Positions 1 to 64,000 of a stretch of 64,000 bases of DNA are shown here, piece by piece. This DNA is from an uncultured Pseudomonadota bacterium. Lineage in GTDB: Bacteria; Pseudomonadota; Gammaproteobacteria; Steroidobacterales; Steroidobacteraceae. Each line of letters begins with the position of its first letter. The first letter of the stretch is position 1. Where the stretch lies: assembly GCA_903879335.1 (NCBI GenBank), contig CAIRLC010000017.1, positions 186,001 to 250,000 of the forward strand, read 5' to 3'. Both the position numbers and the translations under genes were made by a program. The notes below the pieces were generated by a model that had not been told where the DNA came from, ran no database searches, and worked only from the letters and a program-made list of their open reading frames with translations.

Positions 1-1191
1 CGCCCTTTACTGCTGCGCGAGCCACCCGATCCGACGTCGTTTAAGCCGAGGGATCTGAATGAACTGCTCTACCTAGGTGCCCGATTTAATGGCATGGGCG
101 AGCAAAGAATGTATGACACCCTCCGATTCTGGACGATGTCTGCGGCCGACTTCCTTGATGAGTACTTTGAGAGCGAAATCGTCAAAGCGCACTTTGCCGG
201 CAGCTCCATTATCGGAACGGCCCTCGGCCCGCGCTCGCCAGGCAGCGCGTACGTGCTCCTCCATCATTACATGGGGGATATCGACGAGACCGTCGGTGCG
301 TGGGGCTTTGCCCGTGGCGGGATGGGCTCGGTTACCGCGGCCCTGACCTCATCGCTGCGCGCAAGCGGTGGCGATGTGCGCGTATCCGCGCCCGTTGATC
401 ACGTACTGGTGCAAGGTAGCCGGGCCCGGGGCGTCGTACTCGAGTCCGGCGAAGAAATTCGGGCGCGCGTGGTTATCTCCAATATGGATGTCAAGCGCAC
501 GTTCCTCAATTGTGTGGCACCAGAACACTTACCCGAAGATTTTCTGACGGCCGTTCGGCGTTTCAAAATTCGCGGCTCGTCGGGCAAGTTAAATATTGCC
601 TTGGATGGGCTACCCTCATTCCCAGCCATTCCGGCGGGCAGCCCGGCTATCCGCGGTGATATGCACATCACGGATACCCTGGAAATGATGGAACGCGCCT
701 ATGACGACTGGAAAGAAGGTCGCTGGTCGCGGGCGCCGTATGTCGACATGCTGATGCCTTCCCAAATCGATCCGACAATGGCGGCTGATGGCAAACACTA
801 CATGTCCGTTTTTGTGCAGTACTGCCCGTATGAATTGGCCGACGGACCGTGGACCGATGAAAAACGCCAGGCCTTCGGCAACACAGTCATCGATGCCATT
901 GCCGAGCATAGCCCGGACTTCAAGAGTTTGATTCGGCACGCGGAAATTCGCACGCCGTGGGATATCGAACGGGAAGTTGGCCTCACGGAAGGCAATATCT
1001 TCCAAGGCGAACTCACGATGGATCAATTGTTGTTCAATCGCCCAGTGCCCGGCTATGCCCAATACCGAACACCGGTCAAAGACCTCTACATGTCGGGCTC
1101 ATCCACACACCCAGGGGGTGGCGTAATGGGAGCACCGGGCGCCAACTGCGCACGTCGCGTGCTGGCTGACCTGGGACGGGTTTCAGCATGA
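1..1191 (+). CDS. FAD-dependent oxidoreductase, phytoene-dehydrogenase/PYROXD2-like (5' partial)
   Basis: The reading frame is open from base 1, so the N-terminal FAD-binding part lies outside the window and about 396 residues remain. The C-terminus carries the motif GSSTHPGGGVMGAPGAN, the flavin-contacting end typical of phytoene desaturase-like and PYROXD2-like amine oxidoreductases. The stop overlaps the next start (ATGA), and that next gene is a paralog, so the two are translationally coupled. Substrate cannot be read from sequence. The neighbouring GcvT-like gene and amine catabolic island suggest an amine or N-methyl compound, which is inference. No carotenoid gene is nearby to support a desaturase role. 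Confidence 0.85.
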   Translation, partial: RPLLLREPPDPTSFKPRDLNELLYLGARFNGMGEQRMYDTLRFWTMSAADFLDEYFESEIVKAHFAGSSIIGTALGPRSPGSAYVLLHHYMGDIDETVGAWGFARGGMGSVTAALTSSLRASGGDVRVSAPVDHVLVQGSRARGVVLESGEEIRARVVISNMDVKRTFLNCVAPEHLPEDFLTAVRRFKIRGSSGKLNIALDGLPSFPAIPAGSPAIRGDMHITDTLEMMERAYDDWKEGRWSRAPYVDMLMPSQIDPTMAADGKHYMSVFVQYCPYELADGPWTDEKRQAFGNTVIDAIAEHSPDFKSLIRHAEIRTPWDIEREVGLTEGNIFQGELTMDQLLFNRPVPGYAQYRTPVKDLYMSGSSTHPGGGVMGAPGANCARRVLADLGRVSA

Positions 1192-2738
1192 GCCGCGCGT
1201 GGGACACTATTGTCATCGGGGCGGGCCACAACGGCTTGATCTGCGCACAGCAGCTCGCCAATGCCGGCCATAGCGTGTTGGTTCTCGAAGCCGGGGCAAC
1301 CGTCGGCGGATTTGCTGCGAACCGTGCGTTCGCCCCAGGGTTCCATGCGGCGGTCGGCGCGCACCTCGTGCACCAATTCTCTGACAAACTCAGTCGGACA
1401 TTGGAGCTTGAGCGCCACGGTCTGCGCTGGGCGGCTCGCCAGCTGGCGACAACCGTCATATCTGCGGATGGTCAGCTGCGTATCGGCGGCGGTCAGGTAG
1501 ACGGCGCCAATGCAAAAGATGTGGCCGCTTGGCGGCATCTGGCGGCACGGCTGAATCGCTTCAGCCGCTTCCTCGCCAGCATCAATGCGACCTGCCCTCC
1601 CCGACTCGGCACGGCGAGTTTTGAAGATCGGTGGAGTCTCCTCAAGATGGGACTTCGACTGCGCTTGCTTGGCAAACGGGATATGCGAGAGTTTTTACGC
1701 GTCGCAGGCATGAACGTCTATGACCTGGCGACCGACGAACTAGCGGACCCACTACTGCAAGCTGCACTCGGCATGGACGCCATTCTCGGCTCCAATTTCG
1801 GCCCGCGAGCACCCGGCACCGTGCTGACGCTACTCAGTCGTCGCGCAGGCGAATCCGTCACCCGTTCCGGGTATTCCATTCCCATGGGCGGCGTTGCTAG
1901 CTTATCGAATGCACTTGCAATGGCAGCACAGGCCGCTGGCGTCACGGTCCGTACCGACGCGCCCGTTGCTGGCATCGTTGTCGACAATGACCGTGTGGTG
2001 GGCGTCGATTTGATCGATGGCGAGCGGATCAGTGCGACGCGCGTCGTCTCCAGCGTGGACCCGCGCCAGACCTTTCTGTCGCTGCTGGGTACACAGTACC
2101 TCGATACCGGCTTCGTCCGGCGTGTCGATCATTTCAGGCAGCGCGGCATCACGGCGAAAATGCATCTGGCGTTGGATGCCTTGCCGTCGTTCAACGGCAT
2201 CCAGAGTACTCAATTGGGTGACCGTCTACTGGTGGCGTCATCGCTTGATCACATCGAACGAGCCTTCAACGCCTCTAAATATGGCGAAGTGTCGGCCAAC
2301 CCCGTCATGGAAATCACCATACCATCGCTACACGACGCGACGCTCGCACCGAAAGGCCAACACGTACTCACGGCGATCGTGAATTACGCCGCCTTTGAGA
2401 CGAGGGACAGCCTAGGTACAGCCCGCGATAGGTTATTCTCCAACGCACTCAGCGCGCTGGAAGCCGTAGCGCCAGGAATCTCTCAGCGGGTGGTTGCTGG
2501 TGAAATGTTGCTACCGGCCGATCTGGAGCGGGAGTGCCGGATCACGGGTGGGCATTGGCACCACGGCGATCTGGCCTTTGACCAATTCATGATGGTCAGA
2601 CCTTTCCCAGGTGCGGCGCAATATGATTCACCCATCCAAGGGCTGCATTTGTGTGGCGCTGGATCACACCCGGGCGGTGGCTTGACCGGCCTACCAGGCC
2701 AATTGGCTGCCGAGCGCATCCAGAGGAGTGCCTCATGA
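1188..2738 (+). CDS. FAD-dependent oxidoreductase, phytoene-dehydrogenase/PYROXD2-like
   Basis: This 516-residue protein starts with a Rossmann FAD motif (G11-A-G-H-N-G16) and the acidic residue E34 that binds the ribose. It ends with GAGSHPGGGLTGLPG, matching the C-terminus of the gene before it. The two genes are tandem paralogs joined by an ATGA overlap, and the stop again overlaps the start of the GcvT-like gene. A heteromeric or sequential oxidation complex is possible but not shown. The family oxidises or desaturates varied substrates, and the exact reaction is unknown. Length is full for the family. Confidence 0.88.
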   Translation: MSRAWDTIVIGAGHNGLICAQQLANAGHSVLVLEAGATVGGFAANRAFAPGFHAAVGAHLVHQFSDKLSRTLELERHGLRWAARQLATTVISADGQLRIGGGQVDGANAKDVAAWRHLAARLNRFSRFLASINATCPPRLGTASFEDRWSLLKMGLRLRLLGKRDMREFLRVAGMNVYDLATDELADPLLQAALGMDAILGSNFGPRAPGTVLTLLSRRAGESVTRSGYSIPMGGVASLSNALAMAAQAAGVTVRTDAPVAGIVVDNDRVVGVDLIDGERISATRVVSSVDPRQTFLSLLGTQYLDTGFVRRVDHFRQRGITAKMHLALDALPSFNGIQSTQLGDRLLVASSLDHIERAFNASKYGEVSANPVMEITIPSLHDATLAPKGQHVLTAIVNYAAFETRDSLGTARDRLFSNALSALEAVAPGISQRVVAGEMLLPADLERECRITGGHWHHGDLAFDQFMMVRPFPGAAQYDSPIQGLHLCGAGSHPGGGLTGLPGQLAAERIQRSAS

Positions 2739-3949
2739 CAACCGGATCCGACTATCCGTCACCGCCTCATTTTCGCAAGCCACTGCTCGATACCCCGTTC
2801 CATGACCGCGCCCGCGCGCTGTCGCAGAACGATCAATTTGTCCCGTGGTCGGGCTACACGACCGTCGACGTATTCACGACCGTTGAGCAGGAATATTTCG
2901 CCATCCGCAATGCGGCAACCCTCTACGACCTGACACCGATGGTGAAGTATCGGGTCACGGGGGCGGATGCCGAACGATTCTTGAATCGGCTGGTGACTCG
3001 CGACGTGCGCAAATTACGCGTCGGCCGAGTGAGCTATGTCGTTTGGTGCAACGATGATGGCCATATCATCGATGACGGCACAATTTTTCGCTTCAGTCCG
3101 GAAGACTTTCGCGTCTGCACAGCCGAGCGTCAGCTGGACTGGTTTCTAGACTCAGCCATTGGCTTTGACGTTGCGATCGAAGAGATCACCTCCCAAGTGG
3201 CTGCCCTGTCCTTGCAAGGTCCCACAAGCGCATACGTGCTCAAAAGATTCGGCTTGGAGGGTGTCGAACAACTCAAACCGTTCGAGTTTCGAGAATTTCG
3301 CTCGGCCGGTCGCGACATGATGGTTTCAAGGACTGGCTTCACTGGCGATCTAGGTTACGAACTCTGGATGCGACCCGAACACGCCCTCGGAATATGGGAC
3401 GAACTGATGGCAGTCGGTCGTACACGTGGGATTCGCGCCATCGGCTCGCAGGCGCTGAATTTAGCTCGCATCGAGGCCGGCTTTCTCATGCCGAACGTAG
3501 ACTTCGTGTCGGCGGAGCATACGATCCGGATGCACCGTGAGCGGACGCCATTAGAGCTTGGACTCGGGTGGCTGGTCGACTTTGATAAACCACACTTCAA
3601 CGGCCGACGCGCCTTGCTGCGCCAGAAATCAGCTGGCCTGAAGCGGATGTTGGTGGGCATCGATATCGACGGTAATAAACCGGCGCATAATGCGTTGTTG
3701 TACGCGAGCCCAAAGGACGAACAGGAATGCGGCTTCGTCACATCGGCCATGTGGTCGCCAACCTGTAAGCGCAACATCGCACTCGCGATCCTCGACGCGC
3801 CACACTTCGACGCGGGCCGGCGCGTCCACGCCGATATTTACTTACATCGTGAACTGGTCTGGGAACGTCGGATGGTGGCGGCAACCGTTGTGGAACGCCC
3901 CTTCTTCGCGCCAGACCGTCGCCGAATGACCCCACCTGCGGATCGCTGA
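2735..3949 (+). CDS. GcvT-family aminomethyltransferase-like protein
   Basis: The ATG at 2735 overlaps the upstream stop (ATGA) and has a GAGGAG ribosome site 6 bases before it, giving 404 residues. The order is the glycine-cleavage T-protein fold (about residues 45-290) and a GCV_T_C barrel (about 300-390). RLVTRDVRKL and the following NDDG..DDGT segment match the folate-binding region of the family. It sits alone, without gcvH or gcvP, directly after two flavin oxidoreductases. Such stand-alone T-like proteins usually act in demethylation, passing a C1 unit from an N-methyl or methoxy substrate to tetrahydrofolate. Here that role is inference from context. Confidence 0.85.
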   Translation: MTTGSDYPSPPHFRKPLLDTPFHDRARALSQNDQFVPWSGYTTVDVFTTVEQEYFAIRNAATLYDLTPMVKYRVTGADAERFLNRLVTRDVRKLRVGRVSYVVWCNDDGHIIDDGTIFRFSPEDFRVCTAERQLDWFLDSAIGFDVAIEEITSQVAALSLQGPTSAYVLKRFGLEGVEQLKPFEFREFRSAGRDMMVSRTGFTGDLGYELWMRPEHALGIWDELMAVGRTRGIRAIGSQALNLARIEAGFLMPNVDFVSAEHTIRMHRERTPLELGLGWLVDFDKPHFNGRRALLRQKSAGLKRMLVGIDIDGNKPAHNALLYASPKDEQECGFVTSAMWSPTCKRNIALAILDAPHFDAGRRVHADIYLHRELVWERRMVAATVVERPFFAPDRRRMTPPADR

Positions 3950-4015
3950 AAATATGCCGCAGCGGCACAGGTTGAGATATGCTCGGGCTGACATGATCTG
4001 CCCACGGTACTGCGC

Positions 4016-5161
4016 ATGGTGATCGCGCCGCAGCGTCCTAATACCAATGAACGGCCATGGCTTGACCCGAACAGCAAGCCGCAGATCGTCATCGAGGCAG
4101 TTGAAAAGCGCTACGGGGACTTCACGGCGGTTTCAGGTGTTGATCTGTCGATCTACCGCGGTGAAATGTTTGCGCTCGTTGGCGCATCGGGCTGTGGAAA
4201 GACCACCTTACTGCGCATGCTCGCTGGGTTCGTGACACCCACTTCAGGCCGCATCCTGATCGACGGGGCTGATATGACCGAAGTGCCGCCTTACGAGCGG
4301 CCCGTAAACATGATGTTCCAGTCCTACGCGCTGTTTCCGCACATGACGGTCGAGGACAACATTGCCTATGGATTAAAGCGCGACGGTGTCGCGCGACCCG
4401 AATGCGCACGCCGGGTGACCGAGGCCCTAGATATGGTGCAACTGGGCGGGCTTGGCCGCCGCAAGCCGCACCAACTGTCCGGCGGGCAGCGCCAGCGCGT
4501 GGCTCTTGCGCGCGCGCTCGTCAAACACCCCAAAGTCCTATTACTGGATGAGCCGTTAAGCGCCCTCGACAAGAAACTTCGAGAAAGCACTCAATTTGAA
4601 CTCATGGATTTGCAATACGAGCTGGGCATCACGTTCATCGTCGTGACTCACGATCAGGACGAGGCCATGGCGCTCGCTAGCCGAGTCGCCGTGATGAACC
4701 AAGGTCACGTGTTACAGGTCGGAACGCCGGCCGAGGTCTATGAATATCCAAAAACGCGCTTCGTCGCCGATTTTTTCGGTACGGCGAACCTCATTGAAGG
4801 GGTGGTCGAGTCGCAAGTTGACGGCGTTCTGAACGTCTTAACGGCAACGGCAGGGTTAGTACGTGCCCGTGAGAGCCGACCGATAGCGATTGGCGCCGAA
4901 GTGACAGTCGCAATTCGGCCAGAAAAGATGCATCTTTCCAAGGTCGCGACGTCAGATTCCGGGGGGAACTCGGCGAGCGGCGAGGTGTGGGAGCTCGGCT
5001 ATTTGGGCAACCGTTCGATTTACCGAATCAAGACGGTCAGCGGGCAACTGCTGACGGTGTTTTCGCAAAACGAAAGGCGCACGCTCGACTGGGCAATTGA
5101 CTGGGGCGATCAAGTGCATATCCATTGGTCTGATGAGGCCACCGCAGCGCTGGAAAGCTAG
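4016..5161 (+). CDS. ABC transporter ATP-binding protein, PotA-like (polyamine/quaternary amine class)
   Basis: The 381-residue protein has Walker A G56-A-S-G-C-G-K-T63, the signature LSGGQRQRVALARAL, Walker B LLLDEPLSALD, the switch histidine in VVTHDQDEAMALA, and a C-terminal TOBE-like region (about 290-375). This is the layout of PotA-type importers for spermidine/putrescine and related cations. No permease or binding protein lies within the window. The strand flips after the TonB receptor, so partners, if linked, should lie left of base 1. The start is uncertain: no good ribosome site precedes 4016, and an ATG at 4046 is an alternative. Confidence 0.9.
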   Translation: MVIAPQRPNTNERPWLDPNSKPQIVIEAVEKRYGDFTAVSGVDLSIYRGEMFALVGASGCGKTTLLRMLAGFVTPTSGRILIDGADMTEVPPYERPVNMMFQSYALFPHMTVEDNIAYGLKRDGVARPECARRVTEALDMVQLGGLGRRKPHQLSGGQRQRVALARALVKHPKVLLLDEPLSALDKKLRESTQFELMDLQYELGITFIVVTHDQDEAMALASRVAVMNQGHVLQVGTPAEVYEYPKTRFVADFFGTANLIEGVVESQVDGVLNVLTATAGLVRARESRPIAIGAEVTVAIRPEKMHLSKVATSDSGGNSASGEVWELGYLGNRSIYRIKTVSGQLLTVFSQNERRTLDWAIDWGDQVHIHWSDEATAALES

Positions 5162-5214
5162 CGCAGTTCACGGTCTCGGCAGGATCGGAGATTTGCTGAA
5201 GGGGGGGAACCGAG

Positions 5215-7728
5215 ATGAGCCAACATAAATACGCCGCGGCCTTTATGGGGCTGACGATCAGCTTGCCCATGTCGTCCGCCTATGCGGCTGACGCCAAAAC
5301 CGGCCAGCTGGAAGAAATTGTCGTCACCGCAACCCGGCACGAAGAATCGCTCAGCAAAGTCCCCATTTCCGTCACGGCCATGACGCAGGAGTCACTGGAC
5401 GTCAAAGGAATCAAAGATTTCCAAGACGTCGTCCGCTTTACGCCTGGCGTGACGATCGATAACACCGGCACAAACGCCATTTCAATTCGCGGCATCTCGT
5501 CGTCGGGTGGCGCTGGCACAACAGGCATTTACATCGATGACACGCCCATCCAGATGCGTGCTGTTGGTTTCAGTCCTGACGATGCGCTTCCCAAAACCTT
5601 TGACCTCGATCGCGTAGAAGTCCTTCGCGGTCCGCAGGGCACATTATTCGGCTCAGGTTCAGAGGGCGGCACGGTTCGCTACATCATGAATCAGCCCAGT
5701 GTGTCCAAGGAATCCACGTACGTCCGCTCAGAGCTGTCGACGACACGAGGCGGCGATCCGAGCTTCGAGGCAGGAATTGCCCATGGCGGCCCACTGATCG
5801 ATGGGATTTTGGGTTACCGCGCCAGCATTTGGTACCGGCATGATGGCGGTTGGATCGACCGAGTCGATCCAACCAGTCGAGCGGTTGTTGACTCCCGCGC
5901 TAACCGAAACAACGCGGCGGCTGTGCGGTTGGCCTTCCTCTGGCAGCCGTCTGAGGCCGTATCGATCACGCCAAGCGTGATGTATCAGAACTCGCGCAAA
6001 CATGATCAATCGACCTTTTGGGATGCCTACTCCGACGCTCCCAACGGGCGATTCGCCAACGCGAGTCCTGAGCGCATTCCAACGCCGGATGAATACTATC
6101 TACCAGCCCTCAAGATCGAAGTCGACGTCGGTAAGACCCGCGTCATTTCGAATACCTCGTACTACCACCGCAAAGAAGAAACTGGCTATCAGGGCAGCGT
6201 CTACGACCTCGCCTTTTACCAATCGCAAGCGCCGTTGACGGGGTCATGCGGTAATTATGCGGGTGATCCACTGAATGGTGTGCCGTGTAGCTGGTATCCG
6301 TTAATCGACGGCAATGGGATCCACTTGCCATCGGGATATCAGAACTACGCTGGCCCCAACATCATGACGAATAAGCAGGACTCATTCACCCAAGAACTGC
6401 GCTGGCAATCGAATGACCCCAGCAGCCGGCTGATCTGGACCGTTGGCGCGTTCTTCTCAACATCGAAAGAACGCAGCACCGAGGCTCTATTCGACCCGCG
6501 GATCGAGTCGCTCTGGGGCGACCTGCTGGGCATAGCACCTGCCGATTTTTTCGGCACGACTGATTACACCTGCAATGACGGCAACCCCAATGGCTATCAA
6601 CTACCCAATTGCGCGTCGTACCTGAACGATCAAACAGTCACCGATCGCCAAACCGCGATATTCGGTGAGGGCACCTACGCTCTCAGCGATCGCCTGAAGC
6701 TGACGGTCGGCGGCCGCTTTGCGCACCAGAGCTTTGAGCTGAATCATATCGGCGACGGCTACCTCAACTTCGGCCGCGAAACCGCATCCGCGAGTCACAG
6801 CGAAAACGCGTTTACGCCGAAAGTTGGCCTTTCCTTCCAAATGGACCCGGCGAACCTCTACTACTTCACCTATGCCAAGGGATTCCGCCCGGGTGGTGGC
6901 AACAGTCCGTTGCCGAGTTACTGCAATGGCGACGGTGGCCTGAATCAAACGGGGTACCCCAATGGGGCGCCAAGCGCGTACAACTCTGATACGACCCAGA
7001 GCTACGAGATTGGCACCAAGAACAACCCATCGAGCCGACTGCGAATCGCTTCAAGCGTTTACTACATAAAGTGGCAGAATATTCAGCAGAGCGTCTACGT
7101 GTCCTACAACTGCGGCCTGCAGTTCACGGACAACCTAGGCTCCGCCGTCGCCAAAGGTTTCGACTTACAGGTTGAATCTGTACTTGGTGGCGGCTTCTCG
7201 CTAGATGCTGCTGTCGGTTACACCAGTGCGCGATACACCGAATCCACCGCAGCGCCAAAGCCACTGCTCGCGTCGTCCGGTGACGCTATTTCCGGGGAAG
7301 GTGCTGTCAACGGCAGCCCAGCGTCCTCGCCACCTTGGACAGTATCGCTCGGACTGCAATACAACTTTGGCCTCGGGGAGCGCGACGCTTTTGTCCGCAT
7401 GGACTGGGAATATGCGGCTCAGAATCGCTGGCTCACGTCACTGCAGGACCCTGCAACGGCGCAATATAACCCCTACGTTGTCCCTGTGAACTCCACTAGC
7501 TTCGCGTCCTTACGCGCGGGGGTCAGCTTGGGCAATGCGTCGTTAGCGGTGTTTGTCGACAATCTGTTCGACTCAAGGACGATCACCAACTACCAACTGG
7601 GTCAGTCGGATTACAACATCCCGGTCGATGCCAACAACAACTACCTGTGGAATCAACCCACGCCGCAGAGGAATTCCTGGACCTTCCGCCCTCGGACGGT
7701 TGGACTGAGTTTTACCTACAGGATGTGA
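5215..7728 (+). CDS. TonB-dependent outer-membrane receptor
   Basis: This 837-residue protein has a signal peptide ending AYA (residues 22-24) and a TonB box EEIVVTA (33-39). A plug domain follows (about 45-165, with the motif VEVLRGPQGTLFGSGSEGGTVRY), then a beta-barrel that ends in an aromatic-rich strand (GLSFTYRM). A G-rich ribosome site precedes the ATG. It follows the ABC ATPase gene by 53 bases in the same direction, so the two may supply outer- and inner-membrane uptake for one substrate. The SusC-free, Steroidobacter/sphingomonad-like receptor type imports varied organics, and the ligand is unknown. Confidence 0.92.
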   Translation: MSQHKYAAAFMGLTISLPMSSAYAADAKTGQLEEIVVTATRHEESLSKVPISVTAMTQESLDVKGIKDFQDVVRFTPGVTIDNTGTNAISIRGISSSGGAGTTGIYIDDTPIQMRAVGFSPDDALPKTFDLDRVEVLRGPQGTLFGSGSEGGTVRYIMNQPSVSKESTYVRSELSTTRGGDPSFEAGIAHGGPLIDGILGYRASIWYRHDGGWIDRVDPTSRAVVDSRANRNNAAAVRLAFLWQPSEAVSITPSVMYQNSRKHDQSTFWDAYSDAPNGRFANASPERIPTPDEYYLPALKIEVDVGKTRVISNTSYYHRKEETGYQGSVYDLAFYQSQAPLTGSCGNYAGDPLNGVPCSWYPLIDGNGIHLPSGYQNYAGPNIMTNKQDSFTQELRWQSNDPSSRLIWTVGAFFSTSKERSTEALFDPRIESLWGDLLGIAPADFFGTTDYTCNDGNPNGYQLPNCASYLNDQTVTDRQTAIFGEGTYALSDRLKLTVGGRFAHQSFELNHIGDGYLNFGRETASASHSENAFTPKVGLSFQMDPANLYYFTYAKGFRPGGGNSPLPSYCNGDGGLNQTGYPNGAPSAYNSDTTQSYEIGTKNNPSSRLRIASSVYYIKWQNIQQSVYVSYNCGLQFTDNLGSAVAKGFDLQVESVLGGGFSLDAAVGYTSARYTESTAAPKPLLASSGDAISGEGAVNGSPASSPPWTVSLGLQYNFGLGERDAFVRMDWEYAAQNRWLTSLQDPATAQYNPYVVPVNSTSFASLRAGVSLGNASLAVFVDNLFDSRTITNYQLGQSDYNIPVDANNNYLWNQPTPQRNSWTFRPRTVGLSFTYRM

Positions 7729-7737
7729 GGAATACCG

Positions 7738-7766
7738 AACGAGCCTAGCCTTAGGCTAGGCTCGTT
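7738..7766. terminator. Convergent hairpin between TonB receptor and transaminase genes
   Basis: A perfect 13-bp stem (AACGAGCCTAGCC / GGCTAGGCTCGTT) closes a 3-base loop TTA. That loop is the TAA stop codon of the minus-strand transaminase gene. The hairpin lies between two convergent genes, so it can serve both strands. There is no T-run on either side, so termination or 3'-end protection is inferred from position. Confidence 0.6.
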
Positions 7767-8926
7767 GCGTAACGACGAATCCGGCGCGCCGCCTCTTCCA
7801 ACTCGGCCGGTTCCGCGGCAAAGCAAACTCGAACAAAGCCGTCCGTTTCGCGGCCAAAGGCAGCCCCGTCGAGTAGCGACACTTTCTCTGTCTCAAAAAG
7901 GCCGCGCAAGAACCCCGCGCTACCGAGACCCGTCTCGCGCACATCCAGCAACATGAACATCCCCGCATCCGGCCAATAGGGCTTAACGCGTGGAATATCA
8001 GTCAGGGCCCGGTAAAGGGTCTCCCGGCGTAACTGACAGTAATCGTGCATGTCCTTTTCAATTTCGACGCGGTGATCAAGGGCAGCAATCGCCGCCTCTT
8101 GAATGAAACCGGGTATGCCATACAGCATGCAAAGCGCCAATTCATCAACCAGCTTGACAAGGTCGGCCGGCCCGATGAGCCAACCCACTCTCCAACCGGT
8201 CATAGCATGACTCTTGGACAAGCTACCCAAGGTGACCACCTGATTCGGCAAACGGGCCGCAAGACTCGGCACGCGATTGCCGTCAGCGATACCGGCATAG
8301 ACCTCATCGGAAACAATCCACAAGCCGTGTCGGCGCGCGATTGCCGCAATCGCGTCGCAGTCGCTTTCCGTGAGTACGACGCCGGCGGGATTACTGGGCG
8401 TGGCGAGAAAGATGGCGCGCGTGCGCGGCGTGATCGCCGCCTCCAAGGCTTTCAAGTCGGGATGAAAGCCTGCGCTCGCATGCGCTGGAACACGCACTAG
8501 TTTCGCACCAGAGGCTTGAATCGATGCCGGGTACGTGGTGTACATGGGATCAATAGTAATGATCTCATCGCCGTGGCTCGCCAAGCATAATGACGCCACG
8601 AAGAGACCGTTTTGCGTGCCCGCTAGAACAGCAACATTTTCGGCGCCACAGGGGGCGCCCGTACGCTCGGCGTGCATCGCGGCAATGCGCTCTCGAAGCG
8701 GCATTTTGCCAAGAATTTCCGTGTAGTGCGTGTCACCACCCCGCAATGCGGCGACGGCTCGATCGACAACAGCGACTGGCGTGTCAATCGGTGGATCTCC
8801 GACACTGAGCAAGATGACGTCCTCGCCGCGCTCCTTGGCTTGCCGAGCCTCCCAGTGGATAGCCCATGGATCGACACCGCCTTCATGAGCTATCCAATCA
8901 ATAATCGGCGCAAAACGACGTTTCAT
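7751..8926 (-). CDS. aruH: PLP-dependent aminotransferase, AruH-like (arginine:pyruvate transaminase family)
   Basis: This 391-residue fold-type I class I/II aminotransferase has N179 in TPSNPAG, D207 and Y210 in SDEVYAG, the PLP lysine K238 in SLSKSHAMTGWR, and the carboxylate arginine in the C-terminal part. SVGDP..DTP, SLSKSHAMTGWRVGW and LALCMLYG.P.FIQ match what I recall of Pseudomonas AruH. The start overlaps the stop of the AruI-like decarboxylase gene upstream (ATGA), as expected for a pair that transaminates an amino acid and decarboxylates the 2-oxo acid. Arginine is the known substrate of AruH. In this carnitine-rich setting another cationic amino acid is possible. Confidence 0.75.
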   Translation of the reverse strand: MKRRFAPIIDWIAHEGGVDPWAIHWEARQAKERGEDVILLSVGDPPIDTPVAVVDRAVAALRGGDTHYTEILGKMPLRERIAAMHAERTGAPCGAENVAVLAGTQNGLFVASLCLASHGDEIITIDPMYTTYPASIQASGAKLVRVPAHASAGFHPDLKALEAAITPRTRAIFLATPSNPAGVVLTESDCDAIAAIARRHGLWIVSDEVYAGIADGNRVPSLAARLPNQVVTLGSLSKSHAMTGWRVGWLIGPADLVKLVDELALCMLYGIPGFIQEAAIAALDHRVEIEKDMHDYCQLRRETLYRALTDIPRVKPYWPDAGMFMLLDVRETGLGSAGFLRGLFETEKVSLLDGAAFGRETDGFVRVCFAAEPAELEEAARRIRRYATSLA

Positions 8927-10521
8927 TCGAAAGACTCCGCACTCACTTCAATCACCATCACTTGTCGCTTCGAGGCGAAATCGCGCAGGACGGTTTTCAA
9001 ACCGTCGAGGTCGCTGACATGATAGTGGGGATAACCGTAGGCTGCGGCGAGCAGCGCAAAATTCGGTGGACGAATATCGACACCCTCCGGCTCGATATCG
9101 ACCGCAATCATTGATGTCTTGATCTCACCGTAACCTTGGTTGTTCCAGACGATGATCGCCGTCCAAGCATCCGCTTCGCGTGGGCCGGCCAGTTCACCGA
9201 GCGAGAACTGCAAGCCGCCGTCACCGGCAAAACAAACCACCGGCGATTCATGCCGGGCAAGACCCGCGCCTGTGGAAGCAGGCAATGCGTAACCCAAAGT
9301 GCCGTAGCCGGTGGCGCTATTAAACCAAGTTCGCGGCGCAGCTGCGGCAAATCCTAAATTGCCAGCGTAGACCACTTGCGTAGAGTCGCCGACGATCGTG
9401 ACGCTAGGTACAGCGTCGCGGATCACATTCAACAACTCGATCTCGCGGACGTATGCTGCGGGCAAAGCAGCCAAGGCGGCCTGACGCGCGTTAAGCGCTC
9501 GTTGTGCGCCATCAGCGCGGCGTGACGGACCCATGTCGAGCGCTAATAAGTCTCGCAATGTGGCCTTCGCATCGCCTACGAGCGGAATCTCTGCCCGCAC
9601 GGAGCGGCGCATCTGATCGTGGTCAATATCAATGCGAATGAGCCCCGGCGGCTGCGGAAATTCGCTGACCGCGTACATGTCGTAGTCGGTTTGTCCAAAC
9701 TCAGTACCGACGGCAAGCACCACATCAGCGGCGGTAACCAGACTGCGTACGGCGTCCAGAGACGGGCTCATCGAAACGCCAAGTGGGTGATCCGGCGGCA
9801 ACAGGCCACGCCCATTCACGGTCATCACCACAGGGGCATCAATGGTCTCGGCCAATTCTCGGAGTTCCGCCGCCGCACCCACGGCCCCACCGCCTGCCAA
9901 AATGACCGGTCGGATCGCGCTACGCAGCCGCTGCGCGGCCATCGCTATTGCGTCTGCCGATGCCGGTAAGGCTGCGGGTGATGTCCAGGTCACCACCTGC
10001 AAGTGGGCGGCCTCGGCGGTCAAAACGTCGCGAGGGATTTCGAGGTAGGTTGGGCCAGGACGGCCGGTAATACGCGCACGAAACACCCGTTCGAGCGCCG
10101 GCGGCAAATCCTCGGGAGCGAGGATGCGCTCAGCGTGCGTAGAGACCCGTTGTCCGATGCCCATCTGATCCGGAATCTCATGGAGAAAGCCCTGACCAGT
10201 GCCCATTTCACCGCGTCGGTTTTCGCTGGAAATGACCAACAGCGGTATGGAGTCTTGCATCGCTTGGGCCATTGCCGTCGCGATGTTCGTTAATCCTGGT
10301 CCAGTGATCGTGAAGCAGACGCCGATGCCACCACCGGCGCGCGCGTAGCCGTCGGCCATAAAGCCTAAACCTTGCTCATGGCGACCGGGCACGTGGCGAA
10401 TGCTTGAGGCGGCAAGGCCTCGATAAAGCTCAAGATTGTGTACGCCTGGAATACCAAATACGTGGCGTACGCCTTGTGCCTCAAGCACTTCAATCAGGTA
10501 CGTACCGAGAGTCTTTTTCAT
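8923..10521 (-). CDS. aruI: Thiamine-diphosphate-dependent 2-oxo acid decarboxylase, AruI-like
   Basis: This 532-residue protein has the three-domain acetolactate synthase/pyruvate decarboxylase layout. The N-terminal pyrimidine-binding domain has the glutamate E49 in RHEQGLGFMADGYA, the central domain runs about 190-320, and the C-terminal cofactor domain has GDGG...NNQGYGEI. The opening HVFGIPGVHNLELYRGL closely resembles AruI, the 5-guanidino-2-oxopentanoate decarboxylase of the arginine transaminase pathway. It is first in a two-gene operon with the AruH-like transaminase and is divergent from the BKACE gene across 117 bases that hold a perfect inverted repeat. No 4-guanidinobutyraldehyde dehydrogenase or guanidinobutyrase follows, so the pathway end is not in view. 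Confidence 0.75.
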   Translation of the reverse strand: MKKTLGTYLIEVLEAQGVRHVFGIPGVHNLELYRGLAASSIRHVPGRHEQGLGFMADGYARAGGGIGVCFTITGPGLTNIATAMAQAMQDSIPLLVISSENRRGEMGTGQGFLHEIPDQMGIGQRVSTHAERILAPEDLPPALERVFRARITGRPGPTYLEIPRDVLTAEAAHLQVVTWTSPAALPASADAIAMAAQRLRSAIRPVILAGGGAVGAAAELRELAETIDAPVVMTVNGRGLLPPDHPLGVSMSPSLDAVRSLVTAADVVLAVGTEFGQTDYDMYAVSEFPQPPGLIRIDIDHDQMRRSVRAEIPLVGDAKATLRDLLALDMGPSRRADGAQRALNARQAALAALPAAYVREIELLNVIRDAVPSVTIVGDSTQVVYAGNLGFAAAAPRTWFNSATGYGTLGYALPASTGAGLARHESPVVCFAGDGGLQFSLGELAGPREADAWTAIIVWNNQGYGEIKTSMIAVDIEPEGVDIRPPNFALLAAAYGYPHYHVSDLDGLKTVLRDFASKRQVMVIEVSAESFE

Positions 10522-10589
10522 GGCCTACCTACCCCGGAAGTCGATCCACAGACAAAGACCGGACGGTGTCCGGGCGCTCTGTGGCGTAA

Positions 10590-10610
10590 ATATTATGACC
10601 GCGATAATAT
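10590..10610. promoter_or_regulatory. Perfect inverted repeat, candidate operator
   Basis: ATATTAT (10590-10596), a 7-base spacer GACCGCG, and ATAATAT (10604-10610) form a perfect dyad in the 117-bp region between the divergent AruI-like and BKACE genes. Its AT-rich arms also look like -10 elements, so a bound repressor could block both promoters. The TetR/BetI-like protein at 26515-27183 is the most likely partner. This is inference, supported by the same ATATTAT half-site upstream of the carnitine dehydrogenase operon. Confidence 0.55.
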
Positions 10611-10638
10611 GACGGAACGGTCTTAAGAGGGGAGCCCC

Positions 10639-11538
10639 ATGAACCAAGATGTCATGATTACGTGCGCCGTTACCGGCGACGATTCGAAAGTCACCAAGAG
10701 CCCATACTGTGCAGTAACGCCGGACGAAATCGCTCAGAGCGCCATCGACGCCGCCAAGGCTGGTGCAGCGATTGTCCACATTCACGTGCGCGACCCTGAA
10801 ACCGGCAATTTCTCGATGGAGACCAAGCACTACCGCGCGGTCGTCAAAGCCATCCGCGAAAGCGGCACCGACGTGATTGTGAACCTCACCTGCGGCATGG
10901 GCGGCTACATCGTCATCGGCAATGAAGGCCTGAAAGATACACCTGCGCCGGGTAGCGATTTCTGCACCCAGGAAGATCGGATGCGCCACGTCATCGATCT
11001 GTGTGAGGAAGGCAAATACCGACCGGACATCTGCACGCTCGACTGCGGCAGCCTCAACTTCGGCGACGGCGACCGTGCCTATATTTCAACCCCGAACTAT
11101 CTGCGCCAAGGCGCAGCGATCTGCAAAGATCTCGGCGTCAAACCAGAATTTGAAATTTTCGACACTGGCAATCTTTGGTTCGTCAAACAGATGATTAAAG
11201 AAGGCCTGGTACTGCCACCGCCATTGATCCAGCTGTGCATGGGTATCGCTTGGGGTGCGCCGGCCAACACCGAACATCTCCTCGCCATGAAGAACTTCAT
11301 GCCAGAGGGCGCGGTCTGGTCATCGTTCGCGATCAGCCGCATGCAGATGCCGTGGGTCGCCAACTCGGTCGTCAACGGCGGCAACGTCCGCGTTGGCCTT
11401 GAGGACAACTTGTATCTGTCCAAGGGCGTCTACGCGTCGAACGCACAGCTTGTGACCAAGGCCCGCGGTATTGTGGAAGCCATGGGTGCCCGAGTCATTG
11501 GACCGGCGGAAGTGCGCGAGCGTCTGAAGATCGGCTGA
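10639..11538 (+). CDS. cdhC: Beta-keto acid cleavage enzyme (BKACE), 3-dehydrocarnitine:acetyl-CoA type
   Basis: This 299-residue DUF849/BKACE TIM barrel has the zinc ligands H47 and H49 in HIHVRDPETG and the family motif GGNVRVGLEDNLYL near residue 255. BKACE enzymes condense a 3-oxo acid with acetyl-CoA. In carnitine breakdown the reaction is 3-dehydrocarnitine + acetyl-CoA to betainyl-CoA + acetoacetate. A strong ribosome site (GAGGGGAG) precedes the ATG. The next gene is a small hotdog thioesterase fit to release glycine betaine, and a fused carnitine dehydrogenase lies 16 kb away, so assignment to 3-dehydrocarnitine is well supported by context. Other BKACE substrates cannot be excluded from sequence alone. 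Confidence 0.85.
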   Translation: MNQDVMITCAVTGDDSKVTKSPYCAVTPDEIAQSAIDAAKAGAAIVHIHVRDPETGNFSMETKHYRAVVKAIRESGTDVIVNLTCGMGGYIVIGNEGLKDTPAPGSDFCTQEDRMRHVIDLCEEGKYRPDICTLDCGSLNFGDGDRAYISTPNYLRQGAAICKDLGVKPEFEIFDTGNLWFVKQMIKEGLVLPPPLIQLCMGIAWGAPANTEHLLAMKNFMPEGAVWSSFAISRMQMPWVANSVVNGGNVRVGLEDNLYLSKGVYASNAQLVTKARGIVEAMGARVIGPAEVRERLKIG

Positions 11539-11548
11539 GGTCGCCCGC

Positions 11549-12025
11549 ATGTCCGCACGCGTCATTTTTCGCACGCCGATCCATCCCGATTGGATCGACT
11601 ATAACCAGCATCTCAACGATGCCTACTATGTAGTCGCCATGAGTCGCGCTTGCGATTCCTTCATGGTGGCCGTGGGCATCGACGAGGCGTACCGGACAAG
11701 TACGCAGTGCACGTTGTACTCATTAGAAGCGCATACGCACTGGTTGCGGGAAGTGAAGTTCGGCGAAATACTGGAAATCGGCGCTCACGTGATCGGTTTC
11801 GATAACAAACGCGTGCACCTCGGTTTCGAAGTTCGGGTCGAAGGGAAAGACGACTTAGCCGCTACCGGTGAGTTCATGCTGCTGCATTATCGACAGGGGG
11901 AGAACGCCGGTGCAGCCACCTTCCCGGAGGCCATTCGTGCAGCCATCGGCGCATTTAATGGTCCTGATGCCGGTGAGTGGCCGGGACCGAGCTCCCGCGC
12001 TCTGACCTTAGTGAAGCGCGCATGA
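11549..12025 (+). CDS. cdhB: Hotdog-fold acyl-CoA thioesterase, betainyl-CoA type
   Basis: This 158-residue single hotdog domain of the 4-hydroxybenzoyl-CoA thioesterase type has the motif D17-Y-N-x-H-x-N23 at the active site. The gene follows the BKACE gene by 10 bases and its stop overlaps the start of the acyl-CoA synthetase gene (ATGA). In Pseudomonas the cdhCAB genes pair a BKACE with a thioesterase that hydrolyses betainyl-CoA to glycine betaine, and the order here matches that role. A second thioesterase domain is fused to the carnitine dehydrogenase of this window, so the two may have different CoA-ester substrates. Confidence 0.8.
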   Translation: MSARVIFRTPIHPDWIDYNQHLNDAYYVVAMSRACDSFMVAVGIDEAYRTSTQCTLYSLEAHTHWLREVKFGEILEIGAHVIGFDNKRVHLGFEVRVEGKDDLAATGEFMLLHYRQGENAGAATFPEAIRAAIGAFNGPDAGEWPGPSSRALTLVKRA

Positions 12026-14079
12026 ATCGCGAGTCACTGCGTCGCCTATTGGCGCCGAAGACGCTCGCACTCGTCGGAGGCCATTGGACCGATGCGGTGG
12101 CGAATGCATGCCGCCAGATCGGTTACGCCGGTGAAATTTGGCGCATACATCCGACCCGGGAGTCGGATGAACGCACTACCTACTACCGCTCCATTGCAGA
12201 GTTACCGGGTGCGCCGGACGCCTCATTTCTTGCCGCTCCAGCGGCGGATATCCCAACGCTCGCAGGCGCGCTGAATCAACGCGGCGCCGGTGGCTTCGTG
12301 TGCTTCGCCTCGGGTTTCGATGAAACCGCCACCGATGCGGGGCGGCAAATGACCGCCGACCTCGTGACTCAATCGGGCGACCTCGCTTTCACGGGTCCCA
12401 ATTGCTATGGCCTCGTGAATTACTTCGATCGCGCGGCACTCTGGCCCGATCAAGTCGTGGGAGGTGCCCGTTCTGATCGTGGCGTCGCCATCCTGTGTCA
12501 AAGCGGAACCATCTCGCTGACGCTAATGTTCAATCAGCGTGACCTGCCGATTGGCTATGTGATTTCGGTTGGTAATCAGACTCGTCTCGCTTTGGAAGAC
12601 CTGATCGAAGTTTTGTCGGAAGACTCGCGAGTCACCGCTTTCGGTTTGTATATCGAGGGCATCAAAGATGCCGATCGATTCGCACGTGCCGTCAACACCG
12701 CGCGTGCTGCCGGCAAGCCGATTGCACTCGTTAAATCGGGTCGAACCGCCGCCGCCGCACAGGCTGCGGCCACCCATACCGGCGCAATGGCCGGCGCTGA
12801 TCAGGTCTTTGACGCGTACTGTCGGGATGCTGGTATCGCCCGCTGCGATACCTTGGCCTCGCTCGTCGAAACCCTGAAAGTCCTACACTCCGGCGGTCCA
12901 TTACCCGGCCGCAAGGTATTGGTGATGGGGGCTTCGGGTGGCGACATGGCGATGACATCGGATGTGGCTCGCCATACGTCCCTCGAGTTCCCGCCGCTTT
13001 CCCCTGATATCCGCCTGTTGGTGCAGGAGGCGGTGGGACCGAGAGTCACCATCGCTAACCCCTTCGATTTTCACACCTACATCTGGTTCAACCAACCGAA
13101 GATGCAGGCCTTGTTTGCAAGCGTATTTAAGGCCGGCTACGACGCCGTCGCTTTCATGCTCGACTGCCCGCCCGCTGATCGGTCGGATACCTCAGCATTT
13201 GATGGCCCGATTAGACTGTTCGTGGACGAGGCGAAGAAAGCGGGCGTGCGCGCCGCCATGTTGGCCTCATTGCCGGAAACGCTCTACGAAGACATGCGTT
13301 CTTATTGCACCCAGCATGGCGTTATTCCCCTTCAAGGACAGCGCGAAGGCCTCGAGGCGCTGGATGCCGCCGCACACATCGGTGCTCGCTGGCAGAACGG
13401 CGCCCCCGTCGCCTTGCAGCGCCCATCAAAATATGCGACCGCAACGCGGACGCTGCGTGAAGATGAAGGCAAGGCCGCCCTCGCCGCTTATGGATTGCCC
13501 GTCCCTGGCGCCCGTACCGTCGCGATTGCTGAGGCCGCTTCTGCAGCTGAAACCATCGGCTTTCCGGTGGTCATCAAAGCCGCGAGCGCCGATCTGGCCC
13601 ATAAGTCGGATGTGGGCGGTGTTGCGCTCAACATTCGATCAGCCGACGAAGCGACTGCAACTGCGACGCGACTCGCAGCGCTTAGCGATCACGTGCTCGT
13701 TGAGCAGATGGTTGTCGATGGCGTGGCAGAGGTACTGGTCGGCATCACCGTGGATCCACAATTCGGTCAAGTGCTGGTGATTGGCGCCGGCGGCGTCTTG
13801 ACCGAGTACCTACACGACAGCACCAGCCTACTCCCGCCATTCACTGAAGCCTCCGTGCGCGAAGGTCTTGGACGGCTCAATGTGAAACGACTGCTCAATG
13901 GTTTCCGGGGCAAACCCGCCGGCGACGTCGACGCACTCGTTGGCGCCATTTTGGCCGTGGCCCGCTACGCCTCGGCCAATGTGGATACGCTGGTCGAATT
14001 AGACGTCAATCCCATCATCGTTCGGCCGCAAGGCCGGGGCGTCGTCGCAGTCGACGCGCTCGTACGCATCGCGGAGTAA
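12022..14079 (+). CDS. Acyl-CoA synthetase, ADP(NDP)-forming, candidate betaine:CoA ligase
   Basis: The ATG at 12022 overlaps the thioesterase stop and gives 685 residues. The order is a CoA-binding Rossmann domain (about 10-130), a succinyl-CoA-ligase-like domain with the likely phospho-histidine H252 in THTGAMAG, and an ATP-grasp domain (about 480-685) with FPVVIKAASADLAHKSDVGGV. This is the fused alpha-beta form of ADP-forming acetyl-CoA synthetase. It makes acyl-CoA from acid, CoA and ATP. Between a carnitine thioesterase and CaiD it is a natural candidate to activate gamma-butyrobetaine, crotonobetaine or carnitine, which is inference. Classical CaiC is AMP-forming, so this would be a non-homologous replacement. 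Confidence 0.85.
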   Translation: MNRESLRRLLAPKTLALVGGHWTDAVANACRQIGYAGEIWRIHPTRESDERTTYYRSIAELPGAPDASFLAAPAADIPTLAGALNQRGAGGFVCFASGFDETATDAGRQMTADLVTQSGDLAFTGPNCYGLVNYFDRAALWPDQVVGGARSDRGVAILCQSGTISLTLMFNQRDLPIGYVISVGNQTRLALEDLIEVLSEDSRVTAFGLYIEGIKDADRFARAVNTARAAGKPIALVKSGRTAAAAQAAATHTGAMAGADQVFDAYCRDAGIARCDTLASLVETLKVLHSGGPLPGRKVLVMGASGGDMAMTSDVARHTSLEFPPLSPDIRLLVQEAVGPRVTIANPFDFHTYIWFNQPKMQALFASVFKAGYDAVAFMLDCPPADRSDTSAFDGPIRLFVDEAKKAGVRAAMLASLPETLYEDMRSYCTQHGVIPLQGQREGLEALDAAAHIGARWQNGAPVALQRPSKYATATRTLREDEGKAALAAYGLPVPGARTVAIAEAASAAETIGFPVVIKAASADLAHKSDVGGVALNIRSADEATATATRLAALSDHVLVEQMVVDGVAEVLVGITVDPQFGQVLVIGAGGVLTEYLHDSTSLLPPFTEASVREGLGRLNVKRLLNGFRGKPAGDVDALVGAILAVARYASANVDTLVELDVNPIIVRPQGRGVVAVDALVRIAE

Positions 14080-14084
14080 TCAGC

Positions 14085-14867
14085 ATGGCCATCGACGGCG
14101 GCGTTCGCACCGAACGCAACAACGGCATTCTAGAAGTCACGATCGATCGCCCAAAGGCGAACGCGATCGCACTGTCAACCAGTCGGCAACTCAACGAGAT
14201 CTGGACCGATTTTCGCAACGACGCAGAGTTGCGGGTCGCCATTCTGACCGGCGCAGGCCATAAATTCTTCTCCCCAGGCTGGGATCTGAAAGGCGCCGCC
14301 GACGGCGAAGCGTCCGACTCGGATTGGGGGGTCGGCGGCTTTGGCGGATTGAACTACCCACGTAATCTCGACAAGCCCGTTATCGCCGCGGTGAATGGCA
14401 TCGCCTTCGGTGGCGGCTTTGAACTGATGCTCGGTTGCGATCTCATCGTTGCGGAAGAGCACGCGACCTTTGCGTTGCCTGAAATAAAAGTCGGCGTCCT
14501 CGCCGACGCCGCCACCATCAAGCTGCGCCGGCGGATCCCCTACCACGTGGCAGTCGAAATGCTCATGCTCGGTCGCACGATGGACGCGACCGAAGCCAAG
14601 CACTGGGGCCTGATCAACTGGGTCGTGCCCTCGGGCGGCGCCATGGAGAAGGCGCGCGAAGTCGCCCGCATGATCGCCGATGGACCCCCACTCTTATTCC
14701 CGGCCATCAAGCAATTGCTGCAGCACAGCGAAATGATCCCGCAGAATGAAGCGTTCGAATTGCATGACGCCTTGGGCGCCGTACAGCGGGTGTTGCGCTC
14801 CGAGGACCTCCTGGAGGGAGCCCGAGCCTTCGCCGATAAGCGTAAACCCGAATGGAAGGGGCGTTAA
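14085..14867 (+). CDS. caiD: Carnitinyl-CoA dehydratase / crotonobetainyl-CoA hydratase
   Basis: This 260-residue enoyl-CoA hydratase/isomerase family protein is very close to E. coli CaiD (261 residues). It shares GWDLK.AA.GEA, NLDKPVIAAVNG.AFGGGFEL with the glutamate E113, and the ending LHSED/LRSED..EG..AFA.KR.P.WKGR. CaiD interconverts crotonobetainyl-CoA and L-carnitinyl-CoA. The gene lies 5 bases after the acyl-CoA synthetase stop, as the last gene of the BKACE operon. With the acyl-CoA dehydrogenase at 25337-26500 it could form the oxidative route from gamma-butyrobetainyl-CoA to L-carnitinyl-CoA. Confidence 0.88.
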   Translation: MAIDGGVRTERNNGILEVTIDRPKANAIALSTSRQLNEIWTDFRNDAELRVAILTGAGHKFFSPGWDLKGAADGEASDSDWGVGGFGGLNYPRNLDKPVIAAVNGIAFGGGFELMLGCDLIVAEEHATFALPEIKVGVLADAATIKLRRRIPYHVAVEMLMLGRTMDATEAKHWGLINWVVPSGGAMEKAREVARMIADGPPLLFPAIKQLLQHSEMIPQNEAFELHDALGAVQRVLRSEDLLEGARAFADKRKPEWKGR

Positions 14868-14906
14868 ACACTGACATCTAGGGTTAGGTAGAGATACGAT
14901 CGGGGG

Positions 14907-16166
14907 ATGAACACCTCCAATCGTATCGCCACCCTCGCCATTGTTCTCTCGCTGACCGGCGGCATCGCCGAACAAGCCAGTGCTGCGGCATTGCCGCGCG
15001 CCACACCCGAATCCGTCGGGTTGTCCAGTGATCGCTTGAAGCGCCTCGATGACCGCATTGATGCCGCCATCCGCGATGGCCGCTCGGCGGGCGCCGTCGT
15101 CGTGATCGCGCGGAAAGGTCGCTTGGCTTACGAAAAAGCCTACGGGAATGCGGACATCAATTCGCATCAACCGATGCGAACGGATCAGTACTTTCGCCTT
15201 TATTCCATGACGAAGCCCGTGACGGCGGTCGCTTTGTTGTCGCTCTTCGAACAGGGCAAATTCCAGCTCTCCGACCCGCTGTCAAAGTACTTGCCTGAAT
15301 TCGCCCACGTTCAGGTTTACGTCGGTGAAGGAAACGACGGGCAGCCTCAGTACGCTGCCCCGAAACGGCCGATCACGATCGAAGACGTGTTCCGCCACAC
15401 GGCAGGCTTTGTTTACGGTGTATTCGGCGACACCGCCGTCGATCGCGCCTATCGCACGGCGCAAATTGATTACGGCCATTCCGAATCCGTCGGCGACATG
15501 ACTCATCATATGGCCTCAATGCCCCTCGTGGCGCAACCGGGGACACAGTGGATCTACAGTTATGCTGCTGATGTACAGGCCTATTTGGTCGAATACTTTT
15601 CGGGTCTGCCGTTTGAAACCTACGTCCGTCAGACGATCCTCGATCCACTGAACATGCACGACACTGTCTTCGGCGTGCCGTCAGACCGTTCTGACCGATT
15701 TGCGACGCTCTACAGCCCGAACCCACAGGGCGGCCTCGTCGTCATACCCGGCGGCGCCAACTACGAGCGCTTCACCGCCCATCCGTTTGGAGGCGCAGGC
15801 CTTTCCGGCACGCCCGATGATTATTTGCGCTTTGCGCAGATGCTATTGGATGGGGGCACACTGGAAGGCCACCGCATCCTGAGCCGCAAGACGGTCGAGA
15901 TGATGAGCTCGGATCATCTCGGCACGATCAGCACGCCCTGGCAAGGCTACGGCTTTGGTCTTGGCGTAGGCGTGTTAAAGGATCCAGTCGCGTATGGCCA
16001 ACTGGGTTCCCCGGGGCAATTCGGTTGGAGCGGTTACGCCACCACCACCGTCATCATTGACCCGAAGGAGTCGATGGTGGCGATGTACTTTGAACAAGTC
16101 CTACCGGAAGACTTCGGGCTGCTGTCCGATTGGACCAACCTCGTGTACCAATCGATCGCAGACTAA
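14907..16166 (+). CDS. Serine hydrolase, beta-lactamase/EstB family, secreted
   Basis: This 419-residue protein has a signal peptide ending near residue 27 (AEQASAAA). The serine-lysine pair S100-M-T-K103 and the tyrosine motif IYSYAADV near residue 225 are typical of the class C beta-lactamase-like esterase family. The late GFGLGVGV and GYATT segments match the third motif region. It acts in the periplasm or on the surface and may cleave esters. An acylcarnitine or choline ester is a tempting guess but there is no direct evidence. It follows caiD by 39 bases. The G-rich ribosome site touches the ATG, so translation may be weak or the start slightly wrong. Confidence 0.85.
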   Translation: MNTSNRIATLAIVLSLTGGIAEQASAAALPRATPESVGLSSDRLKRLDDRIDAAIRDGRSAGAVVVIARKGRLAYEKAYGNADINSHQPMRTDQYFRLYSMTKPVTAVALLSLFEQGKFQLSDPLSKYLPEFAHVQVYVGEGNDGQPQYAAPKRPITIEDVFRHTAGFVYGVFGDTAVDRAYRTAQIDYGHSESVGDMTHHMASMPLVAQPGTQWIYSYAADVQAYLVEYFSGLPFETYVRQTILDPLNMHDTVFGVPSDRSDRFATLYSPNPQGGLVVIPGGANYERFTAHPFGGAGLSGTPDDYLRFAQMLLDGGTLEGHRILSRKTVEMMSSDHLGTISTPWQGYGFGLGVGVLKDPVAYGQLGSPGQFGWSGYATTTVIIDPKESMVAMYFEQVLPEDFGLLSDWTNLVYQSIAD

Positions 16167-16167
16167 A

Positions 16168-17313
16168 TCAACCGATTCGGGTACGGGCCAGACGCTCTTC
16201 ATTGAGCCGATAGCCCATACCCGGCGTCAGTCCAAGATCAATCCAGCCCTCGGCATCCACCACGAGTGGCTCAGCCATCAAGAAATCCCGACGGTCGAGA
16301 CTCCATTCTGGTGGGTCGTAAGGGAACTCTAGGAATGGCACGTCTGCGCATCCGCCGCAGAGGTGGGCATTGGCGGTAACACCCATGCCGTTTGTCCACG
16401 TGTGAGGCGTGAAAATCAGATTGTGCTCTTGCGCCATCAGCGCCACTCGGCGACAGCCGGTGATGCCACCCACCAACGCCACGTCAGGCTGTAAGACGTC
16501 GAGACAGCGTCCATCGATCAGGTCGCGGAAATCCGTCAGCGAGCGAGTCATTTCACCGCCGGCAATGCGCACGTCCACGGCCTCGCGCAACGAGCGCATT
16601 CCGCTCGCGTCGGCGCGGTGCAGAGGCTCTTCCATCCAATAAACGTTGAGGCGTTCCAGCTCTCGCGCGACGACCAACGCGTCCTTATAGGTCCACGGAG
16701 CTTCGGTATCCCAAGCCATACGCCAACCCTGATTGCAGTCGACCATCAAGTCGATACGATCACCGAGGCGAGCCCTCACCGCTTCGAGCGCCTGAATATC
16801 CTCGCGCCAGTCACCACGATGGAAGCGCAATTTGAGCGCCGGAAAGCCCTCGGCCAGCATGCGTTCGGCGACGTCTGCCGTCTCCGCCGGGCTGCGCAAG
16901 GTGCCTGATGAGGCATAGGCTCGCACTTTCCGCGATAACCCACCCAAGAGCTTCCAGCACGGCTGCCCCGTGATTTTACCGGCCAAGTCCCAGAGCGCCA
17001 GGTCCAAGGGCCAGCAACGGCCGTAATGGAAATCAATATGGGAAAGTACCCGGTAGTGACGCTCAATCGCGAGCGGATCGCGCCCGATGAACAAATTCTC
17101 GTGACCGGCGAAGCCCACCATCAAGTCACCCGAGGCGACACCCTCGAGTCCAGTATCGGTCCGCACCCGCACGACCGTGGCATCGAAATGCACCCGTGGT
17201 TTGGTGTCCCAACTTGCCCGAAAAGGCGGATCCAACGGCAGCCGGTGGTGGCTAATCTCGATGGCAGCAATCTTGTGCTCAATCGCGGGTTGGGTAGGCA
17301 ACAGATCGGTCAT
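16168..17313 (-). CDS. Enolase-superfamily enzyme, mandelate racemase/muconate lactonising type
   Basis: I choose the ATG at 17313 (381 residues), because the longer frame adds about 49 low-complexity residues before the usual N-terminal domain. The capping domain covers about 10-130 and the barrel the rest. Metal ligands are D192 (VDCNQGW), E228/E229 (MEEPL) and E254 (AGGEM), and the base pair is K161-L-R163 with H304 (PHTW). The sugar-acid dehydratase subgroup often has KxR/KxH plus His, so a dehydratase or epimerase is plausible, but the substrate is unknown. It converges on the hydrolase gene with 1 base between stops and is divergent from the LysR gene. Confidence 0.82.
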   Translation of the reverse strand: MTDLLPTQPAIEHKIAAIEISHHRLPLDPPFRASWDTKPRVHFDATVVRVRTDTGLEGVASGDLMVGFAGHENLFIGRDPLAIERHYRVLSHIDFHYGRCWPLDLALWDLAGKITGQPCWKLLGGLSRKVRAYASSGTLRSPAETADVAERMLAEGFPALKLRFHRGDWREDIQALEAVRARLGDRIDLMVDCNQGWRMAWDTEAPWTYKDALVVARELERLNVYWMEEPLHRADASGMRSLREAVDVRIAGGEMTRSLTDFRDLIDGRCLDVLQPDVALVGGITGCRRVALMAQEHNLIFTPHTWTNGMGVTANAHLCGGCADVPFLEFPYDPPEWSLDRRDFLMAEPLVVDAEGWIDLGLTPGMGYRLNEERLARTRIG

Positions 17314-17527
17314 GGCGTGGAGATCCCTAGCTTTTGGTGTGGGCGTCATCAGCGCCGAGCAATGTAACTCAGAGGCCGAAAGACGCAACCCAGCCGCCTT
17401 GCCATTAAATGGATTCGTGCATCTGAAAAAGGCATTGCAGGCCGGACGGACTTGCCCCAACCTGCGCAGTCACGCCCCGCTGGCCTTCTTGCCGGGACAT
17501 TTTCGGGGCTGCATTAGGGGGAACCTC
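17314..17527. promoter_or_regulatory. Divergent regulatory region of the enolase-superfamily and LysR genes
   Basis: The 214-base gap separates a minus-strand enzyme gene from the plus-strand LysR gene, the usual place for a LysR operator that controls both. I see no repeat strong enough to name as the operator. A GGGGG ribosome site lies 7 bases before the LysR ATG. Confidence 0.35.
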
Positions 17528-18478
17528 ATGGAACGGGTGCGGATCGACCGCCGTTGGCTGCCGCTGAATGCGCTACGGGCTTTTGAAGCCGTTGCCAAGC
17601 ATGGCAGTTTTACCGGTGCCGCCAATGCGTTACTGATCTCCCAGAGCGCTCTGTCTAGGCATGTCATTTCCTTGGAGCGACTGATCGGTGTGCAACTGTT
17701 CGAGCGTCGGCCCCACGCACTCGTATTGACCCCATCCGGTCAGCATTTGCTGCCAGTCATTACCAAATCCTTTGATCGACTCGAATACGCCCTCGATGAA
17801 ATCAGGCATACGGGCGCACCCGCCCTACGCACACTTCGGGTACAGATGCCCCCAAGTTTTGCGCTGCATGCCGCAGTTCCGATCCTGCGTGATTTTCGCC
17901 GAGCCAACAACGAGGTCGAAATCGACCTCGTGAGCCCATATGACGTTGGGCCGCCACCGCACGATGTCGACGTGGCCGTGGTGTACTCCAAGCCAACCGT
18001 GACCGATCTCGTATCGGACCTGCTCTGGCAAGAACACCTGGGGATTGTGTGTCATCCAGATTTGGCGCAACGTCAGTCCGGAAAGGACCTCGCCACGTTT
18101 TTGCGCGACAACGAACTGGTCCACATTCGCATTGCCGATCTACCGCGCCATCACTTCTGGAGTCAGCTGGTGCGACAGGCCCAGATGCCGCCGATGAATT
18201 TCGAACGCGGCCTGGTCTTTGATACGGCGCTATTGGCGGCTCAATACGTTTTAGCCGGCGAAGGCGTCGCATTAGTGGATCTGAACCTGTTCCGCGACGA
18301 CCTCGCCGCCGGTCGACTCGTTCAACCCTATCCCGAGACGCTTGACGAGGGCTTTGGCTATTACCTCGTCACGCACCCGGATTCTCTCAGCGACACGGCC
18401 ATCGCCCTGTTCCGAAGCTGGCTCATCCAGCACTTCGGGCCGGGACGCGATGATCTAGCCGCATCTCCTACCGACTAA
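17528..18478 (+). CDS. LysR-family transcriptional regulator, GcvA-like
   Basis: The ATG at 17528 has a GGGGGA ribosome site and gives 316 residues. A winged helix-turn-helix (about 12-70, LRAFEAVAKHGSFTGAAN..LISQSALSRHV) is followed by a periplasmic-binding-type effector domain (about 95-300). The N-terminus WLPLNALRAFEAVAKHGSF is typical of the GcvA/choline-sulfate regulator branch. It is divergent from the enolase-superfamily gene and 42 bases upstream of the MttB-like gene in the same direction, so either could be its target. Longer upstream starts lack a ribosome site. Confidence 0.88.
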   Translation: MERVRIDRRWLPLNALRAFEAVAKHGSFTGAANALLISQSALSRHVISLERLIGVQLFERRPHALVLTPSGQHLLPVITKSFDRLEYALDEIRHTGAPALRTLRVQMPPSFALHAAVPILRDFRRANNEVEIDLVSPYDVGPPPHDVDVAVVYSKPTVTDLVSDLLWQEHLGIVCHPDLAQRQSGKDLATFLRDNELVHIRIADLPRHHFWSQLVRQAQMPPMNFERGLVFDTALLAAQYVLAGEGVALVDLNLFRDDLAAGRLVQPYPETLDEGFGYYLVTHPDSLSDTAIALFRSWLIQHFGPGRDDLAASPTD

Positions 18479-18520
18479 TGGCATCACTGGCTCAAGCGCC
18501 AGATTACGGAGTTCAGACTC

Positions 18521-20077
18521 ATGTCAGACCGCACAGAAGATCGTAGCGACCGCCGCGGCCGCCGCCGCACCACCGGCGTGGCCGGCACCGCCGCTTTCGA
18601 CCGCACGCGCAGCTATCGCCGGTTGGTCAATCCTTATGAGCCCTTGCGTGTGTTCTCCAACGACCAAGTGGCAGCGATGCATGAAGCCGCGCTCTCGATT
18701 CTGGAAAATCAGGGCATGCGCGTGCTGTCAGAGCCGGCACGCCGTCGTTATGAGGCCGCTGGCGCTGCAGTCAATGAAGAGACCATGATGGTGCGCTTGG
18801 ACCGCGGCCTGGTGATCGAAGCCTTGGCGACGACTCCCAAGGGCTTTACCCTGCATGGCCGCGATTCATCCCGCGACCAACCCATGTCGGGAAGTCACGT
18901 GTCCTTCGCTTGCACCTCGGGCCCGCCCAACATTATGGATGTCGAGGGTGGTCGCCGCGCGGGAACCTTCGCAGACTTCACGAATTTGATGAAGCTCTGC
19001 CAGAACTATGAAGTGATCCAAGTATTGGGTGGCGGCGTCGAACCACAAGACGTGCCCGTCAACGTCCGCCATTTGGAAACGACACGCGTGATGGTGAACA
19101 TGACGGACAAGATTCCGTTGGTGTACGCCCGTGGCACCGGTCAGATTAATGACAACTTCGAGATGATTCGTATGGCGTATGGCCTGACGGACGAAGAGTT
19201 CCGCTCACGCGCCTATGCCACCGGCGTCATTAACACGAACTCACCCCTGCAGCTCGACATCCCAATGGCCGAGGGTCTGATCGACTTCGCCTTGTGGGGT
19301 CAGCCAACCATCATTACGCCATTCACGCTGGCCGGGGCCATGGCGCCCGTCACGATTGCAGGGGCCCTCACCCTTGCGCATGCAGAGGCCTTGGCCAGCA
19401 TCACACTGACCCAGATTGCGCGTAAAGGCGCCCCCGTGATTTACGGCAGCTTCACCTCTAACGTGGATATGCGCTCTGGCGCTCCAGCATTCGGCACGCC
19501 TGAATATGCCAAGGCTGCATTCGGTGCAGGTCAGATGGCCCGGCATTTAGGCCTGCCATGGCGCTCATCGAATGCGACCGCCTCGAATGCACCGGATGCG
19601 CAAGCCGCCTACGAGTCGCAAATGAGCTTGTGGGGCGCACTGATGGGCGGCTGCAATTTCATCCTGCATGCGGCCGGGTGGCTCGAGGGTGGACTCTCGA
19701 CCTCGTACGAGAAGTTCATTCTCGACATCGAAATGCTGCAAATGTTCGCGGAGACTTTTCAACCGGTCTCGGCTGATCCCGCGGATCTCGCGGTTGAAGC
19801 GATCGCGGAAGTGGGACCTAGCGGTCACTTCTTCGGCTGTAATCACACCATGGAGCGCTACCGCAGTGCGTTCTATGCGCCATTGGTGTCGGATTGGAGC
19901 AACTACGGCCAATGGACCGACGCAGGCGCGCTCACGGCCACCGAGCGGGCGCAGAAAATCTGGCGCGACTCGCTGGCACAGTACGTCGCACCGGAGCGCG
20001 ATCCGGCCATTGTTGAATCCATTGATGCCTATGTAGCGCGACGCACGGAAGAAGGCGGCGCGTACCCGGTCAGCTAA
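18521..20077 (+). CDS. MttB-family trimethylamine/glycine betaine methyltransferase homolog, non-pyrrolysine
   Basis: This 518-residue protein matches the COG5598/MttB TIM barrel (about 40-510), with an arginine-rich N-terminal tail of about 30 residues. The frame has no in-frame amber codon, so it is a non-pyrrolysine member like MtgB, which demethylates glycine betaine with a corrinoid protein. No MttC-like corrinoid protein or methylcobalamin:folate methyltransferase gene is in the window. The next gene is a dimethylglycine-dehydrogenase-like flavoprotein. Together they suggest stepwise demethylation of a quaternary amine, perhaps betaine from carnitine. The methyl acceptor is unknown. A hairpin follows the stop. 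Confidence 0.85.
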   Translation: MSDRTEDRSDRRGRRRTTGVAGTAAFDRTRSYRRLVNPYEPLRVFSNDQVAAMHEAALSILENQGMRVLSEPARRRYEAAGAAVNEETMMVRLDRGLVIEALATTPKGFTLHGRDSSRDQPMSGSHVSFACTSGPPNIMDVEGGRRAGTFADFTNLMKLCQNYEVIQVLGGGVEPQDVPVNVRHLETTRVMVNMTDKIPLVYARGTGQINDNFEMIRMAYGLTDEEFRSRAYATGVINTNSPLQLDIPMAEGLIDFALWGQPTIITPFTLAGAMAPVTIAGALTLAHAEALASITLTQIARKGAPVIYGSFTSNVDMRSGAPAFGTPEYAKAAFGAGQMARHLGLPWRSSNATASNAPDAQAAYESQMSLWGALMGGCNFILHAAGWLEGGLSTSYEKFILDIEMLQMFAETFQPVSADPADLAVEAIAEVGPSGHFFGCNHTMERYRSAFYAPLVSDWSNYGQWTDAGALTATERAQKIWRDSLAQYVAPERDPAIVESIDAYVARRTEEGGAYPVS

Positions 20078-20082
20078 TCATC

Positions 20083-20107
20083 GACATCGGCGCCCAGCGC
20101 CGATGTC
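20083..20107 (+). terminator. Hairpin after the MttB-like gene
   Basis: A perfect 10-bp stem GACATCGGCG / CGCCGATGTC closes the loop CCCAG, starting 6 bases after the stop. There is no T-run. It may mark a 3' end, pause or processing site before the dehydrogenase gene 31 bases further on. Confidence 0.5.
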
Positions 20108-20138
20108 TATACCCTATCGATGAAGCACAGAGGTCGAC

Positions 20139-22550
20139 ATGCGTAACCACGTACAAGTGGCAGTAATTGGCGGTGGCGTGGTGGGAGCAAGCGTGCTCTA
20201 CCACCTCACCAAGGCAGGCTGGAAGGACGTCATGCTCATTGAGCGTGCCGAGCTCACGTCTGGATCCACCTGGCATGCGGCCGGTGGCATGCATACGGTC
20301 AATGGCGATCCGAACGTTGCCAAGTTGCAGCAGTACACGATCAAGCTGTACCGCGAGATCGAAGAGATCTCAGGGCAGTCCTGCGGTGTACACATCACCG
20401 GCGGCATCATGCTGGCCGGCACGCCGGAACGCCTCGACTGGCTCAAGATGGCGAAAGCGCGCGGCCGCTATCTCGGCATGGATCTCGAACTGATCTCCGT
20501 GCCGGAGGCCAAGAAAATCTTCCCGTTGTTAGACGAAAAGCACTTCGTCGGCGCGATGTACGACCCCATCGAAGGCCATGTCGACCCCTACGGCGTGACG
20601 CACGCCTATGCCAAGTCGGCACAGATCGGTGGTGCTGAGATCATCCGCCAGAACCGAGTCGTGGATACGGTGCAGCGAACGGACGGCACATGGGACGTCG
20701 TGACCGAGCAGGGCACGATTCATGCGGAACACATCGTGAATGCCGGCGGACTGTGGGCGCGGGAAGTCGGGCGTATGGCAGGGCTTGAGCTGCCGATCCT
20801 CGCGATGGAACACCAGTACCTCATCACGGATGACATTCCCGAACTCAAGGGCCAGAAAGAACAGCTCCACTGCATCGATTTCGAAGGTGAAATCTACATG
20901 CGCCAAGAACGTGGCGGCATGCTGATGGGCACCTACGAACGTGCCGGGGTGCCTTGGTCGCCAAAGACCACGCCGTGGGACTTCGGTCAGGATCTGCTTG
21001 AGAATGACCTTGAGCGTATCGCACCCTCCCTGGAAGTCGGCTTCAAACACTTCCCGCGTCTTGAGAACGCCGGCATCAAAAAGATTGTGAACGGACCGTT
21101 CACCTTCGCACCAGACGGCAATCCCCTCATCGGTCCGGTTCGTGGGCTTAAGAACTATTGGGTGGCCTGTGGCGTAATGGCTGGGTTCAGTCAAGGCGGC
21201 GGCGTTGGCTTGGCGTTGTCCGAGTGGATGGTCAACGGCGACCCAGGTGCCGACATTTGGGGCATGGACGTCGCGCGCTACGGCGATTGGGCGACCCTCG
21301 CCTACACCAACGCCAAAGTGCGTGAGAATTACTCGCGACGCTTCAGCATTCGCTTCCCGAATGAAGAGTTGCCTGCGGGTCGTCCGCTGCGCACAACGCC
21401 GATCTATGACCGCTTAGCGGCTGAAAATGCCGTGTTCGGCGATTATTGCGGCCTTGAACACGCCTTGTGGTTTGCACCAAAGGGCACAGAGCCGACCGAA
21501 GAAGTCACCTTCCGTCGCTCCAGCGCCCACGCGCATGTCGCTTCCGACTGCCATGCCGTTCGCAACGCAGCAGGTCTGCTCGAGATCTCCAACTACGGCA
21601 AATTCGAGGTTACGGGCCCGAAGGCCGCGGAGTGGCTCGGCACCGTCATGGCCAACCGCGTTCCCGCGATCGGCCGCATGGTGCTGACGCCCATGCTCAA
21701 CGAAGCGGGCCGCCTGATCGGCGACTTCACCGTGGCGCGCCTCGCGCAGGATCGCTTCTTCGTAGTAGGCACCTATGCCGCCGAAGTGTTCTACATGCGT
21801 TGGTTTGAGCGCACCTTGCCGCCCTCAGGCGTCACGGTCCGTCCCTGTGCAATGGAATACACCGGCCTGTCGGTCGCCGGTCCCGCGGCACGCGACATCC
21901 TGCAGCCGCTCATGTCCGAGGACCTCTCGACCTCGGCGTTCCCGTTCATGTCGTTCCGCAAGATGGACGTCGGCATGATCCCGACCTTCATGGGTCGCGT
22001 ATCGTTCACGGGTGATGTCGGTTACGAGTTGTGGGTCACGAGCGACTATCAGCGCGCGCTATATGACTTGCTCATGACCGCCGGCAAGCCGCATGGCCTC
22101 AAGGTCATCGGTGGCCGCGCGCTGAACTCCATGCGACTCGAAAAGGGCTTCGGCACCTGGGCACGCGAGTTCCGCCCGATCTACGGCGCGTTTGAAGCGG
22201 GCCTCGGTCGCTTCGTCGATCTCAAGAAGCCCGATTTCATTGGTCGTGCTGCAGCGGAAGCCGAGAAGGCGTCCGGCGGCGTGCGCCGCCTGATCACGCT
22301 CGATGTCGATGCGACCGATGCGGATGCGATTGGTGATGAGCCGATCTTCCACGCCGGCGAAGTCGTTGGTTGGGTGACCTCGGGCGGCTTCGGTCACTCG
22401 GTCGGTAAATCCATTGCCATGGGCTATGTCGACAAAGCCGTGGCCAATGAGATCTCAGGCTTTGAGGTCGAACTGATCGGTGAACGTCGCAGCGCCGTGC
22501 GGTTGGCCGAGTCGGCCTTTGATCCGTCAGGCAGCCGCATGCGGGCCTGA
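20139..22550 (+). CDS. Dimethylglycine/sarcosine dehydrogenase-like flavoprotein with GcvT half
   Basis: This 803-residue protein has a DAO-type FAD domain (about 5-370; GGGVVG 11-16 and the likely flavin-linking H46 in STWHAAGG). An FAO_M-type linker (about 375-430) and a folate-binding GcvT plus GcvT_C half (about 430-800) follow. This is the layout of mitochondrial dimethylglycine and sarcosine dehydrogenases. They oxidise an N-methyl group and hand the C1 unit to tetrahydrofolate. AGAGG lies 6 bases before the ATG. With the MttB-like gene just upstream it could take betaine or a related amine through dimethylglycine to sarcosine. The exact amine is not set by sequence. Confidence 0.87.
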   Translation: MRNHVQVAVIGGGVVGASVLYHLTKAGWKDVMLIERAELTSGSTWHAAGGMHTVNGDPNVAKLQQYTIKLYREIEEISGQSCGVHITGGIMLAGTPERLDWLKMAKARGRYLGMDLELISVPEAKKIFPLLDEKHFVGAMYDPIEGHVDPYGVTHAYAKSAQIGGAEIIRQNRVVDTVQRTDGTWDVVTEQGTIHAEHIVNAGGLWAREVGRMAGLELPILAMEHQYLITDDIPELKGQKEQLHCIDFEGEIYMRQERGGMLMGTYERAGVPWSPKTTPWDFGQDLLENDLERIAPSLEVGFKHFPRLENAGIKKIVNGPFTFAPDGNPLIGPVRGLKNYWVACGVMAGFSQGGGVGLALSEWMVNGDPGADIWGMDVARYGDWATLAYTNAKVRENYSRRFSIRFPNEELPAGRPLRTTPIYDRLAAENAVFGDYCGLEHALWFAPKGTEPTEEVTFRRSSAHAHVASDCHAVRNAAGLLEISNYGKFEVTGPKAAEWLGTVMANRVPAIGRMVLTPMLNEAGRLIGDFTVARLAQDRFFVVGTYAAEVFYMRWFERTLPPSGVTVRPCAMEYTGLSVAGPAARDILQPLMSEDLSTSAFPFMSFRKMDVGMIPTFMGRVSFTGDVGYELWVTSDYQRALYDLLMTAGKPHGLKVIGGRALNSMRLEKGFGTWAREFRPIYGAFEAGLGRFVDLKKPDFIGRAAAEAEKASGGVRRLITLDVDATDADAIGDEPIFHAGEVVGWVTSGGFGHSVGKSIAMGYVDKAVANEISGFEVELIGERRSAVRLAESAFDPSGSRMRA

Positions 22551-22557
22551 TCCGTGC

Positions 22558-22593
22558 GTGCGGGATCGGCGCATCTTGACGCCGATCCCGCAC
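22558..22593 (+). terminator. Long hairpin after the dehydrogenase gene
   Basis: A perfect 14-bp stem (GTGCGGGATCGGCG / CGCCGATCCCGCAC) with an 8-base loop starts 7 bases after the stop of the dehydrogenase gene. No T-run follows. Its length and position support a transcript end or a stability element. Confidence 0.6.
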
Positions 22594-22629
22594 CACGCCG
22601 ATAGTGCCGATCCGTTCTGAGGAATCGGC

Positions 22630-24015
22630 ATGCCGCTCACGCCCACTGCTAGTGCAGATCTGATCGCGATCGTCGGGATCGAACACGCGCGGGATCAGTC
22701 GATGTTGTCCTCGCAAGACCCGGGCGTCGACTCCGGCAATCTTGGCGCTGATCTGTGGCTTCGCCCGCGCGATTGTGACGAGCTGAGCCAAATCCTCCGT
22801 TACTGCAATGCGCACCACATCGGCGTCGTGCCACAAGGTGGTCGAACCGGCTTATCGGGTGGCGCCACCAGTCACCCCGGCGAAATCATCGTCGCGCTCG
22901 ATCGTTTCACCGACTTTCAGATTGACCCCGTGAGCCGAACCGCGCTTGTGGGCGCTGGGGTGAAGTTGTCGGTGTTAGCCGATGCGGCCGCACACTTTGG
23001 ACTGTCGGCCGGTATCGATTTAGGGGCGCGCGATTCCGCCACGATCGGTGGCCTCGTATCGACCAATGCCGGTGGTATCGCCGCGTTCAAGCACGGCACG
23101 ATGCGAGAACGGGTGCTAGGCCTTGAAGCAGTGCTCGCCGACGGGCGAGTGCTGAGCGAGTTGGGGCAGGTCGTTAAGCGCAATGAAGGACTTGCCGTCG
23201 AGCGGTTGTTCATTGGCGCCGAAGGGACGCTTGGGGTCATCACGCGCGTCTCCTTATCGCTCGTGGCGATCGACGGTCCGGTTGCGACTGCGCTCGTAGC
23301 GGTTCCGGACCTCGAGCAGGCGACCCAGTTGGTATCGCGCGCGCGTTTGTTGACCGGGGTGGTGCCCACTGCGCTTGAGGTAATGTCGGGCAATCACGCC
23401 GACTCGGTCTGCCACGACCTGCATCTTGAAGACCTGAAACCACTGGCGCAGGCCGCTTTTCTGCTGTTGATTGAATTGACGGCGCCAGCGATCGACACCG
23501 TGCAAGCCGCCCTGCTGAAGTTGCTCGAAGAGGCCCTGGAAAGTGGCCTTGCCACCGACGCACTGATCGCCCAGAACGAGACTCAACGCATCACCTTTTG
23601 GCGTGTTCGCGAGGATTGGGCGGTCGATCGTGAACGACCCGGCGGTCTTTGGTACGACGTCTCGGTGCCACTATCGAAAATTGCTCCTTACGTGCAGCGT
23701 GTGACTGAGCGAATCACCCGTCATGATTCCAGCTTAAGTGTGTACGTTATTGGACATCTGGCGGACGGCAATTTGCACGTGACGATCAACGCAAAAGATC
23801 CGATCACCGCCCGCTATGACGAAATCGCCGGTCTCGTGACGTCCGACCTGATCGCACTGGGCGGCTCCTATTCGGCGGAACACGGGATCGGTCATGAGAA
23901 GAAGAAAACACTAGAGCGTTGGATACACCCGACCAAGCGCGAGTTAATGCGGGGTATCAAAGCGCTGCTGGATCCAAACGGGATCCTCAATCGAGGAAAA
24001 GTAATCCCAGACTGA
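22630..24015 (+). CDS. FAD-linked oxidase, D-2-hydroxyglutarate/D-lactate dehydrogenase-like (GlcD family)
   Basis: This 461-residue vanillyl-alcohol-oxidase-fold protein has an N-terminal FAD PCMH domain (about 35-215, PQGGRTGLSGGAT and LGARDSATIGGLVSTNAGG) and a C-terminal substrate domain. The latter has GHLADGNLHVTI and EHGIGHEKKK, the latter a metal/substrate motif of D-2-hydroxyglutarate and D-lactate dehydrogenases. GAGGA sits 6 bases before the ATG. It follows the dehydrogenase gene after a long hairpin. A D-2-hydroxyacid product of the pathway is a possible substrate, with no direct evidence. Confidence 0.85.
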   Translation: MPLTPTASADLIAIVGIEHARDQSMLSSQDPGVDSGNLGADLWLRPRDCDELSQILRYCNAHHIGVVPQGGRTGLSGGATSHPGEIIVALDRFTDFQIDPVSRTALVGAGVKLSVLADAAAHFGLSAGIDLGARDSATIGGLVSTNAGGIAAFKHGTMRERVLGLEAVLADGRVLSELGQVVKRNEGLAVERLFIGAEGTLGVITRVSLSLVAIDGPVATALVAVPDLEQATQLVSRARLLTGVVPTALEVMSGNHADSVCHDLHLEDLKPLAQAAFLLLIELTAPAIDTVQAALLKLLEEALESGLATDALIAQNETQRITFWRVREDWAVDRERPGGLWYDVSVPLSKIAPYVQRVTERITRHDSSLSVYVIGHLADGNLHVTINAKDPITARYDEIAGLVTSDLIALGGSYSAEHGIGHEKKKTLERWIHPTKRELMRGIKALLDPNGILNRGKVIPD

Positions 24016-24023
24016 GGATCGAC

Positions 24024-25268
24024 TCAGGCCTTGGACCAATCAATAGGCTCGACCTTGGGCAGGACCACCCAGTAGCCAAAGAGTCCCAGCAAGCTGACCA
24101 ATCCGGCGATCGTGAACGCCATGTTGTAATTGCCGTAGGTATGGACCAACCAACCGGTGAGCGCCGGGGCGATGATGCCGGCCAGATTGCCACAGAAGTT
24201 CTGCACCCCAATCCAACGGCCAGTCGCGGTAGGGCCCGCCAAGATCTGACCAATACCGAAGGTGCCCGGCGACGAGAAACCCAGAAAAATCTCGTAGATC
24301 AACAGGCAAGGAATCGAGTACGTCGCCGGCAGCAACACCATGCCGAGCATCGACGCCACCGACACGACTTGGCATACATTCATCAGCAGCTTGTAGATCA
24401 GGGTCGGCGAGCCGCCGCGGCGAATCCACCGGTCGGCATACCAACCGGCAATCACGGCGCAAATCGCGTTTACGAAGTATGCGCCACCGAGCACCGAGGC
24501 CATCGATTCCGTGGACAGGTGCCTAACATCCACGAGGTACAAGGGCATGAACGACAGGATGAAATACCAGGTGAAATTACCCGCGAAATGTCCGAGCGAC
24601 GCGCCCCATAGCCCGCGCTGTTTGAGAATTTGCCGATAGGTTGGACTCGCCGCGGAAACTGCGTCACGGGCCTCTGTCGGCGCGTGCGGCACTTGCGCTG
24701 AAAAACGTAGCCACGGCAGAAGCCAAAGGAACGAAGCTGCACCAAAGCCGATAAATACCGCGCGCCAGCCATACCGAGCCATCAACATGCCACCGATAAA
24801 GGTGCCGATCGCAGGTCCCACTAGGTAACCGAAACTGATCGTACCGTTTGCCTTTCCGAGACTTTCGCGGGGCACGTAAGTCGCAAGAAGCGCCGAACTG
24901 GCTGGGAAGATTGCACTCTCGGCGAGGCCCAGCAGCAAGCGCATCCCCAGCAGCATCGAAACGCCACCGGCAAAACCCGTGAAAAGGGTCGCGACCGACC
25001 ACAGCGTGGCGCCGATGGCCAAGACTCGGTGGGCACCAAAGCGCTCCGTCGCCCAACCAACTGGAATCATCGCGATGACGTAGGTCCAGTAGAACGCCGA
25101 AATCAAGTAACCCAACTGCTCCTCATCCAGGTGCAGTTGATCTTTAATCATGGGGGCGGACGTCGCGAGATTGCCGCGATCAACGTAATTGATGAACAAC
25201 GCCAACGTCAGCAACGCGACGAGCATGCGAGGCGCGACGGATGGACGCGCTGCGAGATCTTTCGACAC
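24024..25268 (-). CDS. MFS transporter, anion:cation symporter-like
   Basis: This 414-residue protein has 12 predicted membrane segments and the MFS loop motif GWATERFGAHRVL between helices 2 and 3. The N-terminal half resembles the ACS family (GudP, ExuT, phthalate types): LALFINYVDRGNLATSAPMIK. The GTG start at 25268 has a G-rich ribosome site. It is the last gene of the minus-strand operon with carnitine dehydrogenase, the TetR regulator and the acyl-CoA dehydrogenase. It is a good candidate importer for an organic acid or zwitterion of the pathway. ACS members usually carry carboxylates, so betaine or carnitine transport is unproven. Confidence 0.88.
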   Translation of the reverse strand: MSKDLAARPSVAPRMLVALLTLALFINYVDRGNLATSAPMIKDQLHLDEEQLGYLISAFYWTYVIAMIPVGWATERFGAHRVLAIGATLWSVATLFTGFAGGVSMLLGMRLLLGLAESAIFPASSALLATYVPRESLGKANGTISFGYLVGPAIGTFIGGMLMARYGWRAVFIGFGAASFLWLLPWLRFSAQVPHAPTEARDAVSAASPTYRQILKQRGLWGASLGHFAGNFTWYFILSFMPLYLVDVRHLSTESMASVLGGAYFVNAICAVIAGWYADRWIRRGGSPTLIYKLLMNVCQVVSVASMLGMVLLPATYSIPCLLIYEIFLGFSSPGTFGIGQILAGPTATGRWIGVQNFCGNLAGIIAPALTGWLVHTYGNYNMAFTIAGLVSLLGLFGYWVVLPKVEPIDWSKA

Positions 25269-25336
25269 TGAATCACCCCCCGATCGGACCCGTCCGATGC
25301 TATCGGACGGTGACCGAGGATGCTACCGATTACTGA

Positions 25337-26500
25337 TCAACCGCCGAGTGGGCGCAGCAGGCTACGGGAAATGATGTGGCGCTGAATCTCGCTGGTGCCT
25401 TCCCAGATGCGCTCGATGCGTGCGTCGCGCCAGATGCGCTCAAGGGGCAGATCCGACATGAGGCCCATGCCCCCGTGAATCTGCAGCGCTTCGTCAGCCA
25501 CCATGGCTAGCACTTCCGAGGCTTTCAGCTTAGCCATCGCCATGTCCATATCGGTGGCGATACCCTGATCAAACTTCCACGCTGCATCCAAGGTCAGCAA
25601 TTCAGCAGCTCGCAACTCGAGCGCCATGTCCGCCAACTTGAAAGAAACGCCCTGGAACTTGCCAATCTGCTGCCCGAATTGCTTACGCTCGACCGACCAT
25701 TGCATGGCCAGGTCCAGCGCGCGCTCTGCGCGGCCAAGACAGGTCGCAGCGACCTGCAGTCGGGTCGCCCCGAGCCACGAATTGGCGACCTCAAAGCCTT
25801 GGTGCACCTGACCCAAGACCTGCGACTTCGGCACGCGGCAGTCGTTGAACTCGAGGATGCAGTTGTTGTAGCCACGGTGGGAGACGTTCTTGTAGCCATT
25901 GCGGACTTCAAAGCCCGGCGTACCCTTGTCGACGAGAAACGCTGTGATGAGTTTCTTCGTACCGCGCGGACCCGCCTCTTCGCCGGTTGCAGCGAAGAGA
26001 ATGACAAAGTCCGCGTGATCGGCATGGCTGATGAAATGCTTGGTGCCATTGATGACGAAATCGCCATCCTTCTCGACAGCGGAGGTCTTCATGCCGCGCA
26101 CATCCGAACCTGCGCCCGGCTCGGTCATTGCCAAACAATCCACGCGTTCGCCGCGCACGGAGGGGAACAAGTAGCGCTCGCGCTGCTCGCCTTCGCAGGC
26201 GCAAAGAATGTTGGAGGGACGACCCACGCAGTTGTAGTGCAAGGCATACCCTGTGCGGCCCAGCTCTTTTTCGTACAACACCCACGTCAGGGTATCGAGG
26301 CCAGCGCCGCCCACATCTGCCGGCATATTGGCCGCATACAATCCAGCATCGATCGCCTTTGCTTTGAGTTCCGCGTGCAACTCCGGACGTAAGATGCCCG
26401 TCTCCTCGATCTCTTGCTCGTGCGGCATGAGTTCGTTTGTGACGAAGTCACGCGTCGTTTTGACGATCAAGATCTGTTCTTCAGTCAGGCCAAAATGCAT
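25337..26500 (-). CDS. Acyl-CoA dehydrogenase, candidate gamma-butyrobetainyl-CoA dehydrogenase
   Basis: The ATG at 26500 has GAGG 8 bases upstream and gives 387 residues. A TTG that overlaps the TetR stop is the alternative. The N-terminal helical domain, middle beta domain (AMTEPGAGSDV, NGTKHFISHADHAD) and C-terminal FAD domain are complete. The likely catalytic glutamate is in RIWEGTSEIQRH near residue 370. In the context of CaiD and carnitine dehydrogenase it could convert gamma-butyrobetainyl-CoA to crotonobetainyl-CoA, as in aerobic Rhizobium/Agrobacterium strains that grow on gamma-butyrobetaine. It looks like a general short-chain ACAD more than like CaiA. Confidence 0.85.
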   Translation of the reverse strand: MHFGLTEEQILIVKTTRDFVTNELMPHEQEIEETGILRPELHAELKAKAIDAGLYAANMPADVGGAGLDTLTWVLYEKELGRTGYALHYNCVGRPSNILCACEGEQRERYLFPSVRGERVDCLAMTEPGAGSDVRGMKTSAVEKDGDFVINGTKHFISHADHADFVILFAATGEEAGPRGTKKLITAFLVDKGTPGFEVRNGYKNVSHRGYNNCILEFNDCRVPKSQVLGQVHQGFEVANSWLGATRLQVAATCLGRAERALDLAMQWSVERKQFGQQIGKFQGVSFKLADMALELRAAELLTLDAAWKFDQGIATDMDMAMAKLKASEVLAMVADEALQIHGGMGLMSDLPLERIWRDARIERIWEGTSEIQRHIISRSLLRPLGG

Positions 26501-26514
26501 CTCATCACCCTCGC

Positions 26515-27183
26515 TCAATGCCCGGCGCCGCGCGTACGCGACGATACTCGGACGGATTTACGGTTCTTCATACTGGCAGCGTGTGCTGGATTGTTCTGTG
26601 CCCAACCACGCCATAGCTCAAGCTGGCGCTCCAGCTGATTCAGTTGGCGAGTGGCCGGCCATTCGGCTGGGCTGATGATTGCGCCGGCCGTGAGGCCATT
26701 GAGAAACGTAGCGACCGCGCGCAATACCTCATCGCGAACGTTATCGGGCCATTTCGCCCACTCAGGCCAGTGCTCGGCTAAACACCGTCCATAGAGCCGC
26801 GTGTATTCGCAATGCACCCACGTGTTGATCTGCTTCAGGTGCGCATCGGCCGATATCTGACCCCAAAACGCAATCCAAAATGCGCATTCCGTGCTGCGCT
26901 GATCATCCAGAGGCAGTAACTCAGAGAGCACACTCAACAACGACTCGCCATCTCCAGCGGGCCGAAGGAGTCGTTCCTCAATGCGGCGCAGCATGAGTCG
27001 CAAGGCAGCCAGAATGATTTCCTGCTTCGAGTCGAAGTAATGCGCAATCATTCCGGTCGTATAGCCAGCTTCGCGGGCGATACGAACGACGGTTGCATTC
27101 TCGAACCCATGTTCGGCAACCACGCGGCATGCGACGAGTGCGATCTCGTCACGGCGCGCCGCATGATTGACGATTTTGGGCAT
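26515..27183 (-). CDS. TetR-family regulator, BetI-like
   Basis: This 222-residue protein has an N-terminal helix-turn-helix (about 9-55, IALVACRVVAEHGFENATVVRIAREAGYT...YFDSKQEIILAAL). The C-terminal region, about 60-215, resembles the BetI ligand domain. BetI represses choline-betaine genes and senses choline. The gene lies 3 bases after the carnitine dehydrogenase stop and upstream of the acyl-CoA dehydrogenase, so it probably controls this operon. A possible target is the ATATTAT dyad at 10590-10610 and the half-site near 28723. The effector could be a betaine or its CoA ester, which is inference. Confidence 0.85.
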   Translation of the reverse strand: MPKIVNHAARRDEIALVACRVVAEHGFENATVVRIAREAGYTTGMIAHYFDSKQEIILAALRLMLRRIEERLLRPAGDGESLLSVLSELLPLDDQRSTECAFWIAFWGQISADAHLKQINTWVHCEYTRLYGRCLAEHWPEWAKWPDNVRDEVLRAVATFLNGLTAGAIISPAEWPATRQLNQLERQLELWRGWAQNNPAHAASMKNRKSVRVSSRTRGAGH

Positions 27184-27186
27184 GGA

Positions 27187-28671
27187 CTAGGCCTTCTTCA
27201 TCGCGATTCCGCGACCGGCGCCGTCTGGACGCTCAAGGCCTGCGTGCGCGGCCTTGAGTTCCGCCAGCCGGGCCGACAGGTTTGCAGGGAACGGCGTAGC
27301 TTTAGCCGACTTGGCATCGACATGAAGGAACAAGTGCTCGCCGGTCGCGGCAATGACGCCGTCCGCCACGCGATGCAAGCGATGGAACAACCATAGGCGC
27401 TTGTCATCAGCATCGACGACCTGAGTCGTGACGTAGAAGGCATCGCCCTGCTTCATCTCGGCGCGGAAACTGACCTTCATCTCTACGGTATAGGGCGCAT
27501 GGCCCGCCGCTCGGTAAGCCTCGTCAATGCCCACTTGACGGAACAGTGCGTCGACCGCTTCGCCGAAAACGTGCTGGTACCGGTAATCGGTCATATGGCC
27601 GTTGTAGTCCACCCATTCCGGGCTCACCGTGCCTTCAAACAATTTGAGCGGCTGAGTTTTGTCCTGTTCAGACACTTTGGCGCGCGCGGCGGCGTCGCCA
27701 TACAAGCGCGCCTCGAGGGCGTTCAGCGTGGCGCCCGCGCCAATGTCGAACGGCTTCAGCGACTGCTGCACAGCGACCAAGTAGTTATCGCGCAGACGCT
27801 CCAGTTCACGAATCGAGCGACCAGCGGCCTGCTCAGCCGTGCCTTCGACCATACGGTCGATCAATTCTTCGGTGAGTTCGGGGGCTTCCAGCTTCGTCCA
27901 TGGCCATTTCAGGCACGGGCCAAACTGGTGCAGCATGTGCCGCATGCCAGGCTCACCGCCCGCCAGGTGATAAATCTGGTTCGTGCCCATGGCCGCCCAA
28001 CGCAAGCCGGGACCGTAGATGATGGACTCATCGAGTTCACGCGTCGTCGCGACGCCCTCATTCACCATGTGCAGAATTTCACGCCAAAGGGCTTCTTGCA
28101 GACGGTCGGTGAGGTGACCCGGGACTTCACGACGAACGCGAAGCGCATGCATGCCAATGTAGGTGTAGAACTCGGCTGCCGCTTCGATGCTCGAGTCAAT
28201 GGTCTTCTCGCCACCGACCAACTCGACCAACGGCAGCAGATATACGGGATTGAAGGGATGGCCGACGATGAGTCGCTCAGGCGCAGTCATATCCTTCTGC
28301 AGATCCGTCGGCATGAGACCGGACGTGCTCGACGCGATGATGACGTCTGGCGCGGCCACACGGCTAACCTGCGCGAGGATGCGCTGCTTGAGTGGCAGCT
28401 GCTCAGGGATATTTTCTTGTATGAAGTCGGCCTTCGCCGCCATTTCATCGAGATTCGTCGTGAAGCTCAGCTTGCCGCGCGGCGGCAGCGGTGCCGAGGT
28501 CAAGCGCGCCAACGCAGGCGCTGCGTTCTCAACGGAGTTGCGGATCCACTCTTCCATCTCCGGCTTCACATCCGCCGCAATCACGTCAATGCCGAAATGC
28601 AGCGCGCGGGCAGCCCAGCCGCCACCGATGACACCCGTGCCGAGCAGTCCCAGCGTCTTCACCTGTCTCAT
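27187..28671 (-). CDS. cdhA: L-carnitine dehydrogenase fused to hotdog thioesterase
   Basis: The ATG at 28671 has GGAG 6 bases upstream and gives 494 residues, close to the 497 of the Rhizobium enzyme. A 3-hydroxyacyl-CoA-dehydrogenase-type NAD domain (about 1-190, G11-T-G-V-I-G16, D34 for NAD) is followed by the helical C-terminal domain. The catalytic histidine is H138 in VGHPFNPVYLLPLVE and the pairing glutamate is E150. A hotdog thioesterase domain (about 335-480, VDYNGHMTDYRYQHVFGEA) ends the protein. It oxidises L-carnitine to 3-dehydrocarnitine. It heads the operon with the TetR, acyl-CoA dehydrogenase and MFS genes. Confidence 0.9.
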   Translation of the reverse strand: MRQVKTLGLLGTGVIGGGWAARALHFGIDVIAADVKPEMEEWIRNSVENAAPALARLTSAPLPPRGKLSFTTNLDEMAAKADFIQENIPEQLPLKQRILAQVSRVAAPDVIIASSTSGLMPTDLQKDMTAPERLIVGHPFNPVYLLPLVELVGGEKTIDSSIEAAAEFYTYIGMHALRVRREVPGHLTDRLQEALWREILHMVNEGVATTRELDESIIYGPGLRWAAMGTNQIYHLAGGEPGMRHMLHQFGPCLKWPWTKLEAPELTEELIDRMVEGTAEQAAGRSIRELERLRDNYLVAVQQSLKPFDIGAGATLNALEARLYGDAAARAKVSEQDKTQPLKLFEGTVSPEWVDYNGHMTDYRYQHVFGEAVDALFRQVGIDEAYRAAGHAPYTVEMKVSFRAEMKQGDAFYVTTQVVDADDKRLWLFHRLHRVADGVIAATGEHLFLHVDAKSAKATPFPANLSARLAELKAAHAGLERPDGAGRGIAMKKA

Positions 28672-28710
28672 GAGAGTCTCCAGAGCGTGGCGCGGCCGCG
28701 CCGTTTTTTT

Positions 28711-28729
28711 AATGTTAGGACAATAATAT
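28711..28729. promoter_or_regulatory. AT-rich promoter region with ATATTAT half-site
   Basis: Upstream of the carnitine dehydrogenase operon (minus strand), 28723-28729 reads ATATTAT on the minus strand, the same arm as in the dyad at 10590-10610. The second arm is degenerate (about 4 of 7 bases). A T-rich run (28704-28710) lies between it and the gene. This supports a shared regulator but is weak by itself. Confidence 0.35.
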
Positions 28730-28797
28730 AACAACCCCACCCGGCGGCAAGAGGGTCAGGCATCAGCGATTGGATAGCATGGCTGGCAGCGCCAGCG

Positions 28798-28857
28798 ATC
28801 CCCCCGACCCTCTAGGCCGGGGGGATGATCGGCGAGCCCAGGACGGGCCCGCCGATC
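28798..28857 (-). terminator. Tandem hairpins after the TonB receptor gene
   Basis: The stem at 28827-28834/28850-28857 (GATCGGCG / CGCCGATC, extended inward by GCCC/GGGC) lies 9 bases after the stop of the minus-strand receptor gene. A second 9-bp stem (28798-28806/28818-28826, ATCCCCCCG / CGGGGGGAT) abuts it. No T-run follows. Position suggests transcription end or 3' protection. Confidence 0.55.
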
Positions 28858-28866
28858 TGAGGCAGA

Positions 28867-31482
28867 TCAGAACTTCTGGCCGAACTTCAGCCCGATCGTC
28901 CGCGGCTGCACAGGGATCGAGTACACCTGACCGCAAATGGTCTCGGTGCACTGCGCAAACCGGGTCAGATCCGCATGCGAATCGAGCGCGTTGTTGACGA
29001 ATAAGTCCCAGGACAACCCGTCCTTCGAGACACCCACAGACAGATCAACCAACCCGTACGCATCGATAGGCCCTAAGTGCTGCTGGTCAACGACGCGCAG
29101 CTTCTGGGTCATCGAGGTCTGGTAGACGTACGCTGCCTGCCAGTACGCATCCCATGAGTTCAATGAGAACTCGTAGCGACCCACTACGTTACCCTTGAAC
29201 TCCGGCGAGGACGGCATGCGCGTGCCGGCCGGCGCCAGAGGGCCTGTGATCGAACTGCCATCGGCATAGGTGTGCACTTGGTCCGGGCAATTGGTCACGC
29301 CAACCGCGCCGCAGTAGTTCACGGTCAACTCGTCCTTCGGCAACCACGTGGCGTTTGCGGTCAGCGTGAAAGCTGAATTGACTGCCCACTGCAGTTCCGA
29401 CTCGACACCGGTCGCCTTCGCCGCACCGCCGTTGACGATGATCGTGAGGCTGTTGGGGCCCAAGAAGGCAAACTGGAAGTCCTTCCAGTCTTCCTGAAAG
29501 ACTGCACCGTTCCAACGCAGACGATGACCGAGCCAGGTGGTCTTCCAGCCGATCTCGGTGTTGGTGAGGTAATCCGCCTGGTAAGGGCCAATGCCTGCCG
29601 CCGCGGTACGGTTCACGCCACCAGGACGGAAGCCCTTCGAGTAAGTCGCGTAGACCATCTTGTCCGCGTCGATCTTGTAGGTGAGGTTGAAGCGCGGCGT
29701 GTTACCGGACTGCTTCACCGCACGGTTCAAGTTTGTGCACGGCGCCCCGTTGAAGGGATGGTATGTCTCAAGCGACGCGTTATAGAAGGAATTCCATGGC
29801 GAGCCTGCAATGACCGGGTTACCGTTTGCATCCACCACGTGATTGCCGTTGGCGTCAATCGGGCCGCACTGCGACACGCCGGTATGCGACGAGAAGTTAT
29901 TCGAGTAGCCGTAGAATCCTTCAAGGCTATTGTTAGTCTTGAAGAAGCGATAACCCGCCGTTGCCGACAGCTTGCTGCTGATGTCATACGTGACTTCACC
30001 GAAGATCGCCTGGTCACGATCCACACGCTGCTGATCGGTTAACCAAACCGTGTTCGACCAGCCTGGGATAGAGAGCGAGTCCGCGAGGCCCGGGCCACCG
30101 GTGCTCAACTCGCCCGGCATCCAATACCGCTCGTAGAACGTGTGGGTCTGGCGCTGCACGAAGGCACCAAAGGTAGCGCGCAGTGCGTTTTCTTTAGGCG
30201 TCGTGAAACGGAGTTCGTGGCTCCACTTGTTGAACTCGTGGTTACCGATCACCTGCTGCGCTGGGTTGATCAGATGACCTGCATTGTCGTAGAAGTAGTT
30301 ACCCGAACCGTAGTACTTGTCGTAGAAGAACGAGTAGTCGCTGTAGTCAGCGCCGTGGAACTGATGACGCTTCAGGTAGGCACCGGCATAGACCATATCG
30401 AGGTCGCCAATCTTACCTTCAACCGTCAGCGAGCCCTGCGTCCACGACTCGTTACCCTTTTCCGGCGAGAAGTGTGCAACCTTCAAGAAGCCCACGGCCG
30501 GGTCGTAACCGAAGAAGCCGTTCGCGGTCATGGACTGGCCCATGAAGCCCGGGGTGATCGTCCAGTTGTCACCGATCGTGATGCGCGCCTGGCCACGAGC
30601 ACCGTAGGTGTCGACCTCGTTGTAGTTATCCTTACGGAACGCCGCATTACTCGACGCGCCAGCGCCGACGGTGCCCTGACTGCCATTCGCCGCATCCCAA
30701 GAAGGGTACGTACGGACACCATTAACGATGCCCGAACCAGCAACGCTGGTGCCCGCAACGTTCGAAATGAACCCCGCATCATGTTCAGCCCAACCCACCA
30801 AGCGGACCGCCGCGACGGGGGTCAGCGGTAAGTTCACGAAGCCTTCAGCGACATAGCCATTGCCGCCGTGCGCGACATTATTGAGCTGAAGATCGTATCC
30901 GGCGGCGAATGCCTTGGGATCCGGCTTATTGGTGATGATGCGAATCGTACCGGCCTCGGAGCTGGCGCCGTAGAGCGTGCCCTGTGGGCCTTCCAACACT
31001 TCAACCCGCTGAATGTCATAAACGTGAATATCGAGCGTACCGTCGATCATCGTGACCGGCTGCTCGTCGAGATAGGTACCGACGCTCGGTTGAGAACCGG
31101 AATGGTTACCGTCACCGCCCGAGTTGATGCCGCGCATGTAGACGTGCGTCGTGCCAGGCTGACCGCTGTTGCCCTGACCATTCGAACGCGACATCTGCAC
31201 GCTCGGTAAGTATTTGACATAGGTGTCGAGATTGACGACGTGGAGCTCAGAGAGCTTCTCGGTACCGAGCGCCTGAATGCTGACGGGCACGTCTTGGACG
31301 TTTTCCGCGCGCTTTTGCGCGGTCACGACGACCTCATCTAGACCGCCCATCGGCTTGTCTTCAGCCGCGTAGCCAACCGGAATACCGGCCAAAATACCGG
31401 ATATTGCTGCGGCGAGCGGTGCGTAACGCACTATTCGTGAGCGATCGCTCGAAGCGACATCTGATTTTAATTTGCTCTGCAT
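28867..31482 (-). CDS. TonB-dependent outer-membrane receptor
   Basis: This 871-residue protein has a long N-region (about 40 residues) with a signal peptide near YAPLAAAISGILAGIPVGYA. A TonB box LDEVVVTAQKRAENVQDVPVS (from about residue 48), a plug domain (about 60-190, VEVLEGPQGTLYGASSEAGTIR) and a beta-barrel ending GLKFGQKF follow. AGGGGA sits 8 bases before the ATG. It is only 44 bases after the TPR-sulfotransferase stop, so the two form an operon. Receptors with such a partner are frequent in Steroidobacter/sphingomonad-type genomes. The ligand is unknown. Carnitine or betaine genes upstream suggest, but do not prove, a link. Confidence 0.9.
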   Translation of the reverse strand: MQSKLKSDVASSDRSRIVRYAPLAAAISGILAGIPVGYAAEDKPMGGLDEVVVTAQKRAENVQDVPVSIQALGTEKLSELHVVNLDTYVKYLPSVQMSRSNGQGNSGQPGTTHVYMRGINSGGDGNHSGSQPSVGTYLDEQPVTMIDGTLDIHVYDIQRVEVLEGPQGTLYGASSEAGTIRIITNKPDPKAFAAGYDLQLNNVAHGGNGYVAEGFVNLPLTPVAAVRLVGWAEHDAGFISNVAGTSVAGSGIVNGVRTYPSWDAANGSQGTVGAGASSNAAFRKDNYNEVDTYGARGQARITIGDNWTITPGFMGQSMTANGFFGYDPAVGFLKVAHFSPEKGNESWTQGSLTVEGKIGDLDMVYAGAYLKRHQFHGADYSDYSFFYDKYYGSGNYFYDNAGHLINPAQQVIGNHEFNKWSHELRFTTPKENALRATFGAFVQRQTHTFYERYWMPGELSTGGPGLADSLSIPGWSNTVWLTDQQRVDRDQAIFGEVTYDISSKLSATAGYRFFKTNNSLEGFYGYSNNFSSHTGVSQCGPIDANGNHVVDANGNPVIAGSPWNSFYNASLETYHPFNGAPCTNLNRAVKQSGNTPRFNLTYKIDADKMVYATYSKGFRPGGVNRTAAAGIGPYQADYLTNTEIGWKTTWLGHRLRWNGAVFQEDWKDFQFAFLGPNSLTIIVNGGAAKATGVESELQWAVNSAFTLTANATWLPKDELTVNYCGAVGVTNCPDQVHTYADGSSITGPLAPAGTRMPSSPEFKGNVVGRYEFSLNSWDAYWQAAYVYQTSMTQKLRVVDQQHLGPIDAYGLVDLSVGVSKDGLSWDLFVNNALDSHADLTRFAQCTETICGQVYSIPVQPRTIGLKFGQKF

Positions 31483-31526
31483 GGATATAGTCCCCTGTCT
31501 TTAAAACGCACTCAATAAAAACTCAA

Positions 31527-33605
31527 TCAAACAGAAACGTCAGCACCTGCAAAGGCTGGCACCGATGGATACGCATCAAGCACAGAACCTAGGGCCGCAC
31601 GCAGCCGACCTAGCCATGGCTCGTAATGGCGGTAGTGATCAACGCCATCACGGTAGATGGGCTGACGAACTTGCTCGGAGCTCGCCGTCCGCACGGCGCG
31701 CTCGTTCTCATAAAACCGAAGGCAGTTCTCTTCAAAGGGCAAGCCACAGTAGTCGAGTAAACGACGAACTTCGCCTTCCGTGTCATCGATCATCTGCTCA
31801 TAGAACACACGATGGACTCGTCCGGGTAGCACGGTATCGAAGTGGGCCAACAACGCGACATAGTCGTGGTAGTACCGGCCGACATCGTCGAGCGAATAAG
31901 AGAAGTTCTGCCCACGTGCGAAATGCTGCTTGAATGCTGAAAAACAGCATCCCAAGGGATGACGCCGCGCATCGATGATTTTTGCGTTCGGCAAGATGAG
32001 GTGGATCAAGCCGATATGCAGAAAGTTATTCGGCATCTTATCGATAAAAAACGGGGCTGCTGTCCGACGCTGAATTCGCGTTTGCGACAAATAGCGCTGA
32101 CCCAAATCGGATAATTCCTCATCCGTCATCGATTCCAAGCAGGCGGGGTAGAGTGGCCCATCGCCGCGTCCGGGGCGCCCGGTCAACTCTCGCGCCATCG
32201 ACGTGATATCAGGCAATTCCATCGTGCCTTCAACCAGCGAGTGACTGGAGAGGATTTGCTCAATCAGTGTGGAGCCGGCACGCGGTAATCCAACGACAAA
32301 AATTGGATCTGGCGCCGAGCACCCCACGCTGCGGCGATGGCTGAGCAGCTCTGCCGTGAACACCGTTCGAACGCGATCCAAGTGGGCGGAGGTCTCGTCC
32401 GCATCATAGGCCACCATGCGTCGGCGGATCTCGGCCCCGCGTGCGTAGTGTTGAAAGGACGCAGCATAGTCCGCAGCGTCTTCGTAGGCTTTACCGAGCG
32501 CATACTCGAAATGCAGTCGGTCATCGTCCTCTAAAGGTTCGCGCAAGAGCCCTGCATGCATGGCGGCCACGTCATCGTCACTGAACCTAAACGTTTTTAA
32601 GTTCGCGAGGCTCCAGTAGGCCTCACCTAGATCAGCTTTCAGTTCGATCGCGCGACGGTAAGCGCTGATTGCCTCCGTTTGCCGCCGGTCAGTCTTCAGC
32701 GCGTGCCCATAACTCATCCAAATCTTTGGCTGATCGGGATATTCCTGCAGCACAGACTCGTAGGATTCCAGCGACTGGGTGTAATCCCCGAGATTCGCCA
32801 GAACTGCTGCCTTTAAATTGCGATAACTGGGATTGCGCGGTTCGACCTCAAGCAATCGATTCACCTCGGTAAGCGCGAGTTCGGACTTCGCTTGCCGATA
32901 GAGCACCATCGCGTAATTGTGGCGCGCGGCATGAAAGCTCGGCGATAACTCAAGGCACCGTTCAAGCAGCGTTTGCGCATCGGCGTAGCGCCTCAGGCGA
33001 GCACCGACTTCCGCCAACATGCGCAGTGCAGCGACATCGGTCGGCAACTCCGACAAGTGGTCTCGGAGCAACGATTCGGCCGTCGGCAACTCGTTAGCAA
33101 CGAGCGCATTAGCTGCAGCCATCAAACGTGGGTCACGATTAGCGGCTTTTAGAAACCGTGCGCGGGCCTGGTCAGCGTCCTGCCCTTGCCCCAGCGCGTC
33201 GAGGTGATCCGCCAATTGTCGCCAGGCATCCGGACGATCAGGCGCAAGCTGTACGGCGCGACGCAAAGCCGCGACCGCTTCGGGTAGCCGATCCAACTGG
33301 CCGAGCGTCACCCCATATTCAATTTGGGAAGCGGCCGACCGCGTTTGCTCGCGAGCTAATGAATCTAGGATGTCCAGGGCGCCCGACAGATCGCCGAGCA
33401 ATCTGCGGGCAACACCTAAGAGAAGTCGTGCGTGTGGGTGACCGGGGACCACATTCAGAATTTCGGTCGCCTGCTCGGCCGCCAACTCGGGCTGGGTACC
33501 CAAGAGGCGAGTCGCGTGATTCAACGCAACGTCGAGCGTTCCGATAGGCTCCGATTGACTCAACGAACTCCCCTGCTCGCCTGTCGGCGATGTCCCCAGA
33601 TTCAA
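31527..33605 (-). CDS. TPR-repeat sulfotransferase-family protein
   Basis: This 692-residue protein combines N-terminal tetratricopeptide repeats (about residues 20-350, for example ARLLLGVARRLLGDLSGALD and ALRRAVQLAPDRPDAWRQLA) with a C-terminal sulfotransferase domain (about 430-690). That domain has the PAPS-type motif VVGLPRAGSTLIEQILSSH and the later DARRHPLGCCFSAFKQHF. The start is TTG at 33605 with a weak GAGA site, so the exact N-terminus is uncertain. It is upstream of and probably cotranscribed with the TonB receptor. The sulfate acceptor is unknown. Confidence 0.83.
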   Translation of the reverse strand: MNLGTSPTGEQGSSLSQSEPIGTLDVALNHATRLLGTQPELAAEQATEILNVVPGHPHARLLLGVARRLLGDLSGALDILDSLAREQTRSAASQIEYGVTLGQLDRLPEAVAALRRAVQLAPDRPDAWRQLADHLDALGQGQDADQARARFLKAANRDPRLMAAANALVANELPTAESLLRDHLSELPTDVAALRMLAEVGARLRRYADAQTLLERCLELSPSFHAARHNYAMVLYRQAKSELALTEVNRLLEVEPRNPSYRNLKAAVLANLGDYTQSLESYESVLQEYPDQPKIWMSYGHALKTDRRQTEAISAYRRAIELKADLGEAYWSLANLKTFRFSDDDVAAMHAGLLREPLEDDDRLHFEYALGKAYEDAADYAASFQHYARGAEIRRRMVAYDADETSAHLDRVRTVFTAELLSHRRSVGCSAPDPIFVVGLPRAGSTLIEQILSSHSLVEGTMELPDITSMARELTGRPGRGDGPLYPACLESMTDEELSDLGQRYLSQTRIQRRTAAPFFIDKMPNNFLHIGLIHLILPNAKIIDARRHPLGCCFSAFKQHFARGQNFSYSLDDVGRYYHDYVALLAHFDTVLPGRVHRVFYEQMIDDTEGEVRRLLDYCGLPFEENCLRFYENERAVRTASSEQVRQPIYRDGVDHYRHYEPWLGRLRAALGSVLDAYPSVPAFAGADVSV

Positions 33606-34195
33606 CGCAATCTCGAATCAGACTCCGCCGCTGCGTTCTTGTCAATTATGCAACGTAATCGATGCGATTGGCACGGCCGGAAAATACGCAGCGTTGCACG
33701 CTTACAACAACGAGGACGGGCGACGCGCCTGGTGATCGACACCGGAATGACCCCTCGCAATCACGTCACGGGATCTCCGTTAGGTCGCGGGTATCACTGG
33801 GCTGACCCAGACCGGCTCGCTGATGCTTGCGCCGCTTACGCCAAGGCCATGGCCCAGATGGGCCCGTATCGACTCAATATGGCTCAAATTGCGCCTAACT
33901 TCGTCTAAATTTATGCCAATTCACTTTAAGTATCTCGAATAGGAATATCGCTACCGTGTGTAACTGGAGCCTATTTCCGTCCACGAAATTGCCACAGTCA
34001 GTGAGCATGTTGCCCCGTGGAGCGAGTTCACCCCTTGCTGCCGTCCGCCGGATCCGCCGATCGGTTCGCGGTAGGCCCATTCGATGCGCCTCAAGGGCAA
34101 AGACTTGCTGCCTTCTATCCGAGTCCAGGCACAACACCACCTGCGGCATCGCGGGCCGGTTCGGCTAGAATCCGTGGGAACTGAGGAAGTCCGCC
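33606..34195. other. 590-base intergenic region before ispG
   Basis: No gene with a convincing family match was found here. Short frames on both strands have no recognisable domain or good ribosome site. The right end holds the ispG ribosome site (GAGGAAG). The left end is AT-rich and may hold the promoter of the TPR-sulfotransferase operon. Confidence 0.4.
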
Positions 34196-35422
34196 ATGTC
34201 ATTGCCCACTCGTCGCCTGTCCGTCGCCTCTATCATCGGTCACGTCCGCGTCGGAGGTGACGCACCGATCGTCGTCCAATCCATGACGAACACCGATACG
34301 GCAGACATCGACGGCACCGTCGCCCAAGTGCTTGCGCTCGCCCGTGCCGGCTCTGAACTCGTGCGCATTACGGTCAACGAGAAAGAAGCCGCTGCCGCCG
34401 TGCCGCACATACGCGAGGCGCTGGATCGCGCAGGATGCACGGTACCGCTCATCGGAGACTTCCATTTCAACGGACACCGTCTGCTCAAAGATGAACCGGC
34501 ATGTGCCGAGGCGCTGGCAAAATTGCGCATCAACCCAGGCAATGTGGGGCGGGGATCGAAGCGGGACACGCAATTTGCAGAGATGATCGAAGTGGCCTGC
34601 CGCTACAAGAAACCGGTTCGTATCGGTGTGAACTGGGGCAGCCTCGACCAAGACCTCGTCACTCGCATGATGGATGAAAATGCGTTGCGACCAGATCCCG
34701 TCGACGTCATGGACGTCGTTCGAGAGGCCACCGTTGTCTCAGCTCTCACCAGCGCAAAGCGCGCCGAGGAACTTGGTCTAGGCCGCGATCAGATCGTGCT
34801 ATCCGCGAAGGTGAGCGGCGTTCAAGATCTGATCTCGATCTACCGTTCGCTCGCCGCGCGATGCGACTATCCATTGCATCTCGGCTTGACCGAGGCGGGT
34901 ATGGGCTCGAAGGGGATTGTGGCGTCGTCAGCTGCGATGGCCGTATTACTTCAAGAAGGGATCGGCGATACCATTCGGATATCGCTGACACCCGAGCCGG
35001 GTGGTGATCGCACGCGCGAAGTCATCGTGGCGCAAGAACTCCTTCAGACCATGGGATTACGAGCGTTCACCCCGATGGTGACCAGCTGCCCAGGCTGCGG
35101 CCGTACCACCAGCACTTATTTCCAAGAGCTCGCTGAAAGGATTCAACGGCACATCCGCGAGCGCATGCCCACTTGGCGCGGGACCCATGACGGCGTCGAG
35201 AACATGACTGTTGCCGTCATGGGCTGCGTCGTCAACGGTCCTGGCGAGAGCAAACATGCAAGCATCGGCATCAGCCTACCGGGTACCGGCGAGAGGCCCG
35301 TAGCGCCGGTGTATGAGGACGGCGAGAAAACAGTCACGCTCAAAGGCGACCACATCGCCGAAGAGTTTCAAGAACTCGTCGAGGCTTACATTCTGCGTCG
35401 CTACCCTCGGAGAGCCGAATAA
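34196..35422 (+). CDS. ispG: 4-hydroxy-3-methylbut-2-en-1-yl diphosphate synthase
   Basis: This 408-residue IspG/GcpE has an N-terminal TIM barrel ([27 protein letters not shown]) and a C-terminal [4Fe-4S] domain with the cysteine motif SCPGCGR and the later [10 protein letters not shown], giving three cluster ligands plus the glutamate. It converts MEcPP to HMBPP in the MEP isoprenoid pathway in the cytosol. GAGGA lies before the ATG. Its stop overlaps the start of phhB (TAATG), so the two are coupled. Confidence 0.97.
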
Positions 35423-35751
35423 TGGAAGCCTTTGCTGACCGGCACTGCATACCCTGTGAGGGTGGGATCGAGGCGATGAGCCTGGAGGCCGCTCAAGCGG
35501 CGATGTCGTCTTTGGACCCTGCGTGGCGCCTCGATGAGACTGGCCGACAACTGCAGCGAGACTATCGATTTCCCAATTTCTTACGAACGATGAGTTTCGT
35601 GAACGCGCTCGCGCACATCGCCAACGTAGAAGACCATCATCCCGACTTAGCGTTGGGGTACAACTACTGCCGCATCGTCTATACGACTCACGCGATTCAC
35701 GGCCTCTCAGAAAACGACTTCATCTGCGCTGCGAAGATCGATCGACTCTAG
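35422..35751 (+). CDS. phhB: Pterin-4a-carbinolamine dehydratase
   Basis: This 109-residue protein has the family signature EDHHPDL at about residue 69 and matches DCoH/PhhB in length. It recycles the 4a-hydroxy-tetrahydropterin formed by phenylalanine hydroxylase. No phenylalanine hydroxylase gene lies in the window, and many bacteria carry the gene without one, perhaps for pterin recycling with other enzymes. It overlaps ispG by one base (TAATG). Its end overlaps the minus-strand membrane protein gene by 4 bases. Confidence 0.9.
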   Translation: MEAFADRHCIPCEGGIEAMSLEAAQAAMSSLDPAWRLDETGRQLQRDYRFPNFLRTMSFVNALAHIANVEDHHPDLALGYNYCRIVYTTHAIHGLSENDFICAAKIDRL

Positions 35752-36239
35752 CGAACTTGCGCTCGTCGGCGAGCGATCCGCGCTCTAAAAGCCACGAATC
35801 CTGAAATTAAAAAACTTGCCACGAGCAGCGTTTCGCCAAGGTCTATTGCTTGCGCTACAGGAGATAGCCAATGGTCGGCATGTAGCTTCAGTTGTTCCGC
35901 CTGCTGTGGACTTGCCGCCGCAAGATGTCGCGCATATCGCCCTATGAGAAGTTGCGGCTGAGCGACAGCATAAAGCCAAGAGGCTGCTCCGCCTACGATG
36001 CACGCCTGCAACGTCGCTAAAAACAAGGCCAATCGCAAGCGCACGGACTGCGAGGCACCGACCATGCTGCTTTGTCCGTAGAGCGACACTAAAACGATCG
36101 CGATGAGCGGCACATCGTCCGACACTGTGGCGGCTGCCGCCCCGAAATACCATTGCGGGAGGATTAAGCCGAGCACAGCAACACCCGTACCGGCCAGCGC
36201 CCACGTCAGCGGACCTGGCAAGCGAGAATCCGTGCTCAT
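35748..36239 (-). CDS. Four-helix membrane protein, unknown function (DUF2721-like)
   Basis: The ATG at 36239 overlaps the ubiI-like stop (ATGA) and gives 163 residues. Four hydrophobic segments are visible near residues 8-28, 38-52, 65-92 and 130-150. The N-terminal MSTDSRLPGPLTWALAG matches no family I can name firmly. It is the last gene of the ygfB-pepP-ubiH-ubiI operon, so it may be expressed with ubiquinone synthesis. Confidence 0.65.
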   Translation of the reverse strand: MSTDSRLPGPLTWALAGTGVAVLGLILPQWYFGAAAATVSDDVPLIAIVLVSLYGQSSMVGASQSVRLRLALFLATLQACIVGGAASWLYAVAQPQLLIGRYARHLAAASPQQAEQLKLHADHWLSPVAQAIDLGETLLVASFLISGFVAFRARIARRRAQVR

Positions 36240-37429
36240 CCGAGTAAGGCTCGGGATACGAGGTGCTGTTTGATCGGCCCTAAGCGCTGGGCCGTGCCAA
36301 GCAGCGTGCGCCGCCCGCGGCGGACCCAATCACGCTCATCGGTATAGACCCGATAAATTGAATCCAACGCCGCACCAAACAGCGCGTTGTCTGCCCGCCT
36401 CGACCGGGCGTAACGACCCAAAGGTCCGGGATCGCCGACATCGGCCCCACCCGCACGGGCCCGGTTGATCTCATCGGTCAGCGCCAAAACATCGAGAAAT
36501 CCTTGATTGACGCCCTGACCGGCGAGCGGATGCACCACATGTGCCGCATCTCCAACCAGCACCATCCGCGTGGTGGCGTAGTGATCCGCATTGAAACGGC
36601 GCAACGGAAAACTGCTGCGAGGCGACGCGACTTCAAGCTGACCCAAAACACCATCGCTCGCGGCCGTTACCGCGGAAGCAAAGGCCTCATCAGTCAATGC
36701 TGCGAGGGCTTGTGCTTGAGTCGGTGGCAGTGACCAAACGAGCGACACTCGGCCATCGGCAAGTGGCAGCAGTGCCAAAGGGCCGCCCGGCAAAAAGCGC
36801 TGTCGCGCAGCGGCCCCGTGTGGATGCTCGGGCCGCAAATGCGTCACGATTGCCGTCTGCGGATAGGGTATCGGTTCACCACCGAGCTCCGCCAAATGCC
36901 GCATTGGTGAGTCCACACCGTCTGCCGCCACGACAAGAGATACGCTCAGCTGCCGGTCGCCTAGAGACACCGTCGCGCGATCCCGGTCGAGCTGCAGCCC
37001 CGTCACCGGCGTTCGCAACAACGTAATTCCGAGCGCCAACGCTCGTTCAATTAATGCTGCCGCGATAGCGCGATTCTCGATGATATGACCGAGATCAGGT
37101 TCACCGATCTCAGCGGCATCAAAAATGAGCGTGTCCGGTCCGCCAACCGCATCTTGTGCATCCCAGACGATCATTTGTTCGTAGGGGCTTGGTGAGCGCG
37201 CCGCAAGGAGTGGCCATGCACCCACTTCCGTCAGCAGGCGCTGCCCCGCGCGCGAGATCGCGGAGACCCGGACATCGAGCGTTTCTTGCGGCAAGGGCAT
37301 CAGCGCAGGGCGGGGCTCAACCAGCGCAATTCGAAGCGCCCCATTTGAGCGCACGGCCAAAAGTGTGGCTAGCGCGGCACCGACCATGCCACCGCCGCCA
37401 ATCAAGACATCAAAATCGGTTCGAGTCAT
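36236..37429 (-). CDS. ubiI: UbiH/UbiI-family FAD monooxygenase
   Basis: This 397-residue protein has the N-terminal FAD motif VLIGGGGMVGAALA and ends in the FAD region VLVGDAAHVVHPLAGQGVNQGFLD (about 285-305). These are typical of the UbiH/UbiI/UbiM ring hydroxylases of ubiquinone synthesis. The order pepP-ubiH-visC of E. coli supports ubiI, which hydroxylates C5 of the ring. Which of the two adjacent monooxygenases does which step cannot be proven. Overlaps ubiH and the membrane protein gene by ATGA on both sides. Confidence 0.8.
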   Translation of the reverse strand: MTRTDFDVLIGGGGMVGAALATLLAVRSNGALRIALVEPRPALMPLPQETLDVRVSAISRAGQRLLTEVGAWPLLAARSPSPYEQMIVWDAQDAVGGPDTLIFDAAEIGEPDLGHIIENRAIAAALIERALALGITLLRTPVTGLQLDRDRATVSLGDRQLSVSLVVAADGVDSPMRHLAELGGEPIPYPQTAIVTHLRPEHPHGAAARQRFLPGGPLALLPLADGRVSLVWSLPPTQAQALAALTDEAFASAVTAASDGVLGQLEVASPRSSFPLRRFNADHYATTRMVLVGDAAHVVHPLAGQGVNQGFLDVLALTDEINRARAGGADVGDPGPLGRYARSRRADNALFGAALDSIYRVYTDERDWVRRGRRTLLGTAQRLGPIKQHLVSRALLG

Positions 37430-38670
37430 AACCGTGCACTCTGTCGCTGAAGGAGTGGCAACCCACGCGACAGTCGCGGTAAGCGGCCTGCAAAACCTTG
37501 AGACAGCCGAGACATCGCCGACTTGGCGGTCGGACTCAGATCAAACAAGACGAGACCTAAGCCCCGCGCCATCCGCAATGCGCTCAACTGGCTACCAAAC
37601 AAGCGAACGAGGCCATCGGTGAATCCTATGATGGCGTTACGGTCCGTCCTTCTCCACTCGGCATAGCGCACCAGCAGGTCTGATGATCCAGGGTCCGCAC
37701 CCGCGGACTCGGCGAGCACTTCAGCAAGCGTGACGGCATCGCGCAGACCGAGATTCAACCCTTGGCCAGCAATGGGGTGCATGCCTTGGGCAGCAGCGCC
37801 AATGATGGCCGTACGAGGTGCCTGTGCGGCCTCGGCCTTCACAAGCGCCAAGGGATAAGCATGACGTGCCGATACGGTCTTGAACTGACCCAATCGCCAC
37901 CCAAACGCATCCTGCAATTCCCGCAAGAACTGCGCATCGCCAAGGCCAAGTACACGCTCTGAATCATCAGGCGTCAGTGTCCAAATCAACCCGACCCGAC
38001 CATCAGGAATCGGTAGCGCCGCTATTGGCCCTGATGGTGCGAATCGCTCATAGGCAATATGATCATGAAAGCGCCCTGGGGTGGCCTGCGCGATGACAGC
38101 CACTTGTCCGTAGTCGCTGCGCACCGCACCCACACCAGCGCTCTCGCGGAGTCTGGAACTCATACCGTCCGCCGCCACCGCCAAGCGGGCACGCACCACT
38201 CGACCATCCGTGAGGACTATCCGCGAATGCGTGTCTTCAACCGTCGCAGACGCCACTTCGGCCGGTGCCCACAGCGTTAATTCAGAGGCATGCCGCAACC
38301 GACGCCAAAGCGCTTGACCGATCACGCGGTTTTCAACGACGAAACCCATCGCCGGAATACCCTCTTCGGCCGCATCAATGACGGCTGAGCCGAATCGTCC
38401 GCGCTCGGAGATGTGAATCTTGCGGATGGCCGTTGCTTCGCGCGCGATCTCGTCCCATACGCCTAGTCCCTCGAAGACTCGACGAGACCCGTTGGAGAGC
38501 GCCGTGGTGCGCGTATCAAAGCTGGGTTGCGTCTCATCTTCCGGCAGAACGGCTTCAATCAGCGTAATGGAAAGCCCTAAGCCGGTCAGCGCAAGCGCCA
38601 AGCTCGCACCAACGAGGCCACCACCTACGATGGCAATATCACAGTCGTGCGTGGTGTTGACTTGAGTCAT
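37426..38670 (-). CDS. ubiH: UbiH-family FAD monooxygenase
   Basis: The ATG at 38670 has GAGAG 7 bases upstream and gives 414 residues. The FAD motif IAIVGGGLVGASLALAL is near the N-terminus and the second FAD motif AIIGAAAQGMHPIAGQGLNLGLRD is near 300. It sits after pepP as in E. coli, where UbiH hydroxylates C1 of the ring. The usual GD of the second FAD motif is GA here, a small deviation. Together with the ubiI-like gene and coq7 (45050-45706) it can account for the three ring hydroxylations. Confidence 0.85.
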   Translation of the reverse strand: MTQVNTTHDCDIAIVGGGLVGASLALALTGLGLSITLIEAVLPEDETQPSFDTRTTALSNGSRRVFEGLGVWDEIAREATAIRKIHISERGRFGSAVIDAAEEGIPAMGFVVENRVIGQALWRRLRHASELTLWAPAEVASATVEDTHSRIVLTDGRVVRARLAVAADGMSSRLRESAGVGAVRSDYGQVAVIAQATPGRFHDHIAYERFAPSGPIAALPIPDGRVGLIWTLTPDDSERVLGLGDAQFLRELQDAFGWRLGQFKTVSARHAYPLALVKAEAAQAPRTAIIGAAAQGMHPIAGQGLNLGLRDAVTLAEVLAESAGADPGSSDLLVRYAEWRRTDRNAIIGFTDGLVRLFGSQLSALRMARGLGLVLFDLSPTAKSAMSRLSQGFAGRLPRLSRGLPLLQRQSARL

Positions 38671-38680
38671 GTGCAGGCTC

Positions 38681-39991
38681 TCAGCGGCGTTCGGCCATAA
38701 AGCGCTCAATCTGATCGGGATCTTTAACTAAGCCATCTGTCAGCACATCTGGGGTTGCCCGCGTGATGACCACGTCATCCTCAATTCGGATACCGATGCC
38801 ACGAAATTCTTTCGGCGCCTGACGCGATCCCGGAGCGACATAGATGCCCGGTTCGACCGTTAATGCCATGCCAGGCTCCAACACTCGCCACGCATCTCCG
38901 ACCTTGTAGTCACCGACATCATGGACATCCATGCCGAGCCAATGCCCAGTGCGGTGCATGAACCACTCGCGGTAGGCGCCGTCCTTCACGAGCTTGCTCA
39001 GCTTGCCGGACAGAAAACCCAATGAGACCAGCCCCTGCGTAATGGTTCGCACGGCCGCATCATGAGGATCGTTCCAGTGATTGCCCGGCCGGCACTGCTC
39101 AATCGCAGCCAGCTGCGCCGCCAGCACCACCTCATACAGCGCACGCTGCGCCGGCGTGAAACGCCCGTTCACCGGGAAGGTCCGGGTGATGTCTGAGGCG
39201 TAGCAGTCCAATTCACATCCCGCATCAATCAATACAAGATCGCCATCTCGTAAGGGCTGCGCATTCTCCCGGTAATGCAAGATACAAGCGTTCGCGCCAC
39301 CACCGACGATGGGCTCGTACGCCGAAACGCCCTGGTTGCGGTGAAACTCATGCACGATTTCCGCTGCCAACTGATATTCGGTCACGCCGGGTGCCGATAA
39401 GCGCATCGCCCGTTGATGGGCTGTCACGGAAATCGCGGCCGCACGGCGCATCACGCCGATCTCGTCGCGACTCTTATAGAGCCGCATGTCGTGCAGCAAA
39501 TGATCCAGCGCGACGAATTCCTGGGGAGTATGCATGCCATGTTTAGCTTGCGCTCGCAGGCCGTTCACCCAGCCGATCACGCGCTGGTCGAACTCGGGAT
39601 GCAGTCCCATCGTGTAATAAACACGCGAGCGACTCTCAAGCAGACCGGGAAGAATTTCGTCGATATCTGCGAACGGAAATGCGTCATCGGCCCCATACCG
39701 CGCGACTGCGCCCTCGGGGCCAGCCCGCAGCCCGTCCCACATCTCGCGCGTCGGGTCGCGGTCGCGTACAAACAGGATGTATTCGCCCTCCGGCCGGTGC
39801 GGCAACAGGACGGCGACCGCCTCGGGCTCAGGGAAGCCGGATAAGAACTGGAAATCACTGTCTTGGCGGTAGGGGTATTCCGTACCGGCATTACGTTTGC
39901 GAATCGGTGCGGCCGGTAGGATCGCGATCGCGTCGCGCCCCATCATCCGCATCAGCTGCTTTCGACGCTTCGCGAACTCAGTCGGCTTCAT
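38681..39991 (-). CDS. pepP: Xaa-Pro aminopeptidase P
   Basis: This 436-residue M24B metallopeptidase has an N-terminal domain (about 1-175) and a pita-bread catalytic domain (about 176-430). The metal ligands are in LIDAGCELDCYASDITRTF, HRTGHWLGMDVHDVG, LTVEPGIYVAPGS and GIGIRIEDDVVI. Size matches E. coli PepP (441). It releases the N-terminal residue of peptides with proline second. The start lies 14 bases inside ygfB, so the genes are coupled. ygfB-pepP-ubiH order is conserved. Confidence 0.95.
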   Translation of the reverse strand: MKPTEFAKRRKQLMRMMGRDAIAILPAAPIRKRNAGTEYPYRQDSDFQFLSGFPEPEAVAVLLPHRPEGEYILFVRDRDPTREMWDGLRAGPEGAVARYGADDAFPFADIDEILPGLLESRSRVYYTMGLHPEFDQRVIGWVNGLRAQAKHGMHTPQEFVALDHLLHDMRLYKSRDEIGVMRRAAAISVTAHQRAMRLSAPGVTEYQLAAEIVHEFHRNQGVSAYEPIVGGGANACILHYRENAQPLRDGDLVLIDAGCELDCYASDITRTFPVNGRFTPAQRALYEVVLAAQLAAIEQCRPGNHWNDPHDAAVRTITQGLVSLGFLSGKLSKLVKDGAYREWFMHRTGHWLGMDVHDVGDYKVGDAWRVLEPGMALTVEPGIYVAPGSRQAPKEFRGIGIRIEDDVVITRATPDVLTDGLVKDPDQIERFMAERR

Positions 39992-40532
39992 CGACGGACT
40001 CCCCGCGCGGGTCTACCAATTCCTCGTGCACGAGCTGAGCGCTCGCCCGGAGGTATTCCACCAACTCCGCATAGGAACTTTCGCTATCTTCCTCAGAGTC
40101 CTCATCACCGACGGCCGCCCGCGCGATCTCGGAAAAATCCGCGACGATCTCTCGTACCGTATCGGGCCAACCGGCCGGCGGAACTGGGACGGAACCAAGA
40201 CCAGCCATAAACCCGGTGCACCACGTGGCCAGTGCGGCAGTCCGCATCTCCAGGGAGGCGTCATCGGGGGGTAACAGGGGCGCAAAGTCCATATCCGGTC
40301 CGGATAATTGGGCGGCCGTCTCCCGACAGAGGGCGATGAGAACTTCACGCGCGTGAACCGTGCGCTCAGGCGCCTCTGTACTGGAGAGGAAATCGTCGGT
40401 CCACTCCTCGGCCATGAAGCTGACCGATGCGGCCAAAGTTCCCGTCAGCGCGCCGTGCGCCTCGGCGGCCCCAAGGGCTGCCCCCGCCGCGTCAAGCGCG
40501 GTCTCGAGTTCGTCATAAGTTACGGTTTGCAT
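39978..40532 (-). CDS. ygfB: YgfB family protein (UPF0149)
   Basis: The ATG at 40532 gives 184 residues. The pattern MQTVTYDELETALDAAG...HGALTG, and the acidic tail, are those of the YgfB/YecA family. Function is poorly known. In Pseudomonas a YgfB protein affects transcription of some genes. First gene of the ygfB-pepP-ubiH-ubiI operon and divergent from the TIGR02449-like gene across 53 bases. Confidence 0.85.
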   Translation of the reverse strand: MQTVTYDELETALDAAGAALGAAEAHGALTGTLAASVSFMAEEWTDDFLSSTEAPERTVHAREVLIALCRETAAQLSGPDMDFAPLLPPDDASLEMRTAALATWCTGFMAGLGSVPVPPAGWPDTVREIVADFSEIARAAVGDEDSEEDSESSYAELVEYLRASAQLVHEELVDPRGESVDEAD

Positions 40533-40585
40533 GAACCGGATTCTAGCGCGTTGACCCACCTCAGAGCCGCGCCTATAGTGCGGCC

Positions 40586-40819
40586 ATGAGCGAAATCACT
40601 CCACGATCTGCCGCCGAAGCTGAGCTTAAGACGCTCGAGAAGCGTCTTCTGGAGCTCATTCTGACGATTGACCGCCTAAAAGATGAGAACCGGTCGTTAA
40701 AGTCGCGGCAGGAGTCGCTCTCCGCCGAGCGCGCTGCTTTGATGCAGAAAAACGAGCAAGTTCGCGCTAGGGTCGAGGCCATGATCGGTCGACTGAAATC
40801 CATGGAGCATGGGGCATGA
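40586..40819 (+). CDS. Short coiled-coil protein, TIGR02449-like
   Basis: This 77-residue protein is an almost continuous heptad coiled coil (about residues 10-72, LEKRLLELILTIDRLKDENRSL). Small coiled-coil proteins of this kind stand just before zapA in many gammaproteobacteria and resemble the TIGR02449 family. Its stop overlaps the zapA start (ATGA), so the two are coupled. A role with ZapA in division is inference. Confidence 0.8.
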   Translation: MSEITPRSAAEAELKTLEKRLLELILTIDRLKDENRSLKSRQESLSAERAALMQKNEQVRARVEAMIGRLKSMEHGA

Positions 40820-41133
40820 GCGATATTCCCGTCTCCCGGGTTTCGGTTCGAATTCTTGAGAAGGAATATCAGTTTTCTTGCGCGCCGGACGAGCGCGCGG
40901 CCCTGCTGGATTCTGCAGAATTCCTGAACAGTGAAATGCGCAAGATTCGGGATACCGGCAAAGTCATCGGTTTAGACCGGATTGCCGTGATGGCCGCGCT
41001 CAACATGGCCAATGAGTTGCTGAAATCGCGCGCGCGCGATGCGTCACTTGATGTTGACGTCGTCCAGAAACTGCGCAATTTGCGTCAGCAGGTCGACGCG
41101 GCGCTCGAACGCGGCCAACAATTCGACTTGTAG
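40816..41133 (+). CDS. zapA: Cell division protein ZapA
   Basis: This 105-residue protein has the ZapA N-terminal fold (VSVRILEKEYQFSCAPDERAALLDSAEFLNSEMRKIRDTGKVIGLDRIAVMAALNMANELL) and a C-terminal coiled coil. It cross-links FtsZ protofilaments at the division ring. The position next to ygfB and upstream of 6S RNA is the conserved gammaproteobacterial layout. Translation is coupled to the gene before it. Confidence 0.93.
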   Translation: MSDIPVSRVSVRILEKEYQFSCAPDERAALLDSAEFLNSEMRKIRDTGKVIGLDRIAVMAALNMANELLKSRARDASLDVDVVQKLRNLRQQVDAALERGQQFDL

Positions 41134-41195
41134 CGATTTATATCGCGCTGTCGCGACGCACAGCATTCTTTCGTCCCGCGCGATCGGTTAGTCTT

Positions 41196-41396
41196 CGCTG
41201 CGGCGCCGCCTGCAGTGTTCGACATGGGTCAAGACCTCCCGGCCCTAATTGCGTTACCCCGGGGCAAGTGCTTGCAGGGTCACTGAGCATGTCCGCCTCG
41301 TTGCGGAAAGCCTTAAGTCTTGCAGTACGCCCCACTTGTTGCTCCGGTCCGGGAGCAACGATTCGTGACGGCACAGGTGGACGGCGCCGCCTTTCT
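41196..41396 (+). ncRNA. ssrS: 6S RNA
   Basis: The stretch between zapA and the EVE gene holds the 6S hallmarks. Terminal arms CGGCGCCG (41201-41208) and CGGCGCCG (41382-41389), with adjoining CCTG/CAGG, close a long rod. A conserved core GAGCATG...AAGCCTTAA (about 41286-41315) matches E. coli 6S. 6S RNA binds sigma-70 RNA polymerase and tunes transcription in stationary phase. Ends are approximate. The usual downstream ygfA is absent and the EVE gene follows instead. Confidence 0.88.
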
Positions 41397-41450
41397 CTCT
41401 ACTGGTAAACCCACCGACCGGATTGTCCGGCGTGGGCGCGGGAGTACGTG

Positions 41451-41918
41451 ATGAAGTACTGGCTGATGAAGAGCGAACCATCGGTGTTCGGCATCGAGGA
41501 TCTACGCAAGGCGCCCAAGAAGCGCTCCGCCTGGGATGGTGTGCGTAACTACCAAGTCAGAAATATGATGCGCGACGAAATGCGCATCGGAGACCTTGCC
41601 TTCTTCTATCACTCGAGCTGCGATGAGCCTGGAATTTACGGGATTATTCGCATCGTGAAAGAAGGCTACCCAGACCATACTGCATTCGATCCGACGAATG
41701 ATCACTTCGATGCAAAGAGCAAACCGGACAATCCGACGTGGTACATGGTGGATGTCGAATTCGTAGAACAGTTCAAACGACCAGTCACACTTGATCGCCT
41801 ACGCGCGAATGCTGAGACACTGAATGAGTTACTCATTCTGAAGCGAGGTAATCGTTTGTCCGTCACGCCAATCAAAAACGGTGAATGGCAACGCATCGTC
41901 GAGCTCTCACTTCAATGA
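41451..41918 (+). CDS. EVE-domain protein
   Basis: I choose ATG 41451 (155 residues), with GGAG 6 bases upstream; a GTG one codon earlier is the alternative. The EVE (PUA-like) fold is clear: MKYWLMKSEPSVFGIEDL, WDGVRNYQVRNMMR, GDLAFFYHSS and PTWYMVDVEFV. Family members bind modified bases in DNA or RNA, and some take part in restriction. No restriction gene is near, so a general RNA or DNA-modification reader is more likely. The gene stands downstream of 6S RNA. Confidence 0.9.
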   Translation: MKYWLMKSEPSVFGIEDLRKAPKKRSAWDGVRNYQVRNMMRDEMRIGDLAFFYHSSCDEPGIYGIIRIVKEGYPDHTAFDPTNDHFDAKSKPDNPTWYMVDVEFVEQFKRPVTLDRLRANAETLNELLILKRGNRLSVTPIKNGEWQRIVELSLQ

Positions 41919-41948
41919 CCAAGCGTGGTGTTTAAAACGCCTATCACA

Positions 41949-41983
41949 ACAAAAAGTTGGTTGCTTGTAATTTGACTTTTTGT
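41949..41983. repeat. Inverted repeat at the promoter of the lysine-rich peptide gene
   Basis: ACAAAAAGT (41949-41957) and ACTTTTTGT (41975-41983) form a perfect 9-bp dyad with a 17-base spacer. It covers the -35 region of the downstream gene. It may be an operator, or a bidirectional terminator for the EVE gene. Confidence 0.5.
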
Positions 41984-41992
41984 GTATATACT
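41965..41992 (+). promoter_or_regulatory. Sigma-70-like promoter of the lysine-rich peptide gene
   Basis: TTGTAA (41965-41970) and TATACT (41987-41992) are separated by 16 bases and lie 34 bases before the ATG at 42027. The -35 box is inside the inverted repeat. A start site near 41999 is inferred. Confidence 0.5.
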
Positions 41993-42026
41993 CCAACCCC
42001 GGACTAACTCATATTGGAGAACTACT

Positions 42027-42092
42027 ATGGCGACCAAGAAAAAAGCCGCGAAGAAGAAGGCAACGAAGAAGAAGGCTGCTAAGAAGAAGTAA
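42027..42092 (+). CDS. 21-residue lysine-rich peptide, histone-tail-like
   Basis: The gene codes 21 residues, a double repeat of A/G-T/A-KKK units (MATKKKAAKKK then ATKKKAAKKK), with 12 lysines. GGAG lies 8 bases before the ATG and a promoter-like pair and a strong terminator frame it, so it is a real transcription unit. The peptide has no room for a fold and is strongly basic, like histone H1 tails and similar C-termini, so DNA, RNA or ribosome binding is a guess. The near-perfect repeat of AAG-rich codons suggests recent duplication. Confidence 0.7.
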   Translation: MATKKKAAKKKATKKKAAKKK

Positions 42093-42150
42093 GCCTTTAG
42101 AAGTTGCCGGGGATGAAGGCTTCAACCCAACTCCCCTAATGCTTCGCCGA

Positions 42151-42184
42151 CTGTGCCCGCTTATGCGGGCACAGTCTTTTTTGT
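42151..42184 (+). terminator. Rho-independent terminator
   Basis: A perfect 10-bp stem CTGTGCCCGC / GCGGGCACAG with loop TTAT is followed by TCTTTTTTGT. It ends the transcript of the lysine-rich peptide gene before rpiA. It is one of only two hairpins in the window with a clear T-run. Confidence 0.9.
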
Positions 42185-42250
42185 ATCCTGAAAATCTCGT
42201 GACCTCACGAGAGATAATGCTGCGGATACTGCAAATACAGGGTTTTCGAG

Positions 42251-42910
42251 ATGAAGAGTGATGATCTCAAGCGCCGCGTCGCTGAAGCGGCAGTCGCCTA
42301 CGTACCGGCTGGTTGTGTACTCGGAGTAGGTACCGGTTCGACGGTGAACCATTTCATCGCAGCGCTCGCCGAGCAGAAGATCGAACTCGCTGGCGCAGTC
42401 TCAAGCTCAGAAGCGAGCACTCGTCTGCTCAAAGCAGCGGGCTATGAAGTACTCGACCTCAACTCCACGGGAGATCTTGAGGTGTATGTGGATGGTGCGG
42501 ATGAGTCGAATCGACACCTTCATCTGATCAAAGGCGGCGGCGCCGCACTCACTCGCGAGAAGATTGTTGCAGCGGCATCGCGACGATTCATCTGCATCGT
42601 CGATCAGTCGAAAGTGGTCGACGTACTCGGTCGCTTCCCCTTGCCTGTCGAAGTGATACCAATGGCGCGATCGTACGTCGCTCGGCAACTGGTCAAACTC
42701 GGCGGCCAACCAGTCTATCGCGACGGCGTCGTGACCGACAACGGCAACGTAATTCTCGATGTGCACAACTTGGCGATCGTGGATCCGAAGGGCCTAGAGG
42801 ATGCCATCAACGGCATCGTCGGCGTCGTGGCCAATGGCCTGTTTGCGCGACGGCCTGCCGATGTCTTACTCGTTGGCACGGCCGGCGGTGTCGAGACGCT
42901 CACCGCCTAA
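42251..42910 (+). CDS. rpiA: Ribose-5-phosphate isomerase A
   Basis: This 219-residue RpiA has [12 protein letters not shown] (phosphate loop), the DGADE motif with the catalytic aspartate and a lysine in [13 protein letters not shown]. It interconverts ribulose-5-phosphate and ribose-5-phosphate in the pentose phosphate pathway. Size matches E. coli (219). It converges with the acyltransferase gene. The ribosome site is weak. Confidence 0.96.
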
Positions 42911-42916
42911 AGTTAG

Positions 42917-43831
42917 TCAGTGACCGCTCGTCGTCTCATCCAGCAAGGTGGAGAGACGACGCTCCTTCTCAGACCATAAGCCGCCGAGCCAATCCTGGAA
43001 TCGGCCGCGGAACTCCCCATCACCGACGTAGTCACCGGCCGCCTGACGAACCGGCAAGGTACGCCGCTCGACTTCAATGGTCACGACCGGCACGCGACCA
43101 CAACACAAATCCCAAAGACTTGGGCATGCAGAACCCGAAGAGTATGCAATGGTGACGTCCAACAGGTCATGCAAGATCGGGCCAAGCGTATCCATCACAA
43201 ACGCAATACCGCCTGCCTTCGGCCGCAGTAAGTTGCGGTAAGGTGATCGTGAGGCGTCACGCTTGACCGGCGTGAAGCGCGTCCCTTCGACAAAGTTGAT
43301 GATGGACGTCGGGTGATGACGGAATTTCTCGCAAGCACGTTGGGTTGCCTTCAAGTCCGTCCCACGTAACTCCGGGCGCCGTGCCAACTGCTCTTTCGAA
43401 TACCGTTTCATAAACGGCATATCCAAGGCCCACCAGGCGAGCCCCAATATCGGCACCCAACGGAGCGAGTCCTTGATGAAAAATTTGAGGAACGGAATCC
43501 GCCCGTTCAGTACGGTCTGAAGCGCCAGAATATCAACCCAAGACCGATGGTTAGCGATCACTAAATACCATCCGTCCCGATTCAAGCCGTCTACACCGGA
43601 GACGCGCCACTCAATTTGCTGGGTCAAGCGCATGAGAACCGCGTTGACCGACACCCAACCCTCAGCCAGTCGAATCAATACGTCTGACACGAAACGGGTA
43701 AATGCCGGGATCGGCAGCGCAATCTTAAGTACGGAGACAATCACGACAGCGCTGCCCAAAACGATCGTATTGGTGACAAATAAAGCCATCAAGACCAGTC
43801 CACGCAGTGGACCTTTGGGCAGTTTCAGCAC
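42917..43831 (-). CDS. Lysophospholipid/1-acyl-glycerol-3-phosphate acyltransferase, YihG-like
   Basis: I choose GTG at 43831 (304 residues), with GGGAG 7 bases upstream. An ATG at 43888 lies inside the tRNA terminator and is unlikely. N-terminal membrane segments (about 10-35) and the acyltransferase motif NHRSWVDILALQ near residue 95, with FVEGTRFTPVK as the second block, are present. This matches PlsC/YihG-type enzymes that acylate lysophosphatidate or phospholipids at the inner membrane. It converges on rpiA. Confidence 0.85.
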   Translation of the reverse strand: MLKLPKGPLRGLVLMALFVTNTIVLGSAVVIVSVLKIALPIPAFTRFVSDVLIRLAEGWVSVNAVLMRLTQQIEWRVSGVDGLNRDGWYLVIANHRSWVDILALQTVLNGRIPFLKFFIKDSLRWVPILGLAWWALDMPFMKRYSKEQLARRPELRGTDLKATQRACEKFRHHPTSIINFVEGTRFTPVKRDASRSPYRNLLRPKAGGIAFVMDTLGPILHDLLDVTIAYSSGSACPSLWDLCCGRVPVVTIEVERRTLPVRQAAGDYVGDGEFRGRFQDWLGGLWSEKERRLSTLLDETTSGH

Positions 43832-43877
43832 TGGCTCGCTCCCACACTTTCGACGCCATTGTGCGCCTAGGCGGCAC

Positions 43878-43909
43878 AGAAAAGACAAGGCCCGCTTGCG
43901 CGGGCCTTG
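43878..43909 (-). terminator. Rho-independent terminator of tRNA-Gln
   Basis: On the minus strand a 10-bp stem (CAAGGCCCGC / GCGGGCCTTG, loop GCAA) is followed by TCTTTTCT, 6 bases past the tRNA CCA end. It overlaps the upstream in-frame ATG of the acyltransferase gene, which argues for the GTG start. Confidence 0.85.
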
Positions 43910-43915
43910 ACGTTT

Positions 43916-43989
43916 TGGCTGGGGAACTAGGATTCGAACCTAGATTGACGGAGTCAGAGTCCGCTGTCCTACCGTTAGACGATTCCCCA
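43916..43989 (-). tRNA. tRNA-Gln (CTG)
   Basis: A cloverleaf on the minus strand begins TGGGGAA and pairs with TTCCCCA, with D arm GTCTAACGGTAGGAC, anticodon loop CTCTGAC (anticodon CTG, for glutamine codon CAG), and T arm CTAGGTTCGAATCCTAG. The encoded 3' GCCA is present. Start TGGGG is typical of tRNA-Gln. Confidence 0.95.
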
Positions 43990-44019
43990 ATATTCGGAAT
44001 CGACTTCGAATCGCGGCAC

Positions 44020-44065
44020 GACCGGTCCAGCGGAGACCGGTCCGTCGGGTCAGAAAACCCGACGG
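44020..44065 (-). terminator. Tandem hairpins after rpsI
   Basis: Two stems lie 14 bases after the rpsI stop: CCGTCGGGT / ACCCGACGG (44042-44050/44057-44065) and GACCGGTC / GACCGGTC (44020-44027/44035-44042). No T-run follows. They may end the rplM-rpsI transcript or separate it from the tRNA downstream. Confidence 0.5.
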
Positions 44066-44079
44066 AACCCGCAACCGGT

Positions 44080-44469
44080 TTAACGCTTCGAGAACTGAGT
44101 TCCGCGACGCGCCTTACGGCGACCAACCTTCTTACGCTCGACCTCACGGGCGTCACGCGTGACAAAGCCTGCAGTACGGAGCGGCTTACGCAGCGTCTCA
44201 TCGTACTGAAGCAATGCGCGGGTGATGCCGTGGCGAATCGCGCCAGCCTGGCCCGTGATGCCGCCGCCGTCCACCGCAACTTTGACGTCGAAGTGGCTTG
44301 CCATCTGGACGAGTTCCAGCGGCTGACGAACGATCATACGACCGGTTTCACGGCCGAAGAATTCTTCGATCGTACGGTCATTGATAGTGATCTTGCCCGA
44401 ACCGGGCGAGAGGTGGACGCGGGCCGTCGAGGTCTTGCGGCGGCCGGTGCCGTAATACGTGGTGGGCAT
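44080..44469 (-). CDS. rpsI: 30S ribosomal protein S9
   Basis: This 129-residue S9 begins [23 protein letters not shown] and ends with the conserved basic tail [14 protein letters not shown], whose last arginine contacts tRNA in the P site. It follows rplM by 26 bases, the universal gene pair. Confidence 0.98.
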
Positions 44470-44495
44470 GATCTTACCTTAGAAAAACCGTTACT

Positions 44496-44927
44496 TCAGG
44501 CGAACTCAACAGCCTGCGGCTGCTGCGCAGTGTGGGGATGCTCTCCACCCGCGTACACGTGAAGCTTCTTGAACATTTTGCGGCCGAGTGGGCCCTTCGG
44601 GAGCATTCCCTTGACCGCAATCTCGATAGCGCGCTCCGGGTGCTCCTTCAGCATCTTACCGAGCGCAATGCTCTTGATGCCGCCGATGGCGCCCGTGTGG
44701 TGATAGTAGAACTTGTCTGTGAGCTTCGCGCCCGTGACAGCCACCTTTTCGGCGTTGACGACAATGATGTTGTCGCCGCAGTCAACGTGAGGCGTATACG
44801 AAGCCTTGTGCTTACCGCGCAGACGCACAGCAAGGGCGGTGGCCAAGCGGCCGAGCGTCTTTCCAGACGCATCGACGACGAGCCATTCGCGGCGCACCGT
44901 CTGGGAATTTTCAAAAACCGTGTTCAT
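44496..44927 (-). CDS. rplM: 50S ribosomal protein L13
   Basis: ATG at 44927 gives 143 residues (E. coli 142). An upstream in-frame start adds 22 unmatched residues and is rejected. L13 motifs [28 protein letters not shown] and [21 protein letters not shown] are present. It is an early-assembly protein of the large subunit. rplM-rpsI is an operon. It is divergent from coq7. Confidence 0.98.
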
Positions 44928-45049
44928 GGAATACTCAGGGCTGTCGGGCCAGCGAAAGACCGCGAATTGTACGGGGTTTTTATCCACTTGCAAAGGGTGT
45001 CTGTAACTCGCGATTCAAATGCCCCGGAAGACAGTAATAATGAGTGCCT

Positions 45050-45706
45050 ATGACCACCAACCTGCGCACAGAATCCCCGCTAGATCGGATTATTTCCTTT
45101 TTAGATCATGGGCTTAAAAACGCCGCGGGTTGCCCGCCGGCGGCGGGCAGGCTCATCCCTACCCCTCCCCCCGGGGTCGAATCAGGTCCCATGAGCCCAC
45201 AAGAGCGGCGCCATGCAGCCGGATTAATGCGCGTCAACCATGCCGGGGAGATCGCCGCGCAGGCCTTGTATCACGGCCAAGCGTTGGTTGCGCAAGACCG
45301 CGGTGTGCGCGAATTTCTAATGAATTCGGCACGTGAAGAAGGTGACCACCTCGTCTGGTGTACAGCGAGACTGCAGCAGCTTGGATCGCGGCCGAGCGCA
45401 TTGGCACCCATGTGGTACCTGGGATCTGCGCTGATTGGGGCAGCAGCAGGTCTTGCCGGTGATGCGATCAGTCTAGGATTCATCGCCGAAACTGAACGTC
45501 AGGTAGAAGCCCATATCGAACAACACCTGGAAAAGTTGCCGAGTACTGACGAAGACAGTCGCGCTGTACTCCAACAAATGAAAGCCGATGAGATCGCGCA
45601 CCGGAAGCATGCGTTGGCGCGAGGTGGCAAAGAATTGCCAAGCGCATTGCAGGGATTGATGCGAAATACCGCAAAAATCATGACCAAAAGCGCCTATTGG
45701 CTGTAA
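45050..45706 (+). CDS. coq7: 2-polyprenyl-3-methyl-6-methoxy-1,4-benzoquinone hydroxylase Coq7
   Basis: This 218-residue ferritin-like di-iron protein has ligands in MRVNHAGEIAAQALYHGQ (E, ExxH) and the later EEGDHLVW and EIAHRKHA. Coq7 carries out the last ring hydroxylation (C6) of ubiquinone synthesis in place of UbiF. The ATG at 45050 is chosen over a GTG at 45044. It is divergent from rplM, a layout found in xanthomonads and relatives. Confidence 0.94.
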   Translation: MTTNLRTESPLDRIISFLDHGLKNAAGCPPAAGRLIPTPPPGVESGPMSPQERRHAAGLMRVNHAGEIAAQALYHGQALVAQDRGVREFLMNSAREEGDHLVWCTARLQQLGSRPSALAPMWYLGSALIGAAAGLAGDAISLGFIAETERQVEAHIEQHLEKLPSTDEDSRAVLQQMKADEIAHRKHALARGGKELPSALQGLMRNTAKIMTKSAYWL

Positions 45707-45790
45707 AGCAGTTCGGTTCCGCGGTTGCGGCTGTCTCGATTATGTTCTATATCTTCTGCCTCAGAAGCTGAGATTAGGGGTATCACGATA

Positions 45791-46501
45791 ATGAACGATC
45801 AGGTTAAGGTCATCGGCGATGTGCCTGCAATCAATCGCTTTCTGAGCTATTGCCGCATACGGTCAGTCCCCTCCAAGACGGTCCTGATCCACGCGGGTGA
45901 CTTACCAGACGTCCTCTACTACATCATCAGCGGCTCGGTCGAAGTAATGATCGAGGATGAAGAAGGCAACGAGATGGTCTTAGCGTACCTCTCGCGCGGA
46001 CAGTTCTTCGGCGAAATGGGGCTTTTTAGCGAGGGCTCAACCCGAAGCGCGTGGGTGCGGACGCGCCAGGCCGGCGAGTTGGCCGAAATGACCTACGCCC
46101 GTTTTCGTCAGATCGCGGCTGAAAGCCCGGGACTGATTTTCGAGCTGGCGACGCAATTGGCTACCCGACTCGATCGCACCAATAAGAAGCTCGGCGACTT
46201 GGCGTTTGTTGACGTCATCGGCCGTGTCGCACACGCGATCATGGATTTGTGTGGCGAACCCGATGCGATGACGCATCCCCAGGGCATGCAAATCAAAGTC
46301 AGTCGGCAGGAGTTGTCACGGCTGGTGGGCTGCTCGCGCGAAATGGCGGGCCGCGTCCTGAAGACGCTCGAAGAGCAAGGCCTACTGACGGCCACGGGCA
46401 AAACCGTAGTCGTCTACGGCGCTCGCCCAAAACCACGCCGCCCCTCCGTGGTCCCCACGAAGGAAATGCGCGAACGCATCGCTCGCGAGCGTAACGACTG
46501 A
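45791..46501 (+). CDS. crp: Crp/Clp-family cyclic-nucleotide-binding transcription regulator
   Basis: ATG 45791 gives 236 residues. A cNMP-binding domain (about 20-130, GSVEVMIEDEEGNEMVLAYLSRGQFFGEMGLF...STRSAWVRTR) and a winged helix (about 165-220, MQIKVSRQELSRLVGCSREMAGRVLKTLEEQGLL) are present. It resembles Clp/Vfr-type global regulators. Clp of Xanthomonas binds cyclic di-GMP, Vfr binds cAMP. The ligand here cannot be told. It is 84 bases after coq7. A conserved GEMGLF replaces GELGLF. It converges on rpe. Confidence 0.9.
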   Translation: MNDQVKVIGDVPAINRFLSYCRIRSVPSKTVLIHAGDLPDVLYYIISGSVEVMIEDEEGNEMVLAYLSRGQFFGEMGLFSEGSTRSAWVRTRQAGELAEMTYARFRQIAAESPGLIFELATQLATRLDRTNKKLGDLAFVDVIGRVAHAIMDLCGEPDAMTHPQGMQIKVSRQELSRLVGCSREMAGRVLKTLEEQGLLTATGKTVVVYGARPKPRRPSVVPTKEMRERIARERND

Positions 46502-46504
46502 CGC

Positions 46505-47185
46505 TCAGCGCGCCGTCGTCGCCTCGGCAATTTCTTGCCGCATGGCGGCGATGGTTGCGGCGTAATCTGCTGCGCCGAAAATGGCTGATCCAGCAACGAA
46601 GGTGTCCGCGCCGGCTGCCGCGATCGCGCCGATATTGTCGACTTTGACCCCGCCATCGATCTCAAGGCGGATCTCCCGACCAGACGCCACGATGCGCTCC
46701 TTGATCAGGCGCAATTTATCCAGCGCGTGCGGAATGAACTTTTGTCCGCCGAATCCTGGATTCACCGACATCACTAGAATGACGTCGACCTTATCCATGA
46801 CGTGATCCAGCACCGACAACGGCGTCGCAGGATTCAGCACCAGCCCCGGGCGGCAGCCATGATCGCGAATCAGCCCGAGCGTGCGATCGACATGATCGGA
46901 GGCTTCCGGATGGAACGTGATCCAAGACGCCCCGGCGGCGGCAAAATCCGGAATCAGTCGATCGACCGGTTTGACCATCAGGTGCACATCAATTGGCGCC
47001 TGAATGCCGTACTTGCGCAAGGCTTCACACACGAGCGGCCCAATCGTCAGATTAGGGACGTAGTGGTTGTCCATGACATCGAAATGCACGACGTCAGCAC
47101 CAGCAGCGAGCACGGCCGCAGCATCGTCACCGAGGCGAGCGAAATCAGCCGACAGAATGGACGGAGCGATCAACGGTTGAAGCAT
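46505..47185 (-). CDS. rpe: Ribulose-phosphate 3-epimerase
   Basis: This 226-residue TIM barrel has [44 protein letters not shown] and [11 protein letters not shown], with the metal-binding His and Asp residues. It interconverts ribulose-5-phosphate and xylulose-5-phosphate. Size matches E. coli (225). It is 17 bases after the DUF2384-like gene and may be cotranscribed with it. Confidence 0.97.
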
Positions 47186-47202
47186 GGGGACACCCTTAGG
47201 GA

Positions 47203-47568
47203 TCAGCGGCCCGACAAAAGGTGAGCGACGGCGACGAGCGCGTCTACGCCGCCATCCATCATGTAATGCACTGGCGTTTCGCCCTTAAACGGCGCCTCGC
47301 GACGTGGCTCATGCACCCATCGAAAGGCTGTTTCGCTCGACATGCCGTTTTTCGATAAAGCCGCTTGGATGCCGGTCACGATCTGGATTCGCTTTTGCTG
47401 AGCCGCCGTCAACCGTGGCCCTTGTCCGACACGATAACGGCGCAGCACAGCACTGGAGGGACAGCGCAACAGCTTACATTGCTGGATTTCAGACAATTCC
47501 CACGCATCGGCCACGCGGAAAAAGGCTTGCAGCGCCGCCGGTAGCGGCGCGTTGGTTGCGGTAGTCAT
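47203..47568 (-). CDS. Xre/MbcA/ParS (DUF2384)-like antitoxin-type protein
   Basis: ATG 47568 gives 121 residues. The N-terminal part looks like a helix-turn-helix ([23 protein letters not shown]) and the C-terminal [36 protein letters not shown] resembles the toxin-binding domain of MbcA/ParS antitoxins. No RES-type toxin gene is adjacent. It may be an orphan regulator. The match is moderate and named by pattern only. Confidence 0.6.
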
Positions 47569-47570
47569 AT

Positions 47571-48353
47571 TCAACGGATCCCGCGAAGTTCGGCTATGAC
47601 GTCGTAGGCCTCACGGATACGCTGAGTCTTCTCTTTGGCGAGATCTTGCATAGACTCTGGCAGACCCCGGGCAACTAGTTTGTCAGGATGATTCTCGCTC
47701 ATCAGGCGACGATACGCTTTCTTGACGTCCGCGTCGCTTGCTGAGTCGGATATTCCCAAAACTCCGTAGGCTTGCTGGGTACCCATGGACCGAGAGCGCG
47801 GCCCGCCCGCACTGCTGCGCGGCTCCGCTTGCTGGCGCAGCAGCGCTTCAAGGCCGGCTATCTGCGCATCGGCGAAACCAAGCCGTCTGCCGATCTCGGT
47901 CACGAGACGCCGCCGACCACCCTCGAGGCCTTCTCCGGCCAACGTGGCGCGCATCTGAATTTCCAGAAAAAGTCCGAGCAGGTCAGGGCGACGCGCACAG
48001 ACTCGTACCAATCGGGCGATTTCAGCGTCGACGGGGTAGTCCGGCTGTTTGCCGCGCGTAAAGGCGGAAATTGCGCGACTGACGTTCGTTTGATCGAAAT
48101 TGAGGCCCTGCATGATCGCGCGCGCCGCCGCGATCTCAGACTCGGAAACCCGGCCATCCGACTTCGCGATGAAGCCCATGACGGCAAAGGCAGTGTCGAA
48201 GAAAAAGCTCTGAAAATCGGCGTTCGGAGCCTGATTTCCACGTGAATCGGCCGCCACGTCGAATGAATGTCCGATGATCGCGCCGATCGCCGCACCCACC
48301 GGACCCGCCGCCAAACCGATCAATCCACCCACCACCTTACCAATCCAGCGCAT
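47571..48353 (-). CDS. djlA: DjlA-like co-chaperone (TerB + J domain)
   Basis: ATG 48353 gives 260 residues (E. coli DjlA 271). One N-terminal membrane segment (VVGGLIGLAAGPVGAAIGAIIG), a TerB-like middle domain (about 50-160, KSDGRVSESEIAAARAIM) and a C-terminal J domain with the HPD motif in MSENHPDKLVARGLP (about 235) are present. It is a membrane-anchored partner of DnaK. It overlaps the next gene. Confidence 0.88.
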   Translation of the reverse strand: MRWIGKVVGGLIGLAAGPVGAAIGAIIGHSFDVAADSRGNQAPNADFQSFFFDTAFAVMGFIAKSDGRVSESEIAAARAIMQGLNFDQTNVSRAISAFTRGKQPDYPVDAEIARLVRVCARRPDLLGLFLEIQMRATLAGEGLEGGRRRLVTEIGRRLGFADAQIAGLEALLRQQAEPRSSAGGPRSRSMGTQQAYGVLGISDSASDADVKKAYRRLMSENHPDKLVARGLPESMQDLAKEKTQRIREAYDVIAELRGIR

Positions 48354-48445
48354 CCGTTCCTTGACCCTACTTGAAGTCGATTGCGAAAATGCACGCCCGT
48401 GGCGGCCCTCGCCGTGCATGGTAGCAGCGAGGCGACCGACGTCAC

Positions 48446-49342
48446 ATGAACTCCCCATCTTCGATTCCTGTCTTTGAGACCGCCCTAAAGGGCCTCGACC
48501 TGATCCACCGTGGCAAGGTCCGGGACGTTTATGCGCTCGATGAGGCCCACATGCTCATCGTGACGACCGATCGACTCTCGGCGTTTGATGTCGTGCTTCC
48601 GAACCCCATCCCAGAAAAGGGTCGCGTACTGACGCAAATTTCCAATTTCTGGTTCGACCGCACGCGCCATATCGTGCGCAATCACCTGACCGGTCGCTCA
48701 GTAGAAGAATTTGTGACCGATCCGGCCGACCGCGAGATGCTCGCCGGTCGGGCAATCGTCGTGCAGCGCCTACGCGCACTACCGGTTGAGGCGGTTGTCC
48801 GTGGCTACGTCATCGGCGGCGGCTGGAAGGACTATCAGGCGAGCGGCAGCATTTGCGGCATTGCACTACCCGCAGGCCTGCGTATGGCGGATCGCCTACC
48901 GGCACCCATCTTCACACCGGCGACCAAAGCGGCTGTGGGGGCGCACGACGAGAACGTCTCGTTCGATGTCATTGCCGAGAAAATCGGCTTAGCGCGCGCG
49001 GAGGCAGTGCGCGAGACCGCGCTCGCGCTTTACGCTTTCGCCTCGGAACACGCGCGTCAGCGCGGCATCATCATTGCCGACACCAAGTTTGAATTTGGTC
49101 TCGATAGCGAGGATCGATTGGTGCTGATTGACGAGATTTTGACGCCAGACTCTTCGCGATTCTGGCCAGCCGACAGCTACACGCCGGGGCAGAATCCACC
49201 GTCTTTCGACAAACAATACGTCCGGGACTACCTCGAGACCTTGGATTGGAACAAGAAGGCACCCGGCCCGTTCTTGCCGGACGAAGTGATCCGCCGCACG
49301 ACTGACAACTATCTAGAAGCCTTGCGGCGCTTAACCGCCTAG
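48446..49342 (+). CDS. purC: SAICAR synthetase
   Basis: This 298-residue PurC has the ATP-binding fold KGLDLIHRGKVRDVYALDEAHMLIVTTDRLSAFDVVLPNPIPEKG and the family signature VEAVVRGYVIGGGWKDY. It joins aspartate to CAIR in purine synthesis. The longer size (E. coli 237) is that of the eukaryote-like class used by many proteobacteria. It is divergent from djlA. Confidence 0.96.
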   Translation: MNSPSSIPVFETALKGLDLIHRGKVRDVYALDEAHMLIVTTDRLSAFDVVLPNPIPEKGRVLTQISNFWFDRTRHIVRNHLTGRSVEEFVTDPADREMLAGRAIVVQRLRALPVEAVVRGYVIGGGWKDYQASGSICGIALPAGLRMADRLPAPIFTPATKAAVGAHDENVSFDVIAEKIGLARAEAVRETALALYAFASEHARQRGIIIADTKFEFGLDSEDRLVLIDEILTPDSSRFWPADSYTPGQNPPSFDKQYVRDYLETLDWNKKAPGPFLPDEVIRRTTDNYLEALRRLTA

Positions 49343-49391
49343 GTCGGCATAACGCCATGGGCCTGACAATGACACTTTTCAGATTCATGGC

Positions 49392-50705
49392 ATGATTCCC
49401 GATTTCTCCAAGATCGAAGCGGCGCTATTCCGCCCGCCACCAGCAAAACTTGGCCCGGGCGGCGCTTGGTTTCAACTGATCGCCCGCTACTGTTGGGCCA
49501 TCGGTCGCGATCTCGCCATCGGCGATCTCAATCTGCGCGCGGTCGGATTGGTGTTCACGTCGCTGCTGTCCACCGTCCCGCTGTGCGCGTTCAGTTTTTC
49601 CGTGTTGAAAGGCTTGGGCTTCCAGCATGACCTGGCACCACTGCTGGCGGAGTTTTTCAGGCCACTGGGCGATCGCAGCGATGAACTGACCCATCGGGTC
49701 ATGAGCTTCGTCGACCACATGAAAGGAGGCGTGGTCGGCTCGCTGGGCCTCGCGTTCCTACTCTGGACGGCCGTCTCGGTCGTGCAGAAAGTGGAGGATG
49801 CCTGCAACCACATTTGGCATGTCGCGCGTCCGCGCAGTCTAAGCCGGCGCTTTGGTGAGTACGTTGGCATCCTTGTGATTGGCCCCATCGTGGTCGCCAC
49901 GACACTCGGACTGACCGCCTCAATTGGCGCGAATCCGTGGGTGGCTCACCTCATGGCCATGCCGGGGCTCGCGGCGATCACTGGTATCGCGGGACACATC
50001 GCACCCGTCGTTGCCGGCACGCTCGGGTTTGGCTTTTTGTACGCCTTCATACCCAATACCGGGGTGTCTGGCCGAGCCGCCTTGGGCGCCGCATTCGCCG
50101 CCTCCATCGTCTGGGTGGCCGCCAGCTACGGCTTCACCGTGGTCGTCAGCTATTCCACCCAGATGGTCGCGGTTTATGCGGGCTTTTCCATTGTCCTCGT
50201 GGCCCTGCTGTGGCTCTGGTTGAACTGGCTGATTCTGCTGACGGGTGCGCTGCTCGCCTTCTACCTGCAACACCCCGAATATTTAAGGTCGGGTCAACGG
50301 GATGTGGTTGCGACCGCTCGTTTACGCGAACAATTCGCCCTAGCCGCGATGCTGAGCGTTGCGCAAAGTTTCCAAGCGGGCGCTCGAGTAAGTCTTAAGT
50401 CGCTCGCGCAGACCTTGGCAGTGCCTTCGAGTGCGCTGCAGCCCATCATTGAAGCACTTGAGTCGGCGGAACTGCTAGATACAACGACCCGCGAGCAATT
50501 GGTGTTAAGGCGCGATCCCAACTCCATTCACTTAGACGAAATTGTCCTCGCGATCCGGGATGCGGGGGCTGGCCGAGCGATCACGTTGACAGATGCACAG
50601 ACACCGCACGTGGTGCAGAACGCGGCTCGGACGATCGATGCTGCGATACACGCGGCACTCGGCCCGATCACACTCGCCGAGTTAGCTCGCCAGGCGTCGG
50701 CATAA
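49392..50705 (+). CDS. YihY-family inner-membrane protein
   Basis: This 437-residue protein has six or so membrane segments (about 50-290, such as GLVFTSLLSTVPLCAFSFSVL, AIGRDLAIGDLNLRAVGL and FSIVLVALLWLWLNWLILLTGALLAFY). Its size and layout match YihY (formerly called RNase BN), whose exact role is unclear. A winged-helix-like C-terminal region (about 310-400) is an addition seen in some members. It converges on pmbA. Confidence 0.88.
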   Translation: MIPDFSKIEAALFRPPPAKLGPGGAWFQLIARYCWAIGRDLAIGDLNLRAVGLVFTSLLSTVPLCAFSFSVLKGLGFQHDLAPLLAEFFRPLGDRSDELTHRVMSFVDHMKGGVVGSLGLAFLLWTAVSVVQKVEDACNHIWHVARPRSLSRRFGEYVGILVIGPIVVATTLGLTASIGANPWVAHLMAMPGLAAITGIAGHIAPVVAGTLGFGFLYAFIPNTGVSGRAALGAAFAASIVWVAASYGFTVVVSYSTQMVAVYAGFSIVLVALLWLWLNWLILLTGALLAFYLQHPEYLRSGQRDVVATARLREQFALAAMLSVAQSFQAGARVSLKSLAQTLAVPSSALQPIIEALESAELLDTTTREQLVLRRDPNSIHLDEIVLAIRDAGAGRAITLTDAQTPHVVQNAARTIDAAIHAALGPITLAELARQASA

Positions 50706-50761
50706 AACATGCTGGCGTAGCCATTGGTTCAGGCAAAAAACCTCGGGCAGCGGCGAGCCAA

Positions 50762-52096
50762 TCACTCGCCGGCGATGGTCATTTCAGCAACGAGAATCGA
50801 TCCGGTACGCACGGAGCCACGGGCGTCAACATCGCTTCCGACCGCGACCAAGTCCCGGTAAATATCGCGTAAATTTCCGGCAATGGTGACTTCATTGACT
50901 GGAAAAGCGATCGCGCCGTCTTCCACCCAGAACCCAGTGGCCCCGCGCGAATAATCGCCGGTGACACCATTGACGCCTTGGCCCATCAGTTCGGTGACCA
51001 CGAATCCGCGCCCCATCTGCTTCAGTAGGGCCGCAAAATCATCTGCTCCGGGTTGCACCAAGAGGTTATGAACGCCGCCCGCATTCCCGGTGGTCTTAAG
51101 TCCCAACTTGCGCGCCGAATAGGTATCGAGCACATACCCATCGAGCACACCATTGCGCACGAGCTCGCGATCGCGGGTTCGGCAGCCCTCAGAATCAAAG
51201 GGCGCACTACCCAGCGCGCCCTTTAGATGCGGCCGCTCAGAGATGGAAAAGAAGGCCGGGAAGATTTGCTCGCCCGCAGCATCCAACAAAAACGAACTCC
51301 GACGGTACTGCGCACCACCGCGGATGGCGCCCAAAAAGTGTCCGAGCAAGCCCCGCGCCAGTTCAGGCACATACAAGACGGGGGCCTTCGTCGTCGCGAT
51401 GCGACGAGCGCCGAGGCGAGCCACAGTACGCTCGGCCGCGCGCCGCCCAATCGACTCTGGCGTCTCAAGCAGCGCCGGATCGCGCGAGGTGCTATACCAA
51501 TAGTCCCGTTCCTGCTGCTCGCCCAGCTGGCCCATGACGACACAGCTGATGCTCGCGTAACTCGATGGGTAGCCGGCAATCAAGCCCAACGTGTTGCCAT
51601 ACACGCGTTCAGCCACGTGCGCACTCACCGCTGCGCCCTCGGAATTCGTGATCCTCGCATCGAGCGCGAGCGCTGCCGCTTCGCAGTCGCGCGCCAAATG
51701 AATGGCGGCTTCGGCCTCAATGTTCCATGGGTGGCTCAGCGACAAATCCGGAATCTCGACGGCCAGATCCGCTGCATCCGGCAAACCCGCGTAGGGGTCT
51801 TCTGCGGTAAACTTCGCAATCGAGACCGCCTTGCGGACGGTATCGACGATCGCGGGCCACGACAGGTCCCCCGTCGAGGCAGAGCCCTTGCGCTGCCCAA
51901 CATAGGCGGTAATACCCATGGCCCGATTACGGTGATGCTCGAGGGTCTCAACCTCCCCCAAGCGGACCGTCACGGACAGACCCGCATCGATACTGACGCC
52001 GACGTCTGCCGCCGAGGCCCCCATGCCACGGGCTTCAGACAGCGCCCGTTCGACGAGAGAGGAAAGTTCATCAGCCGAAGGCGTGCGTGCAGTCAT
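50762..52096 (-). CDS. pmbA: Metalloprotease TldD/PmbA family, PmbA subunit
   Basis: ATG 52096 gives 444 residues (E. coli 450). The PmbA/TldE fold is clear, with no HExxxH motif, which is on TldD. It forms a heterodimer with TldD (55586-57070) and helps mature microcin B17-type peptides and break down CcdA. It is divergent from yjgA, as in E. coli. Confidence 0.95.
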   Translation of the reverse strand: MTARTPSADELSSLVERALSEARGMGASAADVGVSIDAGLSVTVRLGEVETLEHHRNRAMGITAYVGQRKGSASTGDLSWPAIVDTVRKAVSIAKFTAEDPYAGLPDAADLAVEIPDLSLSHPWNIEAEAAIHLARDCEAAALALDARITNSEGAAVSAHVAERVYGNTLGLIAGYPSSYASISCVVMGQLGEQQERDYWYSTSRDPALLETPESIGRRAAERTVARLGARRIATTKAPVLYVPELARGLLGHFLGAIRGGAQYRRSSFLLDAAGEQIFPAFFSISERPHLKGALGSAPFDSEGCRTRDRELVRNGVLDGYVLDTYSARKLGLKTTGNAGGVHNLLVQPGADDFAALLKQMGRGFVVTELMGQGVNGVTGDYSRGATGFWVEDGAIAFPVNEVTIAGNLRDIYRDLVAVGSDVDARGSVRTGSILVAEMTIAGE

Positions 52097-52144
52097 GACA
52101 AGGCCGGTGGAGGATAGAGAACGCATTCTAGGCTAGGATGGGGT

Positions 52145-52669
52145 ATGAAGGCAGAAGACGAATTCGAATACGAATACGAGCGGCCCAACAAGAGCCTGCT
52201 GAAGCGCGAAGCCGAGGACATGAAACGCCTCGGTGACGAGCTGGTGAATATGGCGCCCTCGGATCTTGAGCAGATCCCATTGCCAGAAAACCTGCGCGAC
52301 GCCATTGAATTGGCCCGGCGTATCACGGCCCATGGCGGTGCGGCACGGCAGCGGCAACTCATCGGCAAGTTGCTGCGCAAGAACGACATCACCGAAATTC
52401 GGGCCGCGCTTGAGGCAAAGGCCTTGGATGAGCGCCTGCGCGCGCGCGAGTTCCATCGCATTGAGACTTGGCGCAACCGCTTGCTCGACGAGGGCGACCC
52501 TGCGGTCGATGCGCTGCTCGCCACGCACCCCCAACTGGATGCCAGCCAGCTGCGAACGCTGGTTGGAACCGCTCGCCATGAAGCGGCTCGCGGACGACCG
52601 CCGGCGGCAGCCCGCGAACTGTTCCGTTGGTTGCGCGAGGCGCTCGCAGAAGCGGCCCCCGGCGCGTAA
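52145..52669 (+). CDS. yjgA: Ribosome-associated protein YjgA (DarP)
   Basis: This 174-residue DUF615 protein has the family pattern [22 protein letters not shown] and IETWRNRLL. YjgA/DarP binds late pre-50S particles and helps their assembly. It is divergent from pmbA, as in E. coli, and 11 bases before purE. Confidence 0.94.
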
Positions 52670-52680
52670 ACTTCACCCCT

Positions 52681-53175
52681 ATGCAAGTACTCGTCGGCAT
52701 CATCATGGGATCGTCGTCGGACTGGGAAACGATGCGCCCAGCCGCCGAAACACTCACTAAACTCGGCATCCCGCATGAAACGCGGGTTGTGTCGGCGCAT
52801 CGTACGCCCGACCTGCTGTTTGAGTACGCGGCGAGCGCGAAGCCCCGCGGCCTTGAAGTTATTATCGCCGGCGCCGGTGGCGCCGCTCATCTGCCGGGCA
52901 TGGCAGCCTCAAAAACCGCGCTACCGGTCTTAGGCGTCCCCGTGCAGTCAAAGATGCTGTCGGGAATTGACTCGCTCTTGTCGATTGCGCAGATGCCGGC
53001 CGGTATTCCCGTGGGCACGCTCGCCATTGGGCCCGCCGGTGCGACCAATGCCGCACTCCTAGCGGCCGCCATCCTCGCCAACAAATATCCAGCGTTTGGC
53101 ACAGCCCTGGAGGCCTACCGGGCCGCGCAAACTGCAGCCGTGCTGGAGCGGCCGGACCCGAGCGTCAGTCTGTGA
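52681..53175 (+). CDS. purE: N5-carboxyaminoimidazole ribonucleotide mutase
   Basis: ATG 52681 gives 164 residues. [21 protein letters not shown] and [26 protein letters not shown] are the PurE class I motifs. It converts N5-CAIR to CAIR. It is coupled to purK by an overlap (GTGA). Confidence 0.97.
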
Positions 53176-54257
53176 GAATCGGGATCATCGGCGCGGGCCA
53201 ATTAGGCCGGATGTTGGCCGAGGCCGGCCATCCGCTGGGTCTGGAATTTCGGTTTTATGATCGGGTCGCAGACACGCCAGGCGGCCAAGTCGCGCCCATC
53301 GTGACCGGCGAATTCGACGATCACCGTCGTCTGGCCGAGTTTGCGCAAGGTTGCGACGTGGTCACCTTCGATTGGGAAAACGTGCCCGTCGACTCCCTCA
53401 CCCCGATCGCGAAGCGTGTGCCGGTCTACCCGCAACCGGAAATTCTCGCCGTCGCGCAAGATCGCTTGTCGGAAAAAACGCTATTTCGAGAGTTGGGCAT
53501 CCCAACCCCCGGCTTCGCGCCCGTCGACCACCGGGCCGACTTGGACAAGGCGCTCGAAGCTTTCGGCGCGCCGGGCATCTTAAAAACGCGCCGACTCGGC
53601 TACGACGGCAAGGGACAAGCGCGGATCATGAAGCGCAAAGAGGCGGGTGCGGCGTTTGATTCGCTGGCCGGCCAAGCGTTGATCTATGAGGAATTCGTGC
53701 GCTTCACGCGCGAAGTCTCCATGATCGCGGCCCGCAGTATCTCCGGTGAGATCGCCTATTACCCGCTCTCTGAAAACGTGCATGCGAAGGGCATCCTCGA
53801 TGAAACTCGGGCTCCGGCCCGGTACCCGGCGCTGGAGCGGCAAGCGCGTCGACACGTCCGCGCCATCATGCAACGCTTCGGTTACGTCGGCATTCTGACG
53901 GTCGAATTCTTTGTCAAAGACGGCATCCTGCTGGCTAACGAGATGGCGCCTCGCGTCCATAACTCGGGCCACTGGACCATTGAAGGCGCCGTCTCCAGCC
54001 AGTTTGAGAACCACCTGCGGGCCATCGGCGGCTTGCCCTTAGGCTTAACCGACGCCCGTGGGCATTCGGCGATGGTTAATTTCGTCGGTTCCATGCCCAC
54101 TCGCGAGCGGGCGTTAGCCGTCAAAGGGCTGCATTTTCACGACTACGGCAAGCGCGAGGCCCGCCCAGGTCGTAAATTAGGTCACGCCACCGTGGTCGCC
54201 AGTTCGGCCAAGACCCGCGATCTGGCGCTTGTTCGCGCGCGACGTTTAAAGAAGTAA
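53172..54257 (+). CDS. purK: N5-carboxyaminoimidazole ribonucleotide synthase
   Basis: The GTG start overlaps the purE stop, giving 361 residues. An ATP-grasp fold with [20 protein letters not shown] at the N-terminus, and [22 protein letters not shown] near 265, is typical. It makes N5-CAIR from AIR, bicarbonate and ATP. Confidence 0.97.
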
Positions 54258-54333
54258 GCCTAAGCCGCCATCGTCTGATCTCAGTCTGCTGCCACCCCAT
54301 CGCGCAGGGGCCGTCACGATAGGAAGTCGTCCG

Positions 54334-55584
54334 ATGTATCTGCAGCGATTTGGTCTCAACAGTCTCCCTTTCCGGTCCGAACCGGATAGCGATTTTCTGT
54401 ACCCCTCGATGAGCCACGCGGCGGCGTTGGATGCGCTGCGCCGCGCGACGACCGGTCCAGGTGGCGTGACCTTGATGACTGGACCCGGCGGCGTGGGTAA
54501 AACCAGCCTCGTCGACCGCTTAGTGTTGGGTTTACCCGCATCAACTGCAGTGGCTCGACTGCCTATCGGTGTGTCATCCACGATCGCGTTGTTGCAGGGA
54601 TTATTGATCCAGTTCGGCTATGCGCCGTACCACCTCACCAGTACCGAGATGGCGTTTGCCCTGTGGACGTTTCTGTCGGAGCGCGAACGGGCCGGCGAAC
54701 GCACCTTCGTCAGCATCGATGAGGCCCAGCGACTGGAGCACGATGCGCTGGTCGCGTTGCTGGACCTCGTCATGACCGGCAATCCACAACTCGATGTACT
54801 GCTCATCGGGGACGCATCGCTCCTCACACGCTTCGAGGATCTGGCGAATGCTCCGCTGGCCGCGGCCGTCACGCACCGGATCCGACTGAGCCCGCTGCGA
54901 CCGGATGAGATCGGACACTACTTGCAGCATCGCCTCGACGCAGCCGGCGCTGCGGGCAAACATATTTTTGATTCATCAGCCATTGAACTCTTGATGCGAA
55001 TCACGGGCGGTCTACCGAAGTACATCAATGCGCTGGCCGACCACGCCCTGTCAGCGGCAGCCGAAGGCGGTCGCGACAGAGTACTGACCGAGGATATTCT
55101 TGTCGCGAGCCGCGTCATTGGCGCTGACCGCAAAGAGGGCGCATCGATAGGCCTTACGGCCTTGAACGCTGCGGCGAGGGCAGCCGACGGCACGGCAACA
55201 GAGTCCGCCGTCTCCGGAATCGATGACACCGTACCGTTGTTACCGTTGGCACACCCCGATAGTGAACGCGTCAGCGACGCCATAACGTTTCGGCTGGTGG
55301 TGCGTCAGCAAGGCACGATCTTGCAAACCCTCACGCTGCATACCGGTGAGGTGACGATCGGTCGAACCCGGGACAATGATTTGCAAATTGAGTCGCGCTA
55401 TATCAGCCGACACCACTGCCGCGTGCGACTCGAGCACGGCCAACTGACCATCGAGGATCTGGGCAGCACGAATGGCTTAAGCCTGCTCGGTGACCCTATC
55501 CGGCGCTGCGAATTGAAGGCCGGAGACGTCGTTCACATCGGCATGCAAGAACTGCATGTCGAGTGCTGGGACCCCGCCGTCTAG
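54334..55584 (+). CDS. AAA ATPase (ExeA/GspA-like) with C-terminal FHA domain
   Basis: This 416-residue protein has an AAA domain (about 1-275) with Walker A G50-P-G-G-V-G-K-T57 and Walker B TFVSIDEAQRL. It starts MYLQRFGLNSLPFRSEPDSDFLYPS, typical of ExeA/GspA-type ATPases that handle secretion or peptidoglycan. A linker (about 275-325) leads to an FHA phosphothreonine-binding domain (about 330-410, GRTRDNDLQIESRYISRHHCRV and DLGSTNG). No GspB, peptidoglycan-binding domain or secretion gene adjoins. It may act in a Ser/Thr kinase-linked process, which is inference. It converges on tldD. Confidence 0.85.
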   Translation: MYLQRFGLNSLPFRSEPDSDFLYPSMSHAAALDALRRATTGPGGVTLMTGPGGVGKTSLVDRLVLGLPASTAVARLPIGVSSTIALLQGLLIQFGYAPYHLTSTEMAFALWTFLSERERAGERTFVSIDEAQRLEHDALVALLDLVMTGNPQLDVLLIGDASLLTRFEDLANAPLAAAVTHRIRLSPLRPDEIGHYLQHRLDAAGAAGKHIFDSSAIELLMRITGGLPKYINALADHALSAAAEGGRDRVLTEDILVASRVIGADRKEGASIGLTALNAAARAADGTATESAVSGIDDTVPLLPLAHPDSERVSDAITFRLVVRQQGTILQTLTLHTGEVTIGRTRDNDLQIESRYISRHHCRVRLEHGQLTIEDLGSTNGLSLLGDPIRRCELKAGDVVHIGMQELHVECWDPAV

Positions 55585-55585
55585 T

Positions 55586-57070
55586 TCAGCCGGTGCCGCC
55601 GACGGTGAGCCCCTCGACTCGTACGGTCGGCAGGCCCACGCCCACCGGAATGGTCTGCCCTTCTTTGCCGCAATTGCCCACGCCCGCATCGATCTTCAGG
55701 TCGTTACCAACCATCGTGACCCGCTGGAGCACTTCGGGCCCCGAGCCGATCAGTGACGCTCCCTTCACGGGTTGAGTGATGCGACCGTTTTCGATCAGAT
55801 AGGCTTCACTGGTCGAGAACACAAACTTGCCGCTGGTCGTATCGACCTGGCCACCGCCGAAATTCACGGCATACAAACCGCGCTCGACCGAGCGCACGAT
55901 TTCTTCAGGATCATGATCACCGGGGAGCATGTAGGTGTTCGTCATCCGCGGCAGCGTGGCATGCGCGAAAGACTCACGACGACCGTTACCGGTCGATCCG
56001 GTGCCCATCAGACGCCCATTCAGGCGATCCTGCATATAGCCTTTAAGGACACCACCCTCAATCAGGGTGGTACAGCGGGTCGGTGTGCCCTCATCATCGA
56101 TGCTGAGTGAGCCGCGACGCTGCTCAAGCGTGCCGTCATCGACGACCGTGCATAACGGACTCGCCACCTGCTCGCCAATGCGGCCAGAAAAGGCCGACGT
56201 GCCTTTGCGATTGAAATCCCCTTCCAATGGATGGCCGACCGCCTCGTGCAACATCACGCCGGGCCAGCCGCCGGCCAAGACGACAGTCATAGTGCCGGCA
56301 GGCGCCGGAATCGCCTCTAGGTTGACACTCGCCGCGTGGATCGCCTGACGGGGCAAGTCGGCGATGTCGGGATGGCGGAGCAAGGTATCCAGCGAATAAC
56401 GCCCACCCATGCCCACATACCCCTGCTCCCGGCGTCCACCGGATTCGAGAATGACGGACACATTCACGCGCACCAAGGGCCGCACGTCCGCGGCCAAAAC
56501 GCCGCGTGAATTGACGACCAACACGATCTCGTATGAGCCAGCCAGACTCGCCATAACCTGTTTGACGCGCGGATCAGCGGCCCTCGCGGCACGATCTAAG
56601 GACTGCAGAAATTCGACTTTATCGACATCGGTCAGCGACAAAATCGGATCCTGGGCCCGATAGAGGCGCGGCGCGGAAACGGGGGCACCAATCTGAATAC
56701 CGCGCGCGCCGGGCTGTGCGGCCTGTCCGCCATGTCGGACGATCGCCCGCGCAGCGCGCGCCGCTTCGGTCAGCGTGGATTCGTTGATCTCGTCGGAATA
56801 GGCGAGTCCCGTGCGCTCACCCGCGATGGCCCGAACGCCGACACCCTGGTCGATGCTGTGGGAGCCATCTTTTACGATCCCGTCTTCCAGTGCCCACGAT
56901 TCTTCGCGAGACCACTGAAAATACAGTTCTGCTTCGTCTAGCGCGTGCTCATGCATGAGCCCGAGGACGTTTTCGAGGCGCGGGAGGGAGAGGCCAGCAG
57001 GTACGAGAATCGTATCGCTCGCCAACTGGAAGGAATCGATATCGAGAACTGCGTTCAATGCAAACCTCAA
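55586..57070 (-). CDS. tldD: Metalloprotease TldD/PmbA family, TldD subunit
   Basis: This 494-residue TldD has the zinc motif [12 protein letters not shown] near residue 277 and the end [28 protein letters not shown]. coli TldD has 481 residues. The start is a TTG at 57070 that overlaps the nitrilase stop (TTGA). A TTG at 57058 is an alternative. It pairs with PmbA from 50762. The layout rng-yhdP-tldD is conserved, here with a nitrilase between. Confidence 0.93.
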
Positions 57071-57891
57071 GCGCCGAGGACGCGATTCGTCAAAGCAGGA
57101 AACTCAGCGCGTACGCGCCGTAGTTCGGCCAGATCAACGCTGGCCGTGATGACCCCTGAACCGCGAGGCAAACGTTGCAGCACACGCCCCCAAGGATCGA
57201 TCGCAATCGTATCACCATAGGTCTCGCGACCATTGGGGTGGATGCCGGATTGGGCCGCGGCAAATACATAACTCAGATTTTCAATTGCCCGAGCGCGCAG
57301 CAAGGTTTCCCAGTGCGCACGACCAGTCGGTACCGTGAAGGCCGCGGGCATCACCAAAATTTCCGCGCCCGCCGTGACTAAGCGGCGATATAGCTCAGGA
57401 AAACGCATGTCGTAGCACACCGAAAGGCCGACACGGCCGACCGGCGTATCGACCGTCACCACGTCATGACCGGGCGCGACGTGGCTACTCTCGCGATAAG
57501 TTTCTCCAGGCTTGCCCGGCACATCGACATCAAACAAATGAATCTTGTCGTAGCGCGCGACACGCTGCCCATTGCGGTCATAGACGAGCGTTGAATTGGT
57601 GACGCGACCATCGGAGGCATCCCCTCGCACGGGCATCGTGCCACCAATGAGCGTCACGCGATGCCGCTCGGCCGCAGCGGCCAGAAAATCCTGCGTAGGC
57701 CCCTGCCCGATCGCCTCGGCCACCTCGCGCTTATCGATATCGCGCTGCCCGATGAAATTGAAATTCTCAGGCAATAGGACCACTGCCGCGCCTTGCTCCG
57801 CAGCCTTCGCAATCAGCGGCGCCGCCGTCGCAAGGTTAGCCGCCACGTCGGGCCCGGAATTCATCTGAACGGCAGCAAAAATACTCATCAC
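57067..57891 (-). CDS. Nitrilase-superfamily carbon-nitrogen hydrolase (Nit1/YbeM-like)
   Basis: This 274-residue protein has the Glu-Lys-Cys triad: E of LLPENFNF, K of YDKIHLFD and C of [16 protein letters not shown]. The order and length fit Nit1-type deaminated glutathione amidases. Substrate is not certain. It lies between yhdP (7 bases upstream) and tldD (overlap), a common proteobacterial order. Confidence 0.9.
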
Positions 57892-57898
57892 TCAATCC

Positions 57899-60800
57899 TC
57901 AGGTGCGCGGTGGCGGCAGTGCGTCGGGTTCAGGGGCCGGCGTGGGCAGCTCATGACTCGTGGGTTCATGCGACTCGGGCACCACATCGGTCACCGGCGC
58001 CTTACCCGTGACCTCGCGTGCCTCGTTCGCTCCGATTCGCTCGATCACCGGTTTATCCCAACTCCCCGTGATGTGATAGTAACCGCGCGCAATCCCACCG
58101 AGCGGTTCTTTGAACACCGACGAGAACAAGAGCAGTGCCGCGCCGATCGCGGGCCCCGCAGCCAGGGCGCCAGCTGCAGCCAATGGGCCGCCCACATGCC
58201 CCGTGATTTTCGCCGTCTGATCGTAATCGCGCGCCAAAAGGCCCGTCCGACCCACAATGCCGATCTCCGCCGCAGGCCCTTTCAAGACCAAATTCTGCGT
58301 ATAGGCGTTGCCGCCTTTGAAGGCAAAGTCGCCACGGATGTGATCAAAGGCGAATCCCTTATCGGTCAAATCACTAAAATCGAGCGTCAGTCGGCGCGGT
58401 AATGCGGCAATGGACAATAGGCCCAATACCCGTCCGGCTCCCGGATTTACGCCGAGAACCTGACCCTGCTCGACATCGATCTTTACGTTACCGCTGGCGC
58501 GGGTGAACAGCCCCAAGTCAAGACTGCCGGGCCAGCCGAGCGTACCGCTCGCGTGCGCATGTTTTCCGGTGAGCGTCTGTTGGAATCCCCAGGCGTTCAA
58601 TGTGTCTTGCATGTCCGAACTGTCGAAGAGAAAGTTCAGGGAGCTCGTCTGTCCCCCAGGTCCCGTGGTCCAACTGCCCTTGGCGGAGCCCTCAAACGAA
58701 TTGCCGCGCAACACCGCTCGATCCAACAACAAGCCATCCGGACCGCGCGACAGATTGGCCTCCAGTGATCCAAAGCGTCGCTTTTGGACTTCGAGATTAC
58801 GAACCTTGATCGCGATCGGCGGAAGTTGTGTTGGATCGGTCTCGTCTTCTTCGGGTGACGCTGAAACATCCGCGCGCTCACCAATCAGAAGTCGATCCAT
58901 ATCCAGCGTCAGTGGATCGCCGCTACGCAAATCATAGGGGACCACAATCACGCCACGCGCAGCCGGTCCCTCGACCGCCACATGCCAACCGCTGTCGTGC
59001 CCGTTCAAGGTCAGCGATACATCGGGAAAGCGGAAGCCGAAAATATTGAAATGATCAACCACGAGCGTGCTGCCCGACATCAAGCCGGCAAACGCGCTAC
59101 CCGGATGCTCACGGAGTCGCACGCGCAACCACGCAGAGAGGTCATAGTCAGGCAGACGACCCTCAAGCCACACCCCAGCGCCCTCATGCAACTGCGGAGC
59201 ACCCGCCCCAAGATGGATCGCGCCACGCGTCAGCGATAACTCATCATTATCAGCACGCCACTCGAACGCCGAACTGTCCCGACCAATTTGCGCGCGCAGC
59301 GTCATCGCCAATGGATGTGGCGGCGTCGGCTTGGTCCCGGGTGGCGTCGGCGTGCTGTCGTCCACTTGAAAATCGATGGATAAGTCGGTGCGCAGAACCC
59401 GTATCGAGTCGGCCGCCTTAGCCAGCGGCGTGGGAAAACTCATCGACAAGCCCTGCAGCGTGGACTGCAGCTGTACGGTACCGACACCCCACCGCGTCTC
59501 GACTTCGTGCACCGTCGGCCGTGTATCGGGCGGAGCATCCGCGGGCACGGGATCCGGTGGAAGTTGCCACTCGAGACGCGGGAAACGAGCCGTCAGCGTC
59601 CAGTCCGCCGCACCACCGATCCAGTTGCCGTGATCAATACCCAGCGCCGCCTGCGCATGATCACCCAGCACCCGACCTTCGCCAGTCACGGTTAGGGCAT
59701 GCTCCATGCCTTTACCGGCTACCGCGCGGATGGAAAACCGTGCCGGCCCACCCAGCAGTGTCGCCGTCACTTTTGAGGCTGTCACATCGCGGTTGTGAAT
59801 GAGCAAGGCCCCAGTTACGTCGCGCGCCGGCTCGTCGAGACCTGGGATTTTGACTAAGGCGCGGTCAATGCGTGCGTCTACCGCCACGACACGATCCGCA
59901 AAATGTCTAAATGGCAGCACCAGCTTCAGGTCACTGCTGACCGAACCTTTACCTGCCAACTTCATGAAGACCGGACCGAGCTTGGGCCCGACCATGGAAT
60001 TTTGCAGATAAGCCAAGGTATCGCGGACATCGCCTTCGATTTTCGCGTCCGCGGTGAGCTCGGCTTCCCTGAAATCCTCCATGCCGGAAACGGCTTGCCG
60101 AATGACCAGACCGTGGGCGCGTCCTTGCTTGGCATGCACAATGAAGCCACTGTTCTTGAACTCAGCGTCCCCCGCTAACTCTTCGAGATCGCCGAACTCG
60201 TCGTGGAAATGCAAACGCAAATTGGAATACTTAAAGGCAATACGGAACAGCCCACCGCCATCGTGAAACGGGAATCGCCTCAGATCACCGCTCAGTTCTG
60301 CATGGCCGTCGGTGACCTCACCCGCGAGAAAGGCGTGGTCAAGCCAATCCATGGTCCGGGCGGGTAGTTTCTTGCCCGGCAGATAACGGTTGGCGTTTAC
60401 CGCCTGAATGCCCGCAAACTGGAAGTCCAAATTGATGTCGGAGGGGATCTGGGGATCAGCGGGTAGATAGAAATGGGCGCCACCGTGAGCATGCGCACCG
60501 AGCGTCGACAGTTGTGTATCGGTCAGCGCAAAGCGCCATCCATCGGACTTCCAGCCTATATCAAAGTGGGCGCTCAATTCTTCGACAGGAATCGGTTCAC
60601 GCAAAGCGCGCGCCAAATCAAGCGTCATACCGGATGAATGCAGTTCGCCGGAGGCGTGGTCGTCCGCCCCGGCGATGAAACCGGAAATTCCGGTAATGCC
60701 TGGGATGGACTCGAAGGCACCAATCGCAACCTCACTGAATTGAGCGCCGCCATTCAGGCGCCAACCACGCTTTGCCTCGCGCGTGACAGCGATATCGACA

Positions 60801-61927
60801 CTGCTGAGTTGACCGCGCGGTGCGATTGCAAGGCCCATACTGCGAGCCCGTCCTTGCGGCAGCAAGCCGGCCAAGGCGCCGAGTGCATCCAAATGCACAG
60901 AGGGCGAACGCAGGCGAAAGACGCCACCATCTTCGGCACCCGGCGCAAAACGGAATTCAAACTCGCCGCGCCGCCAAGGATCATGACCCGGATCAATGGT
61001 GATGCCTGAACCCTTGGCACGCCAACCACGGCCATCCCGATCGGCACTGACCGAGCCGGATAGCGCCACAAATCGTTGCGTCACTGCATCATCAGTCGCC
61101 GGTCCAACGACGTCGGTCAACGCCAGATCCGCGGCGACATGATCCACCTCCGGGCCTTGCCCAGAGACCGTCGCCGACAAGTCACCGTGGCCCGCAAGTG
61201 GCTCAGTCCAACGCGGCAGCAAGGCAGTCCAACCGGCCAGCGAGGCTTGCTTGAGATTGAGATGGCTGGTCCAACGCAGTGCCGCTGAGTTGGTCAAATC
61301 GCCGCGCAGATCAATATCTGCAGCGACGCGTGACGCTAAGGTTTCCGGCAAACGCACCTGGGCTGAAAGACGCAGTGCCTTGGGGTCACGCTCCAAGTCC
61401 ATCGCCACTCGATCGACCTTCCACGGCGCACTCTCGGTCCGTAGATCGCGAACCGTCACCGTGCTGTCTTCGATGCGCACGTGCCCAATGGGCACTTGGT
61501 CGAGCGGAATATGCGTATCGTCGGACGACATCGGACCACCACGCAGTTCGATCCCGTTCGGCGTCAGAAAAGCATACAAGCGAGCGCCATCCAAGACGAC
61601 GCGGACCGAGGCCGGATGCAGCGTCCGCAAGGCCCGCCATAGATCGAGACCGACGCGCCCGGAGCGCGCGGAGACGACGGCACTGCGCTGACCTTTGAGG
61701 GTGATGCTCGCGTTCTTGAAGACCAGTTCAGGCCCATACAAACCCAGGCGCGCATCGAGGCTGTCATAGGAAAATCGAAGCCCCGTCAGGACTTCCACGC
61801 GGGCCACCAGTCGTGGGCCCAGTTCTGGCGAGCGCGCCAACCAAACGTCCAAACCGATCACGGCCGCGCCCAGCACAAGCACCAGGACGGCCAACGCGAT
61901 CGAGAACCATTTGGCGATTTTCACCAT
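57899..61927 (-). CDS. yhdP: YhdP-family AsmA-like envelope protein
   Basis: ATG 61927 gives 1342 residues. A TTG at 61942 is possible. One N-terminal membrane anchor (MVKIAKWFSIALAVLVLVLGAAVIGLDVWL) is followed by a large periplasmic AsmA/DUF3971 beta-rich body. YhdP-like proteins bridge the inner and outer membranes and move phospholipids. The C-terminus ends in a proline-rich tail (TPAPEPDALPPP). Size is near E. coli YhdP (1266). Confidence 0.93.
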   Translation of the reverse strand: MVKIAKWFSIALAVLVLVLGAAVIGLDVWLARSPELGPRLVARVEVLTGLRFSYDSLDARLGLYGPELVFKNASITLKGQRSAVVSARSGRVGLDLWRALRTLHPASVRVVLDGARLYAFLTPNGIELRGGPMSSDDTHIPLDQVPIGHVRIEDSTVTVRDLRTESAPWKVDRVAMDLERDPKALRLSAQVRLPETLASRVAADIDLRGDLTNSAALRWTSHLNLKQASLAGWTALLPRWTEPLAGHGDLSATVSGQGPEVDHVAADLALTDVVGPATDDAVTQRFVALSGSVSADRDGRGWRAKGSGITIDPGHDPWRRGEFEFRFAPGAEDGGVFRLRSPSVHLDALGALAGLLPQGRARSMGLAIAPRGQLSSVDIAVTREAKRGWRLNGGAQFSEVAIGAFESIPGITGISGFIAGADDHASGELHSSGMTLDLARALREPIPVEELSAHFDIGWKSDGWRFALTDTQLSTLGAHAHGGAHFYLPADPQIPSDINLDFQFAGIQAVNANRYLPGKKLPARTMDWLDHAFLAGEVTDGHAELSGDLRRFPFHDGGGLFRIAFKYSNLRLHFHDEFGDLEELAGDAEFKNSGFIVHAKQGRAHGLVIRQAVSGMEDFREAELTADAKIEGDVRDTLAYLQNSMVGPKLGPVFMKLAGKGSVSSDLKLVLPFRHFADRVVAVDARIDRALVKIPGLDEPARDVTGALLIHNRDVTASKVTATLLGGPARFSIRAVAGKGMEHALTVTGEGRVLGDHAQAALGIDHGNWIGGAADWTLTARFPRLEWQLPPDPVPADAPPDTRPTVHEVETRWGVGTVQLQSTLQGLSMSFPTPLAKAADSIRVLRTDLSIDFQVDDSTPTPPGTKPTPPHPLAMTLRAQIGRDSSAFEWRADNDELSLTRGAIHLGAGAPQLHEGAGVWLEGRLPDYDLSAWLRVRLREHPGSAFAGLMSGSTLVVDHFNIFGFRFPDVSLTLNGHDSGWHVAVEGPAARGVIVVPYDLRSGDPLTLDMDRLLIGERADVSASPEEDETDPTQLPPIAIKVRNLEVQKRRFGSLEANLSRGPDGLLLDRAVLRGNSFEGSAKGSWTTGPGGQTSSLNFLFDSSDMQDTLNAWGFQQTLTGKHAHASGTLGWPGSLDLGLFTRASGNVKIDVEQGQVLGVNPGAGRVLGLLSIAALPRRLTLDFSDLTDKGFAFDHIRGDFAFKGGNAYTQNLVLKGPAAEIGIVGRTGLLARDYDQTAKITGHVGGPLAAAGALAAGPAIGAALLLFSSVFKEPLGGIARGYYHITGSWDKPVIERIGANEAREVTGKAPVTDVVPESHEPTSHELPTPAPEPDALPPPRT

Positions 61928-61944
61928 CCGGGGCCCACCCAATC

Positions 61945-63411
61945 CTAAAGCAGAACCACGTCGTACTGATCCTCGGAATACAGGGCCTCGGTTTGAAGCC
62001 GTATCGGCTTCCCGACCAGCACTTCCAGTTCGCCCAGCGCCGCGGATTCCTCGTCGAGCAGTAATTCAATCACGTCCTGATGCGCAAGCACCATGAGTCC
62101 TTGCACCTCAAACTGTCGGGACTGCCGCAGGGTCTCACGGAAAATCTCATACACTACGGTTTCCGCCGTTTTAACGAAACGCCTCCCCTCGCAGGTCGGG
62201 CACGCCTGGCACAACAGATGCTCGAGACTTTCGCGAGTACGTTTACGCGTCATCTCGACCAGGCCGAGTGGCGATACGGAAGAGATCTGTGTGCGCGAGT
62301 GATCGGTCGAGAGACTTTTCTCAAGTGCCTGCAACACTTGTCGACGATGGTCTTCGTCAGTCATATCGATGAAATCGATAATGATGATGCCACCCAAATT
62401 GCGCAGACGAAGCTGGCGCGCAATGGCGACCGCAGCCTCAAGATTCGTTCTAAAAATCGTATCTTCGAGATTACGGTGTCCGACGAAGGCGCCGGTGTTG
62501 ACGTCGATCGTGGTCATCGCCTCAGTCTGGTCGATGATCAGATAGCCACCCGACTTCAGCGCGACTTTACGATCCAAAGACTTCTGAATTTCGTCCTCGA
62601 CGCCGTAGAGATCCAGAATCGGTCGGTTGCCACGGTAGAGCTCGATCTTTTCCAAGCTCTCCGGCATGAAGGTCTGCGCGAATTCAATCATCCGCTCGAA
62701 GGCCGGTGGCGCATCCACTTGGACACGTTCAACGCCACGCCCTAAGAGGTCGCGCAGCATGCGCACATCCAGCGGCAAGTCTTCGTGCACACGTGCGCCC
62801 GACGGTGCTCTAAATCCGGCATCCGAGACCACTTCCCAGAGACGGCGCAAGAACAGCATGTCGGCGCGCAGCGCTTCCGCATCAACGCCTTCGGCCACCG
62901 TACGGATGATATAGCCGCCCGGCGAGCCTGAGGCGAAGCCCTCCAGCGCCGCGCGCAGTCGCGTCCGTTCAGCTTCATCTTCAATTCGCGCGGATACACC
63001 CACGCCACGCCCCTGCGGCATGTAAACCAAAAATCGTGAGGGCAGCGTAATAAAGGTCGTCAACCGCGCGCCTTTCGTGCCTAGCGGGTCCTTCAACACT
63101 TGCACGAGAAGCTCATCGCCTTCGGCCACAGCCGCCCGAATATCATCCGCCGCCGGTGTTTCAAAGACCGCGCCGACATCATCGCGACGCGCAATGTCAG
63201 ACACATGCAAAAAGGCGGTTCGCTCGAGCCCTACATCGATGAAGGCCGCCTGCATGCCAGGCAACACACGCGACACGCGGCCCTTATAGATATTGCCGGT
63301 GATGCCTCGCCGATTGGCGCGCTCGATATAGACCTCTTGCAGGACGCCATTTTCGAGAAAAGCAGCGCGACTTTCTCGAGGGGTGACGTTGACCAGAATT
63401 TCTGCTGTCAC
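61945..63411 (-). CDS. rng: Ribonuclease G
   Basis: A GTG start overlaps the maf stop, giving 488 residues. An S1 domain (about 35-125, GNIYKGRVSRVLPGMQAAFIDVG), the RNase E/G catalytic core with DFIDM near 345, and the zinc-link motif CQACPTCEGR are present. It processes the 5' end of 16S rRNA and some mRNAs. E. coli RNase G has 489 residues. Confidence 0.97.
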   Translation of the reverse strand: MTAEILVNVTPRESRAAFLENGVLQEVYIERANRRGITGNIYKGRVSRVLPGMQAAFIDVGLERTAFLHVSDIARRDDVGAVFETPAADDIRAAVAEGDELLVQVLKDPLGTKGARLTTFITLPSRFLVYMPQGRGVGVSARIEDEAERTRLRAALEGFASGSPGGYIIRTVAEGVDAEALRADMLFLRRLWEVVSDAGFRAPSGARVHEDLPLDVRMLRDLLGRGVERVQVDAPPAFERMIEFAQTFMPESLEKIELYRGNRPILDLYGVEDEIQKSLDRKVALKSGGYLIIDQTEAMTTIDVNTGAFVGHRNLEDTIFRTNLEAAVAIARQLRLRNLGGIIIIDFIDMTDEDHRRQVLQALEKSLSTDHSRTQISSVSPLGLVEMTRKRTRESLEHLLCQACPTCEGRRFVKTAETVVYEIFRETLRQSRQFEVQGLMVLAHQDVIELLLDEESAALGELEVLVGKPIRLQTEALYSEDQYDVVLL

Positions 63412-63998
63412 TCATCTGCTCCCGTCTGCCACATCGGAACGCCCGCGGTACTCAACAATTGAGCCGTCTCAGCCAAGGGCAATCCCATCACGCCGGAATA
63501 GCTGCCTTCGATGCGCGTAATAAATGCCGCTGCAAATCCCTGTACCGCGTATCCGCCCGCCTTACCCAATGGCTCTCCCGTACTCCAGTACCGTATCTGC
63601 TCCGCCTCCTCGAGGGTACGGAACGTCACCTGCGTTTCCGACAAGGCCATCTCTAGTCCAGGGCGGGTGCGCAGCGCGATCGCAGTCAATACCCGATGTG
63701 TTCGACCCGACAACGCGCGCAGCATGGCCAATCCATGACTTTGATCACGCGGCTTGCCAAAGAGTTCCGTACCGAGCACCACAGCCGTATCGGCCGCGAG
63801 TACCGGCAGCCCTTCAGCGTTCAGCCAGGCCGCCTCGGCCTTGGCGGCGGTGACGCGCTGCACATAGTCGATCGGCGCCTCTCCCGGCCACTGCGTCTCG
63901 TCAACGTCAGCTGCACGGACCCGATGGGGAACCCCGATCTGCGCCAACAACTCAGTTCGGCGGGGTGAGGCGGAAGCAAGGATCAGGAGTGGGGTCAT
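63408..63998 (-). CDS. maf: Maf-family nucleotide pyrophosphatase (YhdE-like)
   Basis: This 196-residue protein has the Maf start LILASASPRRTELLAQIG, the later DVDETQWPGEAP and AADTAVVLGTELFGKP. It hydrolyses dTTP, UTP and modified nucleotides. It is complete, with its ATG 2 bases from the window edge, and is coupled to rng. Confidence 0.96.
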   Translation of the reverse strand: MTPLLILASASPRRTELLAQIGVPHRVRAADVDETQWPGEAPIDYVQRVTAAKAEAAWLNAEGLPVLAADTAVVLGTELFGKPRDQSHGLAMLRALSGRTHRVLTAIALRTRPGLEMALSETQVTFRTLEEAEQIRYWSTGEPLGKAGGYAVQGFAAAFITRIEGSYSGVMGLPLAETAQLLSTAGVPMWQTGADE

Positions 63999-64000
63999 AA

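Follow-up and report, generated by a model that had tools for sequence, protein, structure and literature searches.

In the chlamydial protein Hc2 (Pfam PF07382) and in Bordetella BpH1, lysine and alanine recur in a repeat style with two basic residues per pentamer, and the proteins are 165-237 aa and 182-206 aa long, respectively (PMC2848022). AlgP of Pseudomonas joins a 124-aa N-terminal domain to a 154-aa KPAA region; peptides made of its repeats bind to DNA, and the protein sets the spacing of polyphosphate granules (PMC9239181). We describe a gene of 21 codons from the window, by which we mean the whole 64,000-nt stretch of DNA that was analysed. Judged from its sequence and its relatives, this lysine-rich ORF is a genuine conserved gene. 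Like Hc2 and BpH1, its peptide has lysine/alanine pentamers in tandem (KKKAA-KKKAT-KKKAA-KKK), evenly spaced charge and a length that depends on repeat number. Unlike them, it has KKK in each unit, comprises about three or four units and stands at a different place, and it falls short of their typical length, with 21 aa in the window and 14-30 aa at 108 of 114 loci of the window's family. It also has no match to PF07382 at the curated cut-off. With AlgP (AlgR3) and PhaF of Pseudomonas the peptide shares lysine-rich repeats like the tail of histone H1, but it has neither a further domain nor KPAA repeats, and it contains no proline. The features of the locus and its neighbours are as follows.

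Upstream of the 6S RNA gene, + strand: zapA
41204-41387, + strand: 6S RNA (Rfam RF00013, 75 bits), between zapA and the EVE gene
41448-41918, + strand: EVE-domain gene
41941..41948, + strand: upstream box CTATCACA, 16 nt before the -35 box; CTANCACA in close relatives
41949..41983, no strand: dyad with arms ACAAAAAGT (41949-41957) and ACTTTTTGT (41975-41983)
41965..41992, + strand: predicted promoter, within the stretch CTTGCTTGTAATTT...TGTATATACT that is conserved in the alignment of relatives
41965-41970, + strand: -35 box TTGTAA, with a 16-nt spacer to the -10 box
41987-41992, + strand: -10 box TATACT
42000..42019, + strand: conserved 5' leader CGGACTAAC...GGAG
42016-42019, + strand: ribosome site GGAG, 7 nt before the ATG
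42027-42092, + strand: 21-aa lysine-rich gene, MATKKKAAKKKATKKKAAKKK, stop included
42149..42182, + strand: predicted strong intrinsic terminator, a 12-pair hairpin at 42149-42176 with a 4-nt loop, followed by the T run TTTTTTGT
42251-42910, + strand: rpiA
43919-43989, - strand: tRNA gene

The ORF begins with ATG, runs for 21 codons, 12 of which encode lysine, and ends with TAA. Its translation reads MAT-KKKAA-KKKAT-KKKAA-KKK, with a charge of about +12 and no acidic or aromatic residues, and the peptide is presumably unfolded when free. The two strands of the window hold 424 ATG-to-stop frames of 14-30 codons. This ORF alone among them reaches a lysine content of at least 45%, and none of 16672 frames from 30 first-order Markov shuffles does so. 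The Pfam and NCBIfam models gave no match to the 21-aa peptide, HMM searches being weak for 21 residues. A phage search with the peptide likewise gave no match, a result that the low-complexity filter makes uninformative, and in the open-access literature we found no such tiny lysine-rich gene.

How widely is the gene kept? In the window's family, we located EVE in relatives, many of whose genomes are draft assemblies, and read the sequence behind it. EVE was matched in 160 of the 200 genomes drawn, and 114 of those 160 loci were read (35 loci and 79 of the other 125); second copies (L032, L033, L046, L074, L084, and L106) were excluded from the family counts, and L135-L142 were unused. The gene is present at 109 of the 114 loci, and at 108 of them it encodes 14-30 aa, with clusters at 16 aa (22 loci), 21 aa (35 loci), and 22 aa (21 loci). 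At three loci the gene is incomplete in the assembly, cut by the contig end in L153 and L213 and interrupted by Ns in L196, and two loci (L122 and L147) carry none. The 108 short peptides use only A, G, H, K, M, P, R, S, T, and V, are 50-67% lysine, and never contain D, E, F, W, or Y, a makeup that fits an unfolded polycation. All 108 end in KKK, preceded by two of A/S/T/V in 106, by KA in one, and by PA in one. The one other gene, of 61 aa, is that of L145, where the otherwise short form appears to have re-expanded through AK-type repeats. Moreover, the gene is independent of its EVE neighbour, since a DNA query found it kept in 10/10 EVE-less genomes tested (L266-L275), all of genus g19 and comprising the g19 members among 20 listed of 40 such genomes. 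rpiA follows the gene in all ten, and zapA lies about 1 kb upstream in eight; in the other two the contig ends just upstream.

The initial annotation had claimed a lysine-rich gene of 21 codons that has a promoter and a terminator of its own, and had made the gene's standing depend on whether close relatives conserve the ATG and the lysine repeats. Both were found there, and the claim was borne out, the signals being located in the window and kept in relatives. Taken by itself, the -35/-10 pair is no more frequent in its region than chance predicts (1 found, 1.1 expected). Across the 109 family genes, TATACT lies upstream of 104, the leader motif CGGA[CT][TA]AA occurs in 101, and GGAG stands 6-10 nt before the ATG in every one. 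A hairpin of the form GCCCGC-loop-GCGGGC follows within 170 nt of the stop codon in 108/109, and the remaining gene (L172) is cut by the contig end. The same type of hairpin was found elsewhere in the family loci 18 times, one of these, with the sequence of the gene's own hairpin, belonging to the interrupted L196. By eye, the outer stem is altered on both sides between some genomes, which fits the expectation for a kept structure. In many relatives, GTTTC-type tails rather than a long T run follow the hairpin, the window's own tail being TTTTTTGT. Taken from the positions of these boxes, the transcript would be monocistronic and roughly 180 nt long.

Upstream of the promoter, the CTANCACA box is a possible regulator site: in 17 aligned loci (15 of the genus and 2 of other genera) its TA and CACA are invariant and its first C is present in at least 85%, although the box is not present throughout the wider family. 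The dyad that the initial annotation placed over the -35 box fared differently. Both arms exist as written, but the dyad is not conserved: it is perfect in only one of 15 genus members, the window genome itself, and in each of the other 14 just 3-7 of the 9 positions agree. Within the genus the right arm is kept, but only as part of the promoter spacer. We therefore reject the dyad as an operator, regard it as a chance feature outside the system, and drop this part of the annotation.

The pattern of codon changes indicates that selection acts on the peptide within the window's genus (g1). In all 15 genomes read of the genus, 16 codons are shared, and their variable columns number 0, 0, and 9 at the first, second, and third codon positions (Fisher p 6.8e-6, a guide rather than an exact value since the rows share ancestry). 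The last six codons gave 1, 0, and 2, with two members being five codons shorter and having different ends. For genus g7 (16 genomes), variation at both of the tested ends is likewise confined to third positions. Genera g13, g19, and g4 show some first- and second-position changes, and thus the peptide is not frozen outside g1 and g7.

Outside the window's family, the same place holds much longer genes. We read 52 EVE loci from other families of the order, namely all 18 such loci first found and 34 picked later. A complete lysine-repeat gene of 83-209 aa is present in 26 of these, the gene is cut by a contig end or Ns in 9, and 17 have no gene; the short form was found behind EVE in none of the 52. 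rpiA lies close behind EVE in five of the gene-less loci, and in the other 12 EVE stands elsewhere, as no rpiA occurs within the stretch read. Among 12 long genes examined, TATACT precedes 10 and GGAG all 12. Their promoter resembles that of the short genes, with the consensus ctgGaA.TTTt....TATACTcg...CGgACaccC where the 109 family genes have TTGta.tTT....TATACTC...Gga.tAaC. Since the strict leader motif of the family is missing in 9 of the 12, the likeness of the long and short leaders rests on the looser consensus. In a wider contig set of 80 EVE loci, a long lysine-rich gene lies behind EVE in 14, including further Gammaproteobacteria (L046 duplicates L020, L054 duplicates L237, and L082 is cut short by the end of its contig). 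A short gene was found in five, all second copies of loci of the window's family, and no gene was found within the stretch scanned in 61, some contigs ending early.

The long forms of sister families share the lysine/alanine repeat style described for Hc2 and BpH1. The long relative in L129 matches the Pfam HC2 model (PF07382) at E 8.7e-8 and 32.9 bits, under the cut-off of 40 bits, and low-complexity matches of this kind can be convergent. Its NCBIfam matches (21.7 of 80 and 19.6 of 135 bits) are far under the cut-offs, and the HC2 model did not match the window peptide or one 22-aa short form; two other long forms gave no match to any model. The earlier suggestion that the tiny gene is histone-like thus gains support from its place, which in sister families is held by long lysine-repeat proteins, one of them matching HC2 below the cut-off. 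The annotation's alternative, a ribosome-associated peptide, gained no such support from this analysis.

The EVE tree offers a view of how the short form arose. It has 98 rows (59 of the 114 family loci, 18 loci of the order, and 21 hand-picked loci of the wider set), and it was built by a quick method from the EVE protein only, is unrooted, and has many weak forks. With rows lacking a complete gene left out of the length count, the long/short state needs two changes on this tree, one of which is necessarily the 61-aa L145 inside the family; the family label itself needs two changes, not one. The simplest history would therefore be that the gene was shortened once, at or near the family's base, and later partly re-expanded once, given these two changes and the long forms in further Gammaproteobacteria. 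Tentatively, and with slightly less than even confidence, we suggest that an H1-like repeat protein was cut down, probably once, to a stand-alone gene of 14-30 residues, in which three or four charge pentamers are the only domain that remains, and which was then kept for the age of the bacterial family.

What might so short a polycation do? We consider it fairly probable that the tiny gene is a family-specific miniature of a histone-H1/Hc2-like repeat protein, in which about four pentamers bind nucleic acid or polyphosphate by charge. A monocistronic gene, complete with promoter, leader, ribosome site, and terminator, would yield a 21-residue polycation, and this peptide would bind polyanions by charge, with nucleoid DNA as the likeliest target and RNA or polyphosphate next. 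We infer such binding to DNA, RNA, or polyphosphate from the Hc2-like long relative and from AlgP-type tails, which bind DNA and organise polyphosphate granules (PMC9239181). The peptide may then serve as a counter-ion encoded by a gene, compacting or shielding nucleic acid in the manner of H1 tails, Hc2, and AlgP-type repeats, and about four pentamers would do the work for which its relatives have many more.

Could the functional product instead be the RNA, either a small regulatory RNA or a dual-function one in which the ORF is secondary? The short transcript, its own promoter, the conserved leader, a hairpin whose loop is GNRA in 93 of the 108 family genes that have it, and the GTTTC-type tails in place of a long T run in many relatives all speak for such an RNA. 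We nevertheless think it unlikely, because the distance from stop codon to hairpin differs by about 60 nt among the genes and the intervening sequence is not kept from genus to genus, because the changes seen in the ORF within the genus are synonymous, C/T exchanges in alanine and threonine codons among them, and because the sister families carry long lysine-repeat proteins at the same place. Moreover, no Rfam family was matched at the gathering level, and the permissive level gave three sub-threshold matches. The long relatives also make it improbable that the peptide binds the ribosome or rRNA in the manner of bTHX, a tiny, very basic ribosomal protein. The two are alike in being very short, very basic, and encoded by a stand-alone gene, and an SD-led gene of this kind kept across one family would suit a ribosomal role. 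However, relatives of the present gene at the same place are long repeat proteins of 83-209 aa, and such widely varying lengths are unlike those of ribosomal proteins; the peptide matches no Pfam or NCBIfam model, such models being weak for a query of 21 residues.

The order of lysine codons, terminator, and rpiA might also suggest that the lysine-rich product is a leader peptide through which rpiA is attenuated. This is very improbable: rpiA is not a lysine gene, other families encode 83-209 aa where the leader peptide would be, and in L041, L042, L043, and L045 the lysine-repeat gene after EVE ends about 1.7-1.9 kb before rpiA. As for a functionless, decaying remnant of a long H1-like gene, which would explain why the gene is so much shorter than its relatives, the codon pattern already contradicts it, since the 16 shared codons specify the same residues in 15 genus members while the DNA varies at third positions. 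The promoter, SD, and terminator are kept as well, and the gene persists where EVE was not found, so we give decay next to no probability.

If the tiny gene is indeed a miniature H1-like protein, few and perhaps none of the known gene-encoded nucleoid polycations would be smaller than its products, and H1-like repeats would need about 10-14 lysines as their minimal working unit. Genes of such length usually fall under the length limits of gene finders, yet in this one the promoter, ribosome site, coding pattern, and terminator are all conserved. With lengths from 209 down to 14 residues occurring naturally at one place, it becomes testable how many repeats an H1-like tail needs, and the natural short polycations are a ready set for work on binding and condensation.

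The tiny gene is not the sole H1-like gene of its genome, as a second ORF of 95 aa, rich in lysine, alanine, and proline, lies on contig C2 of the window genome (G000, C2:168071-168355, L226). The idea that the family has no long H1-like gene elsewhere was therefore dropped. As a query, this ORF gave matches in 31 of 60 relatives at E <= 1, of which only that in G007 is clear (E 2.6e-14); the next best has E 9.6e-5, and many rows contain internal stops. With a 150-aa lysine-rich query, matches at E <= 0.01 were obtained in 19 of 60 relatives, those within the family being only G004, G008, G017, and G032, all weak. This query did not match the window's genome, and since it thus missed the 95-aa ORF, searches for lysine-rich proteins are insensitive. 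By eye, the 95-aa ORF adjoins what reads as a threonine dehydratase ORF. Within the window, beyond rpiA, a hairpin at 43886-43909 with T-rich tails on both strands adjoins the tRNA gene and is a possible two-way terminator.
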